From contig DUSS01000027.1 of assembly GCA_012842495.1 (NCBI GenBank), positions 1 through 64,000 of the forward strand: a stretch of DNA of 64,000 nucleotides. The letters are read 5' to 3'. The position numbers and the translations under genes are program-made. Origin of the DNA: Candidatus Fermentithermobacillaceae bacterium (lineage in GTDB: Bacteria; Bacillota; Sulfobacillia; Fermentithermobacillales; DUSS01). A model generated the notes under the pieces. That model did not search any database. It worked only from the letters and a program-made list of their open reading frames with translations, and was not told where the DNA came from. Shown piece by piece: positions 1 to 64,000 of the stretch (position 1 is its first letter; the number at the start of each line of letters is the position of its first letter).

Positions 1-45
1 ACGGGACAGAACCTGTACGTCGACGGCGGGTATAGTGCGTGGTAG
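1..45 (+). CDS. C-terminal end of an SDR-family oxidoreductase (truncated by window start)
   Basis: Frame 1 reads TGQNLYVDGGYSAW*, typical of SDR C-termini (G-x-x-L-x-V-D-G-G). Confidence 0.7.
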   Translation, partial: TGQNLYVDGGYSAW

Positions 46-157
46 CGCCGGTACCCACGGCCCTTCCGTTCCGTCACTCACGCCGTGCATAGAACCTGCA
101 ACCCGGGTACGACCTAAGTACCTCGAAGCGGACTCCCCGGAAACCGTTCTCTTCCCA

Positions 158-187
158 TTGACACCGCACTTGCGTTTGGTATATACA
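158..187 (+). promoter_or_regulatory. Sigma-A-like promoter for the regulator/ABC operon
   Basis: TTGACA (158-163), 18 nt, TATACA (182-187). Confidence 0.55.
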
Positions 188-194
188 CATATAG

Positions 195-220
195 TACAGT
201 AATCTGTAGAATTGTACAAT
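195..220. promoter_or_regulatory. Candidate operator: two adjacent inverted repeats between promoter and start codon
   Basis: TACAG-TAAT-CTGTA (195-208) and the perfect palindrome ATTGTACAAT (211-220). Confidence 0.4.
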
Positions 221-232
221 GGGGGATGCGCC

Positions 233-1021
233 ATGGACGCGCAGCAGTACCGCGAGCTACTCGCGGAAATCGACCGGCTACGAAAGAAAGTCGAAGAGAT
301 GGCTCGACGTCAGGGGGAGGCGACGTTACCACCTCCGGAACCAGCGCAATTGCCGAAACCGGAATACGCCGGTAGGGCAGCTCCCGAAGAGTCGGACACA
401 TCCCGGCCCGAACAGGTTGACCGGGTTGACGAAAATGCGCCGTTAACCGGAGAGGGCGGCCAGCAGGCTCGACCCCGCGAGAAGACATCCTCATCTTCCG
501 CCACAGACGACAAAGAGCAGGCAACTAGACCCGGCGACGGCCCGCCCGAACACGTAGCCGAGTTACTGGAGGTTATAAGGCGCAGAATAGCTGACCCGGA
601 GGTCCTCCGGGAGTCTGGTTGCACGCTATTATTTGCCCTCATTGAAAACAGAGAGGGAAAAGAAAGCTATTCAGTGGTCGGGTACGCGTCCGAGAACGAT
701 ATCGGGAAGATGCTGGTCCCCGATGTCGAGCTGGTCCGTTTCGCCGCTGCCTTTACCAGCCCCTGGCGCCTCAAGATAATCAGAACGCTCGCCCACAGAA
801 ACCGTACCTCTCGCGAGATCGCTGAGGAAACGGGCCTGGTAGGAGGGCAGCTCTACCACCATCTGAACGAACTCATCCGTGCCGGCTTCGTTCGTCAGGA
901 AGCGCGAAACTGCTATTCCCTGACACAAGAAGTAGGTAAGCCCGCTTACCTCGGTATCAACGCACTGGCTCGCATGTTCGCTTACGGGCAAGCAAGGTTG
1001 AGGCAGCAACGAAAACCTTGA
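233..1021 (+). CDS. ArsR-like winged-helix transcriptional regulator with long low-complexity N-terminus
   Basis: ATG at 233 after GGGGG; C-terminal SPWRLKIIRTLAHRNRTSREIAEETGLVGGQLYHHLNELIRAGFV reads as a winged HTH. Confidence 0.75.
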   Translation: MDAQQYRELLAEIDRLRKKVEEMARRQGEATLPPPEPAQLPKPEYAGRAAPEESDTSRPEQVDRVDENAPLTGEGGQQARPREKTSSSSATDDKEQATRPGDGPPEHVAELLEVIRRRIADPEVLRESGCTLLFALIENREGKESYSVVGYASENDIGKMLVPDVELVRFAAAFTSPWRLKIIRTLAHRNRTSREIAEETGLVGGQLYHHLNELIRAGFVRQEARNCYSLTQEVGKPAYLGINALARMFAYGQARLRQQRKP

Positions 1022-1115
1022 GGAACTTCTAACTCGGAACTGGGCTTCCTTTTCTAACAACGCAGGCTGTTGAGGCAATAAGTACCTTGACGAGCGTCTA
1101 ACCGGAGGGAGACAT

Positions 1116-2180
1116 ATGGCTAGAGCTATCGTCACCAGAGGACTTCGCAAGGAATTCCCTTATTTAAACCCAAGCCCCAACATGTCCACCAGTGATCAGT
1201 GGCTTGAGTACCTTTTAAGTCTCATCACCGGAAAGAACGCTACCGGTATGGGAGTGGAAAAACGCCGCACAGTCGCGGTGGAATCCCTTGACCTCGAAGT
1301 CGAGGAAGGCGAGTTCTTCGGGCTTCTCGGACCCAACGGCGCCGGAAAGAGCACTTCCATCAAGATGCTGGCAACCATACTGGCGCCGACGGCAGGTACT
1401 GCAACGATCAACGGATATGATCTCGTTCGCGATTGGAGGGCGGTCCGGGCGAGCATCAACGTCGTCCACAGCGGAGGCTGGCTGGGATTTGACCACGAAC
1501 TCTCCATCCGCTGGAATCTCCAGGCCTGGGCCAGGATCTACGGACTGTCCAAAAAAGAAGCTGCAAGACGGACTCAGGAAGTGCTCGACATCGTTGGGCT
1601 TTCAGACAAAGCCGAAGAGACGAGCGGAACCCTGTCCAGCGGACAGCGTCAACGCCTTGCGCTGGCTAAGGGGTTCTTGATGGAAGCACCCATACTCCTG
1701 TGCGACGAACCCACGGTGGGCCTTGACCCCAATTCCGCGGCGGCAGTGCGGAGTTTCATCAAAGACGACGTGAACCGTAAAAGGGGCATTACAGTTCTCC
1801 TTACCACCCATTACATGCAGGAAGCGGATCAGCTCTGCGACCGGGTGGCCATAATGGACAAAGGCCGCATCGTCGCCTGCGACACCCCGGATAGACTCAA
1901 AGCCTCGGTTCAAGCCAAAGCGATCCTCATGGAGGTGAGAAACTTCCGCATCGAAATGCTCTTCGATTTCAAAAAGGAACACGGACAATGGCTTGTCACC
2001 GAAAAGCTCGACCAGAACGGAAATGGATCGCTCCGGGTACTGTGTTCGCCACGCGAGGCGGAGAGCACAATCACCACAGCGGTAGAAGCCTGTGGCGGAC
2101 AGGTGGTCGGATGGTCCCGGGATGACATCTCCCTTGAGGACGTCTTCATAGTGCTGACAGGACGCCGGCTGGCGGCTTAA
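1116..2180 (+). CDS. ABC transporter ATP-binding protein (ABC-2/daunorubicin-resistance type)
   Basis: Walker A GPNGAGKST, signature LSSGQRQRLALAKGF, Walker B ILLCDEPTVGLDP. Confidence 0.9.
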   Translation: MARAIVTRGLRKEFPYLNPSPNMSTSDQWLEYLLSLITGKNATGMGVEKRRTVAVESLDLEVEEGEFFGLLGPNGAGKSTSIKMLATILAPTAGTATINGYDLVRDWRAVRASINVVHSGGWLGFDHELSIRWNLQAWARIYGLSKKEAARRTQEVLDIVGLSDKAEETSGTLSSGQRQRLALAKGFLMEAPILLCDEPTVGLDPNSAAAVRSFIKDDVNRKRGITVLLTTHYMQEADQLCDRVAIMDKGRIVACDTPDRLKASVQAKAILMEVRNFRIEMLFDFKKEHGQWLVTEKLDQNGNGSLRVLCSPREAESTITTAVEACGGQVVGWSRDDISLEDVFIVLTGRRLAA

Positions 2181-2228
2181 CCCGGAAGACAGCAGCGTTG
2201 AAGTACGTTAGACAATTCAACGGAAGGA

Positions 2229-3140
2229 GTGATCGCAGTGAGCAGTACCGCCATGCCCAAGACGAGGTTGAACTTGCGCGAAACCCTCGGGGTGATGAGT
2301 GTCCTCGCCGAGAGGAATTTCAGATTGATGACCCGCTTTTCCGCGAGTGCGGTCATGTTTTACATAGGAGTGTTCGCAGATGCTGCGATTTCGGCGTTCC
2401 TCGGAACGGCACTCATCGGTCAAGCTCAAGCTGCTCAGATAGGCGGCGACTATGTTTCGTATGTTATCGTAGGACTCGCCTACAGCCAGCTCATGTATAC
2501 AAGCATTAGCGCCCCTCACCAGTCTCTCTCCGGTGCGTACTGGTCGGCAAGGCTGGAGCCGCTTTTGCGTGCCCCGTTGCCTCTACGCACTATAATCATG
2601 GGGGACGCCCTGTTCTCTTATTTCACTGACTTCGTGACAATTGCCATTTACGGACTCGTGGGCATCCTGTTCGGTATGGCCATGCCTTCCTCCGGAGTCA
2701 TCCTGCCTGCCGCAGGCATTCTGGTACTGGGTTGCGTATCGGTTCTGGGCTTTGGTTTTCTCTCCGCATCGATGTTCAACCTCATCAACGCAAAAGCTCC
2801 GGTAGCTAACAGCGAACCAGTACAGTGGTTGGTGAGGACGCTGCAGCGGCTTGTCTGCGGCGTGTACTTCCCTGTTACAGCTCTGCCCGGTTGGCTACAG
2901 ACCGTGGGAAACTTCATGCCTCAGACCTATGTCCTCGACGCCGTGCGGCGCCTTCTAATCCCGAACTATCCGAAGGGGCCCACGCTCCCGGTTCACAGCT
3001 CATTCGGTCTCGACCCGCAGGTGGCAAACCTCATCGCCATCGCGGTTCTCACCGCGTTCATCCTTCCCTTGGGCCTGTGGGCGTTTGACAAGGGGCTGGA
3101 GAAAGCCAGGAAGGATGGAGGATTGTCCAGGTGGACGTAG
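2229..3140 (+). CDS. ABC-2 type transporter permease
   Basis: Multi-TM protein directly downstream of the ATPase; ABC-2-like C-terminal region. Confidence 0.85.
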   Translation: MIAVSSTAMPKTRLNLRETLGVMSVLAERNFRLMTRFSASAVMFYIGVFADAAISAFLGTALIGQAQAAQIGGDYVSYVIVGLAYSQLMYTSISAPHQSLSGAYWSARLEPLLRAPLPLRTIIMGDALFSYFTDFVTIAIYGLVGILFGMAMPSSGVILPAAGILVLGCVSVLGFGFLSASMFNLINAKAPVANSEPVQWLVRTLQRLVCGVYFPVTALPGWLQTVGNFMPQTYVLDAVRRLLIPNYPKGPTLPVHSSFGLDPQVANLIAIAVLTAFILPLGLWAFDKGLEKARKDGGLSRWT

Positions 3141-3225
3141 TACATGTGGTGAGCACCGTGGACACAGCGGACGTAGTGGACGCACGGACGTGGTGGACAT
3201 AGCCTCCGCCTTGCTCAGGTTTTGA

Positions 3226-4287
3226 GCCGCCGAGCATCTGGGCGACGCCCTCCGCGCCGAAACTGCTGCCGGGTTTGCTGAACGTGAGGAGGAACCGGTG
3301 GGGACCCGTTTTCACGCTATGCACGCTCCTGAACCCCTCCAGAGGCAGACGAACGCGGGGCTCGTCCAGGCTTTGAATGCTCAACTCGGCGCAACGGGTC
3401 CGCTTCACTACAACTTCGAAGATCCCGTCATCCCCGGAGACGTCCCCAATCGCCGGAAACTTCTTCGAGTCGATGCGCACCCGCATGGTGACGGCAAATC
3501 CGGGCGGAGCTTCACCCGAAGATGATACCTGGACGGGATCGGGTAGGGGGCCTCCGCTCGCCTCAACGCCCGGCCACATAATGGTAACGTGATAAACCTG
3601 CCCATCCGGAGCGATAAAGACTTCGGCTCCCTCCGGGGGCTCCACCTCCAGCGCATCCCACAGTTCCCTCTCACCCGTAACCGCGGGAACGCGTATGTAC
3701 AACACCACCTGACCGAAGCTTGCGGTCATCGTGTCCCCGTCACGGATGTTCGGCTTCAGAGTCAGCTCGTCGCCAACGGTCCCTCCATCGGCGTACCGGC
3801 ACTTTCTGCGCTCGATAGCCTCGGCCTAGATGTCGGATTTCGGTGGCAGATGCACATACGCCCTGCCGAGGGGGATTCCCTCGGCGGTCTTGAGGGTTAC
3901 CTCATATGGTACTCCCGGCGTGGCCTCAACGGAAACCACCACGATTTCGCCGGCGTAGCCGAGATTGAAGGGAGCCTCCGGACTGACTTCGGCCTGCAGG
4001 GAGCCGTACTCCGGCGGCGACTCAAACCGGAAGTACGCAACGCGGTCCCATTCCGAGGCTGCGAGTTCCGTATCGGAGGGCCACGACCACAAGAGGGCCG
4101 GTGTTCCCGTTGGAGCCGGGCCCTCACCGCCGGGAGTTGAGTCCTCACCGCCAGGGGTCAGGCGCTCGCCGGCGGTCTGGGTCACACCGCATCCCGTCAA
4201 TAACGTTGAGAACACCGCCATTGCGACCATCACCGAGCAGATGACCAGCCAGTTTCGCCTGTTCCGCGGCTTTCCACGAACAGCCAT
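3226..4287 (-). pseudogene. Lipoprotein related to the 40320-42611 lipoprotein, interrupted by an in-frame TAG and truncated at the 3' end
   Basis: ORFs 3826-4287 and 3058-3729 are in the same frame, separated only by TAG at 3826-3828; both halves align with the N-terminal half of the 42.6-kb paralogue. Confidence 0.8.
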
Positions 4288-4399
4288 TCCTTACACCCCC
4301 GTCCGCACTTCGCCGTGCCATCGGTTGACATGACACGCGGCATTAAAGTGGAATGAAGAAACCGGCGATTGCCCGCACCGTCTGAATGCTCCTGATCTC

Positions 4400-4741
4400 T
4401 CAGAAACCAAGCCACTGCCTATACTCCACTTGATCCGCGAACCGCCTCATCAACCCCGGCGTCAATCCAGGCACTTTGCGAAGCTCATCTACCGACTGAT
4501 ATGGACCCAGTTCCCGGATACGTTGCGCGAGAGGTTGATCGACACCCTTTATAGTACAAAGGTCCACCAACGAGGCGGCGTTGAGGTCGAAGGTATGGGT
4601 CCGGGGGAGAGCCCGGTACTGGTCGAACACCGACGTACCGATCTCAAATTCTGGGTTGGCAGGCCAGATTCCGGGACCCGATGAGAATCCCTGCGCCGCC
4701 GTGACATCGATGACGCTGTTCAGGAGGTCTTCCCCCTGCAA
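4400..4741 (-). CDS. Helix-hairpin-helix (ComEA-like) protein
   Basis: FDLNAASLVDLCTIKGVDQPLAQRIRELGPYQSVDELRKVPGLTPGLMRRF. Confidence 0.65.
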   Translation of the reverse strand: MQGEDLLNSVIDVTAAQGFSSGPGIWPANPEFEIGTSVFDQYRALPRTHTFDLNAASLVDLCTIKGVDQPLAQRIRELGPYQSVDELRKVPGLTPGLMRRFADQVEYRQWLGF

Positions 4742-4808
4742 AAAGTCGCGGTGTTTTCAGAAAGAGAATCAACCAGCCGGTAGCATCTTGTTTCCAGCAC
4801 GGCATCGA

Positions 4809-5081
4809 TCACTTGAATACCCAGCGACGGTCGGTGCTCTCAATCAACTCCCGTAGCGTGATTTGGCGTTTAAGCCCGAGTACGGTATATGTCACCGTGA
4901 GCAGCCGGTATTTAGTCTCGTTGCCGCCGTCAAATGGGCGGATTCGATGTATCTCCAGCAAAATGTTCAGAGGAGGAGTGCTTCCTTGCAGCGGCAGTCG
5001 GACACGGTTCTCAAGTTCATCAATCTCGGCAAAAGGCCAAGGTTGACGGTCTGTAGATTCCGTTCGCCCGCACCCTGTCAC
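4809..5081 (-). CDS. Hypothetical protein
   Basis: Short ORF overlapping the 3' end of the upstream lipoprotein gene (4-bp overlap at 5078-5081). Confidence 0.4.
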   Translation of the reverse strand: MTGCGRTESTDRQPWPFAEIDELENRVRLPLQGSTPPLNILLEIHRIRPFDGGNETKYRLLTVTYTVLGLKRQITLRELIESTDRRWVFK

Positions 5082-6607
5082 CGGGTCTCACCGCTTTTGA
5101 ACTTGTCGATACGATCCAGGATTATATCAACCGCGTGAAGTTCCTCCTCCTTCGAAAGCTGCTGCCTGAGGGATTCGATTCTCTCTCGGAATGCATTCAG
5201 GTCTCCATAGCTGGCGTTATAGGCCAGGAGGTCTCCTACCCGCTCCACCTCCTTCGGATAAGCTCCGCCCAGCGCCCGGAGAAAATCCAGAGGACCCTCC
5301 TCGAACCTTCTCATCAGGACAAGACCCATCTGCTCCGATTTCCATCCGTCGCATCGCAGTGCCTCGTTGAAGAGGTCTGGATAACGCGCGTGCATCCAGA
5401 TAGCATTGAACTCGTCCGGACCGAAAGTCTTCCCGGCCGCTTCGGAGACAGACCCTTCCGGCAACTCCGTCCTCTGCATATCTACGGGAAACCGAATCCC
5501 TGTAAGCGGACGTGGGAACACCGCTTCGAACGTCTTGTCGTCGCCTTTGAATACCTCGAACCGCCCGTCGACTACCCGGAGCCGCCCCACCACCTTCCCA
5601 TCCTTGAAGGCGATGAAGTGCTCAACGATTCCGTGTTCCGGCCACAGGTAGAGCGATCTCAATACGAGACATCCGGCGCAGGTATAGCTGTTTTCGCCCC
5701 AGATCTCGATGTCCGGGGAGGCGGCCTGAGTGTAATTGGGGTCAACCCCTTTCAGTTCTTCCAGCCCTGCGGTGAACGGCTCGATTTTCCCGGTAACGAG
5801 GTCAAGGGCTCTCGTTCCGCACCTCTCATGTATAAAGAGGGTTTGCCCGTAGGGCGTGAAAGAAGGACCCGCTCCTGCATAAGTCACCTCAATATCGGGA
5901 TGCACCATCCTCCACCTTTGAGGCACAGGCGAGTCTGTTCCCGCATAGGTCGCCTCGAGGATGCCGTGCACGTACTCATAAGAACTCTCGCCGTTTGACT
6001 CGTGAGGCTCGGTGCGTAACGTTACGCAATATACCCTGACCTTTTCGTCTCCGGCTTCGAGACCGATGACCTGGGCAAGCTTGGTACCGGGAGCGAGGTC
6101 CGTCGACAGAACCGCCTTTCCCGCCAGCGGGTGGTCACGGATGTCGAGCACGATCCTATTACCTTCTTCAAGACACACGATGAAAGTCCCGCCGTCAGAC
6201 GGGCAGACGATCAGGCTCGCCGGTTCCCGGAAGACATCCACCCGAACCCTGGGATCGACACCGGTCACCGAGAAGCTGCCGGGATATCGCGGAAGAAAAC
6301 CGAACCGGTCACCGCCGTCCCAGTAAATGTCGTAGCCGGATTGCTCATTGACCGAAAAGAGAGGCGAGGTCTCGAGCGACACCCTGGCCGCTTCCAAATC
6401 CCACAGGCCCAGGTAGTACGTGTCCGAGTAGAGCGTGTCGTTCAATAACAAGAAGGGGATGGTGGTAGTCCTGTCCCAGGTCACAAAGGGTTCTCTCCCC
6501 GCCTCCGCGGCAGTACCGCCACCCCCCACGGCAGGCTCCTCTCCCCGGCACGAGGTCAGAACAGGCGCCAGGATTAAGAATGCCAGCAGAAGGCAGGCAA
6601 TCTTCAC
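5078..6607 (-). CDS. Lipoprotein of unknown function
   Basis: GTG start at 6607 gives signal peptide and lipobox VKIACLLLAFLILAPVLTSC. Confidence 0.7.
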   Translation of the reverse strand: MKIACLLLAFLILAPVLTSCRGEEPAVGGGGTAAEAGREPFVTWDRTTTIPFLLLNDTLYSDTYYLGLWDLEAARVSLETSPLFSVNEQSGYDIYWDGGDRFGFLPRYPGSFSVTGVDPRVRVDVFREPASLIVCPSDGGTFIVCLEEGNRIVLDIRDHPLAGKAVLSTDLAPGTKLAQVIGLEAGDEKVRVYCVTLRTEPHESNGESSYEYVHGILEATYAGTDSPVPQRWRMVHPDIEVTYAGAGPSFTPYGQTLFIHERCGTRALDLVTGKIEPFTAGLEELKGVDPNYTQAASPDIEIWGENSYTCAGCLVLRSLYLWPEHGIVEHFIAFKDGKVVGRLRVVDGRFEVFKGDDKTFEAVFPRPLTGIRFPVDMQRTELPEGSVSEAAGKTFGPDEFNAIWMHARYPDLFNEALRCDGWKSEQMGLVLMRRFEEGPLDFLRALGGAYPKEVERVGDLLAYNASYGDLNAFRERIESLRQQLSKEEELHAVDIILDRIDKFKSGETR

Positions 6608-7073
6608 ATGGGGTCCTTTCACTGACTGCTCAGCTCCTTTCGGCCAGTGTTCCAGGATTCCGCCGGACGGTGCCATCAGCGCAGACTCCCACTTTCGTCG
6701 GTTGCTGCACTCGACCCTTCTGGCCCCCCGGCACACTCACGGGGATGCCCCGTTGCGCACAGGTACAGGACGCAGGAAATGCGTCCGGGGTTCCAGAGTC
6801 ATCCAGATCGAAAGGATCGTCAACCAACTACAACGCGAGTCCGCTAATACGGTCGTACCGGTTTCTGGCTGTTGAATGACCCTGAGGGTCAGCTTGCTTC
6901 CAAGCGTGGTGTTGACAATACTACCCTGTGACTGGTTGTTCAGAGTGAAGCAGCCAGGATTTCCATAGCCCGAGACACTAAGCCTTCCCGCGCGAATCGC
7001 ATTCCAGACCGCCGTCCGATCTGAGGGCGAGTAGTCTGGAATGTACGCCCAGGTAACAGGGATAACCTTCCTG

Positions 7074-8681
7074 TCATACTACAGGTGCCGAGCGGCTTGC
7101 CCCCACGGTCCTCCTCACCGCCTCACCCGGTCTCCTGCCCGTGACCTCCCCTTCCCACAGAACCGGCTCTCCGTTTACGAAGACCGAGTGTATCCCGACC
7201 GGGTATTGCCAGGGGTTCTCATATGTCGCCCTGTCGATGATGAGGGCGGGGTCGAAAACCACGAGGTCCGCTCTGAATCCCGGACGCAGCAGTCCCCTGT
7301 CCCCTATGCCGAGCTTTCGCGCGGGAAGGCCCGTCATCTTGTATATGGCTTCTTCCATGCTGAGGACGCCGCGCTCCCGCGCGTAATAACCCAGGACCCG
7401 TGGGAAGGTCCCGACCGACCTCGGATGGACTTTGCCTTCCTCTGGAACGGCCACGTTCCCGTCGGTGACCACGGTGCTTTCCTTGAACTTCATGACCTCC
7501 ACGAGGTCTTCCTCGCTCATGGCGAATCTCACGATGCCCACGTCCATATCCTCTTCCAGGAGGAGATCGACTGCGGCCCGCGCCGGCGTCACCCCGAGCT
7601 GTCGCGCGATGGCAGCGATATCTTTTACCTCCATCCATTTGTTATCCGGCCTCGATACCCGGGTGATCACTACCTTGTCCCATCCGCCCTGAGCCAGGGT
7701 CCTCCGGTCCGCTTCCGCCTCCGCTTTCGTCCGCGTAGTTTCACCAGTGAGCACGGCCACGGCGCCGTCCTTGCCGTTTTCCAGCACCCAGTCCGGGAGA
7801 ACTATGGACAGCCCCGTGGAAGAAGCTAAATACGGATAGAAATCTGCGCTTACCTTAACTCCGTCTTTTGCCGCCGCTTCTATCATTTCCAGGGCCAGGG
7901 CAACTTTACCCCAGTTATCCGGACCGCAAGCTTTAAGGTGGGCTATCTCGAAGAACACCCCGCTGCGCCTTGCCACTGCGATGGCCTCCCGGACCGATTC
8001 GAGCAGTTCGGGGCCTTCGTTGCGGATATGAGATGCGTGGATGCCGCCGAGACTCGCCACACCTCGAGAAATCTCGGCCAGCTCCTCAACGTCAGCGAAT
8101 CTTCCGGGCACGTATTCAAGGCCGCTCGATATCCCGAACGCCCCTTCCTCGACCGCTCGAAGAGCTATTTCCCTCATGCGGGCTTTTTCTGGTTCATCCA
8201 GAGGCCTTCCCGAGTCCCCCGCGATGAGAGACCGGATCTCGCCGTGACCAACCAACGTAGCAACATTGACCGCGGGCCTTACCGCATCGACGGCGTCGAG
8301 ATACCCTTTGACCCCGTCCCACATTCGTTCGATTCCCGCAGCCTTAAGGCGCTCCCAGCGGGATTCGTCTTTTTGCTTCATGAAACAGGCGCTCGAACCG
8401 CAGTTCCCGACGACTTCGGTGGTTATCCCCTGCCGGACGAGGTTTGACGCTTCAGGATGGATGAGGACGGCGGTGTCGGAGTGGGAATGCATGTTGATGA
8501 ATCCGGGCGAAACCGCAAGACCGGGAAGCTCGATATGCGTAGTCTCCTCGGGAACGTCTTCACGGGGTATATCCCCGACCCGTTCGATGAACCCGTCCCG
8601 GACCAGGACCGAACCCTTTTTCGGTGGGCGGTTCTCGCCGTCGAAGATAAGGACCTGCGAAATCAGGTACGATCCTTTCAC
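7074..8681 (-). CDS. N-acyl-D-amino-acid deacylase (D-aminoacylase, amidohydrolase family)
   Basis: GTG at 8681 behind GGAAAGGAG; PGFINMHSHSDTAVLIHPEASNLVRQGITTEVVGNCGSSA. Confidence 0.9.
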   Translation of the reverse strand: MKGSYLISQVLIFDGENRPPKKGSVLVRDGFIERVGDIPREDVPEETTHIELPGLAVSPGFINMHSHSDTAVLIHPEASNLVRQGITTEVVGNCGSSACFMKQKDESRWERLKAAGIERMWDGVKGYLDAVDAVRPAVNVATLVGHGEIRSLIAGDSGRPLDEPEKARMREIALRAVEEGAFGISSGLEYVPGRFADVEELAEISRGVASLGGIHASHIRNEGPELLESVREAIAVARRSGVFFEIAHLKACGPDNWGKVALALEMIEAAAKDGVKVSADFYPYLASSTGLSIVLPDWVLENGKDGAVAVLTGETTRTKAEAEADRRTLAQGGWDKVVITRVSRPDNKWMEVKDIAAIARQLGVTPARAAVDLLLEEDMDVGIVRFAMSEEDLVEVMKFKESTVVTDGNVAVPEEGKVHPRSVGTFPRVLGYYARERGVLSMEEAIYKMTGLPARKLGIGDRGLLRPGFRADLVVFDPALIIDRATYENPWQYPVGIHSVFVNGEPVLWEGEVTGRRPGEAVRRTVGASRSAPVV

Positions 8682-8869
8682 GGTAAGACTCCTTTCCTCA
8701 ATAATCTGAACGTGCCCGTGGCACAATGCCCGGGGTCCGGCCTGAGTTTCTCTCTGGACCCTGCGGGCAACTGCCCGAACCGGTGCCCGGGGGCGAAACC
8801 ATTGTCCGTAAATACGTCGAAGGCAGCCCGCATCGGGCGCCGGTGAATAATGCTCGTACCCGTACCATC

Positions 8870-9793
8870 CTACATGAACAGGGCGCTTACCGACTGACCT
8901 CCTTGAATGCACCTTATGCATTCGGCCAAAAGAGGCGCAATGGAAAGCACCACGAGGTTGTCCCATCGCTTTGCAGGAGGAACAGGTACCGTGTCCGTCA
9001 CGACAAGCTCCTTAATGGGCGCCTTTGAGAGGCGCTCAGGAGCCGCGCCGGACAACACCGCATGAGTACATGCTCCGTAGACTTCACTGGCCCCCTTATC
9101 CAGTAGCATCTCCGCGGCTTTAACCAAACTCGAACCCTGGTCGACCTCCTCATCGAAGAGAATTGCCTGCTTGCCCCCGACATCTCCGATAACGGTGGTG
9201 GCCCTCACTTCGGTTCCCATCCGGCGTTTGTCGATGAATGCGATGGGCGCGCCTATCCTCTCCGAAAAGCGTTGTGCTCTTTTGACTGCGCCCGGGTCCG
9301 GGGCGACAACAACCGGGTTTTCCAGCCCTTTTTCCTTGAAGTACCGAGCGAAGACCGGTTGAGCGGTAAGGTGGTCGGCAGGTATGGTGAAAAAGCCTTG
9401 AATTTGGTCGGCGGTGAGGTCCACGGTTACGATTCTGTTTACGCCTGCAGTAACAAGAAGATCTGCGACCAGCCTCGCGGTTATGGGTACTCTAGGCTGG
9501 TCCTTTTTATCCGAACGGACGTAAGGATAGTAAGGAAGAACCGCGGTGATGCTCTTGGCCGACGCTCGCCGTAACGCATCTATCATTATCAGAAGCTCCA
9601 TCAGCGCTTCGTCCACCGGCGGTACCGACGTTTGGACCACGAACACGTCCACGTTCCTGACGTTTTCCTTGATTTGCACAAAGGTGTTATCGTTAGGGAA
9701 CTTGAAGATATCGGCCTGACCGGGCGGAATGTCCAGGTAGGAGCAGATATCTTGCGTAAGGGCCTGGGTAGCTCGCCCTCCGAAGATTTTCAT
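8870..9793 (-). CDS. prs: Ribose-phosphate pyrophosphokinase
   Basis: MKIFGGRATQ..., PYYPYVRSDKKDQPRVPITARLVADLL, VVVAPDPGAVKRAQRFS. Confidence 0.92.
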   Translation of the reverse strand: MKIFGGRATQALTQDICSYLDIPPGQADIFKFPNDNTFVQIKENVRNVDVFVVQTSVPPVDEALMELLIMIDALRRASAKSITAVLPYYPYVRSDKKDQPRVPITARLVADLLVTAGVNRIVTVDLTADQIQGFFTIPADHLTAQPVFARYFKEKGLENPVVVAPDPGAVKRAQRFSERIGAPIAFIDKRRMGTEVRATTVIGDVGGKQAILFDEEVDQGSSLVKAAEMLLDKGASEVYGACTHAVLSGAAPERLSKAPIKELVVTDTVPVPPAKRWDNLVVLSIAPLLAECIRCIQGGQSVSALFM

Positions 9794-10185
9794 GGTGATC
9801 GCCTCCGAGGGGTAATTCGAGCAGGGGGCTCGCATTTCCCTCTGTATCGGACACCGGGACGGGACTGCGTGTATAGCTCGCGGGACCGTGTAGCCCCCGA
9901 TGGACGGCGCGGTTTCGGTTGCTCAGCTATACCGTTGCCTGCACTGGGTCCCGGAAATCACCAGCCGAGCTTCTATCTGACACCCAGCGTCCTCGGAAGG
10001 GCCAAACGACCGCCTGCAGCGCGGCACGGTACATCTGCTTGGCTTCCTCGCTTGTAAGGGACTATTTGAGCGAGTCGAACTCGATGAATTCCTTGAGATT
10101 CGACCACTTGGACTCGCCCACCGCCAGTGCACATTCGTCAAAATCCATGAGCGCAGGGATGTACCCAACCGATTGCATACCGGGA

Positions 10186-10430
10186 TGCGCTTGCCGACTC
10201 AAACTATACGGTCTTCCGACACCGGGCGCCATATGTTCGGCCCGTCCATCGGTTGCTCAATGGGTTCGCACCCTCCCTCCAACCTCTGCACCATCCTGTG
10301 AGCCAGCGAACCCGCAACCTCGCTCGGATTAAGCTCGAGCCACGCTGGGAAATTCTCAATTCTGTTGGTGATCGTAACGAAATCCCCATCCTCATCTCCT
10401 AGAGGTCCATTACCGCGAGGGCTTCCCTTA
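10186..10430 (-). CDS. Hypothetical small protein(s), possibly decayed
   Basis: Minus-strand frame ...GDEDGDFVTITNRIENFPAWLELNPSEVAGSLAHRMVQRLEGGCEPIEQPMDGPNIWRPVSEDRIV* has natural composition; start unclear. Confidence 0.3.
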
Positions 10431-11372
10431 CGTCGGGTGAAAACGGGTTGGACCAGCGAACCCAGATGATCAAGTCACCTTTCCGCGCGGCCCAGGCAAG
10501 GTCATATCGCTTACGAATCTCATGATTGGTAGTGTGGTAGTTTCCATAGTGCTCGGCTCCTTCCGACCAGTCTCTAACAGACCTTGCCTGCGCATTGAGC
10601 ATCTTCGTGGCGCTGACAGGGGACCATGTTCGCGTACCTCGGGCTTCCGGCTTTCTAACCAGACATTCCGGAGAATAGCCTAATTCCTTGTCTTCTCAGC
10701 GAAGATCCTTCTTGGGCGATGTGGATCTTACTCCGACGCTTGGCGCTGGCTAGGTGGACGGACGAGTCGTGGCAACAATGTCCGTTGCCCCACTCTGACT
10801 AAGCGCTAGAGGACAGTGCGATGAAGAAGAAGCCTCAATGAAAATGCAGACAAGGAAATCTTTACTTGTAAATAGAATTACTCCTTTAGAATGAGTAACA
10901 AACGCGACCGATTCGGCAGCTCGATGCGGGAACACGAAGGTTAGAGCATATGCTCGAGTGGTAAGGCCGAGGACTCTATTGGCCACTGCGACATCCTGTG
11001 AATCGGACTAGGACACCTAAGCTGGGAATCTGTTGCGGGCGCACTTGGACACGAACAGAAACGAGGCAGGTACACGGTAACTGTCATCAACCCTACCTTA
11101 CGGAGTGCTGGTGCGTCGAGTCCACCCGAGTGTCCGATGTTGTGGCCCCACAAGCGGATGGCATTAGCACGAGAAACTGGCGAACGCGTTCCGGTAATTA
11201 GAGATGACGTCCTTGTGAGCTGCGAGGGCGTGCTATTGTGTGTTCGTGAAATGACAACCAATGAAATGGCGTGACCGGAGCCTGATGGTATCGGCGGTTG
11301 GTCCCCGCTCCTGAAAAGGCATCAAACAGGGCACCTGTCTTCTTTCAAAGGAGGAAGGGAGGACGCGCAACA

Positions 11373-12884
11373 GTGCAGGTGGGACGAAGGTGGCAACACG
11401 TTCCAAAGGAAACCGCTGCCGCGATTCGTGGGTACTTACTTAGAGAGGGCGGCATCGAAGACCCACAACTCCGAGGAGCTGCCGAAGTCTGGCGAATCCG
11501 CTTCTCGGAGGCCACCTTCACCTATTACGCGTCCGGTACGCTGTATTCGACGCCGTCTCAGGACCCGGCTGTAGTCAATGCCTGGGAGTACGTTACATCT
11601 CTTACTGGACCCAGATTCGAGCCGGCATGCAAGAACTTTATGGTCGGGCTAGATGAAACAGGCAAAGGAGAAATAATCGGTCATACAGTGTTAGCAGGCG
11701 TTCTGATTCCCCAAGAGCTGACTTCGGATCTTGAAAACATTGTCTCAACTGCGGATACAAAACGAAGACGGACGTTCCAATATTGGGACGAGCTTTTCAG
11801 GCAGATCGACTCCCTGAAACCAAGGGGGTTAGAATTCACTGTAGAGAGGATACCCCCCTGGCATGTGGACCGATATAACTTGAACAAGATCATGGACGTA
11901 GTCTATCAGCGGATTCTGTCCAACTTCTCTAGACGCGCGGATCTGTCTCAGTCTCGTGTCGTAGTTGATGACTATGGAATTGGCCACACCCTCGATCGTT
12001 ACCTGCGCGCTCTTCAGAACCGAGGTTGTGAGGTCGTCATCGCCACTCGAGCGGATGACCTGTACCTCGAGGCAAAGGCAGCTTCGGTTATCGCCAAGAG
12101 GGAACGTGAAAGAGTCATGGAAGGTCTCCGGGCTGCTGGAGAGTTTCAAGTAGGCAGATGCACGGTGGGCAGCGGCAACGCCACAGATACAGAAACGATT
12201 AACTGGCTCAAAGCGTGGAAGGAAATGGGAAGAGAATGGCCGTGGTTTGTCAAGCGATCATTCAAGACTGTAAGAGAGTTCGAGGGTCTCACGAGTGCGG
12301 TCACAAAGCAATCCCCACCCATACGGGACGATATTCTCTCTCCTGAGTTCCTCCGGGAGTTCGAAACAGGGAGACTGTCTATTTCCAGCCTTTCAGTGGT
12401 CTGCCCAACATGCGGAGAAGTGAGTAGGGCGGCACTCATCACGCCGGACGGCAAGGATGGCTTCAACGCCAGGTGCGTCAAATGCCGGAAACCGCTCGAC
12501 GATCTCGGTATCACTTTGCGTTATTACTGTGGTTACCTCCTGCCTGATAGTAACGTAATAACGGGAGGTCTACTCGGAAAAGACCTTAGCCACTCCCGGT
12601 TGTTCGAAGGTTTCACCATTCTTATTCACGCCACAGTACGCCGCGAGTGCGACACTCCGGGCGGGAAGAAAGAGCTGGAGCGATTGGCATATTTTGGAGC
12701 AATCGGGAGGATTGGTTTGGAAGAGGTTGGAACCGTTGTGGAGTCAAACAGCACTATTGACCGCGACCAGGCCATTTTCTCATCCGCCCTAGAGTACAAT
12801 GCTATCTTGTTCACCGATGATAACAACATGAAGGCTGCCGCACAGGCTAGAAAGATGTTTACTTTGTCCACAAGATGGTCATAA
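11373..12884 (+). CDS. RNase HII/HIII-like domain fused to a zinc ribbon and a C-terminal PIN domain
   Basis: GTG at 11373 behind AAAGGAGGAAGGGAGG; RNase H2 motifs GLDETGKGE, VVVDDYG, ADDLYLEAKAASVIAKRERERV, VGSGNATDTETINWL; zinc ribbon CPTC...CVKC; PIN acidic motifs PDSNVI, TVRREC, DRDQAI, FTDDNNMK. Confidence 0.8.
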   Translation: MQVGRRWQHVPKETAAAIRGYLLREGGIEDPQLRGAAEVWRIRFSEATFTYYASGTLYSTPSQDPAVVNAWEYVTSLTGPRFEPACKNFMVGLDETGKGEIIGHTVLAGVLIPQELTSDLENIVSTADTKRRRTFQYWDELFRQIDSLKPRGLEFTVERIPPWHVDRYNLNKIMDVVYQRILSNFSRRADLSQSRVVVDDYGIGHTLDRYLRALQNRGCEVVIATRADDLYLEAKAASVIAKRERERVMEGLRAAGEFQVGRCTVGSGNATDTETINWLKAWKEMGREWPWFVKRSFKTVREFEGLTSAVTKQSPPIRDDILSPEFLREFETGRLSISSLSVVCPTCGEVSRAALITPDGKDGFNARCVKCRKPLDDLGITLRYYCGYLLPDSNVITGGLLGKDLSHSRLFEGFTILIHATVRRECDTPGGKKELERLAYFGAIGRIGLEEVGTVVESNSTIDRDQAIFSSALEYNAILFTDDNNMKAAAQARKMFTLSTRWS

Positions 12885-13093
12885 CGGAATTCGATGAGAA
12901 CCTTGGGGGAGTGCGCATCGGCATCGAGAGGTTACAGCATTGTGTATGACTCGGACAGCTGCACTCGCAGAACGGGTGCAGTAGTCGGACTGCCAGGGAT
13001 GTTGGCACGCAAGTCCAAGGGTGACCCCAACAGGACCCGGGACACGGTACTGCACGCCTACGAAGTAGAGCTGGGAAGGAATGGATATTGTGT

Positions 13094-14251
13094 ATGACAG
13101 AAATACATGTGAGTAGTTCTGTCCTGCAATGGGCACTGCAGCGCTCAGGCAGAGCTTCCAAAATTCAGTACAAGTTTCCCAAGATCACCGAATGGCTAGA
13201 GGGTAAGAGCTACCCCACGATGCGGCAGCTGGAGGCTCTGGCCAACGCAACTTTGACCCCACTCGGCTATTTCTTTCTCCCTGAACCACCCGAGGAACGG
13301 CTGCCGATCCCTTATTTCCGCACGCTCGGCGGCGAGGGAACGTTGAGACCGAGCCCAGAACTCCTTGAGACGGTGCACATGATGAAACGTCGTCAGGCAT
13401 GGATGCGCGAGTATCTTGTTGAGCAGGGGCATGAACCGCTGCCCTTTGTGGGCTCGGCGAAATCGACAGACGACCCACGCGAGGTCGCAAGAGAAATCAG
13501 AGCCACACTAGGTCTGCGAGAAGGATGGGCATCTGGACAGCGAACTTGGACAGCCGCGCTCCGCATGTTGCAGAATAGCGCAGAAGACATAGGCATCATA
13601 CTGGTAGTCAACGGAGTCGTGGGGAACAACACTCACCACAGACTTGATGTTGCGGAATTCCGCGGGTTTGTACTGGTTGATGAGTACGCACCACTCATCT
13701 TCATCAATGGAGCAGACGGCAAGGCCGCCCAGATGTTTACGCTCGCCCACGAGCTAGCTCATGTATGGTTGGGGAATAGCGCCGCTTTCGACTTGCGTGA
13801 ACTCCAGCCTGCCGCGGACAGGAATGAGCAGGCGTGTAACCAGGTGGCTGCAGAATTCCTTGTTCCAGCGGATGACCTTTACCGGATTTGGCCCCTGGTT
13901 CGTGCTGACCCAGACCGGTTTCAGCAAGTGGCTCGGTTGTTCAAGGTAAGTGAGCTGGCTGCAGCCCGTAGGGCCCTAGACCTCGGACTCATTCCGAGGG
14001 ACGAATTCCGTGAATTCTATCAAACCTATCAGGAACGCCAGAACGTCTCCATCGTTAGGCCCAACGAAGGTGGGGATTTCTACGCGATGCAGAACTTGCG
14101 AGTTGGGCGCCGGTTTGCAGAGGCTGTGGTACGTGCTGTCAAAGAAGGAAGACTTCTTTACCGAGAAGCGTACCAGCTGACCGGGCTTTATGGAAAGGCA
14201 TTTGCTCGGTACGCTCAACTAGTTAGCTCGGGAGAGATGCCGCAACTGTGA
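13094..14251 (+). CDS. ImmA/IrrE-family metallopeptidase with N-terminal XRE-like region (antitoxin candidate)
   Basis: FTLAHELAHVWLG (HExxH) zinc motif; N-terminal ITEWLEGKSYPTMRQLEALA. Confidence 0.85.
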   Translation: MTEIHVSSSVLQWALQRSGRASKIQYKFPKITEWLEGKSYPTMRQLEALANATLTPLGYFFLPEPPEERLPIPYFRTLGGEGTLRPSPELLETVHMMKRRQAWMREYLVEQGHEPLPFVGSAKSTDDPREVAREIRATLGLREGWASGQRTWTAALRMLQNSAEDIGIILVVNGVVGNNTHHRLDVAEFRGFVLVDEYAPLIFINGADGKAAQMFTLAHELAHVWLGNSAAFDLRELQPAADRNEQACNQVAAEFLVPADDLYRIWPLVRADPDRFQQVARLFKVSELAAARRALDLGLIPRDEFREFYQTYQERQNVSIVRPNEGGDFYAMQNLRVGRRFAEAVVRAVKEGRLLYREAYQLTGLYGKAFARYAQLVSSGEMPQL

Positions 14252-14742
14252 CCCCGGCTTATGTACTGGACGCTAACGTGTTTATTGAGGCTGCCGAAAG
14301 GTATTACGCTTTTGACCTTGTCCCAGCCTTTTGGAATGTACTGGTCGAGCAGGCCGCAAAGGGCCGGGTGCTAAGTATTGACCGCGTACGACAAGAAATC
14401 ACCCGGTGCAACAACAGTCTCGCGGACTGGGCGAACAAGGAGTTCCAAAACTGGTTTGCCCGATCTGATGAGCAGCGTGTAATCAGAGCGTACCAGGACA
14501 TCATGACTTGGGTTTATCATCAGAACCAGTTCTTCGACTCTGCCAAATACGAGTTCGCCAGTGGTGCGGATGGTTGGTTAGTGGCATACGGGAAGGCCCA
14601 TGGGCATGTTGTGGTAACCCATGAGCAGTTCAGACGGGACATCAGGAGGAGAATTCCTATTCCGAACGTGTGCGTAGCTTTTGGGGTTCCGTTTGTGGAT
14701 ACGTTTACCATGCTCCGACAGCTGGGAGTGAAGCTCGCTTGA
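14248..14742 (+). CDS. DUF4411-family PIN-domain protein (toxin candidate)
   Basis: AYVLDANVFIEAAERYYAFDLVPAFW, GADGWLVAYGKAHGHVVVTHE; GTGA overlap with the ImmA stop. Confidence 0.85.
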   Translation: MTPAYVLDANVFIEAAERYYAFDLVPAFWNVLVEQAAKGRVLSIDRVRQEITRCNNSLADWANKEFQNWFARSDEQRVIRAYQDIMTWVYHQNQFFDSAKYEFASGADGWLVAYGKAHGHVVVTHEQFRRDIRRRIPIPNVCVAFGVPFVDTFTMLRQLGVKLA

Positions 14743-14872
14743 GGCATGCTATGGTTCTCGGCAAAGCATAACAAATAGGCGGTTGGGTCATGGATAGGAA
14801 CGCCGCTTGAGAACCGGTTCGTCCGGTGTGTCTACTCGCGGTGACGTTTATTTGGGTTCAGTACAGATTCTC

Positions 14873-14926
14873 GATCCTTTCACGGTAAGACTCCTCTCCG
14901 CCATCTGAACCTGCCCGTGGCACAAA
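14873..14926. repeat. Diverged copy of the D-aminoacylase leader/start region at 8671-8726
   Basis: GATCCTTTCACGGTAAGACTCCTyTCC...ATCTGAACsTGCCCGTGGCACAA present at both loci. Confidence 0.8.
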
Positions 14927-14943
14927 AGATACAGACCCGACCA

Positions 14944-15675
14944 TTAGCGGTTTACGATTGTAACCATATCTAAATCCAAACCCTGACGCTGTATTTCAAA
15001 CCGTTTAGATTGCCTTATAGCCGCCACCGAAATATCCAGGTGAAACGGAAAAGCTGAAGGTAGCTTTGGCAATTGTTGCAGGATCGCCATTGGAGTGGAT
15101 TCTGAATGCAACAGGGCTTCCAAAAACCATAATTGAACACTACTATCGCTGGCCGGGCCTTTTTTGGCAGCGGGGATATAAACACCTTTTACGGGCGTAT
15201 CCTGGAGAACGCCCCAGTCTACCATCGAACGTACCACTCGTTGGCTCGCCCGGCGAACAGTTGACCTTTCCCCCCACCGCTCCGCCAGCCGACGGTAAAT
15301 CTGCTCTAGAGAAACTTCATTCTGCAGTGACAACAGACGACCAATAATATCAGCTATATCGCGAAAAAATGGATATGCCACAAGCGTCATGCCCCAGTGC
15401 AACCAGAGTCTTGTATCGGGGCCGTCCTCGGTTAAAATTCCTAAAGCCTGCTCCTGCAATGACCGGTGCTTCTGCGGTACCCTGGCCCAAATCCGAGTTA
15501 GTACGGTTATGGTCTTCCTGCGTGCCTCTCTACTTCGACATTCCGGCTGCAAGAAATCATCAAGGTACTTCCGCACCTCAGTAATATCTGTTTCCGTTGC
15601 AGCTTTCCAAGCGGCGGCATCCAGCCATTCCAGCTTAACTCTCCGGTCAAAACCGATATTTAATGCCATGATCAA
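14944..15675 (-). CDS. brxA: BrxA-like protein of type 3 BREX
   Basis: About 240-aa protein ending the BREX operon; size and position fit BrxA. Confidence 0.65.
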   Translation of the reverse strand: MIMALNIGFDRRVKLEWLDAAAWKAATETDITEVRKYLDDFLQPECRSREARRKTITVLTRIWARVPQKHRSLQEQALGILTEDGPDTRLWLHWGMTLVAYPFFRDIADIIGRLLSLQNEVSLEQIYRRLAERWGERSTVRRASQRVVRSMVDWGVLQDTPVKGVYIPAAKKGPASDSSVQLWFLEALLHSESTPMAILQQLPKLPSAFPFHLDISVAAIRQSKRFEIQRQGLDLDMVTIVNR

Positions 15676-17627
15676 TGCTCCTCCCGAATCCTTACAAAAG
15701 GAACGACAACCTCTTCCAAAGATATTCCGCCGTGGCTTACGATTTCTTCACCCTTTGAGACAAAGGCCGACCGGCCCCTGGCCAGTAGAACGGAGTAACC
15801 CTGGGGTAAACCAAAACCAGGCCAACATATGGCATTTTCTATTTCTTCCATCATCTGCTGTTGAAAAACTTCGTAATAATAAATTCTGGCCCGCTCACCG
15901 CGGGACTCAGCCAGGACTCCGTCCGGCAAACGGCCCATCCCCCTGGCCGCAATATTACCGTGATCCGAAGTCAGATACACGGCAAATTTGTTTTTAAGGA
16001 GATGATCAATTAGCTGTATCAGGTAACCCTGTTCGGCCCAAAGTCTGATTTGTTGGTGCATACCAGCTGTTCCCATCTCCATGCCATGCATGATTCTGTC
16101 CACTTTATCTATAACCAGACCCACGATCTCGAACTGTGATCCCAAGAATTCTCCAATTTCACTTGGCAACTCGTCACCCAAACCTTTACGGTAGTAGGTA
16201 TTTCCTCTCCTGACAGCGCTGTCTTCCCAAAATTTATGCCAGTGCTGTTCTTCTTTCGAGGTTGTGGTTAGAGTGTCCTTGAAATACAGGGGCGGCTCTG
16301 CAGCGAACAGCGCCTGCCGTGAGATAGAAGTTAAGGTCGGTACCCAGGCAAAGACCTGGTTTTCCTCGAGTCGCCACGCCGGGCACCTGCCTCTCAGGGA
16401 ATTGCGGATAACCAGCCATTGATCTAATGCCAGGCCGTCAACTACGAGCAGAGCAATGTTTTTTACTCCTTTTTTGGCGCGTAGATAAGCCAGATAACGG
16501 GGTATGTGATGCACCATTATCGGTTTGGACGTGTAAGAAAGGTTGGCCAAAGAACCGTAGCGCACGAGCATCCAGCTCGCAAAGCGCTCTTCCAATTGAT
16601 CGTGCAATTCTTCAATTTGCGGTTTACTTTCAGTTTTTATGTCCTGATTGAGTCCCCCGTCAAGCACAAGCAATTCTGCCCACAGAACGGCCAGGCGCTG
16701 CCAATCCCTGTGGGATGCTGTCTCTCCAGGCAAATCTTGTCGTATCTTCTCTAGCAGCCACTTGATCCTGCGCCTCTTCTCAGCCTGCTTATCGAAAAGC
16801 ACCCCTGCCCGGACCCACCCGGGCATACCTTCCGTACTAGCAACCGGAACAGGCCTTAAATTTCCTTCCAAGAACAGGTTGTCGATGTAAACCCGTATAT
16901 CATAATGGTCAAAGGGAACCTCGGTGAATTTCTCTCCTCTGGCCGTGCTTTCCAGGAAGCGACGCCATTTTTCTTGTAGAAAAGCAAAAAAGGCTTCCCT
17001 GCTGGGGATGATGTCTTCCAGCGGCCAGTTCTTAAAAACGCTCTTTTCTCTTAAACAATGGATAAGATGTTCGTCCAAAACCCTTGGCACAGTCACAAAG
17101 TTACAATGCCGCGATAACAATATCTTCATCAGTTCGACCGGTGAATTGATAAGGTCGGGTATTATTCCAAAAACGTGTTTTAAGATAAAATCCTTGGTTG
17201 CCTTCTCCCCCAGCACAGGACCATTGTAATCCTGGTACGCCCTGTAAAGCTTCTCCAGGTCTGACCTCTCCACAGCTGCAACTACCGGATAGCTGAGTTT
17301 GGGAAAGATATCGGCCAGGCTGAAGAAAAGCTTATGGCTCCTCTGCCATACATCGAAGGGGAGGCGACGCAGTTCCTGCGGGCCGCCCTGTACCACCACT
17401 ACCAAATGTGCCGCTTCGCCCCGATCCCACCTGGAGCGATAGTTTGCTTCATACGCATATCGAAAGGTGATGGGATCACTAAAGGTAAGGACATCGAGCC
17501 CCATTTCCCCTAAGGCCGAGAGAACATCTTCTTCCAGCAGCAAGCCGTCGGGGTCAGCCACTAAAGTAAGCTTTGCTACGCCTGGCTGTAAGTTTTTAAG
17601 AATGTGATCACGCCAGTTCACGGTCAT
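15672..17627 (-). CDS. pglZ: BREX alkaline-phosphatase-like protein PglZ
   Basis: NIALLVVDGLALDQWLVIRNSL, YLTSDHGNIAARG metal-site motifs; ATGA overlap with brxHII. Confidence 0.88.
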   Translation of the reverse strand: MTVNWRDHILKNLQPGVAKLTLVADPDGLLLEEDVLSALGEMGLDVLTFSDPITFRYAYEANYRSRWDRGEAAHLVVVVQGGPQELRRLPFDVWQRSHKLFFSLADIFPKLSYPVVAAVERSDLEKLYRAYQDYNGPVLGEKATKDFILKHVFGIIPDLINSPVELMKILLSRHCNFVTVPRVLDEHLIHCLREKSVFKNWPLEDIIPSREAFFAFLQEKWRRFLESTARGEKFTEVPFDHYDIRVYIDNLFLEGNLRPVPVASTEGMPGWVRAGVLFDKQAEKRRRIKWLLEKIRQDLPGETASHRDWQRLAVLWAELLVLDGGLNQDIKTESKPQIEELHDQLEERFASWMLVRYGSLANLSYTSKPIMVHHIPRYLAYLRAKKGVKNIALLVVDGLALDQWLVIRNSLRGRCPAWRLEENQVFAWVPTLTSISRQALFAAEPPLYFKDTLTTTSKEEQHWHKFWEDSAVRRGNTYYRKGLGDELPSEIGEFLGSQFEIVGLVIDKVDRIMHGMEMGTAGMHQQIRLWAEQGYLIQLIDHLLKNKFAVYLTSDHGNIAARGMGRLPDGVLAESRGERARIYYYEVFQQQMMEEIENAICWPGFGLPQGYSVLLARGRSAFVSKGEEIVSHGGISLEEVVVPFVRIREEH

Positions 17628-20464
17628 GCACCTTCTATGCAAGTAATGGTAACGGCGCCAAGTTCCGGCAGGATTTTTTCCTTCTGCTTGAGCCGCAGGG
17701 CCCATTCTTTCTCTTCGCGTTCCAGTTCGGCCAGGCGGTGCTGGCGCACGGCGGGCAGGCCAACCTTCATAATGGCCTGCCGGCGAATTTGGAACGCATA
17801 CTGGCCTTTTTCCCGCTCTTTCTGCAGGTGCTCTTCATAATGGTTCTTGAGCTCCAGGAAAAGGTTATGCCCGTATCGTACAGCCTGTTTCTGGAGCTTC
17901 GCAAAGATTTCCTCCGACTTTTCGCCTGTAATATAACCCTGGATTTCGAGGGGGGTTTCTTCCTGTAGTAACAAATCCCATATCCTGTGTGCGGTGGGTA
18001 TGAGTATCTTGGCGTCCTTTTCCTGCTGGAACAAGGGTAGAACTCGAATCTCACGCATGTTTTCCGCTATGAGAGATATCCGCCATAAAGACCAGTAGCC
18101 GCTTATCTCATGCGGCAGTCCTTTGAGCCTGACTTTCGCAATGGGCTGTCCCGCCACGATCAGGGGCAGGCGGGAGACCAGCCCGCGAATTCTCGGTTCT
18201 TCCAGGCTGAGATAAGACATTGAGTGCTTATCTGCTTCCTGTCGGCAGAAAGTCACGTCCTTCATAGTGAAGCCGTCGGGCCAGGTTAAATCATAACCTG
18301 CCAATTTGGGCTTCACCACGCCGCCTTCGCTTACCAAAAAGTTAACGGTCATGCGCTCTACCCAGTACGGAAGCGGATGGCCGGAAATCTTGTCCACCAG
18401 ACGGGAATCAAGCTGTTCGTCTTCTCCCAAAAGCTGGTTGGCCGTAGTTACTTCCTGGATGCGCTGCCGCAGAGAAGCCTCCAGCCGTTCAACACGGGAC
18501 TCAACTTCTTCCGGGCTGAGGATAGCCTCTTTATACAAATTCTCGAAATCGGATGCCATCTCGGCCGAGTCGAGAACATCGCCCATCTTGTCAACGCCGA
18601 AATCCGCCAGGATTGCGGCCAGTTTTTCCTGCAGGACTTCCTGCACCCGGTATTCAACAGTGTCCTGCAGGACGAAGTTGAGTGCCCGGACAACGTGTTC
18701 CTGGCCGATGCGGTCCACCCGGCCGATGCGCTGCTCAAGGCGCATGGGGTTCCACGGCAGGTCGTAGTTGATGACCACGTGGCAAAACTGCAGATTCAAG
18801 CCCTCGCCGCCGGCATCAGTGGATACAAGCACCCTGGCGGGACCGGCAAATTCCTGCTGGACCCTCCGCCTTTCTTCCAGCCCCATGGACCCGTTTAGAC
18901 AAACGACACTAAAGCCCCTGTTTTTCAGAAACTCCTTGAGCATCTCCTGGGTCGGAATGAACTCTGTAAAGATGAGAAACTTGAGCTCGGGGTCGTTCTC
19001 TTCGGCCTGCAACCGGTACATCCACTCCAGCAAGGCTTCGGCCCGCGCGTCGGGCAGGGACTCGCACTGACGTGCCAGGAACAAAAGACGCTTGACCTCT
19101 TCCCGTTCACTGGCGAACGCAACTAAACGGTGCTTCAGAATTTGCTCGAGCTGCTCCTGCCCGTCAAGGTCCCACCAGTCTTCTTCCAGCTCTATTTCAC
19201 TGTCAATTTGAAACGGAGCTTCTTGTTCGATCACTTCCAGTCTCCGTCCCAGGGCGGTCCGGATTGCTCTGGTGCTGCTGGCTACCAGGCGCTGCATGAG
19301 AACCATCAAAAAGCCGATATAGTTTCGCTTTTCTTTCAGCGCCCGGTTGTATCCTTCCCGCACATATTCCGTCACCGCCTCGTATAGTTCCCGCTGCATC
19401 TGATGCCGCGACTGCCACACCACCGGCACTAGCTGGGTTCGGCGCGGCTTAAATAACGGCTGACCTTTCTCATCAATGGCCCGGCGTTTTTCGGTGCGGA
19501 TTACGTACGGAGGCACTCTCTCCCGATTTATGGACTCGACGCTGGGAAAAGCCTCCCTATCGAGGAGAGCCATGAGCCGGTGGAAGGAATCAGTTTTCCC
19601 CTGGTGGGGCGTCGCCGTGAGAAGGAGAAGATACGGTGCGGCTTCAGCCAGCCCCTGACCGAGGCGGTACCTGGCGACGGTATCCGTGCTGCCAGCAATT
19701 CTGTGAGCTTCATCTACAATAATCAAATCCCAACCCGCAGCGATAAGGTTTTCGAAGCGTTCCCGGTTATAGCGGCTTACCTGGTCTCTGCTCCACCCCC
19801 GGCGCGATTCCAAAGGTTTTATGGCGTCCATGGGAACAATGACCTGGTCAAACCGCTGCCAGACGTTGGCATCCCATTCAAAGCACAATAGAGCGGTGAT
19901 CCCGGCGGGCATCAGCAGGTGGAAGCGTTCCCGAAAGCGGTTTTCCATTTCCTGCACCCACTGCATCACGAGGCCCTTCGGCGCCACCACTAGCGTGCGC
20001 CTGACGAGCCCCCTGAGCTTCAACTCGCGCATGATTAAACCCGCTTCTATTGTTTTGCCGAGGCCGACCTCGTCAGCCAAAAGGTACCGGACCCTGCTCT
20101 TGGAAACAGCCCGGGAAAGGGCGTAGAGCTGGTGGGGCAGAGGAGTGACGCAGCCTTCGAGAGGCGCCAGCAGGATATCCGAATGGGCCAGGCTTTCAGC
20201 GATTCGGGCCGCGGCGACGGCGTAAATCAGCCTCTCCCGGCTGGATATGCCTGCCTCTGTTATCGAGGATAATTCGTTTTCCTGAAGGCGCAAAACCGCA
20301 TCCCGGTCCGGCACCCAGACGCGGTAGACGTTCTTTCCCCACAGGTCCAAGGCTTCGATAACCTTTACCGGTTCACGATACTCCGGGCTCCAGGCCCAGT
20401 CACCGGGCCGCCATCTGGCATCCCGCCTCAAAGCCGACACCTCACCAGCCGATAAATCATTCAT
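17624..20464 (-). CDS. brxHII: BREX type 3 SNF2/DEAD-like helicase
   Basis: LLADEVGLGKTIEAGLIMRE, IIVDEAHRIAG, LLTATPHQGK, DLPWNPMRLEQRIGRVDRIGQ. Confidence 0.88.
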   Translation of the reverse strand: MNDLSAGEVSALRRDARWRPGDWAWSPEYREPVKVIEALDLWGKNVYRVWVPDRDAVLRLQENELSSITEAGISSRERLIYAVAAARIAESLAHSDILLAPLEGCVTPLPHQLYALSRAVSKSRVRYLLADEVGLGKTIEAGLIMRELKLRGLVRRTLVVAPKGLVMQWVQEMENRFRERFHLLMPAGITALLCFEWDANVWQRFDQVIVPMDAIKPLESRRGWSRDQVSRYNRERFENLIAAGWDLIIVDEAHRIAGSTDTVARYRLGQGLAEAAPYLLLLTATPHQGKTDSFHRLMALLDREAFPSVESINRERVPPYVIRTEKRRAIDEKGQPLFKPRRTQLVPVVWQSRHQMQRELYEAVTEYVREGYNRALKEKRNYIGFLMVLMQRLVASSTRAIRTALGRRLEVIEQEAPFQIDSEIELEEDWWDLDGQEQLEQILKHRLVAFASEREEVKRLLFLARQCESLPDARAEALLEWMYRLQAEENDPELKFLIFTEFIPTQEMLKEFLKNRGFSVVCLNGSMGLEERRRVQQEFAGPARVLVSTDAGGEGLNLQFCHVVINYDLPWNPMRLEQRIGRVDRIGQEHVVRALNFVLQDTVEYRVQEVLQEKLAAILADFGVDKMGDVLDSAEMASDFENLYKEAILSPEEVESRVERLEASLRQRIQEVTTANQLLGEDEQLDSRLVDKISGHPLPYWVERMTVNFLVSEGGVVKPKLAGYDLTWPDGFTMKDVTFCRQEADKHSMSYLSLEEPRIRGLVSRLPLIVAGQPIAKVRLKGLPHEISGYWSLWRISLIAENMREIRVLPLFQQEKDAKILIPTAHRIWDLLLQEETPLEIQGYITGEKSEEIFAKLQKQAVRYGHNLFLELKNHYEEHLQKEREKGQYAFQIRRQAIMKVGLPAVRQHRLAELEREEKEWALRLKQKEKILPELGAVTITCIEGA

Positions 20465-23132
20465 CCATCCGCATCAGGGCATTGTCGTAGTACATCAGGA
20501 GGCTTGAGTCTTCCTGAAGAACAGTATCCGGTATGCGCTTGGCCACCTCTACGATGGTCTTGTAATCTTTAGCCGCCCAGCAGGCCTTAAATCCCGCCCG
20601 CAGCGCTTCGGTCCGGAACACTTTGAGCCTGCCCCCGCCTTCTTTATATTCTTCGAACTCTTTGAGGAGGGACTTCTCGCGCATCTTCTCCAGGTCAGAC
20701 TGCCTGCCGGGGTCGGGGACGTACCAGCGGCCGCTATCGTCTTTAAGGAAGTTCTGCTCTAAAAGCTCGGAGAGCTCCGGCAGCTTTTCGTGCGGCGCTT
20801 TGTGCAGTTCCCGCAGGAACTTTGGGTAGATTTCCTGGTAGGTCTGCGGCTTCTTTGAGAGTTCACTGCGCAGCCACTGGATGGAAGACTTTTCATCGGT
20901 TACAAAAATAGATAATTGCTCAATCTCCCGGACCGTAAAGCGCTTCTTATCATACTCCACTACCTGGTCGGGGAGGAAGTACATGCCGTCTCTTTCCGGG
21001 AAGCGCTGTCTTAAACCGGCGTAAAACTCCGCTGCCCCCATAGGTACGGCAACTCCCCGCTGGACGTGGAAGGCCACCATCCGGTCATAGAGCAGGTAAT
21101 TTTGCCGCTCGGCAATGACCTCCGCTTTGCCGTTTTTCTCCACAAAGACCGGCAGCTGTTTGAGATGGGTGCGAACAAAATCCCAGACTCCATCTTCGGT
21201 CCCCGCCTCAAGATGAAAGCGCTTTTCCAAACCGCCGTTGGGCTTATAGGCGGAGATGACCAGGTCCTGCTTCACCGCGGTTGTATAACCAATTTTAACT
21301 TGGTTGAAGGTCCCCTGCTTTTTGTCCAGGGTCCGCACGTCGGCAATAACAAAGCCCGCCCGCATAATGGCCTCCTGGATGGCATTCCAGATCCGGTTCT
21401 GCGAATTGTGAAACACCACCGTCATCCACCGGCCGGACTTTAAGACCCGGTAGTACTCAGCAAAGCACCTTTCCATGAGCTCCTGGTATTCCCGCGGGCC
21501 TTTGCCCTGGGCTTTGTTTTCCACAGCTTCGGGCTTATTATTGGTAAAAACCCTGAGCCAGGCTTCCCAGAGGAAGTTGAGCTCGGAATACATGAGATTG
21601 CTGCCGAAGGGGGGGTCGGTGAAGATGTAGTCAATTGTATTCACCGCTATCTCGTGCATTGAAGTCGCTGATTGTGTGGATACAATGCTACATAAGTGGA
21701 TCTGTTGTAGTGCGCTCTTGATTAAGTCAACCTTCATATTTCGTAAACCCAGTATAATGTTTTTCTCCACCGGAAGAGAGCTGACATATAAAGTACCGGA
21801 TTGATTCCCAGTAAGTAGAGGTTTCTGTCCCTTCTTAAAAATAATGCGAGTCATTAGAGTACTGTGTGTGGCATTGTACGATTGTCTTACAAACTCTAAC
21901 TTATTCTTAAGTGGGATCTTAGTTGCATTGATTAGTCGTCCCAAAGTGGCCAACACCCACAAATTCCGCCTGGTGTAAAAATGGTGAACATGAGTAATTC
22001 CCACATTTAGAGGGTCTCTTGTCTTCTCCCCTTTTGGAAGCGGATCAGTAGGATACCAGTACGGTATCGCGCTCTCCTCGATCTTCCGGATCAATTCCAG
22101 GTCGTACCCGTCGGGCTCTTTCTCATACCTCTTATTCCCCACAGAGTAGTTAATAAGCACCGGCACCCGGCGGGCACGAGTGATAAACTCCCCAATTTCC
22201 CGGTCGTACACCCTTTCGGTAGCCCTTTCCAGTGAACGCTTAGTGAGATTGGCCCCGCAGTGGGGGCAGGGAAACTCGTCCCGGACTTTACCTTCTTCTT
22301 TATCTACCGCCACTTCCCAGAAGACAAGCTCTCCGGAACAGCTGGGGCAGATAAACACGGCGGACCAGACGGTGTAGTTGATTTTCCCCATCACGGGGTT
22401 GCCCTTTGCGTCTTTCTGAACTTTCCCATCCACCACGTGCGGCGTCCGGTACATCCAGCCGCATTCTCTTTCCACTTCGTCCAGAATCCGCCCGGCTTCC
22501 CGCTCAAAGGCCCGAACATCTACCGGCGTGTTGTAGTTATAGGCAATGAAGGTGGCGGCAGGGGAGAGGTCGATGAGTATGGCCTTACGCGCTCCCAGCT
22601 TGGAGAAAGGCTGGCCTTTTTCATCGAGGATGGTGCCATCATCCTGCACAATATAACCCAGGGATTCTACGGCCTTGCGGTCCCCGCACAAACTCGCTGC
22701 AACGCCGGTCATGCCCGTGCCGCAGAAACCGTCAAAAACGATGTCTCCCGGCTCGGTGTAGTGGAGGATATAGCGCATGATGGCCCTGTGGGGCACCTTG
22801 GTGTGATAGGAATGGGCGTTGTAAGTAGGATCGTTCTTGCCCTCCGATACATCCGCTGCAAAAGGCTGCCGGCGGTAAGCATCGTTATCTGGGTCGTACG
22901 GCTTGCCGTGCTCTTTGATAAAATCCCCTATGAACGGGTTCGGGCAGGCCGTGTAATAGGGCGGGTCGGAAAGGTTGATGATGTCCTCATCTTTGGCAAT
23001 GGGGAATCCCTCGATATGCCTCACCCGGTCCAGGTGTTCCTTGGTAAGCCGGAAACGTGAACGTTCTTGCCGTTCCCTTCCTTCTCCGTTCCCTTCCGGC
23101 GTATCCATGAAAAGTTGTTCTTCTATGGCCAT
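20457..23132 (-). CDS. pglXI: BREX type 3 adenine-specific DNA methyltransferase
   Basis: NLSDPPYYTACPNPF, DIVFDGFCGTGMTGVAA, DYIFTDPPFGSNLMYSELNF. Confidence 0.85.
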   Translation of the reverse strand: MAIEEQLFMDTPEGNGEGRERQERSRFRLTKEHLDRVRHIEGFPIAKDEDIINLSDPPYYTACPNPFIGDFIKEHGKPYDPDNDAYRRQPFAADVSEGKNDPTYNAHSYHTKVPHRAIMRYILHYTEPGDIVFDGFCGTGMTGVAASLCGDRKAVESLGYIVQDDGTILDEKGQPFSKLGARKAILIDLSPAATFIAYNYNTPVDVRAFEREAGRILDEVERECGWMYRTPHVVDGKVQKDAKGNPVMGKINYTVWSAVFICPSCSGELVFWEVAVDKEEGKVRDEFPCPHCGANLTKRSLERATERVYDREIGEFITRARRVPVLINYSVGNKRYEKEPDGYDLELIRKIEESAIPYWYPTDPLPKGEKTRDPLNVGITHVHHFYTRRNLWVLATLGRLINATKIPLKNKLEFVRQSYNATHSTLMTRIIFKKGQKPLLTGNQSGTLYVSSLPVEKNIILGLRNMKVDLIKSALQQIHLCSIVSTQSATSMHEIAVNTIDYIFTDPPFGSNLMYSELNFLWEAWLRVFTNNKPEAVENKAQGKGPREYQELMERCFAEYYRVLKSGRWMTVVFHNSQNRIWNAIQEAIMRAGFVIADVRTLDKKQGTFNQVKIGYTTAVKQDLVISAYKPNGGLEKRFHLEAGTEDGVWDFVRTHLKQLPVFVEKNGKAEVIAERQNYLLYDRMVAFHVQRGVAVPMGAAEFYAGLRQRFPERDGMYFLPDQVVEYDKKRFTVREIEQLSIFVTDEKSSIQWLRSELSKKPQTYQEIYPKFLRELHKAPHEKLPELSELLEQNFLKDDSGRWYVPDPGRQSDLEKMREKSLLKEFEEYKEGGGRLKVFRTEALRAGFKACWAAKDYKTIVEVAKRIPDTVLQEDSSLLMYYDNALMRMDE

Positions 23133-23146
23133 AACTCTTCACCCCT

Positions 23147-26100
23147 CTATTCCAGAACGATCCTTACTTTCTGTGGATCCCTGCCGCGCGTGAGAGACTG
23201 GATATAATCCTCAAAGCGCTGTTGAAACTCAGATACTGTGCAGGGCGTTCCGCCTTGAGCCAAAGCTTTCTTTAAGTCAGCTGCGGTGACCGAAACCTTT
23301 TCCATGCCGGACAGCACTTCCTGAACGGCTTTTATAAATGATGCGTCTACCATGTACGGCAGCTGCTGTTCTTTGATCACCTGCTCCAGCGCTTTCTGCT
23401 GCTCCGGCTTCAAAAGATAGACGTTTTCCTTCACCGTGGGGTCTTCCAGGTTGGCGACCAGTGTCTTTTCCCAGTCCTCGTACAGCCTTTCGAGGTCTTC
23501 CTCCAGCTGCCTGAGCACCGCTTCAGCCGAAAGCTTAATCTGCTCCTGTGCCGGACGGTAGTTGCAGTAAGGACAGATGGGCGTTTTTTCCAAGTCCTCT
23601 CTGGTGAGGCTGAAGCAGGTTTTCAGCTGCGCCAGACGGTTTTGGAAGTCAGTAAGCTGGGCCCGGGGCATCAACTCGATACCGGCCAGCCTGCTGAGTT
23701 TCCCTAATCGCTCATCTTTGAGAAGTCCGGATTTCTTCTGGTCTAAAGACGCATTTAATCTGGCTTTGGTATGGGCCTCAAGGTAAGCCTCAATGTAAGA
23801 ATTCTTGAGCTCTAAGAGCACCTGCACGAGCTCCCGGCGAAGGTCAGGGACGGATGCTTCGTCCAGGCCGAATAGTTTTCCTTTGAGTTCTTCACGCCGC
23901 TCCCGGGCTTTTACCGTCCAACCGGCATCCGCAGGGAGCACGGCCTCGGCGGTACCGAGGTAGGAGAGCAAAGGCTGAATCTCATTGGCCAGGCCGGCCA
24001 GTTCTTCAACCCTCTTCAGGGTGGCAAGGTACGCCTTCTGCTTATTTATATCCCGCTCGGAGTAGCGGAAGTTTTTCAACTTCCCGGGAGTGTTAAAAAC
24101 CCGGAGTGACTCCAGAAACCCTTTGAAACTGGCCAGTTCATCCCTTAAACCGGTTTTCTTTTTCTCATCGAAGAGAGAAATACCCCATAAAGATAACTCT
24201 TGCTGGATGGCCTGCTGGGCCTGGGCGGTGCGTTCCAGGAGCTTATCCACTGCTTCCTGAAGCTGCCTTACCCCTTCTTCACGAGTAGATTGATTGACAA
24301 TGAGCCCGGGCGGCAGCCCCAAAAATTCAAACAGAACCTGCAGCGGACCAAGAGGAAGATCCTTGGGACGCTCGATGTGTTTGAACTTGATAAGTTCCTC
24401 CAGGGGAACTTTGCCGAGCTCCTCCAGGTTGGAAGCGTCTATCTTCTTCCCCAGCATGCTTAAAGTAACATCGCCGCTGTAGATCAAGCTCGCCAGAGTG
24501 ACGACCACCCACTCTGGTTCCAATCTGAAACGGGGCTCGAACTCTACACCGCGAAAATCGACAATTATTTCACCCCGGTTGAGGACCTGACCCGGGCCCT
24601 TTTTGTCCAGCTGTTCCAGGATCCATCTGGCATAACGGGAATTTTGCGGCCTTAACTTATCTCCGTCCAGAAGCTCCAGGGCATCGAGGACGGCTGCCCC
24701 CGGTCTGGTCTTGATGCTGCCGAGGATCCACCTTATCGCCTCCTGGGCAGCCTGAGGACGGTTCTTTACGGTAACCAGAATAGAGAAGGCCGGATATTCG
24801 GGCGCCAGCTCCTGGAAGTAAGGCGCCAGACAAAGGGAACCCACCAAGTTTACAAGATCCCGAACCGAGGCATGAGGAGTGGCACTGTGCTTAACCCACT
24901 CGACGAATTTCTTGCTTGCTCCCCGGTAGGTAACTTCGTAAGCCGTGGTGATGTTGTTCCGCAGCCATTCGACTATCTTCTTTAACTGCTCGTTGGCCTT
25001 ATTTTCATAAACCTGCCGCGTTCCTTTCGAAGCCGTGCTGGCCATCTCGCAGGCGCCGGCGAAGAATTTCAGGGCACGGTCAAAATCCTCGTCACGCTGC
25101 ACCAGCCGGAAAAACACTTCATCGGGCTTTTTTTCGTCTTCAAAGGCCGGCGGGTCAAAAGGCTGCAGAAAGTATAGATAAAAGTCCCTGGGCGGGTGGG
25201 CGGTAGAACGTTCGTTGGGAGCGCCGAAGAATAAATACCCTAACCGGGTAGCCTTTTTCTCGCGCCACTCAATTTCGTGCTCCCAAATCTGGAAATTGGG
25301 GACATACGTGGCTTCGGGGCACTCCATGGCCCGGGCGAGGGCCTTAAAATAGTAGCGGTCCAACTGGTTCGGGGTAAGCGTGTCGGCTTTCTGCTCAATT
25401 AGCGAATCAAAATCAATGTCTTTTTTCAGGTCAAGGTAGTACTGCCCGTTGTCCTGGTTGAAAGAAATAAACTGGCCGCTCACCGTCCTTAAGATCTCGC
25501 GCAAGATTGATTCGATAGTGGTTTTAAGAAACTCGGCATCCTCTTCCGGCAAGGGCAGGTAAAGGCAGAGGTCATCGCGGAGTTCTTCAGCCGTGGCCCC
25601 TATTGGAGCGTAAGCATCTCCTGTTGTCAGCCGGTGAACGCTCAAAGCGTGAATGATGCGGAGGGCCACAGGCTTATACTGCGGCCTTGTAAAGGCCTGC
25701 TGGACACGGTATTCCAGCACCTGGCTCTTCTCAATCACTTCGCGAATGTCCGGATCGCTGCGGAAAGAGGGATTGTCCTTTAAGTTTTGCCAGTAAGAGT
25801 CATAAGCGATGAGGCCGGGGTCTGTTTCCGGGACTTCTTTGTCCAGGAGTTTTTTCATGGCAAGACTTATGGTTTTCAGCACCTCGCGCTTTTCAGCTAC
25901 ATAGACCCGCTCAAAAGTTTCAAGGTATGCCGGATGCACGGGGAAAAGAGCGACGAATTCGTCCATGCGCTCGGCCAGGGTGCCGTATAATTTGGTGAAA
26001 CGCTGCAGGTGCTCCCTTATGAGGGCCTTCTGCCTGTCATCCTTGCGCAGCAGGCGCTGGGCAACTACGTAGGCTATGTCTTCACGGACAATTCGTATCT

Positions 26101-26827
26101 GCTCAAAACGGTCTTTGACCCGGCGCAGGGTTTCAGCCACAAACTGAAAGCGCGGGCTGTCGAAAATGGCTTCCTGCACACCCGCCATGAAACGAAACCG
26201 GGTGAGCCGGCAAACCTCTCCGATTTCTCGCAAGAAGTTTAGGTCGAGGATCAGCTCCTGGTCCTTCCGAGTACGTAGGTAGTCCAGGAGTTCATCGACA
26301 ACCAGCAAGAGCCCGTGATCCGGGTAAACTTCCTGGAAAGCGTTCATCATCTCAATGAAAGGGTCTTTGTTGTTGGTAACTTTATCGGCTTCAGGAAAAC
26401 GGTATTTCACCCCGAGATTGGCCAGTTGTTCTTCCAGCTCGGCACAAATGATGTTCCTGAGGGACATCGTGGTGGAACCTATCTCGGTCCTAATAACCTT
26501 GAACTTGCCGGCGATAACCTCAGATTTTTTAGCCACGGCAGGATGCCGTATCTCCGTGACCAGGTCTGGATATTCGGCTATAGCTGAGAGCACCGACATT
26601 AAATGTGATTTACCGGTACCGTAGTTCCCAACAATTAAAATCCCCTTATTATCCTGGGGGTGGTCGTACTGGAGCTGTGGAAAGACAACTTCCGTAATCT
26701 GCTCGGCCATTCGTTCCGAGATCACATAGCTTTTTATCAGCTCACCGGCCCTGCTTTTGGCGTCAGCTTCCCGCAACTGCACTATAGTTTCCACCGGTTC
26801 AAAATGTATGAGGTCAGCGTATTTCAC
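23147..26827 (-). CDS. brxC: BREX large P-loop ATPase (DUF6079-like)
   Basis: GILIVGNYGTGKSHLMSVLSAIAE Walker A, LLLVVDELLDYL Walker B; GTG at 26827 behind AGGTGGGG. Confidence 0.85.
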   Translation of the reverse strand: MKYADLIHFEPVETIVQLREADAKSRAGELIKSYVISERMAEQITEVVFPQLQYDHPQDNKGILIVGNYGTGKSHLMSVLSAIAEYPDLVTEIRHPAVAKKSEVIAGKFKVIRTEIGSTTMSLRNIICAELEEQLANLGVKYRFPEADKVTNNKDPFIEMMNAFQEVYPDHGLLLVVDELLDYLRTRKDQELILDLNFLREIGEVCRLTRFRFMAGVQEAIFDSPRFQFVAETLRRVKDRFEQIRIVREDIAYVVAQRLLRKDDRQKALIREHLQRFTKLYGTLAERMDEFVALFPVHPAYLETFERVYVAEKREVLKTISLAMKKLLDKEVPETDPGLIAYDSYWQNLKDNPSFRSDPDIREVIEKSQVLEYRVQQAFTRPQYKPVALRIIHALSVHRLTTGDAYAPIGATAEELRDDLCLYLPLPEEDAEFLKTTIESILREILRTVSGQFISFNQDNGQYYLDLKKDIDFDSLIEQKADTLTPNQLDRYYFKALARAMECPEATYVPNFQIWEHEIEWREKKATRLGYLFFGAPNERSTAHPPRDFYLYFLQPFDPPAFEDEKKPDEVFFRLVQRDEDFDRALKFFAGACEMASTASKGTRQVYENKANEQLKKIVEWLRNNITTAYEVTYRGASKKFVEWVKHSATPHASVRDLVNLVGSLCLAPYFQELAPEYPAFSILVTVKNRPQAAQEAIRWILGSIKTRPGAAVLDALELLDGDKLRPQNSRYARWILEQLDKKGPGQVLNRGEIIVDFRGVEFEPRFRLEPEWVVVTLASLIYSGDVTLSMLGKKIDASNLEELGKVPLEELIKFKHIERPKDLPLGPLQVLFEFLGLPPGLIVNQSTREEGVRQLQEAVDKLLERTAQAQQAIQQELSLWGISLFDEKKKTGLRDELASFKGFLESLRVFNTPGKLKNFRYSERDINKQKAYLATLKRVEELAGLANEIQPLLSYLGTAEAVLPADAGWTVKARERREELKGKLFGLDEASVPDLRRELVQVLLELKNSYIEAYLEAHTKARLNASLDQKKSGLLKDERLGKLSRLAGIELMPRAQLTDFQNRLAQLKTCFSLTREDLEKTPICPYCNYRPAQEQIKLSAEAVLRQLEEDLERLYEDWEKTLVANLEDPTVKENVYLLKPEQQKALEQVIKEQQLPYMVDASFIKAVQEVLSGMEKVSVTAADLKKALAQGGTPCTVSEFQQRFEDYIQSLTRGRDPQKVRIVLE

Positions 26828-26858
26828 CCGTATTTCCCCACCTTTTCCTGAAATCTCT

Positions 26859-27317
26859 TTACCCCAGAGGACAAATAAGGGCATCGATTTCATGATACTT
26901 TCTGTACTCCGGGTGATCCGGCTCGGCATAGATCAGCGCACCACCCTCGAATTTGCCGTTCCATGCGGCAACGATAGTTCGATTTCGGCTGACTTGTTGA
27001 AGTAAACGTAAAGGGTCCTGTTGAAGAACAGGATCAAAAAGTATTTCTGTGTTATCGAGAAGCAACGTATCCTTTCCCGTTTCGCCTATGATCGTCTCCA
27101 CTATTCTCGGCAGGCGTAACGTTCGCATTCTTGCGGGGTATTCCAGGAGTTTCTGGCTCAGCATAAGGCTCAGATTGATATAGGGATAACCCTCATCTTT
27201 TGCTATTTGAACAAGGATTTTGGTTTTTCCGGTTGCAGCTGACCCGACCAGTAAAACCAGTCGATGATACCTCGACCGGGCTGCTGCTATTTGTTTTTTG
27301 AGCTCATCTGTTTTCAT
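26859..27317 (-). CDS. brxF: BREX type 3 small P-loop protein
   Basis: LVLLVGSAATGKTKILVQIAKDEG; about 150 aa, directly upstream of brxC. Confidence 0.85.
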   Translation of the reverse strand: MKTDELKKQIAAARSRYHRLVLLVGSAATGKTKILVQIAKDEGYPYINLSLMLSQKLLEYPARMRTLRLPRIVETIIGETGKDTLLLDNTEILFDPVLQQDPLRLLQQVSRNRTIVAAWNGKFEGGALIYAEPDHPEYRKYHEIDALICPLG

Positions 27318-27369
27318 GGCAATCCCAGCACCTGCCTATTTGTCCCCTTGATAACCACTAAAAGCATCA

Positions 27370-27575
27370 GCTTTCAGTAGCTTCCCCAAACCTATCCTTC
27401 TTGCTCGCAGGAATAATTATCGCCTTCTCCAGGACGACCTTCCCATCGTCTTCGATTCTGAGAAGAACCCGGTCGCCCCCTTCTATTTAAAGAGCAGTCC
27501 GTATTTCTTTTGGCAACGTCATTTGACCTTTCGGTCCCATTTTGGGTGTAAGAATTTTCTTCTGGGCGGAGAACG
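27370..27575 (-). pseudogene. AbrB/SpoVT-type antitoxin-like gene with in-frame ochre stop
   Basis: KKILTPKMGPKGQMTLPKEIRTAL*IEGGDRVLLRIEDDGKVVLEKAIIIPASKKDRFGEATES*; TAA at 27487-27489. Confidence 0.7.
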
Positions 27576-27981
27576 CCTGTCAGAAAGTATGGAAAGCTGG
27601 ATATGGAGCTTCATTCGGCAGGAAAACATCAAAATCCTGTCAATAGACAAGCGTTCAAAATCTATTCATATCCATGCATTTAAGGAGAGACAAAGGGAAG
27701 GCGGGATTACGTTTCGCGCCACCGGGAACAGATCTTAAGTGAACTTTCCTGCTGCAACCTGGCGGCTAGGGTGGGAAATGTGCCGGACAATCTTTCTTCC
27801 CAACAGAAAGCACCTGATCAACCTTTTGATTGCAGAGATTAGCGTCTTCGGAAAGCGCGTCGGCATTAAAGCCAGGGTCCCCGACGCCGCGCCGGAAAAC
27901 ATAGAAGCCTTCGCCGTAGAAGGCAGTTTCCTCGATAGGTACGACACCGCACGGCGTCATCCCCAATACAAGTAAGCCAGT

Positions 27982-28037
27982 GACTCTGTCGCCGCCTTTG
28001 CGACCGCCCGCCCCACCGAAGGAGCAACACGGGGATC
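27982..28037 (-). pseudogene. 3' fragment of a malic enzyme gene
   Basis: DPRVAPSVGRAVAKAATES matches DPRVAPSVARAVAKTAMDT of the intact gene at 43155-44378. Confidence 0.7.
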
Positions 28038-29025
28038 ACATAGCAAATCCCAGGTCAAGGTCACCTATTCTATGGCACGCCGCAAGATGTCCCGACCCGT
28101 AATCCCTGAGCTCGGGCTCTTCCACTCTGCACCGTTCCACGGCAAACTGACACCTGGGATGCAGGCGGCATCCCTGCGGCGGGTTGGTGAGACTCGGCGG
28201 ATCGCCCGTTAAAATGAAGCGCCGGCGATTTCTCATCTTCGGGTCCGGCGGAGGGGCGGCCATGAGTAATGCCAGCGAATACGGGTGAAGCGGCTCGCGG
28301 TAAAGGACGCCGGTCGAGGCCAGTTCCACGAGCTTCCCCAGGTACATAACCGCGATGCGGTCGCACAGGTACCGTACGACCGGCAAGTTATGGCTTATGA
28401 AAAGATACGTCAAGCTAAACCGCTGCTGCAGGTCCAGTAGAAGATTCAGCACCTGAGCTTGTACTGATACATCCAGCGCCGATGTGGGCTCATCCAGGAT
28501 CACAAATTCCGGCCTCAGGACGATCGCCCTGGCGATGCTCGCTCTCTGCTGCTGTCCTCCGCTGAGTTCGTGAGGAAACTTGTCCAGCACTTCCGTACCG
28601 AGGTTGACCAGTTCCGCAACCTCCCGGACACGATCCCGGGCTTCTTTCGCCGGAAGCCCCGCAAGCTGTAAGGGCCTCTGTATGGAAGCAGCGACGGTGA
28701 CCCTGGGATTGAGGGACGAAGCGGGATCCTGGAAGACGATCCCCATCCGGCGTCTCGCAAGCATGAGTTCGCGACCCGAAGCCCGGCAGATATCGATTCC
28801 GGAGAATTTGACCGAGCCACTTGTAACATTTACGAGCCTCGGGATAATCCGGGCAATAGTCGTCTTTCCGCTGCCGCTCTCCCCGACGATGCCGAAGGTC
28901 TCACCCCGTACAATAGACAGAGAGACGTCATCCACGGCGTGAACGAAACGCCTTCGTCGCCCCAGGATGCCGTCGCGTATGACAAAATGCTTTTTCACCC
29001 TCTCAAGCTCGACTAGCGCTTCCAA
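28036..29025 (-). CDS. oppF: Oligopeptide ABC transporter ATP-binding protein
   Basis: GESGSGKTT, LSGGQQQRASIARAI, FVILDEPTSALDVSVQAQ. Confidence 0.92.
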   Translation of the reverse strand: MEALVELERVKKHFVIRDGILGRRRRFVHAVDDVSLSIVRGETFGIVGESGSGKTTIARIIPRLVNVTSGSVKFSGIDICRASGRELMLARRRMGIVFQDPASSLNPRVTVAASIQRPLQLAGLPAKEARDRVREVAELVNLGTEVLDKFPHELSGGQQQRASIARAIVLRPEFVILDEPTSALDVSVQAQVLNLLLDLQQRFSLTYLFISHNLPVVRYLCDRIAVMYLGKLVELASTGVLYREPLHPYSLALLMAAPPPDPKMRNRRRFILTGDPPSLTNPPQGCRLHPRCQFAVERCRVEEPELRDYGSGHLAACHRIGDLDLGFAM

Positions 29026-29996
29026 AAGGACTCACCTCCCACCAGGTGACACCGGACAGTGCGACCCGGATGGATCTCGAGCGTCTCTGGCTCCACCTTA
29101 CTGCAGATATCCAGTCTCCGCTGGCACCTGGGATGAAAAGGACACCCCGGAGGCAGGTTCGACAGGTTGGGAACGCCGCCCGGGATACTTTCCAGACGCA
29201 ACTCATTCTTGGGGCCTCTTGGAAGAGCTTTCAGCAGAAGCTGGGTATAGGGGTGAAGCGGCTTTTCGAACACCTCGGTTACATCGCCTGTTTCAACCAG
29301 TGCCCCGGCGTACATAACCCCAACCCTGTCTGCGATATCAGCCACTACTCCCAGGTCATGCGTGATGATGAGTAAAGACATCCGTTTCTCATGTCGAAGG
29401 TCGTCAAGCAGGTCCAGGATTTGAGCTTGAATGGTGACATCCAGAGCCGTTGTCGGTTCATCGGCGATGAGAAGCCTGGGGAACCTGGAAATCATCATCC
29501 CGATCATGACGCGCTGTCTCATACCCCCGCTAAGTTCGTGAGGGTAACTTCTGGCCCGGTCTTCCGGGTCCGGCAGCCTGACCTGCTTCAGAACGTTGAG
29601 CGCCGCCCGCCACGCCCTGTCGGGTGGGACCTTGTCGAGCATCACGGCTTCCTGGACCTGAAAGCCGGACCTGTAAACAGGGTTCAGAGCGACCAGAGGA
29701 TTCTGGAATATCATACTGATTTGCTTTCCCCGGTACTGTGTCATGGAACACTCGTCAAGGTCCAGAAGGTTCACCCCATCGAAAACGATCCTGCCTCCGG
29801 TTATCTCTCCGGGGCGCGGTACCAGCCTGAGTATGGAGAGAGCTGTCGTAGACTTGCCGCAGCCGGATTCGCCCACCAAAGCAAGAACCTCTCCCTCAGC
29901 AATATCAAAGGATACGCCGCGCACGGCGCGTACGGGCCCAGAGCTGGTGTCAAACTGTACCTCAAGACCTGACACCTCGAGCAGTTTGGCGGCCAT
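29013..29996 (-). CDS. oppD: Oligopeptide ABC transporter ATP-binding protein
   Basis: GESGCGKSTTALS, LSGGMRQRVMIGMM, LLIADEPTTALDVTIQAQ. Confidence 0.92.
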   Translation of the reverse strand: MAAKLLEVSGLEVQFDTSSGPVRAVRGVSFDIAEGEVLALVGESGCGKSTTALSILRLVPRPGEITGGRIVFDGVNLLDLDECSMTQYRGKQISMIFQNPLVALNPVYRSGFQVQEAVMLDKVPPDRAWRAALNVLKQVRLPDPEDRARSYPHELSGGMRQRVMIGMMISRFPRLLIADEPTTALDVTIQAQILDLLDDLRHEKRMSLLIITHDLGVVADIADRVGVMYAGALVETGDVTEVFEKPLHPYTQLLLKALPRGPKNELRLESIPGGVPNLSNLPPGCPFHPRCQRRLDICSKVEPETLEIHPGRTVRCHLVGGESFWKR

Positions 29997-30013
29997 TCAA
30001 GCTCCCTCCCTCT

Positions 30014-30844
30014 TCATGTCCTCGGATCAAGGATGTCCCGCAATCCCTCGCCCATCAGATTGAATCCCACGGCTGTGTAAATGAGCGCCAGACCCGGAAA
30101 GATAGATATCCAGGGAGCTTTGCTCACGTAATTCACTCCTTCGCTCAAAATGAGCCCCCAGTCGGGAGAAGGAGGCTGAGAACCCAATCCGAGGAAGCTT
30201 AGCCCGGTAGTAGAAAGTATTGCTCCTGGAAGCTGAAGTGTGGTTAACACTATCACTATGCCAAGCGTATTGGGCAATATATACCGGACTATTATCGACA
30301 GGTCGCTTTCGCCCAAGGCCCTCGCAGCTTCCACAAAGGGCATGTTCTTTATAGACTGGGTCTTTGAGCGTACCATTCTTGCACACCCTGGCCAGCTTAC
30401 AAGGGCCGTCGATACGACGACTCTTTCGAGACTGGGTCCAAGCACCGTGACTATTGCCAGAGAAAGGACCACAGGTGGCATTGCCCAGGTAAGATCGGTG
30501 ATAAACGAGAGGATCATGTCGAGCTTCCCGCCGAAATACCCGGCCAGTAGACCTACTGAGACCCCTACGGAAATCTGAATGGCGACAACCATCAACCCTA
30601 TCTTGAGAGCTATCCTCGAACCGTAGATAATGCGGCTGAACAGGCACCTGCCAAACTCATCTGTTCCGAACAGATATGCCCGGCCTGGGGGTATAAAGGC
30701 CTTCTCGATGTTCATTTCGTCATATTTATGCGGCGCTATCCGGTCGGCAAAGACAGCAACCAGGAGCACCGTCAAAAAAAGCACCGTGCCTGTTATGAAC
30801 ATTCCGTTCTTTGCCGCCTTAAGATAGGTCCTTTTCCGGCTCAT
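30014..30844 (-). CDS. oppC: Oligopeptide ABC transporter permease
   Basis: FGTDEFGRCLFSRIIYGSRIALKIGL, FLGLGSQPPSPDWG. Confidence 0.9.
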   Translation of the reverse strand: MSRKRTYLKAAKNGMFITGTVLFLTVLLVAVFADRIAPHKYDEMNIEKAFIPPGRAYLFGTDEFGRCLFSRIIYGSRIALKIGLMVVAIQISVGVSVGLLAGYFGGKLDMILSFITDLTWAMPPVVLSLAIVTVLGPSLERVVVSTALVSWPGCARMVRSKTQSIKNMPFVEAARALGESDLSIIVRYILPNTLGIVIVLTTLQLPGAILSTTGLSFLGLGSQPPSPDWGLILSEGVNYVSKAPWISIFPGLALIYTAVGFNLMGEGLRDILDPRT

Positions 30845-31779
30845 TCTCGGGCCTCCTCGATCTCAACCCTGATGCGCGGGTCTAAAAGCCCGGCCACTAT
30901 GTCGCCAACTATATTGCAGACCACGGTAAGTGCGGTAATCATCACAAAGACGCCCTGGACGACGGGCAGGTCCTGACTTTGTATGGCGCCCCATACCAGA
31001 CGCCCCATGCCCGGCCAGGCGAATACGTTTTCTATGATGACAGAACCGCTTATCAACCACGGAAGATTCAGAAAAAAGCTCACTGTAACCGGTATAAGCG
31101 CGTTCCTCAAGATGTGGTATACCTGTACCGCACGGGCAGAAAGCCCCTTGGCGTGGGCCGTGAGCACGAAAGGCTCTCGCGCCGTATCGAGTACCTCGGA
31201 TCTGGTAACCCTCAAAGTACCGCCGATGCCGGGTAGCACCATGGTCATGAGGGGAAGTACAAGAGATGCTGGCCCCTGGAATCCGGATATCGGCAGCCAC
31301 CTCAGCTTTATCGCGAACACCATCATCAGCAAGATCGCAAACCAGTAACCGGGTATCATCATGAGCATAGTGGTTGCCATTACCAGTAGCCTATCGAGTT
31401 TTGTGCCCTGGCGAAGAGCCGCGATCAACCCGAGCGGCACCCCAATCAGGTACCTTACCACCATCGCGGTACCCGCCAGCAGCAAAGTGTATGGCAGGCG
31501 TGACGCTATCAGATAGCCCACCGGCTGCCCGGTCGCGATAGATGTGCCCATGTCACCCCTGAGCAGGTTTTTCATCCAGTACAGGTACTGCACGTAAGCT
31601 GGCTTATCCAGCCCCCATGCACGCTTGAGTTCCTCAATCCGGTGGGGGGGCAGCCGAGGGTCTGCAACCATGCGGATAGGATCACCGGGCATGAGTTGCA
31701 TGATAGAAAACAGGACGATGCTGGCCGAGATTATCACCAGCACGCCTACGGCCAACCTCTTCAGCACGTAGTTGAGCAC
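30841..31779 (-). CDS. oppB: Oligopeptide ABC transporter permease
   Basis: MQLMPGDPIRMVAD, VIIENVFAWPGMGRLVWGAIQSQDLPVVQGV. Confidence 0.9.
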   Translation of the reverse strand: MLNYVLKRLAVGVLVIISASIVLFSIMQLMPGDPIRMVADPRLPPHRIEELKRAWGLDKPAYVQYLYWMKNLLRGDMGTSIATGQPVGYLIASRLPYTLLLAGTAMVVRYLIGVPLGLIAALRQGTKLDRLLVMATTMLMMIPGYWFAILLMMVFAIKLRWLPISGFQGPASLVLPLMTMVLPGIGGTLRVTRSEVLDTAREPFVLTAHAKGLSARAVQVYHILRNALIPVTVSFFLNLPWLISGSVIIENVFAWPGMGRLVWGAIQSQDLPVVQGVFVMITALTVVCNIVGDIVAGLLDPRIRVEIEEARE

Positions 31780-31875
31780 GAAACACCACCTCGAAGGATA
31801 GCGATCTCGGGCATGATCGCCTGCGGGTCGCGGGATTTTGGCCCACCCGCGTCAAGCAATTCGGTCAGACCTTAA

Positions 31876-33216
31876 TCAGACTTTGTCTAATTGCGTGATC
31901 CTTCCCACAGATTTGATCCGGACGCCCGCCACGGTTCCGGAATAATCCCGAACAAACTCGAGATAGCTATCGGTTGCCCTATCAGCGAGAAACAGGTCTC
32001 TCGAAAGCGGGACGAGTTCGTACAACCGGAGGCACCTTTCGTTCTGATACAGGGTGGCATTGAGCGCTTCGGACTCTTGGGAGAACTCGACCGCAAGCGC
32101 CATCGTCGAATCGCGAGGCTTGCCGCAGTACCGCCCTGCCTTTTCCATCAGATGCTCATGCGGCAAACTGGCAGGTACCAGGGGAACCATTTTGTCGCCC
32201 AGCATTTCTTCGGCAATCAACCCGAGTATCCGGTCAAGTCCTATGCCTGCGGCATTGGAGAGAAGCACTACCGTGAGTTCTTCATCCGTAAACCGGCTCA
32301 ACTGAGCGTTATACCCGAGGGTTGCCCCTCCGTGGTGAACCTCGCGGACGCCACGTCTTTCGCCGGTTATCTGGCCGAAACCGTATCTGGTTTCCGCTGG
32401 ATTTAGAGGGTTCCACGGTACCAGGGCTCCGGCTTTAACCTCCATGGGAAGCAGTTTGCTTGAAGACCAGGATTGCGCCCAGAGAAAGAGGTCGTCCACC
32501 GTGGAGATTACGTTCCCATCGGCCCAACCCACAACCTCTCGCGTATAGGGAGCGCGACGGAACTCGGTCTTGCTCTTGTACTCGTAACCGGCTGCCATGT
32601 TTTCGGGCATGAGAGCAGACTCCCCGACCAGGGTATTTCTCATCCCCAGGGGGTCAAAGATATTCTCCTTCATAAAACTGGCCAGGGATTTACCGGCCGC
32701 TTTCTCGATAATCGCTCCGAGAAGGACGTAATTTGAATTGCTGTACCGCCAGCGAGAACCGGGTTTGAATTCAAGCTCTTCGAGCGATCCAATCCAATCG
32801 ATGATATCCTCTTGGGAAAAAGACCTTCCCTCCTCGGTAACCGCTCTCCAGAACTCCTGCGTGAGATAATCGCTGAGACCCGACGTTTGCTGAAGAAGGC
32901 GTCTTATGGTTATCTGCCTGCTCCACTGCGGAAAATCCGGGAAAAACCTGGCGACTGGTTCATCGTAGCTTAAAAGACCTCTGTGCTTCAGCATCATGAC
33001 GCACATTCCAACAAACTGTTTCGTCACCGAACCAATGATGAACCGGTGGTCGGCGCGCAGGGGCGTTTTCGTCTCCACTTCGCTCAATCCATAAGCTTTT
33101 CGAACCAGTACCTTCGAGCCCCTACCTATGAGAACCGCTACGCCAGGCCCTTCGGAAGAGACGAATTGGGCTAGTATCTCGTCGACTCTTGTCTCCAGGC
33201 AACTTCGGGTTGTCAT
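31876..33216 (-). CDS. Class C beta-lactamase/D-aminopeptidase-like serine hydrolase
   Basis: IGSVTKQFVG (SxxK), YSNSNYVLLGAIIEKAAG (YxN), HHGGATLGYN. Confidence 0.88.
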   Translation of the reverse strand: MTTRSCLETRVDEILAQFVSSEGPGVAVLIGRGSKVLVRKAYGLSEVETKTPLRADHRFIIGSVTKQFVGMCVMMLKHRGLLSYDEPVARFFPDFPQWSRQITIRRLLQQTSGLSDYLTQEFWRAVTEEGRSFSQEDIIDWIGSLEELEFKPGSRWRYSNSNYVLLGAIIEKAAGKSLASFMKENIFDPLGMRNTLVGESALMPENMAAGYEYKSKTEFRRAPYTREVVGWADGNVISTVDDLFLWAQSWSSSKLLPMEVKAGALVPWNPLNPAETRYGFGQITGERRGVREVHHGGATLGYNAQLSRFTDEELTVVLLSNAAGIGLDRILGLIAEEMLGDKMVPLVPASLPHEHLMEKAGRYCGKPRDSTMALAVEFSQESEALNATLYQNERCLRLYELVPLSRDLFLADRATDSYLEFVRDYSGTVAGVRIKSVGRITQLDKV

Positions 33217-33317
33217 CCAACCACCTCCGGGTGGTTCGAGGACCGAACGGTTCCCGGCTTCGCAGGTCTGTTCCGTATCTAACCGCGAAGCCGGGCAAAT
33301 CCGCTGTCGTCCGGACC

Positions 33318-34880
33318 TTATTTCTTGACCGCGTCGTTCCAGTAAATGGCTCCGCTGACGCTCACTTGATATCCCTCGATGTTGCTCCTTACAGCGGTAT
33401 AGTTGTAGGAATAGTAAAGCGGGATAAAGGGCACGTCTTCGGCGATCTTCCTGGAGATCTCGCCCCATTTAGCTGCCCTGGCCTTCGGATCTACGATTTT
33501 TCGCTGTTCTTCCAGCAACTTGTCGAGCTCGGGACTGTTCCAGATGCTGTCCTTTCCCATGCTGGAGTGGAAGCTGTAGTACCAAATGTCAGGATCAGGC
33601 CACGACCAGGACCGGAGTGCCATATCGTAGTTCCTATCCTGCACCGCCTGGCGTACGTAGCTTGCGGCCTGCTCCTGAATCTTCACTTCAATGCCTACAG
33701 CTTTCAGCTGGTTCTGGATCACGGTGAGAGGTACTTTCTGAGCCGAGGTTCCGAGAAGCGTGAAGCTGAGTTTCTTCCCGTCCTTCTCGAGGTACCCATC
33801 ACCATCGGTGTCCTTGCAGCCCAACTCAGCCAGGATGGTCCTGGCCCTTTGCAGATCGTACTTCATCTTGCTCCGGAGCTCTTTTTCCGTCTCCTCAGAG
33901 TAAGCCAGCTGAGAGGGTGATACGAGACCGTAAATTGGCTCAACGCTGCCCATCCACGCGCTCTTGATTTCGTCCTTGTTAATCGCGTAGTTCAACGCCA
34001 GACGAAAGTCTCGTGAGCTGAAGGGAGCTTTTTCGGTATTCAGGGCAAGATATGTTTCGCCCTGACCGACAGACGAGATGACTTTAAGCTCGGAATTGCT
34101 CTTTACCCGGTCGAGAAATTCAACAGGAACCTGCGTCACGTCTACGTTGCCTGCCTCAAGCTCGCTTATGCGGGTGAAATTATCGGGGATGATGCGCACG
34201 GTTACTTCATCGAACGCCCATGGTCCGTGGTTTTTGACAAAGGGCAAATGGTCTTTATAGTACGGATTCTTCTCAAATACCAGGTGCGAACCCTGGACCC
34301 ACTGCTTCAACACGTACGGCCCAATCCCGACTGGCTTCTGCCCAAATCCTTCTTTGCCTAGTTTTTCGGCTTCCTGCACGTCGACGATTCCGCTGTACAT
34401 CGAGCTTAGCACCGGTAAAAAGTAGGCGGTCGGCTCTTTGAAGTAGATCGTGAGCTTCTGCCCTTCGGCCTTAACTTCCTTGACTTCCTCCCAGTCGCTG
34501 GCGTAGGGGCTGATCTGCCTGTATCGCTCGATAGCTTTCAGTACATCCTGACCACTACAATTCTTACCATTACTGAACTTCAGATCATCCGCAAACACAA
34601 GGGTGATGGACATGCCGTCCGCGGCGATCTCTACCGACTCAGCCAAATATGGATATGCATTGTCGTTGGAGAGCCCGAGGCTTATCAAGGGTGTAAATAG
34701 CAGTGTATGGGGCGTATAGCCTGTGTACATCTGCTGCACGTCCAGGGTTTCGATGTCGTTAGCTATGGCAAACACCAGTTTTTTCTTATTTGGGTCCTGT
34801 TTGGCACATCCCGCAACTACCAGGACCAGCATCACCACGGTAACGGCCAGTCCGACAACTTGCATTGCTTTTCTCGACAT
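33318..34880 (-). CDS. oppA: Peptide ABC transporter substrate-binding lipoprotein
   Basis: Lipobox LVLVVAGC; SBP family 5 architecture. Confidence 0.9.
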   Translation of the reverse strand: MSRKAMQVVGLAVTVVMLVLVVAGCAKQDPNKKKLVFAIANDIETLDVQQMYTGYTPHTLLFTPLISLGLSNDNAYPYLAESVEIAADGMSITLVFADDLKFSNGKNCSGQDVLKAIERYRQISPYASDWEEVKEVKAEGQKLTIYFKEPTAYFLPVLSSMYSGIVDVQEAEKLGKEGFGQKPVGIGPYVLKQWVQGSHLVFEKNPYYKDHLPFVKNHGPWAFDEVTVRIIPDNFTRISELEAGNVDVTQVPVEFLDRVKSNSELKVISSVGQGETYLALNTEKAPFSSRDFRLALNYAINKDEIKSAWMGSVEPIYGLVSPSQLAYSEETEKELRSKMKYDLQRARTILAELGCKDTDGDGYLEKDGKKLSFTLLGTSAQKVPLTVIQNQLKAVGIEVKIQEQAASYVRQAVQDRNYDMALRSWSWPDPDIWYYSFHSSMGKDSIWNSPELDKLLEEQRKIVDPKARAAKWGEISRKIAEDVPFIPLYYSYNYTAVRSNIEGYQVSVSGAIYWNDAVKK

Positions 34881-34907
34881 CCGAATCCATCCTCCCCAGC
34901 AGGACTC

Positions 34908-35906
34908 TCATTGCTCGTTTTGCTCGCCGGCTAAAGCTCGAATCTGGTCAAGGAGAATCTGGAAGCTTATGTTGCCTCCGGAAATCACGAGAACGGTGTT
35001 CTTGCCTCTGAACTCCTGGGGGTTCTCCAGCACATAAGCGGCAGCAATTGCGCCCGAAGGTTCTGCCAGGACTTTATCCTGTAAAAGCAGGCATCCTAGA
35101 GCTTCCTTGATAGATTCCTCAGACGTTACGCAGACTGCATCTATGCACCTCGGAGCATAAGCAAAAGGAAGTAGTCCTATGCCACCGGCCAGGGCCTCAC
35201 AAATAGAAGGGTCTGAAGGGTACTCCTCATAAGCTCTACCGTCTCTCAAAGATGCCACCATTGCCGGGCAAGCTTCTGTTTGAATTCCCAGAACCTTCAC
35301 TTGAGGGCTGAGCGTCTTGACCGCAAGCCCTATACCAGTTATCAAACCACCTCCTCCCACAGGGACAACAACCTGGTCTAGAGCCGGGTGCTGCTCAAGT
35401 ATCTCGGTGCCGATGGTTCCATATCCCGCGACTACGGCAGGATCTGACGAAGAATCAACATAAACCCTGGTCCGGTCCGGTAATTCCCCCCTTTCCTCCC
35501 TCATGATCCGTGCGCACTCATCGTAGCTGTCACCCACAATGTGAACCCTGGCTCCAAAAGCCTTGATCTTCTCAACCTTCGTGCGGGGTGTGACCCTGGG
35601 CACGTAAACCTCGACCGGCATGTGCCACAGGCGGCCACAGTAGCTGGCAGCGATGGCATGGTTGCCTGATGAGACCACAACGACGCCTTTTTCCCGCGCG
35701 CGGTCGTCCAGCGTCAGGACCTTGTTGACCATCCCGCGGATCTTGAAGGAACTGAGCTCCTGGAGGTTCTCTAGCTTGAGGTAGATCTCACCTTGAGCCA
35801 CACGGCTCAAAAAGGTCGACCTCAAGAGCGGGGTCCGCCTGACATAGGGAGCTATACGTTCTTCTGCTTCTTTTATGTCCGTGAACTCCAGGGAATCCTT
35901 TTCCAT
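34908..35906 (-). CDS. Threonine/serine dehydratase (PLP fold type II)
   Basis: KLENLQELSSFKIRGM, VVSSGNHAIAASY, VVPVGGGGLITG. Confidence 0.88.
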   Translation of the reverse strand: MEKDSLEFTDIKEAEERIAPYVRRTPLLRSTFLSRVAQGEIYLKLENLQELSSFKIRGMVNKVLTLDDRAREKGVVVVSSGNHAIAASYCGRLWHMPVEVYVPRVTPRTKVEKIKAFGARVHIVGDSYDECARIMREERGELPDRTRVYVDSSSDPAVVAGYGTIGTEILEQHPALDQVVVPVGGGGLITGIGLAVKTLSPQVKVLGIQTEACPAMVASLRDGRAYEEYPSDPSICEALAGGIGLLPFAYAPRCIDAVCVTSEESIKEALGCLLLQDKVLAEPSGAIAAAYVLENPQEFRGKNTVLVISGGNISFQILLDQIRALAGEQNEQ

Positions 35907-36019
35907 TAAGGCTTTACACACTATCGACACTCCGTTTTCACTTCTCCTCCTGCGTTCCCGTGCCAACCGCCCAGGATGTTCTTAAAGTTTGCGGAGGGTT
36001 TCTCTGCCGAATTTGCAAC

Positions 36020-37639
36020 TCATGAGGACCTGTGACGCAGGAGTTGACCCGGCATCGAACCGGTTGGTTTGCCGTCTTTGACGACGAACTCGCCGTTGAC
36101 CAGAAGGTGGACCACACCTTCTGAGTAATGATGAGGATCTCCGAAGTCCGATGTATCTTTCATTTTCCAGAAGTCGAAGACCACGATATCTGCTCTGGCA
36201 CCGGGTCTGATGGCTCCCCTGTCTGCCAGGCCAAGTTTCCACGCAGGAAAACCTGTCATCTTATGTACGGCCTGTTCGAGAGTAAGAAGAGCTTCATCCC
36301 TGACAAACCTGGAAATGACCCTCGTAAATGCGCAATAGGCTCTTGGGTGAGGCATGCCGGAGCCAAACTCGGTAACGCTGCTGTCGCTAGAGACCATGCT
36401 CAGCCGGTGAGCCAGTGCCGCCCGGTTGTCATCCTCGCTCATACCACCGGCAACCATCGACATATCTATGTCTTCCTCTGCGAGACTCAAGACAGCGTCG
36501 AGAGGGTTTTCTCCGCGGATCCTGGCTACCTCAGAAAGAGTTTTGCCTTGGTACTCCGGATGAACTCTTGACAGGGTGATCATCAGCCCGTCCGGACCTG
36601 CATCAAAGTATATGTTCTCCCAATCAAACGCCGGCCGCTGGAGCTCGGAGCGGATTCTGTCTCTGGTTTCAGCATCCTTCAGTAACTCGAGAAGGCCGTC
36701 TTTTCCTCTGGACCTTGCCCAGCCCGGGAACAGAATGAAGAGGCTTGCGCCTGAGGGGGCAAAGGGGTAAACATCGCAGGTGACTTCGACCCCGAGCCGT
36801 CGCGCGTATTCCATAATATCCAGCACCGTACGGACGGTACCCCAGTTTCTCTTGCCCGAGGCCTTGAGATGGGCGATTTGCACTCTACACCCGGTCATGC
36901 GGCCGATCTGGATAGCTTCCATAACCGCATCGATTTCGAGGTCAGCTTCGCTCCTCAAGTGGGTGCAATAAAGCCCTCCAAACTCAGCTGCTACCCTGGC
37001 CAGTTCCGTTATCTCAGCTGCGCTGGCATACATGCCCGGCGAGTATATGAGCCCTGTGCTCAGTCCAAAAGCTCCGCTTGCCATGGCCTCGCGGATATGG
37101 TCTTTCATCCTGGCAAGTTCTTCCTCACCCGGTGCCCTGTCGGTCAGCCCCAGGACGGCTTTTCTCACCTGCCCGTGTCCAATCAAGGTGCAGATGTTGA
37201 CGCTCTTCGGAAGCTTGTCCAGTTCGTCCAGGTACGCGCCAAACGAGCGCCACTTCTTTATCCCTTCAAAGTTGTTGGAAAACCCGGTTTCCAGGGACTC
37301 ATCCACGCCAATGGGAGCGGCGCTTGACCCGCAGTTGCCGACCACAAGTGTGGTCACGCCCTGGGTGACATAGTTGAGCGCTTCCGGGTGAACAAAGATC
37401 GCCGCGTCGCTGTGGTTGTGGATGTCGATAAAGCCAGGGCAAAGGATCAGCCCCGAACAGTCGAGGGTCAGGCGCGCACCGGATCTAATCCCGTGTGTTC
37501 TGCCGTGACTGACGAAAGCAATTTCGCCCTTTCTGACACCCACATCGCCGACAAAATACGGATTACCTGAACCATCGACGATACGAGCGTTCCGGAAGAC
37601 AATGTCAAGCTCTTTGCTTCCCGCCTCGGCCAACTCCAT
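36020..37639 (-). CDS. N-acyl-D-amino-acid deacylase, second copy
   Basis: PGFIDIHNHSDAAIFVHPEALNYVTQGVTTLVVGNCGSSA; ATG behind GGAGAGGAG. Confidence 0.9.
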   Translation of the reverse strand: MELAEAGSKELDIVFRNARIVDGSGNPYFVGDVGVRKGEIAFVSHGRTHGIRSGARLTLDCSGLILCPGFIDIHNHSDAAIFVHPEALNYVTQGVTTLVVGNCGSSAAPIGVDESLETGFSNNFEGIKKWRSFGAYLDELDKLPKSVNICTLIGHGQVRKAVLGLTDRAPGEEELARMKDHIREAMASGAFGLSTGLIYSPGMYASAAEITELARVAAEFGGLYCTHLRSEADLEIDAVMEAIQIGRMTGCRVQIAHLKASGKRNWGTVRTVLDIMEYARRLGVEVTCDVYPFAPSGASLFILFPGWARSRGKDGLLELLKDAETRDRIRSELQRPAFDWENIYFDAGPDGLMITLSRVHPEYQGKTLSEVARIRGENPLDAVLSLAEEDIDMSMVAGGMSEDDNRAALAHRLSMVSSDSSVTEFGSGMPHPRAYCAFTRVISRFVRDEALLTLEQAVHKMTGFPAWKLGLADRGAIRPGARADIVVFDFWKMKDTSDFGDPHHYSEGVVHLLVNGEFVVKDGKPTGSMPGQLLRHRSS

Positions 37640-38127
37640 GCATCTCCTCTCCTTAACCTCCCGGTACTTGTCACCCCACAAACCGTCGAACCGGCGTTCC
37701 TCCGGTGATTCAGACGGCCCCAACGGAACAGAACCAGGGCTGCGTATAGTTATGCATAGCATTGTATGAGTATACACCTAATGTGTCAAGGGTTTGCTTG
37801 TGTTATCTTATTAACCAGCGGAATTGCCTTCGCACATTGGGCGAGGAAGTGTCGCGCGGAATATTCAAAAATACCGCCTGACGAACCATCCGGGATACTC
37901 GAAGTACAGAGGGTTTTTGCTGCGTAGCAGGCCGACCAGTATGCCCCGGAAGGTACTTGCGGCTGGTTCATGCTCGGGGAGATAGTTATGCTGTCCGTAT
38001 CGGCTCCTGCGCGCAGTGATTCGAAAGTCCGCACCAGGAACAAGAGCACGAGTAACCGGCCGGAGCAGTCACAGAACACGGATAAGAAGGACAAGAACGA
38101 GGGTTAGAAACCAATCTTCGACCCACT

Positions 38128-39045
38128 TCAAAACAGGCCGTCCACACTCAGGTAACGCTCGCCGGTATCGGGGAGTATCGTCACCACGCGTTTTCCTTCG
38201 CCGAGTTCCCTCGCAAGGGACAAGGCGGCCACGCAAGCCGCTCCAGAGGAGATACCGGCAAGGATACCTTCCGCCCTCGCTAGCTCACGGGCGGCTTCAA
38301 AGGCGTCGTCTGATTTAACCTGCATAATCCGGTCTATTAGTGTCAGGTCAAGCACTTTCGGCACAAAGCCGGCACCTATACCCTGTATACGGTGGGGACC
38401 AGGTTTTCCGCCAGAGAGCACCGGCGATTCGGCGGGCTCCACGGCAACCACAATTATCCCGGGGACCTCCCTTTTGAGCACCCTGGCAACCCCCGTAATT
38501 GTACCTCCTGTACCAACCCCCGCCACGAAAGCATCGAGATTTCCCTCCGTGGCCTCAAGTATCTCCAGAGCGGTGGTTTTTTCGTGGATTGCGGGGTTTG
38601 CGGGGTTTTCAAACTGAGAAGGCATGAAGTAGCCCGGATGCTGCTCTAATATTTCCCGAGCCTTCTCAACTGCTCCGCGCATACCAAGAGGACCAGGGGT
38701 CAGGACTATTTCAGCACCGTAAGCTTTCAAGAGCCGCCTCCGCTCGATGCTCATTGTTTCTGGCATTGTTAATAGCAACCTGTATCCCCTGGCCGCCGCG
38801 ATCATGGCAAGGCCTATGCCGGTGTTCCCGGAGGTAGGCTCCACGATGGTCGAGCCCGGCTTCAGGACGCCCCTCCTCTCGGCATCCTCGATCATAGCCA
38901 GCGCTATCCTGTCTTTCACGCTCCCTCCCGGGTTAAACGACTCGAGCTTCACCAGTATTTCTGCACGGTTTCCTCCGCCAAAACGCCTGAGTTTGACGAC
39001 CGGAGTCTTTCCGATAAGCTGGGTAACATCAGATGCTATAGTCAC
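38128..39045 (-). CDS. cysK: Cysteine synthase A
   Basis: [69 protein letters not shown]. Confidence 0.93.
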
Positions 39046-39763
39046 GGGCCGCTTCCTCCTCGAGTTTATCCTTGCCAGCTGACGCCTTGCTGTTGTCCTC
39101 GCTTTCGGGGTCCGCTGCCTCAAGCCGGGCCTTTAGCTCTCTGATCTCACCTTCAAGAACCCTGATCCGCGAAGCCAACAGGTCAAGGGCTTTTCCTACC
39201 GGATCGGGAAGTTCGTTGTGCTTCAAGTCGACTTCATTGATCTTCACACCCTGTCTTGCCACGACACGCCCCGGTACTCCCACCACTGTTGAGTAGGGCG
39301 GAACTTCTTTCAACACCACTGCACCCGAACCGATCTTTGAGTACTTCCCTACTCTGAAGGAACCAAGGACTTTGGCACCGGCAGCTACCACAACCCCCTC
39401 CTCTATCGTAGGATGTCTTTTGCCCTTTTCTTTTCCCGTTCCACCCAACGTCACTCCCTGGTAAATCGTAACGTTATCTCCCACTTCAGCCGTCTCTCCG
39501 ATAACCACTCCCATCCCGTGATCGATGAAAACGCCTTTTCCGATCTTTGCGCCCGGGTGTATCTCTATGCCGGTAAGAAAGCGACCTACTTGAGAGACCA
39601 ACCGCGCCGGCACGAACAACTTGTGTTGGTATAACCAGTGAGCCAGTTTGTGAATTATGAGTGCGTGGACACCCGGGTAACACAGGAGAACTTCCACCAC
39701 ATTCTTAGCGGCGGGGTCTCGTTCCATGGCAGCTCTGATATAAGACTTGATATCCTCGAACAT
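39029..39763 (-). CDS. cysE: Serine O-acetyltransferase
   Basis: [47 protein letters not shown] hexapeptide repeats. Confidence 0.94.
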
Positions 39764-39796
39764 AAACCCCCTCCTTAAAACAGGGCATAACGAATA

Positions 39797-40175
39797 CACG
39801 CCGTCTCTTGACAGAGACGGCGTGACCGTGGTCCCACTCTGCTTCGGAAAGGCCACCCGTATCAGGTCCGTCGCCCGCATCTACGCAGGCTCTTTATCCC
39901 AACGGGTCGACTTCTCCTTAACCTTTCCCTCGTTTGGCACCCTACCGGCACCAGGCATACCCGGTGCTTCTCGTCCAAGAAAGTCACAAGAAAGTCTTAG
40001 GTGCCTGCGCCGTAACGGGCGCAAACCGTGAAAGCCTACTCTCGCTGGCGTGGAAGATTTCGGCTCCCATGCTCAGGGGTGCACTTCGGAAAGAACCTGC
40101 TCAGCGCCGCTTCCACCCGGTGACGGCCCCTCTCTGAAAGCCCGGCTCTATCCTACTCTCCCCTTCATCGCCGGA
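39797..40175 (-). ncRNA. T-box leader (probable tRNA-Cys specificity) upstream of cysE
   Basis: Minus strand: GGGGAGAGTAGGA, AGAGAGGGGCCG...GGGTGGAAGCGG, specifier region GAAGTGCACCCCTGAGC (TGC), T-box AGAGTGGGACCACGG, then an 11-bp hairpin CACGCCGTCTC-TGTCAA-GAGACGGCGTG. Confidence 0.8.
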
Positions 40176-40319
40176 CATATGTTTTCTGGTATTCTACGGG
40201 CTAGCATCCGGTAGTGTCAACGTTCTGCGTCGAACAGGCCATGAGGACCAGCCCCCGGCGGTCCCGTACCCAACAATCCCGTGGCGGTGAACCCCGGCGC
40301 ATTTGCAACCTGGATCTTG

Positions 40320-42611
40320 CTACTGAGCGCTTTTCAGGACATATACCCAGACGCCGTCGGGCGACCATCCCACCGGCGCGCCGGGAAGCTTGGGCCAACG
40401 TGTCCAGTCGCCCTCGGGCTGTTTGAGAAGAGCCCCCATGTCGGCTAGCGTCTGTCCTGCCAGGAGAAATCGTCCGCCGGGCGAGGGCAACAAGTGCCTT
40501 CCAATGAATTCGCCCGCCCACGTGAAGCCCACCGAACCTACCGGCTTCCCTTTGTCCAGGTCAATTACGTGAACACCCTCCGGCGTTCCTGGGAAGGTAA
40601 TTTCCTCCTCATCGTGCAAGTTTACAAAGGCCAGGTAAGTGGGGTTCTCACCGAAAACCGCCAGCGCGTCGCGGGGGCTGCGGGATGCGTACTCCGTTCC
40701 GGGAACGGCCGAAACCGTCCCGCTTTCCACATCCACCTGCAGGACGCGGGTAGGCCCATCTTTGAGCCTGTCTACGAGAAAGATCGTCCCGCTAATTCTC
40801 GCCGCGGATTGCGGTCCTTGCGATTCCGGTGTTCCCGGTGTTCCGGCCTGGGATCCTCCGATCTTCGCAGTATAGAGGACTGGGATCAAGAAGCCGTAAA
40901 AATCACGCCTGTCGGTGCCGGTGATCCCGGGCCAGCGCTTGAGCACGTTGCCTTCGAGGTCGCAAATTAGAAGGTCCGCCGCTTCGTACGAATGGGTGTT
41001 CCTCTTACCTTGTATGATGGCTAGAGTCTTACCGTCGGGCGACGGGCACAATCCAAATAACGAGAGCCCGGGCTTGTCTTTCCACTCCGTCCTCGTCACC
41101 TTGCCGGATGGAACTTCGATGACCTCCCATCCGTCCCAGTCCCAGGTGATTACGTGCTGCTCATCGAGCCACTGGGCATTCCAGAGCGGCTTGATATTCG
41201 ACCCCAGGTCGGTCCACTTTCCGGTAGAAGAAGAGTAGAGCCACGGGTGGTATTCGTTAGGCCCTTCCGTATCCTGCGGTTCTGCCACCTCGAAGCCGAG
41301 CATGTACTCTCCGCGGGGCGAAGGGATTACCGCGCTTATCCCCGGAGGAAGCTCACCGATGGTTTCAGGTGTCCCGCCCGGATCTTCGGCACGAACCCGG
41401 ACTTGCGTCAATGGAATAGCAAAGCGGACCACCAATGGCTCGAGAAACCACAGCGGCAGCCCTTCCCTGTCAAAGGAGCCTGTGACGTTTATCCGGTATG
41501 TCGCTCCGCCCCAGGGTCGAAGATCGGGAGGCGTAATCACGCACTCAAGCTCGTCATCGCTCTTCCAGTCAAAAGAGAACGAAGGAAGCGGCCCTCTCAT
41601 CATTACCGACGACACCAGGGCACGTTCTACCGAACCTCGATCTACCGGCTTCGTAAAGGTCAAGGCAAAACGGTGAGGAGCGGCTTTAACGCTGTGGACG
41701 GTCCGGAATCCCTTGAACGGCACCGTCACCGCCGCATCCTCGAGACTTCGAATTGAATAGCTTGAAGGCTTCGCCCGCAAGACAGAGACTTTGAAGACGC
41801 CGTCCATCCCCGAAACATCCTTGAAGACCGGAAGTTTCTTTGCATCGACGGAGACCTGCATTTTCAAGGCGAATCCGGGCGGCGCCGGTGTGGACTTCGC
41901 GACTTCGGCGGGGTCCACGACGTCCGCTCCGGAAGCCTCGACTCCCGGCCATTCGATGGTGAGAACGTTCCAGGTCGCCCCGTCAGGCGCCAAACTTTCG
42001 ACCTGCTTAAATGCAATCCGAGCTCCTTCCGAAGGCGTCAAAGTGACGGCATCGCGTAAAGCCTGTTCGGGAACGGTAGACGGGACCTTTATCTCGACGG
42101 CGACCGAACCGAAACCCGCCCTGACACTACACCCGTCGTCCGCCCTCAATGCCAACGGGTACTCCTCGGACGAACCCCCTCCGCCTGCTAAGGAGCGGGC
42201 TCTTCTTTCAACGATGTTGACAAGAGGCTCGTTCTCCTGAGGCTTGGGCCGCCCTACGTAAGCTTTCCCAATTTCCTTCCCGTTCCGATTCTTGAGCGTC
42301 ACCTCGTACGGCGGCTCCCCCAGACTCTCGAGCCAGACGTAAACTATCTGCCCGGCGTAGCCCACCCGGTACGGCACCGCCGGCCTCACCTCCACATCAA
42401 GAGACCCTTCAACGGGAGGCTCCCGGAAGCGAAAGAAAGCCGTCCGACCCTGAGGGAAAGCCGTGCCGGTCACCGCCCCGGCCTCTTTCTTCGACGGCCA
42501 CGCCCACAAAAGACCCTCTTTACCGCCCTGCTCCTCGCACCCGGAAACGCAAGCGGGAAGAACGATCAAAACTGCACACAGCATGATGCTGAAAACTCGA
42601 GAGGTTTTCAT
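40320..42611 (-). CDS. Large lipoprotein with Ig-like (SbsA-type) and beta-propeller-like regions
   Basis: Lipobox LIVLPACVSGC; KAAPHRFALTFTKPVDRGSVERAL; paralogue of the 3.2-4.3 kb pseudogene. Confidence 0.7.
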   Translation of the reverse strand: MKTSRVFSIMLCAVLIVLPACVSGCEEQGGKEGLLWAWPSKKEAGAVTGTAFPQGRTAFFRFREPPVEGSLDVEVRPAVPYRVGYAGQIVYVWLESLGEPPYEVTLKNRNGKEIGKAYVGRPKPQENEPLVNIVERRARSLAGGGGSSEEYPLALRADDGCSVRAGFGSVAVEIKVPSTVPEQALRDAVTLTPSEGARIAFKQVESLAPDGATWNVLTIEWPGVEASGADVVDPAEVAKSTPAPPGFALKMQVSVDAKKLPVFKDVSGMDGVFKVSVLRAKPSSYSIRSLEDAAVTVPFKGFRTVHSVKAAPHRFALTFTKPVDRGSVERALVSSVMMRGPLPSFSFDWKSDDELECVITPPDLRPWGGATYRINVTGSFDREGLPLWFLEPLVVRFAIPLTQVRVRAEDPGGTPETIGELPPGISAVIPSPRGEYMLGFEVAEPQDTEGPNEYHPWLYSSSTGKWTDLGSNIKPLWNAQWLDEQHVITWDWDGWEVIEVPSGKVTRTEWKDKPGLSLFGLCPSPDGKTLAIIQGKRNTHSYEAADLLICDLEGNVLKRWPGITGTDRRDFYGFLIPVLYTAKIGGSQAGTPGTPESQGPQSAARISGTIFLVDRLKDGPTRVLQVDVESGTVSAVPGTEYASRSPRDALAVFGENPTYLAFVNLHDEEEITFPGTPEGVHVIDLDKGKPVGSVGFTWAGEFIGRHLLPSPGGRFLLAGQTLADMGALLKQPEGDWTRWPKLPGAPVGWSPDGVWVYVLKSAQ

Positions 42612-43154
42612 ATCCCGCCACCTCTGACACACCTTCTGTGAGTCGCATTTTCCGCGCTCAACCTGCCGGGCCCGCTCTATTCTCCGTACCCATCCTGCCC
42701 GAAATGGATAGACGAACCAGGCCATCCACAGGTTCCAAATTCGGTTCCAGATGTCTGGATCCTCTTCACCGAAGAAGCCCGAGTCTCCCCACGCGCCCCT
42801 GCCGGCTGTCTACCGTCGGCGCATCCCGGCTACTCGGCGTCAGGCATCCGGCGGACACCGACGCCCACGGAATTTGGTCTGCGCCGTTTCGAATGCACCG
42901 GAGACTTGCATGCGGCCATGGGTGACGCTCCCGCATGCACAAGCGGAGACTCCGACGAGTCGCACATCGGGTTGTTGGTTTGATCCGGATTTCGTCATGA
43001 ATTTGGATACGGTTTGGCCCAGGGGGTCGGACGAATCAAGCGGATTCTAGATGCACCGGAGACAGTTTCGGGCGAACGGAGTTCTTTGCCGCCGGTTTCC
43101 TCGTTTAAGTCAGGACCGGAGTCGCTCCGGGAGGATACATATGCTTTCAGGATG

Positions 43155-44378
43155 TCACTGGTTAACTCGTGCCAGCGTCCTGCGATAGACTTCCTCCGGA
43201 TCGATTTTAACCTTAGCTACCCCTGTATCCATCGCCGTCTTCGCAACCGCCCGCGCCACGGAAGGAGCGACTCGCGGGTCAAACGGGTCCGGGATGACTC
43301 GTTCCGGCGACAGCGTACTTTCGCCTATAAGCTCTGCTATCGCCCTTGCCGCGGCAATCTTCATGGCATCGTTGATGCTCGAGGCCCTCACGTCCAGCGC
43401 GCCCCGGAGGATCCCCGGAAAGGCGAGGACGTTGTTCACCTGATTCGGGTAGTCCGACCGGCCAGTAGCTACTATTCTCGCACCATGCGCCTTCGCTTCC
43501 GCCGGGTTGATTTCGGGCGTGGGATTTGCCAGAGCCATCACTACGGGGTCCCTGGCCATCCTCTGCAAAGCCGGACCCCGGAGAACATTGCCCACGGATA
43601 CACCGACGAAGACGTCGGCACCTTCAAGGGCGTCTTCAAGGGTTCCCTTCACACATCTTGCGTTTCCACTGCGGGCGATTTCCTCTTTGAAACGGTTCAT
43701 ACCCGCTCTGCCGGGATAGAGCACCCCGTGGCTATCGCAGACCACCACATCGCGGACCCCCCATTGGAGAAGCAGGTTGGCCGTGGCCAGACCCGCCGCG
43801 CCGGCACCGTTGATGACCACCTTGATGGAGTTGGGGGTCTTTCTTACGATCTTGAGAGCATTTGTGAGGAAGGCGAGCACGACTACAGCTGTCCCGTGCT
43901 GGTCATCGTGGAATACCGGGACCTCGAGTTCTTGCCTCAGCGCCCGTTCGATTTCGAAGCAACGGGGCGCCGATATGTCCTCGAGGTTCACGCCTCCTAT
44001 TCCGGGTTCAAGCCATTTGACGAGCTTCACGATATCCTCGACTTCCCTGGTCGCGACGCAAATCGGAAAGGCGTCGACACCGGCAAATCGCTTGAAAAGA
44101 AGGCACTTCCCCTCCATGACGGGAAGCGCGGCCGCCGGACCTATGTCTCCAAGGCCGAGGACAGCTGTGCCGTCGGTGACCACCAGCACCGTGTTGGCTT
44201 TGGAAGTGAATTCGTAGGCCAGCTCCCGGTCCTTCGCGATTTCCAGACATACCTCGGCGACTCCGGGGGTGTAAGCTAGACTAAGATCCTCCTTGTTCTC
44301 CAGCTTCACCTTGCTCCTTACCTCGATCTTTCCTCGAGCTTCCCGGTGAAGCTCGAGTGCTCTCTCTCTTAACCGCAA
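43155..44378 (-). CDS. NAD(P)-dependent malic enzyme
   Basis: LSLAYTPGVAEVC, VFHDDQHGTAVVVLAFL, INGAGAAGLATANLLL; TTG start at 44378 behind GGAGGTG. Confidence 0.92.
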   Translation of the reverse strand: MRLRERALELHREARGKIEVRSKVKLENKEDLSLAYTPGVAEVCLEIAKDRELAYEFTSKANTVLVVTDGTAVLGLGDIGPAAALPVMEGKCLLFKRFAGVDAFPICVATREVEDIVKLVKWLEPGIGGVNLEDISAPRCFEIERALRQELEVPVFHDDQHGTAVVVLAFLTNALKIVRKTPNSIKVVINGAGAAGLATANLLLQWGVRDVVVCDSHGVLYPGRAGMNRFKEEIARSGNARCVKGTLEDALEGADVFVGVSVGNVLRGPALQRMARDPVVMALANPTPEINPAEAKAHGARIVATGRSDYPNQVNNVLAFPGILRGALDVRASSINDAMKIAAARAIAELIGESTLSPERVIPDPFDPRVAPSVARAVAKTAMDTGVAKVKIDPEEVYRRTLARVNQ

Positions 44379-44479
44379 GACCGACCCACCTCCGCCGAAG
44401 CGACTCTGGTGTGCATCCGCAACTGGATTATCCACTCAACAGCCTGGCGAAAACAAGCTGATATTGATGACCGGGCGTA

Positions 44480-44843
44480 GACCCCCAGCGTCGTGTCCCC
44501 AACCCAGGGAGTCGTCATCAGCGCCGTAGACGGCCTACCGGACATGGATATCGGCAAGAGTGATCGGGACAACCCGGCCGGAAACCACGTGATACTGGAA
44601 ACCGTCGACGGCGTCAGGCTTCTCCTTGCCCATCTCCGGCAGGGTTCTATCGTAGTCCACGAAGGCCGGCGAGTAGATGCGGGGCAGGTTCTAGCTCAAG
44701 TTGGGAATAGTGGCAACAGCTCGGAGCCCCACCTTCACATCCAGGCAATGATGCGTACTGAAAATGGCACCTGGATTGGGATCCCCCTTAAGATACAGGG
44801 ACGCATCCTCCACAGGGGACAGCTGCTCCGTTCAAGTCAATGA
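44480..44843 (+). pseudogene. 3' part of an M23 (LytM) peptidase gene
   Basis: NPAGNHVILETVDGVRLLLAHLRQGSIVVHEGRRVDAGQVLAQVGNSGNSSEPHLHIQ; N-terminal half absent, in-frame TAG just upstream. Confidence 0.55.
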
Positions 44844-44894
44844 TTAGGAGCGCGAGAACCTTGAGCCTGGTCTTCGGCGGTCCCGGGCGTATTC

Positions 44895-46460
44895 TCACAA
44901 CACCCTCCCTGCCAGACTCACTATCTCCCCGTCTAAAGCTCCGCTCTCCACCATCGCCGCGAGGATACTCTGCACCTGTTCGCGGGAAAGGCCGGGTCTG
45001 TACGGACGATCGTCGGAAAGAGCGGAAAAAACATCACATACGGCCACGACTCTAGCCTCGGTACTAAGCAAGGAGGAATCGAGCCCGAAAGGATAACCCC
45101 GCCCGTCCAGACGCTCGTGGTGGAAGGAAGCCCAGTCCCTGATGCGATCAAAGCAAGGAACCTCGTCAAGGAGGTGGTACGTCAGATATGGGTGACGTTT
45201 GACTATGCACGTTTCTTCCTCTGTTAAAGAAGCCTTTTTGTCAAGGATGCTTTCAGACACACCGAGCTTCCCGAGGTCGTGCAAAAGCCCAGCCACCCGG
45301 AGCTCTCTACACGTCAACTCGTCAAGCCCCAGGTGCTTACCTAAAATGAACGCGCACTCCCCTACTGACTGGGAGTGGCGGCGGGTGTAGGGGCTCCGGC
45401 GGTCCACGACCTCGGCGAATACCCGAGAAAGCACCTCAAGGATTTCGATGACTTCTGGTGTTCGCGCCTCGGTGCCTGATGCAGCTGGTAAACACAGCGA
45501 CGGAGATGCGGTTGCCCGCTTCCCGCTGGATGCTTGCGCGTACGTGCCTGGCGCGACCGGTAGACCTGACCTTTCTCGAGGAGCTCCTGCCCCGTCGCGA
45601 CCGGTACGATCCGACTCAACCCCAGAGCAACGGGATGGATGTGGAGGCACAGGTTCAGCGGGGGCCGCTATACTCGCCGCAATCACTTCGGTTTTCGACG
45701 GATCCCTCCCAGCCGGCACCGTCAGACTTCCAACGATGCACGCTTCAAGGGCCTTGGCCAAAAAGCTCGGCTCCAGGTCAAACCAGAAGCTTTCGCTCCT
45801 GGCTAGGTCGTACAAGACGTCGACGAGCGCAGGGTCAAAAGCCCGACCGCGCTGGTTATCGAGGGCATCAAAAATCTCCTTTTTCTGATAGTTAAAAGGC
45901 TTCGCTGCGTCTAACAGCACGTCCACTCTGTCGGCAAGGTGAAGTATCCGGGATTCGATGGGAATTTCATTTTTGCAGACTCGGGAAGGGTTTCCCCCTT
46001 CCCATTTATCGTGGTGATGCAGGATTACGCGCGCGTGAGGTAAGAGAAGAGCCCGGCCTCCCCCGCCCCTGTCTAGTCCAGCCAGGGCCGGCTGCCCCTC
46101 GCCACATGCCCGGACGCTCGGCCCTGGCTCTCCCTTCGTCCTCCCAATCGGCCGCCAGGGGTTCCCGGCCCCAACCCCGGCCAGAATACGGTAACCGTCT
46201 ACCGCGTGTTCATACGGGTCATCCACTTCGAAGTTGTGGAGTCTGGCCCTATCGCCCCAGGTCCTTACTCCAAGGTCGTGTATGAGGGCAGATTGGGTTG
46301 TCAGAGCCATTCTCGCTTGGGAGAGACCGAGGCCGCGGGCTATCTTTGAGGCAAGGACGGCAACTCTCATGTGATGCGGCATTATACCGCTGTAACTCAG
46401 GTCAAGAGCTTTGCTGACCGACCTCAGAAAACCCCAAAGAAGCTCGTCCAAGACATCCAT
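44895..46460 (-). CDS. HD domain plus HD-GYP domain phosphohydrolase
   Basis: N-terminal QSALIHDLGVRTWGD; C-terminal LLHDLGKLGV...SFHHERLDGRGYPFGL. Confidence 0.87.
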   Translation of the reverse strand: MDVLDELLWGFLRSVSKALDLSYSGIMPHHMRVAVLASKIARGLGLSQARMALTTQSALIHDLGVRTWGDRARLHNFEVDDPYEHAVDGYRILAGVGAGNPWRPIGRTKGEPGPSVRACGEGQPALAGLDRGGGGRALLLPHARVILHHHDKWEGGNPSRVCKNEIPIESRILHLADRVDVLLDAAKPFNYQKKEIFDALDNQRGRAFDPALVDVLYDLARSESFWFDLEPSFLAKALEACIVGSLTVPAGRDPSKTEVIAASIAAPAEPVPPHPSRCSGVESDRTGRDGAGAPRERSGLPVAPGTYAQASSGKRATASPSLCLPAASGTEARTPEVIEILEVLSRVFAEVVDRRSPYTRRHSQSVGECAFILGKHLGLDELTCRELRVAGLLHDLGKLGVSESILDKKASLTEEETCIVKRHPYLTYHLLDEVPCFDRIRDWASFHHERLDGRGYPFGLDSSLLSTEARVVAVCDVFSALSDDRPYRPGLSREQVQSILAAMVESGALDGEIVSLAGRVL

Positions 46461-46476
46461 CCTCCTAGTGTCGCCC

Positions 46477-46616
46477 TCAGTCCCGTTGCCACTCACGCGT
46501 CAGGGCGACCGTCCTCCGGTAGATCTCCTCCGGGTCCACCCGTATCCTCGTCCCCTCCGACTGCACAGCCGCCTTTGCAACCGCCCGGGCTACAGAAGGA
46601 GCGACTCGCGAGTCCC
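46477..46616 (-). pseudogene. 3' fragment of a malic enzyme gene
   Basis: DSRVAPSVARAVAKAAVQSEGTRIRVDPEEIYRRTVALTREWQRD* aligns with the C-terminus of 43155-44378. Confidence 0.8.
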
Positions 46617-46634
46617 GACGCAACCTTGTGCTGC

Positions 46635-47858
46635 TCAGCTCTGTGAGAAGAAATCCAGGCAGACCTGGACAAACACAGCCGTCCCTATATGAAGGACGCT
46701 TTCGTCTATGTCAAACTTGGGATGGTGATGGGGGTACACTATGCCTTTCTCCGGGTTGCCAGAACCGATGCCGAAGAACGTGCCGGGAACTCTCTGCAGG
46801 TAGTAGGCCATGTCTTCGCCTCCCATAACAGGCTCAATTCTGCAGACATTTTCGGGCCCAACCACTTTGGCAGCTGATTCGGCGACAAGGCTAGTTACAC
46901 CCTCATCGTTTACGACGGGCGGGTACCCGTAATGATAGTTCACAACGGCCTCCGCCCTCATGCCCGAAGCTACGCTGGAAGCGATCTGGCGAATCCGCTC
47001 ATGTATGAAATTGCCGAGTTCTGTATCGAGATACCTTACCGTACCCTGCATTAGACACGTCTCTGGAATGATATTGTGGGCAGTTCCCGCGTGGATGGTT
47101 CCTATGGTCAAAACCGCTGGGCTTAGTGGATTGATTTCCCTGGATACAATGGTCTGTAGTGCGGCACATATATGGCATGCTACTACCACGGGATCCACCG
47201 ACATGTGCGGAGCGGCGCCGTGCCCCCCGCGGCCTGTGACACTTATCTCGAACCGGTCGCTAGCAGCCATAAGTGTGCCTGCCTTCACCCCAATCTGACC
47301 CCTGGCAAGTTTCCATAGAACTCCAAGATGTGCTCCGACTATCGCGTTAACGGGGGGATCGTCTAGGACTCCATCTTCGATCATGAGCCGGGCCCCACCA
47401 GCTCCCTCCTCACCCGGCTGGAAGATGAACTTGACGTTTCCTGAAAACTGGTCTCTCATCCCGGATAAGACTGTCGCAGCCCCAAGGAGCATAGCAATAT
47501 GTCCGTCGTGGCCGCACGCGTGCATGGCACCAGGAATTTTCGACGCATAAAGCAAGCCTGTTTCCTCCTGAACGGGAAGAGCGTCCATATCTGCGCGGAG
47601 GGCTATGGTCTTGCGGGCATCGCCTTCGGCACTGGAGCCACATCCGACTTCTGTTCCGGGTTTGCTGCCCCTCAACAGACCCACGACTCCCCAGCCACCT
47701 ACACGCTCCCGCACCTCGATCCCCAGGTCGGACAGAACACGGGCCACGAGCTCTGCTGTCCTCGGGAGCTCCAGGCCGATTTCTGGGTACTGGTGGACGA
47801 GACGGCGCCACTGGATTATGTCTTTCTCAATCGCTCTACAAGTTTCCAAGACATCCAT
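46635..47858 (-). CDS. M20-family amidohydrolase (N-acyl-amino-acid hydrolase type)
   Basis: IALRADMDALPVQEETGLLYASKIPGAMHACGHDGHIAMLLG. Confidence 0.92.
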   Translation of the reverse strand: MDVLETCRAIEKDIIQWRRLVHQYPEIGLELPRTAELVARVLSDLGIEVRERVGGWGVVGLLRGSKPGTEVGCGSSAEGDARKTIALRADMDALPVQEETGLLYASKIPGAMHACGHDGHIAMLLGAATVLSGMRDQFSGNVKFIFQPGEEGAGGARLMIEDGVLDDPPVNAIVGAHLGVLWKLARGQIGVKAGTLMAASDRFEISVTGRGGHGAAPHMSVDPVVVACHICAALQTIVSREINPLSPAVLTIGTIHAGTAHNIIPETCLMQGTVRYLDTELGNFIHERIRQIASSVASGMRAEAVVNYHYGYPPVVNDEGVTSLVAESAAKVVGPENVCRIEPVMGGEDMAYYLQRVPGTFFGIGSGNPEKGIVYPHHHPKFDIDESVLHIGTAVFVQVCLDFFSQS

Positions 47859-48135
47859 ATTTGCACCCCACAGGAGCTCCCGGACAGCCTGTCACACGAT
47901 TGCGTGTCTCGCTTGCAAGAGCTACTCGCATCATCGCGGGAGCTAGCCTTTTACTTTGGACTTTCTATTCTACTACATCCTCTTCCTGCGCCGGACGCAG
48001 GGAGCGATACGTGCTCGATGAGAGACTGCTCGTCTCCTCAATCCCTAACTCCCCGCTCGCGTGCCTTTCCGATACTGATCGCACAGGCCAAGTCGTAAGC
48101 GTACGAAACATCCTGAGGGAGCAGGGAAAGAAGCC

Positions 48136-48159
48136 GGCGGAGGCCTCCCGGCCTCCGCC
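48136..48159 (-). terminator. Hairpin downstream of the adh gene, probable terminator
   Basis: 10-bp perfect stem GGCGGAGGCC-TCCC-GGCCTCCGCC, followed on the minus strand by a weak T-rich stretch. Confidence 0.45.
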
Positions 48160-48205
48160 CATTCCACCTGCTGTATTCAGCTGAAGCTTACTGCTCGTGT
48201 ATCCA

Positions 48206-49240
48206 TCATGGCACGATGACCGTCTTCAGAACGCTTCCTCCCGTCGCAAGAATGGCCTTCTCGACTTCTTCCAGGCCAAACCTCGCGCCGACGAGAGATC
48301 TGACATCTATCCTCCCCTCGGAGACCATCTTCGCGGCAAGGTGGTAGTCTTCAGCCGCAAATCCCGAGCTCCCTACGATCGTGACTCCCGAGTAGTGAAC
48401 GAGGGCTGAGGGGACCGTCAGGTTGGCACCGGCTGACATCCCGCCGAAGATATGCACCACTCCGCCCCTTTTCACAGCTTCGGGCACAACTGCGAAAGCT
48501 TCCGGCGAACCTACCGCCACTATCACGGCATCGGCTTCCCCGCGGGGGAGAGTCCCGCTGGTCCCGGATGTCGAACCGGAGTCAGCGCTGGGATCGACGA
48601 CAGCAAACCCGAGATCTTGGGCGATCTGCCGCCTAACAGGGTCGATCTCCGCGATGACCACGTTCTTGGTTCCAAACATCGCCCTTGCGGCCATGGCATT
48701 CAAGAGCCCCATAAATCCTGCTCCTACCACCAGTAGAAGCGAGTCCGCCTTCAGGCGAAGGAACGACAGTGCTCTGATGCAGCAGGCAAGGGGTTCGAAC
48801 AGGGCACCTTCCTCAAAGGAAACCCGGTCCGGCAAACGAACGGTTCCACGCCGGGCGATCTCCTCCGGCACGAGTACGAACTCGGCGAAGGCGCCGCCGT
48901 TGAGATAAGTCTTGTTCTCGCAGAGTTCCCCACGATTCTCGTTGCAGTACGAGCACTTGCCGCAGTTAAGGTACGGCGCCACCGACACGCGGTCTCCAGC
49001 GTGCAACCAGGTTACCTTGGAACCGGCTTCCTCCACCGTTCCTGAGAACTCGTGCCCGAGGATTGCCGGAGGTTTGAAGGACGGGTGCCCCCTGTGGTAG
49101 GTCTTGATGTCCGTTCCGCACACACCGGCCACCCGGACCTTCACGACGACGTCCCCGGGTCCGGGTCGCGGCTTCGGCATTTCGCGGACCCGGATCTCTC
49201 CAACCCCGAGGTATACTGCAGCCTTCACACTAACCACCAC
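48206..49240 (-). CDS. Zinc-dependent medium-chain alcohol dehydrogenase
   Basis: GHEFSGTVEEAGSKV; structural zinc motif CGKCSYCNENRGELC. Confidence 0.9.
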   Translation of the reverse strand: MVVSVKAAVYLGVGEIRVREMPKPRPGPGDVVVKVRVAGVCGTDIKTYHRGHPSFKPPAILGHEFSGTVEEAGSKVTWLHAGDRVSVAPYLNCGKCSYCNENRGELCENKTYLNGGAFAEFVLVPEEIARRGTVRLPDRVSFEEGALFEPLACCIRALSFLRLKADSLLLVVGAGFMGLLNAMAARAMFGTKNVVIAEIDPVRRQIAQDLGFAVVDPSADSGSTSGTSGTLPRGEADAVIVAVGSPEAFAVVPEAVKRGGVVHIFGGMSAGANLTVPSALVHYSGVTIVGSSGFAAEDYHLAAKMVSEGRIDVRSLVGARFGLEEVEKAILATGGSVLKTVIVP

Positions 49241-49255
49241 CTAGTCGCAAGTGCT

Positions 49256-50062
49256 CTACGCCCCGCACCCTAGACCGAGTCTCTCCGCGGCTTCCTCGGG
49301 AGACACACCTTCGTGGATCACCTGGCGCAGCGCACGAACGACGCCTGCGGGGTCCTTATGCTGCCAGATGTTCCTCCCGAACGCAACACCCGAAGCACCG
49401 GCATCGAGCGCATCCCGCACCATCTTGAGAAGCCCGAGCTCCCCAGACACCTTCGGTCCTCCAAGGATCAGCACCGGTACCCTGGCAGCCTCTGCTACCT
49501 TGCTGAAGGACTCCGGCCCGCCTGCGTAGAAAGTTTTTATGAAGTCCGCACCGGCCTCGGCGGCCATCCGGACGCAAGACACGATGTCCTCCGGGCTGGT
49601 GCGTTGAAGATCGAAAGAGCCGTACGGGACCACTTCCGCCAGTACCGGTACCCCCCACTTCATTCCTTCACGCACGAGCAGAGACAAATTCCGGAAGCTC
49701 CTCTCCTCCAGATCTCGAGGAGCACCGGGATAAAGCATAACTGCCAGGGCGTCTGCGCCTATCGTAAGCGCTTCCTCGATCGAGACCGCGAGGTCCGGAG
49801 CCGGGGGCTGGGAGGCCAGGTACGTCCCCCCAAAATCGGCCCTGACGATCAGCCCGGTTTTTCCGAGCCTGCCGGCACATCTCTTCACCACGCCGGCTGT
49901 CGTCATCACCGCGTCGGCTCGTTCTGATGCGGCAATTCCGATAATGCGTTCCGGGTCCTCGAGCCCGGGTAGGTGGCCCATGGACAGAGCGTGGTCGATC
50001 GCGACTACCAGCGCCCGCCCGTCCTCAGCGAAAATCCTTCTCATTCTCAGAGACGTCATCTC
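49256..50062 (-). CDS. DhnA-like class I aldolase (fructose-bisphosphate aldolase/LsrF type)
   Basis: LVVAIDHALSMG, ADFIKTFYAGGPESFSKV, VLILGGPKV. Confidence 0.85.
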   Translation of the reverse strand, partial: EMTSLRMRRIFAEDGRALVVAIDHALSMGHLPGLEDPERIIGIAASERADAVMTTAGVVKRCAGRLGKTGLIVRADFGGTYLASQPPAPDLAVSIEEALTIGADALAVMLYPGAPRDLEERSFRNLSLLVREGMKWGVPVLAEVVPYGSFDLQRTSPEDIVSCVRMAAEAGADFIKTFYAGGPESFSKVAEAARVPVLILGGPKVSGELGLLKMVRDALDAGASGVAFGRNIWQHKDPAGVVRALRQVIHEGVSPEEAAERLGLGCGA

Positions 50063-50122
50063 GTCAACACCGCTCTCCATCTCTTGTCGCGCCGGCTCGA
50101 ACCGGCTATCAAAAGAAACCCG

Positions 50123-51817
50123 TTATCCCAGGAACCCAAGCCAGGCCCCAAGAATGCCTATGGCCATGAGTATGAGCATGACCACGATCGGAGACATGTG
50201 CCTCTTCAAGAGGCCGTACACGATGAACACGAGGCACAGCGGCAGCAAGTTGGGCAAGATTTGGTCGAGTATGGGCTGTATCGCGATGCTGCCTCCCCCG
50301 ATGCTGAGCACCAGCGTGGTCTTGACGCTGACCAGCGTGGCGATCATGGCCCCTGCCACCAAGATACCGACGATCTTGGCTCCACCGGCCACCCTTTCGA
50401 TTACGTTGCTTTCCCTGATCTTTGCGAGGACGTCTGTACCCCAACGAAAGCCATAGTTGAGGAAGAACCAGTGACCGGCTACCGCGGTCCCTCCTATGAA
50501 GAACCAGGCCAAGAAGGGAGCAACTGGGTTACCCTGGGCGGCGAGAGCTGCGGTGATCGACAGGTAGATGGGGTGTAGCGTACCCCAGAACAACGAGTCG
50601 CCGACTCCCGCGAAGGGCCCCATCATCGCCGTCTTGACACCGTTTATGTCCTCGTCTTTGATAGCGGCACCCTGCGCCTTTTGAACCTCCATCGCCGCGA
50701 CGACACCGGTTATCATGGCACCCAGATAAGGATGGGAGTTGTAAAATACGAGGTGCCTCTTTAGACCGGAGACGATTTCCTCCTTAGTTCTGGCGAGTCT
50801 CCTCAGTACGGGTACCATCATCGACGCCATCCCAAGTGCCATCAGCCTCTCGAAGTTGTAGTTGCCCGCGAAGTTGAAACTCCTCCAGAACACGCCCGCG
50901 ATATCTTCCCCACCGAGGGCGGCTTTCCCCGGGGAAGCGGTATCGCTGCTCACAGCCTCCCTTTCAGGACTACCATACGGCGCCTCTGTCAAGGCCGAGT
51001 CAACACGGCTCGCGGACCGCGAATTCCTCAGGTGGTCGTATATCAGCGCGAGGCACACACCGAGCATGGCCACGGCTATCGCGTTCATTTTCACGTAGGT
51101 CGCAAGCAGGAAACCGACGAAGAAGAACGGCCATACTCTCCTGTTCGCGATTATCACGAGGAGCATGCCGAATCCCAGCGCCGGGAGAAGGCCCGCCGAA
51201 AGACCGAGACCTTTGGAGACAACCTCCGGGATTGTGGCGATCAGGCTTTTTGTCAGGTCTACGCCAAAGTAGACGCCGAGGAACGCCGGAATAACCTCGA
51301 CTGCCTGCCACCCTATACCGTTCAGGGTGTTCAGTAGGTCGATGTTGACGATCTTACCTTCCTCCGCCATCTTGTCCGCCCAGTGCAGGAAGAACACGTT
51401 GAGCGTCATGAACAGCGTAGTGAGTAGCTGGCTGAGAACCGAGACGGGAACCACTATGGTCAACGCCTCACCCGTGGAGGCGCCCGTCAGAATGCAGAGG
51501 GCCGTCGCCAGTATCGAAGCCAGACGCGGGTTAGGCGGGATCGATGCGCCGACGATAAAGACGCCAATGAACATGAGCTGCACCGTGGAGCCAACCAGCA
51601 ATCCGGTCTTCACGTCGCCGAGCACCAGACCGGTCAAAAAGGCTGTTACCACCGGGCTGTAGAAGGCGGCGGAGTCGATCGACTTGAAGAAGGCAATGAG
51701 CCAGCTGTTGAACGTGGAATCCTTCTTCCTGAGCACCGCCGCGATCATCGCCGGCAACACGGTTATCCATTCCCAGGCGCCCGCGACCAGAGCAACCAAC
51801 AGTGCCTGTCGAAACAT
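50123..51817 (-). CDS. PTS mannose/sorbose-type IIC-IID fusion
   Basis: N-terminal IIC (NPRLASILATALCILTG); C-terminal IID (FYNSHPYLGAMITGVVAAME, MMGPFAGVGDSLFWGTLHPI). Confidence 0.9.
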   Translation of the reverse strand: MFRQALLVALVAGAWEWITVLPAMIAAVLRKKDSTFNSWLIAFFKSIDSAAFYSPVVTAFLTGLVLGDVKTGLLVGSTVQLMFIGVFIVGASIPPNPRLASILATALCILTGASTGEALTIVVPVSVLSQLLTTLFMTLNVFFLHWADKMAEEGKIVNIDLLNTLNGIGWQAVEVIPAFLGVYFGVDLTKSLIATIPEVVSKGLGLSAGLLPALGFGMLLVIIANRRVWPFFFVGFLLATYVKMNAIAVAMLGVCLALIYDHLRNSRSASRVDSALTEAPYGSPEREAVSSDTASPGKAALGGEDIAGVFWRSFNFAGNYNFERLMALGMASMMVPVLRRLARTKEEIVSGLKRHLVFYNSHPYLGAMITGVVAAMEVQKAQGAAIKDEDINGVKTAMMGPFAGVGDSLFWGTLHPIYLSITAALAAQGNPVAPFLAWFFIGGTAVAGHWFFLNYGFRWGTDVLAKIRESNVIERVAGGAKIVGILVAGAMIATLVSVKTTLVLSIGGGSIAIQPILDQILPNLLPLCLVFIVYGLLKRHMSPIVVMLILMAIGILGAWLGFLG

Positions 51818-51952
51818 CCTCCTTTGTCCTCCTCTCCTTTGAATCTCCTCCGTAATAGCTGCTTGTCCAACACGCGGCTTACAAAAGAACTTCCCCTCCG
51901 AAAGACACCCTCTTCCCGTCCCGTCACCAGAGTACCCGGTCTCCTTAGAGAC

Positions 51953-52438
51953 CTACCGTGTAAATCCCAGGATCTTGGCAAGATCCTGTTTCTTGTCGGT
52001 CGGGACCATGCGTATCTCCAGTTCCACCCCCTTTTCAAAAAGGTGCCTGAATGCGAGCTCGTCCGCCTGATCGACGGAGACGGACTTTGCAACCTGACGC
52101 GAACCGGTGTGAGGCTGCATCCCGCCCACGTTGACCGACCGGATCGGTATTCCCTGCTCCACGAGGTGCACGATATCCGCAGGTCTCGTAAGGATCAGCG
52201 CGACATTCCGGCTGTCCTGCGAACGGCGAATGAGCTCGGCAGCGGCGGTCGCGGTATCCATGACCTCCACTGTGACCCCAGCAGGCGCTGTGGTTTGAAG
52301 AACGACTTTTTGAAAGGGATTAGCTGCGACGCTGTCGCCGATCACGAATATGACTTCGGCGGGATACTGTCTCAGCCAGGCGGTCGTCACCTGTCCGTGA
52401 ATGAGCCTGTCGTCTATCCTCACGAGCGAGATGTTCAT
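51953..52438 (-). CDS. PTS mannose/sorbose-type IIB
   Basis: MNISLVRIDDRLIHGQVTTAWLRQY. Confidence 0.92.
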   Translation of the reverse strand: MNISLVRIDDRLIHGQVTTAWLRQYPAEVIFVIGDSVAANPFQKVVLQTTAPAGVTVEVMDTATAAAELIRRSQDSRNVALILTRPADIVHLVEQGIPIRSVNVGGMQPHTGSRQVAKSVSVDQADELAFRHLFEKGVELEIRMVPTDKKQDLAKILGFTR

Positions 52439-52950
52439 GACGGCTTCCTGACCCCCTCAAGCAGAACCCGGCCCAGATCAACGATGGTAGCCGGGGCCAC
52501 TTCCACAAGATGTGATGCCAGCTCGTCCGGCCGCATATTTGCCCGGTTGTTTATGGCTTCCAGCAGCATGCCCAGGTTGACCCCCGTGACAAGCGCGAAA
52601 GACCGCCGGCGACCGGAAGCGAGGGCGGCAACCTCTCCCTGGGACCCCTGCTCCACCGGGGGTTTCGTGCATTCGGAGGTCTGTCCCCCCGTATCCGCCT
52701 GCGCGCGCTCCAGGAAGAGCATCGAAGCGATGTTGCTTGGAGTACCTCCGAAGAGATCCACGAGGAACAGAACATCGTCTTCGCTAAACGTATTTAGGAC
52801 CGCATCCACCTTGCGTCGAAAGCTTTCAGGCCCTTCGCCCTCTTCGAGGCAGACATACTCGAGTTTCGACGACTTTCCCGCAATCATACAGGCAGCTTCA
52901 ACGAGTCCTTTTGACAAGCTGCCGTGAGAAAGCACCACTATTGCGGTCAT
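52435..52950 (-). CDS. PTS mannose/sorbose-type IIA
   Basis: TAIVVLSHGSLSKGLVEAACMI, VLFLVDLFGGTPSNIA. Confidence 0.88.
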   Translation of the reverse strand: MTAIVVLSHGSLSKGLVEAACMIAGKSSKLEYVCLEEGEGPESFRRKVDAVLNTFSEDDVLFLVDLFGGTPSNIASMLFLERAQADTGGQTSECTKPPVEQGSQGEVAALASGRRRSFALVTGVNLGMLLEAINNRANMRPDELASHLVEVAPATIVDLGRVLLEGVRKPS

Positions 52951-53028
52951 TCGGGGCAAGAGTGTCCCTCCTTTCCCTAGGCCAGCTGCAAGTCTGATCT
53001 CTTGGGTGCCTGGTCCTCAGACATCCTG

Positions 53029-53991
53029 TTAAAACGATTCTCCTTCAAGGATCAGTTCCGCAGTCGACCGGTCCGTTACGAGGCAGTTGATCATGCCGGA
53101 CTTTGCAGCAGCCCGGATGGCCTGTACTTTGTGCCTGCCGAACGCTACGCCTATCGTGTAAGGAACTTTTCTGAGCTGATGGGGCGAACAGGCGAGCGTC
53201 CTGGCACGGTACTGGGGCAGTACCGGCTTACCCTCGGCATCTACGAAATTCACACACACGTCGCCGCAGACCTCACGCCTTACGCAGTCATAGAACCGCT
53301 TATCGTTGAAGTAGCCCGCCCTGCCGACGCTGTCGGGGGTACCTATGCCCACAACGGCACACGTGAGGGAGTTCCAGCGCTCGGTGACCTCCCGTACCGA
53401 GTTCTCCATGAGGAGACGCTTTAGCGTTTCTTCGGAATCTACGAGACTCGGCGCGTAAAGCTGGAGGCACTTTCCTCCAAGCTTATGTGCAACCTTCTGA
53501 GCGATGTGATTTACTTGGAGTTCGGGGCTGGCCTGCCCGATTCCACCGACGAGAGGTACGACGGTGACATCCGGGTACCGGTCAAAAGGCTGGATGAGTT
53601 CGGCGAACTGCGCCAGCGTGTAGCCCCACGATACGCCGACCGTCCTCTGGCTACCCTGAGCACTCTGAAGTACCTCTTCGAGAAGTATGCAAGCTTCGGC
53701 GACGAGCCCGCGCATGATGAATGCCTGCGTTCCATCGGACGAAACTACCGCTGCTCTTTTCAGGTTAAGGGAGGCACGGAGCTTGTCCGCGGTTTCATTG
53801 GGCCGCTGCTCGGGCGGTTTCACTATCCTGACTTGCACGATTCCGGCGTCCCACGCTCGTTTCAAGATCCTCGAAACTTGAGACCTGGAAAACCCGGCCA
53901 GCTTAGCAATCTCTTCTTGGCTCATCTTCTCTACGTAGTACATCCGGGCCAAGTTGGCCATGAGCTCATACGAGGTCTTGGGTCTTGGCAT
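53029..53991 (-). CDS. SorC-family (sugar-binding) transcriptional regulator
   Basis: MARMYYVEKMSQEEIAKLAGFSRSQVSRILKRAWDAGIV; C-terminal sugar-binding domain. Confidence 0.9.
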   Translation of the reverse strand: MPRPKTSYELMANLARMYYVEKMSQEEIAKLAGFSRSQVSRILKRAWDAGIVQVRIVKPPEQRPNETADKLRASLNLKRAAVVSSDGTQAFIMRGLVAEACILLEEVLQSAQGSQRTVGVSWGYTLAQFAELIQPFDRYPDVTVVPLVGGIGQASPELQVNHIAQKVAHKLGGKCLQLYAPSLVDSEETLKRLLMENSVREVTERWNSLTCAVVGIGTPDSVGRAGYFNDKRFYDCVRREVCGDVCVNFVDAEGKPVLPQYRARTLACSPHQLRKVPYTIGVAFGRHKVQAIRAAAKSGMINCLVTDRSTAELILEGESF

Positions 53992-54202
53992 GGTCGTCCT
54001 CCCGTTTGGAACGGCCGGCAGCTGTACCGGGGTCGCAACCGCTCCTACGCCGGGCGGCGGATGGGACCGGAGCTGTCCGGCCGGCGTGTCACCCTTCGCT
54101 CGGACGGTTTCTACACATAATCCCGGTTTCCCTTCGCAAATTTGTGCAGATTGAAAAGCGCGACTCGTGGGGAGGAGGCCAATGGGTACACGTGATGAAG
54201 AC

Positions 54203-55206
54203 CTACGGTAACACGACGAGCCGCGTCATCATCCCGCCGGGGAATGAATCGTCGTTGACTACCCGGGAGTAGTCGCGCGACCGGATCAGGTACTCCCCCG
54301 GGTGTTCCGGTACGATGAGTACATCGACTCTTTGACCAGGTCCCAGCGTAATAGCCGTTTTTTCGTATGAGGCATCCTTCCTGCCGGAAACCAGTGGAAA
54401 GGCGTCTTCTGCAATTACCCTTCCTGTAAGCCCACCAAGGTGTACGGTGTGGGTGAGGAAGCCGGCGTTGACGAGCCTCAGCAGAACCCGCTGCCCCACC
54501 CCCACCTGCACCTCTGAACCGTGCGGCTGCGACGGAAGAGATGGGTCTCCATCGGGTTTGAGCGTATCTGGATACGCTCTACCGTTGATTACCCAGGAAT
54601 CGGGTGCGAATTCCATCATGTTGAAATTCAGGCCCCGGGCAAGCGATTCGTGCATAGCTCTGTGGACTTCCCCGAGTACGAGTACCTTCTCGACGTCAAA
54701 CCGGCTGGCGGTACAGGGACCGTACGCGCTCCTGTACCCGGGGTTTCCGGGGACGGCAAATCTCTCGGCCGCACGATTATGACGCCGTACAGGCCCATCT
54801 GCACCTGGCAGTCCGGTCGTGTGCCCGACTCGTAGAGAAACACGCCTGGCCTCGCTGCCCGAAACAGGTATCTCACCCACGCCTCTTCGGCCGCCAGTGA
54901 GTCTGTGAAAGAGGTCATGAGGCCACCGGCGTACTCGGGGCTCACACGCTTCCAAACACCCGTCTCGCGCCTTACTAGAACACCCGCCTGACCGGGGAAA
55001 ATCAGCGAGGTGGGGAACGGTATCTCGCTCCGTAACGTCACGGTGATTATGTCGCCTTCCCGCACCTCGAGAACAGGGCCGGGGAAAATGGGGTTATCCT
55101 GTTCCGACCCAGAGAAACCCCAGAAAGGCACCTGTACCGTTCCGGTAGGACCCGGCAACGAGATGGCACCGGTCTTTGCCCACAGAGATCTAAACACGAA
55201 CGCCAA
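54203..55206 (-). pseudogene. Third multicopper-oxidase-like gene, split by a frameshift near 54740-54775
   Basis: ORFs 54628-55206 and 54203-54955 align consecutively with the neighbouring MCO (MGLYGVIIVRPRDL... then ...RSAYGPCTASRFDVEKVLVLGEV). Confidence 0.7.
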
Positions 55207-55219
55207 CCCTGCTCCCTCC

Positions 55220-56383
55220 CTAACTCAGGGACCCGGCTTCCGGCGGCAACGACGGATAGATCGCGATCATCGTCATCAATCCGCCCGGAAATTCGCCCCA
55301 ATTCGTGATTTTCTGCTCTTCGTGAGCATGCAGCATGAAGTTGTATTCGCCCATTTCGTTGAAAGACACCACGCCGACCGGTATATCTCCCTTAACACCC
55401 AGGTACGGGCTCCCGCTCCACATGGTGAATCCGAGATCACCGACCCCCATGTTCCGGCGGTTCGGAAGCGGCACGGGGACGGGGTTCGCGGGAGTGTATC
55501 CGAGCCCCGTCCATCTGAAGATCAGGTCGCACGTTTGACCGGCCCCAAGGAGCACCGTGAACTTGTGGTACGACCTGTCTCCCACGCCGTTTCGGAGGAG
55601 GCTCCCATCGATGGCTACCACTCTTGAGTAGTTGCCGTGGGGATGGAGGGGATGGTTGTCGATTCCCGCTCCGGCAAGGCGGATGAGGACCCGCTCCCCG
55701 GGCTGCGCCATGACCATCGCCCCGTACGGCTGGTGCGGCAAATGCGGTAAGCTGTCGCCGAGCATGGTGTCGGGCGCACACCTGCCGTTCAGGGTCCAGT
55801 ACCGCGGCCTGAACTTTGAGATCCTGTAGGGTTGCCCCCTCTCTGCTGCGGCGTTGAGGACCGGGTCGATTTCCCCTGTCACCAGCACGTATTCACGGTC
55901 GAACTCCGTTCCGGAGCCTGCACCGTAGGCGGTCTTCAAACCTGGTACCGACCGATCGAAGTCCAGCGGCCTCACCACGAGCACGCCGTACAGGCCCATG
56001 AGGATCTGTTTATGTGGGTTGGTGCCGCTTTCGTAAAGATATGTCCCCGGTCTCTCCGCCCTGAACGAGTACGATATGGTCCCTCCTCCGGGTTCAGCGT
56101 GATCTACGAAAGACACCAGCCTCCCCTGCGCGTCATACTGGGGACGGACAGGACCGGCCTCTGTCCTGACTCCCCGCTGCCCGTTGAAGAATATGGACAC
56201 AGGCTCAGCACCGGTCTGGTTGACAAGGTTAACGGTCACGTCCTCGCCCTGGTTCACTACAAGGTGCGGCCCCGGGACCTGGGCCGGGGCATCCGGGCTT
56301 GCGGCAAACCCCCAAAAGTAGATGCTGTTGCCGTCGGGGGTGCTGAGATAACCGTCCTTCACCCATAAGTTGATGGTTCTCAT
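55220..56383 (-). CDS. Multicopper-oxidase-like cupredoxin protein with C-terminal trinuclear-type motifs only
   Basis: HPLHPHGNYSRVV and MLHAHEEQKITN present; N-terminal HxHG and HCH positions replaced. Confidence 0.8.
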   Translation of the reverse strand: MRTINLWVKDGYLSTPDGNSIYFWGFAASPDAPAQVPGPHLVVNQGEDVTVNLVNQTGAEPVSIFFNGQRGVRTEAGPVRPQYDAQGRLVSFVDHAEPGGGTISYSFRAERPGTYLYESGTNPHKQILMGLYGVLVVRPLDFDRSVPGLKTAYGAGSGTEFDREYVLVTGEIDPVLNAAAERGQPYRISKFRPRYWTLNGRCAPDTMLGDSLPHLPHQPYGAMVMAQPGERVLIRLAGAGIDNHPLHPHGNYSRVVAIDGSLLRNGVGDRSYHKFTVLLGAGQTCDLIFRWTGLGYTPANPVPVPLPNRRNMGVGDLGFTMWSGSPYLGVKGDIPVGVVSFNEMGEYNFMLHAHEEQKITNWGEFPGGLMTMIAIYPSLPPEAGSLS

Positions 56384-57423
56384 TCGTTTTCACCTTCCCG
56401 GACCGGTGGGCAACCTAGAGGCCTCGGCCTCACCACTACCTCCGTGATCATCCCGCCCATAGGAGCACCTGCGTTCGTGATCCTGTGAAGGTTCCTGCAG
56501 TACAGCGGGTAAGTGCCTGGAACAGGGGCTGTGAACAGAGCGTCCAGCGTCTCTCCGGGCGCAATGTACACGGTGTCGCGTTCAAAGATCAGGTCCTCCC
56601 CGGCTGTCCCCCTCAGCACCTGAGCGTCCCGCGCGATGACCGTCAAGGATATGCCAGGTACCTGCACGGAGTGCTGCTGAAAGCCTAGATTGACGAATCT
56701 TAGAAGCACTCTTTCCCCCCGGTACGCGTTGATCCTGGCTGAGTAGGGTTGAAACGGCAGTTCGGACTCGTGCTCGCGCCGGACCGTGTCGGGGTACGCT
56801 CTTCCGTTTATGAGAAAGTAGTCCGGGCGGTACTCAGTCCAATCATATGGTTGGGCCTCTTCGACCATCCGGTGGGCGGTCGAGTCGAGCTCCGTCAGGA
56901 ACACGAGGAACTCCCGGTCGAATTCGGTCCACGCGTAGTTATAAGCAAACCGCCGCCGGGCATACTGCGGGCGCTTTTCGAGCTCCGGCCTGACTATAAG
57001 GGGACCCACCATTCCCATCTGGATGTGCTCAACCGGCTCGAAGTGGCAGTGGTACATGTACGTGCCTGGGTCCAGGGGTCTGTAGTAATACGTAAGGTCC
57101 CTTGCCACGGGGACCGACATTGAGGCTTCAGGAACACCGTCCCATACGGGAATCTGATTGGGGAAGCCATGCCAGTGAATGGTGTGCCCATCGTCCAGGT
57201 CGGGTCTTCCGGGCATGCCCAGGTTGGTGAGGGTGAGGAAGACCTCGTCTCCCTGGTAAGCTTCGATGAGCGGAGAGAGTAGCTGCGCCTTGCCTCTAAA
57301 GTCGAATATGCGGTCGTCCGGGACGCCGGTGATGTCGACGAACCCGAAGATGTAGTGTTCCGACCCGTCCGGCATCCTGATCTTGCCGTCCGTAGCGCCC
57401 AGACGCTTCCTGACTTGAGCCAT
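56380..57423 (-). CDS. Multicopper-oxidase-like cupredoxin protein with N-terminal trinuclear-type motifs
   Basis: TIHWHGFP, YMYHCHFEPVEHIQMGMVGPLIV; C-terminal LYCRNLHRITNAGAPMGGM; ATG at 57423 behind AGAGGAGGGG. Confidence 0.82.
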   Translation of the reverse strand: MAQVRKRLGATDGKIRMPDGSEHYIFGFVDITGVPDDRIFDFRGKAQLLSPLIEAYQGDEVFLTLTNLGMPGRPDLDDGHTIHWHGFPNQIPVWDGVPEASMSVPVARDLTYYYRPLDPGTYMYHCHFEPVEHIQMGMVGPLIVRPELEKRPQYARRRFAYNYAWTEFDREFLVFLTELDSTAHRMVEEAQPYDWTEYRPDYFLINGRAYPDTVRREHESELPFQPYSARINAYRGERVLLRFVNLGFQQHSVQVPGISLTVIARDAQVLRGTAGEDLIFERDTVYIAPGETLDALFTAPVPGTYPLYCRNLHRITNAGAPMGGMITEVVVRPRPLGCPPVREGENE

Positions 57424-57451
57424 CCCTTCCCCTCCTCTGTACGTGAAAGTC

Positions 57452-60400
57452 TCACAGCCCCCCGGAGTATTCATCGGCGCCGGTATCATACCCGGCCCCT
57501 TGCGGGCGGGTCTCGCCGTCGTAGTCGTCAGCCGGCGCGTGGAAGACAACGGGATTGCCCTCAATGACCCGTGTCACCGATGGCGTCCCTCTGTCGATCG
57601 CGAGGACAGAGGCGGTGGTCAAGTGGTAGTCTCCCTGAAGTTCGGGTGTGACCGTAACGATCTTCACGGACTTGAAGTCCGGTTCCATGTTAAACGCCAC
57701 CGCGGTTACGGAAGTGTCGTATTCCCGCACGAAGCTGGGGTCGCCAACCTGATTGTCCCGCCCGCCGGGATAAGGTCGAGAAAGGCAACAGTGCTCGGGA
57801 TAGAGGTATGCGGGTATCCCGGATACTTCAATATCCAGCACATTGACCGGGTTGGGGTCGCCCGGAGCTCCGATCCCAGCTATCCCGCCTCTTCCCCCGT
57901 TGAGCGTCTGGTCGTAGAACCCTGCCCTGTTGTCCCAGAATATGTTGTTGAAAAGCACCGGGTCGCTGTAAGCCGGTTCGCCCGGGGCAAGCGATTCCAT
58001 AAACGGCACGCTGTGCGGTTCACTGGCAAGTCCTGCGGCGTGCGGCCTTCCGTCGCTGTCTTCGGCGGTCGCGGTGGTGATGTTCTTGGCGATGGTGTTG
58101 TTGTAGATGCACACGTAGGAGGAGTCGTCGAGAGCTATGCCACCGCCCAGATCGGTCGAAACGTTGTTCACGATGTAGTTGTTATAGATCCTCACCCTGT
58201 GCTTACCCGCCATAAGAACCCTGATACCGCCGCCGTCATCGTTGGCCACGTTGCCTTCGATCCGGTTATTGAAGATATCGACCTCGCCTGATCCCTGGCT
58301 GACCACCGCCGGCGGAAGAGGCTTTTCGCCGCCTACGAGAATGCCGCCGCCTTCGTCGAAGGACGAGTTGAACAGCAGGCAGTTATGATGGATCTTGCCA
58401 CCCTCGCTTAGGCCGAAGTGAGAAATGCCCCCACCGTATTCCGCAGAGTAGTTGCCGCAGATGGCGTTGTGATCTATCTCGTAACCACCGGCACCGCTGT
58501 AAATTCCGATACCTCCCGCGAGGCTGATGCCTCCGTTATTGGCTATCCTGTTATGGTGAATTCGGATTCCCTCGTTGTGGCACTTGCCTGCATATGCCTT
58601 GCCGACCACGACGCCTCCTCCGAAACCTCCACCGTTGCTTCGGATCACGTTGTTGCTCAAGATAAGGTGCCGGCAGTAAGCATAGACGTACACTCCGCCG
58701 CCTTCCTCCCCGCGGGCGCCGGTGATGGTGAAGCCATCGAGCTGTGTGCGGAACGCGGAGCTATACTGCCCATCCCGTGCGACGAACGTCACGACCTGGC
58801 CTCGGCTTAGTTCTTTGACCTGGTCCTGGGGCACCAGGTCCGGGCCGTCAAAGTCGATGGAGGAAATCCTTTGAAGCCACTCTCCCTCGTACGAAAGGAA
58901 GAACCGCCCGTCGATCACCGTGTCGTGTGCCCCGTGCCCCTGGAGCTTTAGATTCTTGTATATGATTGGGCTCTCATAGTAGATACCTGGCGCCACGACG
59001 ATTAGCGAGCCGTCGGACGCCGCATCGATGGCAGATTGGATTGTCCGGTAAGACGGGCTCGGCACCTCAAGTACCGGAGGACGATAGGATTCGTCGAAGA
59101 CATGAAGGGTGATGGCATTGCACGTCCTGGAGCCATCGTCCTTTACGATAGTCACCTGTCTCGGACCGCCTGCGTCCGGAGGGACTTCGAAAGCGATGGA
59201 GGTGTCAGTCCAGGCTGTCACCAGGACGCTCTGGTCGTCCAGAAGCACCGACCCCGGGTTGTCTCCGAACCCACGTCCGGTCACGTGAACCGTCCTCGGG
59301 CCGTCGACTGTAACGTAGACGCGGTCGAACCGGAAAACCTCGGGAATCCCGGGAGGAACATCGCACCCCGGGGGCCTGGAGAACTGAGCGCCCGGCCTTG
59401 CCACAAACGCCGTGATAGGGAACAGCGCCACGTCGGCGTACGTGGTCTTTCCCGGCCACACATCAAACACGAGCTTGAGGGTCTGGTAGTTCGGGTTGTA
59501 TCTCTCATTCGGGCGGTCGGGATCGCCGGGGTCGTTCCCGATTACCTGATACATGGCCGGAACCACGCCGGAAGGTGTGGGTGAATTTCGCGTGTAGGTC
59601 GAAGGCAGCAGTACTTCGAAGACACCGTTTATGTCGGAATGCACGGTCGTCAGGAGTTTGCCGCGAAAGTCTCTTATGCCGACGGGGGTGTCCGGGATTC
59701 CGCGCTTCTCACCGTAGTAGATGAACGCGGGGTCGGTTTCGATGTTGACATCGTCAAGGAGGAAACCCACTATTCTCCCGGCGACCGGAACATCCGTATA
59801 TATGAAAAAGTCCGCGGTCGCGTTGAGCCCTTCCCGCACCTCTACGATTTTCCTCCTCGGGTCGTAATAAGGAGGGTCGGGGACGGGGAAGTACGATGGC
59901 GGCGCCATCAGAGCCGGCATCTTTCCCCAGGTCCCGCGGGGCACGTGCCCTTTCGGAGCCGAAGGGATGCTCACTGACCGGCCGCCGGGTCTTGACTCTC
60001 CGGCGTGTACTGCTGACGCACCCGGGGACATGGGATCTGGGGCCCACCCCTCAGCGGGGGCGAAGTCATCACCTTCTCCCCTATTGACCGAAGTCTCGTC
60101 GAGCACCCGGTAACCCGGGGGTGGAACGACCTCTACGATGTACGGCCCTGGCGCAAGCCCTCCGAATGAGTATCCCCCGTCGAACACTCCCGGCCTGATC
60201 TGGTTGGAGATGCCAGGCACTTCGTAACAGGGCACAGGCTCCCCCTCGGGAGTGGTGCAACCGGTGGGATGCGCCCACGCGTCCGTCTCGACGGAAGACA
60301 AGAGATCGCCCTGCGTGACCTCCCCGGTCTCGGGGTCGACGAGGGCTGAATACAGGTTCACCGTCACACCCGGCACTCCCGGTTCGAAGTCCTCGGCCAC

Positions 60401-62071
60401 GGCGTATCGCGGGTCGCTTTCCTTTCGCATCGTGGCGTAATGGACCACCCCAGTGATTCCTCCGTTCGTACCGCGGGTATATGTCCTCTTGCCCCAATCG
60501 ATGCGATTAGTCTTGGCGGCCCACGTGAGTTCCGCGAGGGTCAGAACGTCGGGGTAGGTCTCGGAGCGTCTCACGTTCTGCCCCGCAGCGTCACGGCACC
60601 CGGTGACAACCGGGACGGGGATGCCCGCATCGGGCGTGGCTGTCGCGCCGGTCTTGTCGAGGCGGGTGAAGTCCACCTCTGCGACTGCAAACCGTTCAAG
60701 CTCGAACACCTCGTCCAGGGTGTATCTTCCGTGTGGGTCCGAGACGGTCGTGTATTGCACGCTACCGTCTTTGAACCGTGTCTTTACGGTTACGTTAGGG
60801 ATGCCGGGCTCCCCGGGGTTCTGTCTGGCATCTCCGTTTTCGTCGAAAAACACGGTACCCCTGATGTACCCGTACCATCTGGGTATCCCTACGTCTCCGA
60901 GATCCACCGTTTCCCCGGCCCCGACCTGCACCGTGCGGAACGACATGATGTGGTCAAGCGGTTCGTCCCATATTGCCATCTGGTACGTTCCGGGCGGGAC
61001 GTTCTCTATGAGGAAGCTCCCGTTGGTATCTCCCCTGCCCGTGTAGACCTGGCGGTCGGTCCTGCCGATATCGGTCAAAGCTATCCAGGGCCGGTCCACC
61101 GGCTCCCCCAGTACCAGGGGCCTTACCGGCGGTACAAACTCGATGATAGTGCGGACTCTTCCTTTGATCTTCCCCGTCTGCCAGGGCATTGAAGGGCCGA
61201 ACTCCATGGGTCTCACGAAACCGATCCAGACGAGGGCTGCCTTGAATCCTTCGCGCGGGCTGTACCCGTCGTTTCCCTCTTCGATCCACGCGTCGATGAC
61301 ATGGGTACCCTCGATGGTTGTCGTCTGGATCCAGTCAGTTCCATCAGGAGGGATAGCCTGGACTCCGTACTTGCCGGGAGGCAGATTTTCGATCACGGCA
61401 TCGCCGTTTGCGTCCGTAAGTATTTTGCCCCCGGTTCCGGGGATGGGCACGGGCATCCCGTTCTCGTCTCGTAGGAGACGACCGTCCGGACCGGTCTGGT
61501 ATTTAGTTCCAAGAGCGTTCCCGAAGTAGTCTACCGTGACCTGCCCTCGCGCGTCATGGATGATGATGTGAAAGCCTTCGAGTCCTGTCTCCAGCGGAAA
61601 GTCATCTTCGCCGTTGACGGGGGCGTTATCGTGAAATACATGAACTCTGATCTTTGACAGGGGAAGAGGGTGCGGAACGAGGTCTACCGTGACGTCAGTA
61701 TCCTGTCCTGCCACTTTGACCCAGGCTCCACCCATCTTGTAGCCACGTGCTCTCACGGAAACGACGTAGTCGCCGTCCGGGACCTCGACTACCGGAGGGA
61801 TATCCGGAGCCGCTTCGCCCGCCGCCACCACGCGGCTGTGGCTTGGGCCGGGCCTTAAGGATGGCAGCTTCGCGGGGTCCCGTTGGTCTTCAGGGACATC
61901 CACCTGGGGATCTCCTACATTGTTCTCGTTGACCACGAACTTGAATTCGGGTATCTGCAAGCCGGTAGCAGAATCTCTCGCAACCACTCTGAGCTTGCGT
62001 CCGCAAGCAGCTGCGCTGCCCCGGGGATCCGGTGGTTGTCTCCGCTGCGCAGTCCGCCACTCTTCCAGCAT
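57452..62071 (-). CDS. Giant multidomain protein: carboxypeptidase-regulatory/SdrD-B-like repeats, IPT/TIG-like domain, right-handed beta-helix
   Basis: RGTVFFDENGDARQNPGEPGIPNVTV; TVDGPRTVHVTGRGFGDNPGSVLLDDQ; YRTIQSAIDAASDGSLIVVAPGIYYE and following N-rich helix repeats; ATG at 62071 behind GGGAGG. Confidence 0.8.
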   Translation of the reverse strand: MLEEWRTAQRRQPPDPRGSAAACGRKLRVVARDSATGLQIPEFKFVVNENNVGDPQVDVPEDQRDPAKLPSLRPGPSHSRVVAAGEAAPDIPPVVEVPDGDYVVSVRARGYKMGGAWVKVAGQDTDVTVDLVPHPLPLSKIRVHVFHDNAPVNGEDDFPLETGLEGFHIIIHDARGQVTVDYFGNALGTKYQTGPDGRLLRDENGMPVPIPGTGGKILTDANGDAVIENLPPGKYGVQAIPPDGTDWIQTTTIEGTHVIDAWIEEGNDGYSPREGFKAALVWIGFVRPMEFGPSMPWQTGKIKGRVRTIIEFVPPVRPLVLGEPVDRPWIALTDIGRTDRQVYTGRGDTNGSFLIENVPPGTYQMAIWDEPLDHIMSFRTVQVGAGETVDLGDVGIPRWYGYIRGTVFFDENGDARQNPGEPGIPNVTVKTRFKDGSVQYTTVSDPHGRYTLDEVFELERFAVAEVDFTRLDKTGATATPDAGIPVPVVTGCRDAAGQNVRRSETYPDVLTLAELTWAAKTNRIDWGKRTYTRGTNGGITGVVHYATMRKESDPRYAVAEDFEPGVPGVTVNLYSALVDPETGEVTQGDLLSSVETDAWAHPTGCTTPEGEPVPCYEVPGISNQIRPGVFDGGYSFGGLAPGPYIVEVVPPPGYRVLDETSVNRGEGDDFAPAEGWAPDPMSPGASAVHAGESRPGGRSVSIPSAPKGHVPRGTWGKMPALMAPPSYFPVPDPPYYDPRRKIVEVREGLNATADFFIYTDVPVAGRIVGFLLDDVNIETDPAFIYYGEKRGIPDTPVGIRDFRGKLLTTVHSDINGVFEVLLPSTYTRNSPTPSGVVPAMYQVIGNDPGDPDRPNERYNPNYQTLKLVFDVWPGKTTYADVALFPITAFVARPGAQFSRPPGCDVPPGIPEVFRFDRVYVTVDGPRTVHVTGRGFGDNPGSVLLDDQSVLVTAWTDTSIAFEVPPDAGGPRQVTIVKDDGSRTCNAITLHVFDESYRPPVLEVPSPSYRTIQSAIDAASDGSLIVVAPGIYYESPIIYKNLKLQGHGAHDTVIDGRFFLSYEGEWLQRISSIDFDGPDLVPQDQVKELSRGQVVTFVARDGQYSSAFRTQLDGFTITGARGEEGGGVYVYAYCRHLILSNNVIRSNGGGFGGGVVVGKAYAGKCHNEGIRIHHNRIANNGGISLAGGIGIYSGAGGYEIDHNAICGNYSAEYGGGISHFGLSEGGKIHHNCLLFNSSFDEGGGILVGGEKPLPPAVVSQGSGEVDIFNNRIEGNVANDDGGGIRVLMAGKHRVRIYNNYIVNNVSTDLGGGIALDDSSYVCIYNNTIAKNITTATAEDSDGRPHAAGLASEPHSVPFMESLAPGEPAYSDPVLFNNIFWDNRAGFYDQTLNGGRGGIAGIGAPGDPNPVNVLDIEVSGIPAYLYPEHCCLSRPYPGGRDNQVGDPSFVREYDTSVTAVAFNMEPDFKSVKIVTVTPELQGDYHLTTASVLAIDRGTPSVTRVIEGNPVVFHAPADDYDGETRPQGAGYDTGADEYSGGL

Positions 62072-62219
62072 ACCTGATTCCTCCCGCGCCCCGGCAGGGG
62101 AAACATACTGATTAGTCACATACTACGCAGGCTGGGCGTGCAATGACACCACTAACGGCGAAAACACGGAGGCACGCCCGGCGCTGAACGTCGAGGACGA
62201 TCTAAGTCTTCACAAGCAC

Positions 62220-62248
62220 TTGCCTGATTTCACACGGAGTGGTACATT
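62220..62248 (+). promoter_or_regulatory. Candidate sigma-A promoter for the lipoprotein gene
   Basis: TTGCCT (62220-62225), 17 nt, TACATT (62243-62248). Confidence 0.4.
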
Positions 62249-62295
62249 TTGTTGTAGGTCCAATTTCCGTACTTAATTAAGGAAGGGAGCGTAAC

Positions 62296-63372
62296 ATGAG
62301 AAGACTGTTAGCGGCTTCAATGTTGCTGGCATTGGCGCTTGTAACTTTACCAGGCTGTTCGAGCGGCCCCACGGTGGCAAAGGTGGGCCTCGGGCACATT
62401 ACTTCTATAGCTAAGTCCACCGATCTGAAGGTTAACGAGGACGGGACGGTCACTCCCCCCACCGCTCAGGTCGACACCGTGATTGCCGTTGTAGCTTTTG
62501 ACAAAAACGGCAAGGTCGTAGCGGCGACCATTGATACCGCTCAGACCAAGGTAAAGTTCGACAAGGACCTTCAGGTTGCCAGCGACTTGGCGGAAGAAGG
62601 CAAAACCAAGGTAGAGCTGGGCGACGCTTACGGGATGGCCAAGGTCTCTAGCATCGGGAAGGAATGGTACCAGCAGATAGCTGAGTTCGAGAAGTGGATG
62701 GTAGGCAAGACAGTAGAGGAAATCAAAGCCCTCAAAGTTAAGCAGCGCGACGCTGCTCACCCGGCGGTACCTGATGTTCCCGAGCTGACCTCGCTTGTAA
62801 CCATAACGGTGCAAGATTACATCGCCGCCGTCGACGAGGCGTACAAGAACGCCGTGGACGTCCCGAAGGGAATCGCCAGCCTCGGTCTCGGGCACGTGAT
62901 AAGCATCAGCAAGTCCAGGGGCTACTCGGTCAAAGAAGATGGTACTGAGGTTTTGCCGGTGGCCCAGGTTGACACGACCATGGCGGGTGTCGCTTTCGAC
63001 AAGAACGGAAAGATCGTCAGCGCCCTGATCGACACCGCTCAGACCAAGGTCAACTACGACAAGGACGGCAAGGTCACGAACAAGACTGCCGAACTCAAGA
63101 CCAAGAAGGAGCTCGGCGATGCCTACGGGATGGCCAAGGCCTCATCGATCAAGAAGGAATGGTACCAGCAGATCGCCGAACTCGAGAAGTGGATGACCGG
63201 CAAGACGGTGGACGAGGTCAAGGCGATGAAGGTTAAGGAACGCGACGCTGCTCATCCGGCTGTGCCCGACGTCCCCGAACTCACTTCCTCTGTTACCATT
63301 ACGGTCCAGGATTACATCAAGGCCGTCGTCGAGGCTCGTGACAGGGCCAAGAGCGTAGTGCCCACCAAGTAA
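62296..63372 (+). CDS. Lipoprotein with two tandem copies of an about 166-aa domain (FMN-binding-like)
   Basis: Lipobox LVTLPGC; GLGHxxSISKS...DAYGMAKxSSIxKEWYQQIAExEKWM repeated, period 498 bp (62386 and 62884). Confidence 0.8.
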   Translation: MRRLLAASMLLALALVTLPGCSSGPTVAKVGLGHITSIAKSTDLKVNEDGTVTPPTAQVDTVIAVVAFDKNGKVVAATIDTAQTKVKFDKDLQVASDLAEEGKTKVELGDAYGMAKVSSIGKEWYQQIAEFEKWMVGKTVEEIKALKVKQRDAAHPAVPDVPELTSLVTITVQDYIAAVDEAYKNAVDVPKGIASLGLGHVISISKSRGYSVKEDGTEVLPVAQVDTTMAGVAFDKNGKIVSALIDTAQTKVNYDKDGKVTNKTAELKTKKELGDAYGMAKASSIKKEWYQQIAELEKWMTGKTVDEVKAMKVKERDAAHPAVPDVPELTSSVTITVQDYIKAVVEARDRAKSVVPTK

Positions 63373-63386
63373 GAGCTGCGGACTTC

Positions 63387-63425
63387 ACTCCCCCGCTCCG
63401 CTACGAGCGGGGGAGTTTTCTCTTT
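63387..63425 (+). terminator. Rho-independent terminator
   Basis: ACTCCCCCGCTC-CGCTAC-GAGCGGGGGAGT followed by TTTCTCTTT. Confidence 0.9.
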
Positions 63426-63514
63426 AGCTTCCGAGCATAGAGGTTTCTGTTAGCTTGAGATTAGCTCCAAGACGCAAGTAGCACCCATTTAAACGTGAAC
63501 AAGCGGTGACGTCG

Positions 63515-64000
63515 ATGATCAAAAAAAGGTCCGGGATTGTGCTGGCAGCTGTAACCGCGCTCATTGTGGCAGCCGGCTCTTTCTACTATCTCATGACCAG
63601 GAATCGATACCAGAAATATACCGACTCCTTCTTCGACACGTTTGACACCGTGGTCACGGTCGTGGCCTACACCAGGAACGAACAGGAGTTCAAGTCGTAT
63701 TTCGGAAAGATCCACGCTCGCTACCAGGAACTTCACCGGTTATACGACATCTATAACACTTACCCAGGCATAAACAACATCAAGACCATCAATGATAACG
63801 CAGGTGTAAAACCTGTCGTCGTTTCTAAGGAGATAATCGACCTAATCAAATTCTCCAAGGACTGGTACAATCGCACCGGTGGCAAAACCAACATCGCCAT
63901 GGGACCGGTCTTGAGGATATGGCACGAATACCGCCAGGAAGGCCAGGATGACCCCGCTAATGCGAAAATACCGCCTATGGAGGACTTACTCAAAGCCAAA
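63515..64000 (+). CDS. apbE: ApbE-family FAD:protein FMN transferase (truncated by window end)
   Basis: Signal anchor, then YTDSFFDTFDTVVTVVAYTRNEQEF, DIYNTYPGINNIKTINDNAG, GKTNIAMGPVLRIWHEYR. Confidence 0.8.
   Translation, partial: MIKKRSGIVLAAVTALIVAAGSFYYLMTRNRYQKYTDSFFDTFDTVVTVVAYTRNEQEFKSYFGKIHARYQELHRLYDIYNTYPGINNIKTINDNAGVKPVVVSKEIIDLIKFSKDWYNRTGGKTNIAMGPVLRIWHEYRQEGQDDPANAKIPPMEDLLKAK

Follow-up and report, generated by a model that had tools for sequence, protein, structure and literature searches.

The gene at positions 11373-12884 (+) of the window, by which we mean the whole analyzed stretch of 64,000 nucleotides of Candidatus Fermentithermobacillaceae bacterium DNA, encodes an intact protein of 503 residues made of four parts, in order an N-domain of the RNase HIII type, a type 2 RNase H domain, a zinc ribbon, and a PIN domain. 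On these assignments the searches by profile, PDB, and fold concur, and the ORF and its homologs confirm the fusion. Because this rare fusion is spread between distant bacteria and archaea and adjoins phage-defense genes, the protein is probably an undescribed defense effector.

The reading frame opens with a GTG at 11373 and runs uninterrupted to its stop codon at 12884, as the earlier note on this DNA had stated. The GTG agrees with the starts of the homologs (x-G-R/K-x-W) and is preceded by a probable ribosome-binding sequence, AAGGGAGG, at 11355-11362 (+). A chance ORF is ruled out by full-length homologs that are 50-55% identical, with synonymous changes saturated and amino acids constrained. 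Two genes joined by read-through, or a misassembly, are also ruled out, as several unrelated contigs, as well as L056 with its 2.17 Mb, carry the fusion intact. None of the PADLOC, Pfam, and NCBIfam models is named for the protein as a whole, the viral fold library gives no match below 0.001, and among PHROGs there is a weak match to one family with function unassigned. The AlphaFold model, computed from an input alignment of seven rows, has a pLDDT of 79 and a pTM of 0.73. Scans for promoters and terminators gave signals at about chance level, and there is no Rfam match in the window between 9 and 15 kb. The roughly 1.45 kb that separates the PRPP synthetase gene from the fusion gene (9836-11297) contains no convincing gene and no Rfam match.

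The TBP-like N-domain (residues 1-85, 11373-11627, +) is of the RNase HIII type, as a family profile of residues 1-140 matched RNase HIII (3vn5, 6.7e-8; 4py5, 5.5e-4) and no RNase HII. In the alignment its Y52 takes the place of Tyr43, the residue of Thermovibrio RNase H3 that stacks on DNA. Three other RNase H3 residues, Glu27, His28, and Gly52, are not retained, Gly52 standing opposite Pro61 in our reading of the alignment, and hence hybrid binding by this domain could be altered. The type 2 RNase H catalytic domain (residues 91-303, 11643-12281, +) is identified by Pfam, NCBIfam, fold, alignment, and tree. Pfam RNase_HII matches residues 91-300 (1.2e-19), and the two NCBIfam matches fall below their cut-offs, both for RNase HII (TIGR00729, 94 bits, cut-off 123.3) and for RNase HIII/RnhC (TIGR00716, residues 38-245, 43.7 bits, cut-off 161.2). 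The fold search with the AlphaFold model returned RNase H3 with RNA/DNA (4py5, 2e-11), and also RNase HIII and archaeal RNase HII. In a tree built on a small sample of 22 catalytic-domain sequences, the RNase H domains of the fusion form a clade of their own (ultrafast bootstrap 100), outside RNase HIII and both groups of RNase HII.

The active-site carboxylates D94, E95, D199, and D228 are retained in all nine intact members of the family (position 228 being D or E), residue 229 is also acidic in the nine, and the same holds for D128/K130 of the DSK type. Within the motif DETGKGE (residues 94-100), the family has E100, the glutamate that follows G-K-G as in RNase H3. Residue 269 is an asparagine in 9/9 intact members, at the place where archaeal RNase HII reads GSGY; the tyrosine of this motif we take to be the junction tyrosine of the human and archaeal RNase H2 enzymes. 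Another tyrosine, Y231 (in "DLY"), was ruled out as the junction tyrosine, since the alignment puts the latter in GSGY, which has Asn here. In Thermovibrio RNase H3, the glutamate following G-K-G touches two 2′-OH groups, and the tyrosine with which RNase H2 selects RNA-DNA junctions occupies the same spatial position (PMC4132731). An RNase H2 has been engineered that keeps its hybrid activity and loses its junction activity (cited in PMC4132731), and in these residues the fusion family resembles it. Because the RNase H3 glutamate is present and the RNase H2 junction tyrosine is absent, the domain should cut the RNA of RNA/DNA hybrids rather than act at single ribonucleotides.

The zinc ribbon (residues 344-371, 12402-12485, +) is defined by C344, C347, C368, and C371, which are retained in each of the nine intact members. 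The PIN domain (residues 388-503, 12534-12881, +) is assigned by profile, by fold, and by the acids D392, E425, D465, and D483, invariant in these nine. No Pfam PIN model matched the C-terminus; in the comparison of its profile with the PIN domain of MJ1533 (3i8o) all four catalytic acids align, at a value (0.0047) that is weak by sequence alone, and the fold matches are 3i8o (E 8e-4, TM 0.69), 1o4w, and 3ix7. These results agree with the earlier note on the TBP-like N-terminus, the zinc ribbon, the C-terminal PIN domain with its acids, and two nuclease centers that are intact by their residues, and checking the parts separately by profile and fold assigned both the RNase H2/H3 and the PIN folds. 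Of the RNase H2 acidic motifs that the note had listed, the carboxylates stand, and "VGSGNATD" is the junction-tyrosine site with its invariant N269. The hybrid-cleaving nuclease that it had proposed is present as a domain and is refined here: its specificity residues are RNase H3-like, and it belongs to a clade of its own among RNases H2/H3.

The family is small. A scan of 84,980 genomes gave eight near-full-length relatives, searches of genome samples added two (L021 and L056), and the 10 homologs have the identical four-part domain order. Homologs at 50-55% identity occur in both archaea and bacteria, and the hosts are sparse: Archaeoglobus/Geoglobus, Thermoplasmatota, Thermotogae, Rhodothermus, Dehalococcoidia, and Thermodesulfatator, with the host labels of five copies on short contigs (L006, L008-L010, and L013) coming from metagenome binning. 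In the phylum to which the window belongs, 1 of 300 genomes has the fusion, and in groups chosen because they hold relatives the numbers are 3/295, 2/247, 1/251, and 2/103. It is absent from both sister species, and no relatives were found in phage, plasmid, and viral-contig collections. A profile of the PIN part met no case of this part without the RNase H part in about 600 genomes.

The gene has passed horizontally across the divide between bacteria and archaea. A Thermoplasmatota archaeon and a bacterium from the Thermodesulfatator phylum sample show 90% identity, and between Rhodothermus and Thermodesulfatator the DNA is 89% identical in the fusion gene and 95% in the adjoining serine recombinase. 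The recombinase element common to these two bacteria (L007 9929-12568 and L012 55-4505) contains a GmrSD insertion in just one of them. Purifying selection is seen on every domain of the fusion wherever dS is measurable. In the archaeal trio dN/dS is 0.06-0.11 over the gene and 0.06-0.29 in the PIN part, and these low values indicate that both nuclease parts are maintained. Two of the 10 homologs are frameshifted, in Thermodesulfatator autotrophicus (L012, 579-612) and on a Thermoplasmatota contig (L013, 5126-5149), as expected of a dispensable or costly gene, or of sequencing error.

Clear defense neighbors occur at 7 of the 11 loci, the window included, a raw count that has no background rate to compare with and in which three Hma cases are related. 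The neighboring systems are of five kinds, namely type III BREX, Hma/BR, DrmD/HNH, GmrSD, and HEC-01. In the window, a complete type III BREX (BrxA, PglZ, BrxHII, PglXI, BrxC, BrxF; 14944-27317, -) lies on the opposite strand, convergent with the fusion gene. The fusion gene lies outside this BREX operon and is not a conserved member of such operons: the system of the window has its own six genes, and no homolog of the fusion adjoins BREX elsewhere. Between the two lie genes for an ImmA/IrrE (Peptidase M78) protein (13088-14251, +), matched by the RmrA and CapP models, and for a PIN-like DUF4411 protein (14248-14742, +), which overlap by 4 bp and likely form a toxin-antitoxin pair (13088-14742, +). 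A small antitoxin at 12894-13097 was considered and ruled out, having no family match and no conserved counterpart. With regard to a dedicated antitoxin of the VapBC-like kind, no neighbor is common to the 11 loci.

The closest association is found in archaea. In L008 and L009 a DUF1156 methylase gene (HmaB-like) lies immediately upstream of the fusion gene, with stop and start codons that adjoin or overlap, and in L010 the same arrangement, an HmaB-like gene that abuts or overlaps the fusion gene from upstream, is followed by a PIN-like/UPF0175 pair, a DUF499 ATPase, and an SNF2-NOV_C helicase, this neighborhood being an Hma or Type-1 BR operon. The pair within this operon (1893-2641) consists of a PIN-like toxin and a UPF0175-like antitoxin. 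These three contexts represent one related Hma lineage, and as other copies of the fusion lie outside Hma, it is at most an accessory of the Hma/Type-1 BR system. Elsewhere, L011 has a DrmD-like helicase (1e-144) and a restriction-type methylase upstream and an HNH protein downstream, L012 has GmrSD and the serine recombinase, L021 has HEC-01A/B, and L056 has a helicase with weak likeness to PbeA. A transposase adjoins the copy of L006 and a recombinase that of L007, and there is no recognized defense gene at the L013 locus. The defense link proposed from the window thus reaches beyond it, and the homologs with their tabulated neighbors bear it out. The standalone action that the earlier note had thought plausible may not hold, the gene being operonic with an Hma methylase in three archaeal contigs, and the window's ImmA/DUF4411 pair does not recur beside the homologs.

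The site itself has features of its own. In a sister species (G002, L052 1459-8698), genes for Mrr, an HmaC/DUF499 ATPase, and an HmaB methylase lie beside the PRPP synthetase gene, and their presence at this equivalent flanking site indicates a defense hotspot. The window also contains an imperfect direct repeat of about 55 nt (8670-8726 and 14872-14925), whose second copy, between DUF4411 and BrxA, duplicates the start region of an amidohydrolase gene (7074-8705, -). The two copies enclose the PRPP synthetase gene, the fusion gene, and the ImmA pair, and the repeat is probably a recombination scar.

Among known proteins, RNase HIII/RNase H3 (RnhC; Thermovibrio 4py5, Aquifex 3vn5) shares with the fusion the TBP-like N-domain, the DETGKGE-type site with the 2′-OH-binding glutamate, and the lack of a junction tyrosine, and is its best fold match. 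It differs in that the C-terminal half of the catalytic domain of the fusion is nearer to archaeal RNase HII, and the fusion adds a zinc ribbon and a PIN domain, forms its own clade, and lies in mobile defense loci. Archaeal RNase HII and eukaryotic RNASEH2A are the top sequence matches of the catalytic domain and share its GSG-x and F/W-K-T C-terminal motifs, whereas the fusion has Asn in place of the junction tyrosine and Glu in place of Pro after GKG, and its hosts encode a separate ordinary RNase HII. The PIN proteins MJ1533 (3i8o) and AF0591 (1o4w) have the same fold and the four catalytic acids, but no RNase H fusion.

Defense systems provide a second set of comparisons. In 2013 it was proposed that TBP-like or RNase H modules fused to toxin RNases target RNA in the DNA-RNA duplexes of invaders (PMC3710099). 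Like the two-headed RNases of conflict systems, the fusion has two RNase domains with intact predicted active sites and defense-linked loci; unlike these and RNase LS (RnlA), which are HEPN proteins (PMC3710099), its second head is PIN and its first a type 2 RNase H, and whereas RNase LS has a partner antitoxin, no conserved one accompanies the fusion. The main text of a survey of BREX and BR loci (PMC12839542) proposes PIN and HEPN endoRNases as backup suicide effectors and makes no mention of RNase H. Such auxiliary endoRNases lie, as the fusion does, beside or inside the operons of BREX and Type-1 BR (Hma) loci, and differ from it in that the fusion carries two nuclease centers. The fusion would thus fit the PIN/HEPN and two-headed RNase kind of effector, by analogy, while differing in both heads. 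No description of an RNase H2/H3-PIN fusion was found in the literature searched, which took in few subscription papers and no bioRxiv preprints, nor in the model libraries, in line with the earlier note, to which no described system of this architecture was known.

Two putative RNA-cutting centers in one chain are supported as anatomy; we infer the substrate class of the two nucleases, and our view of which hybrids are cut, of which nuclease acts first, and of the outcome of infection is a guess. It is somewhat probable, in our judgment, that the protein is a horizontally mobile two-headed ribonuclease effector, auxiliary or backup to the DNA-targeting systems of defense islands, an antiphage or antiplasmid role being suggested through guilt by association. 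The N-domain and RNase H part would act on RNA/DNA hybrids, binding them and cutting the RNA strand in the manner of RNase H3, without nicking at single ribonucleotides, and the zinc ribbon and PIN domain would cut single-stranded RNA. The targets might be hybrids made by the invader (replication primers, R-loops, reverse transcripts) together with the attached RNA. Acting most likely beside Hma/BR, BREX, DISARM-like, and GmrSD systems, the fusion would block replication or expression of the invader, or stop the cell.

The retention of the RNase H catalytic residues throughout the family would be needless in a pure sensor, and we find it unlikely that the protein is a hybrid-gated suicide switch, in which RNase H mainly senses and the binding or cutting of hybrids licenses PIN to destroy cellular RNA in abortive infection. 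Such a switch would suit the suicide role proposed for PIN and HEPN endoRNases in BREX and BR loci, as well as the lack of a conserved antitoxin beside the 11 copies, which implies that control lies within the protein or in its trigger. The gene could also serve a mobile element itself, through primer or copy-number control or competition between elements, and lie in islands because elements accumulate there. The serine recombinase that travels with it at 95% DNA identity in Rhodothermus and Thermodesulfatator, joined in one of them by GmrSD as additional cargo, and the transposase of L006 speak for this; yet phage, plasmid, and viral-contig collections lack a match and in archaea the gene is translationally linked to that of the Hma methylase, and we consider this quite unlikely.

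The other RNases H of the hosts bear on whether the fusion is a variant RNase H3 of the housekeeping type, one that clears away R-loops or primers, uses PIN for trimming, and spread by chance. Ordinary RNase HII is encoded on another contig of the window genome and in all but one of the eight homolog genomes scanned. RNase HI occurs alongside the fusion in three genomes (G354, G358, G359), so that the fusion is not a simple RNase HI substitute, and the window genome and its sister species have a partial RNase HI-like match. The undetected RNase HI of the Archaeoglobus, Geoglobus, and Thermoplasmatota hosts would suit a housekeeping role, as would an N-domain and active site of the RNase H3 type. 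Since these genomes have an ordinary RNase HII of their own, and in some cases RNase HI as well, this role is disfavored; the extremely patchy distribution, with absence from the sister species, the separate clade, the adjoining recombinases and defense genes, and two frameshifted copies, unlike an essential gene, also stand against it, and we hold it to be highly improbable.

A bolder proposal, which we regard as doubtful, is that the RNA/DNA hybrid is itself the infection signal: a naturally hybrid-only type 2 RNase H, whose clade joins bacterial HII, archaeal/eukaryotic HII, and HIII as the fourth, would sense and cut the hybrids of invaders and unleash or steer the tethered PIN domain on attached or bulk RNA. 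Primers of phages and plasmids, R-loops, and reverse transcription all involve such hybrids. If this is true, BREX and Hma loci would be predicted to have an RNA-level second line fused into a single protein. The fusion family would be a source of heat-stable, hybrid-specific enzymes, and this fourth branch of type 2 RNases H, in which the junction determinant is naturally missing, a tool to separate hybrid cleavage from ribonucleotide excision. In bacteria and archaea of thermophilic and anaerobic life, defense islands would then hold an effector that reads RNA/DNA hybrids.
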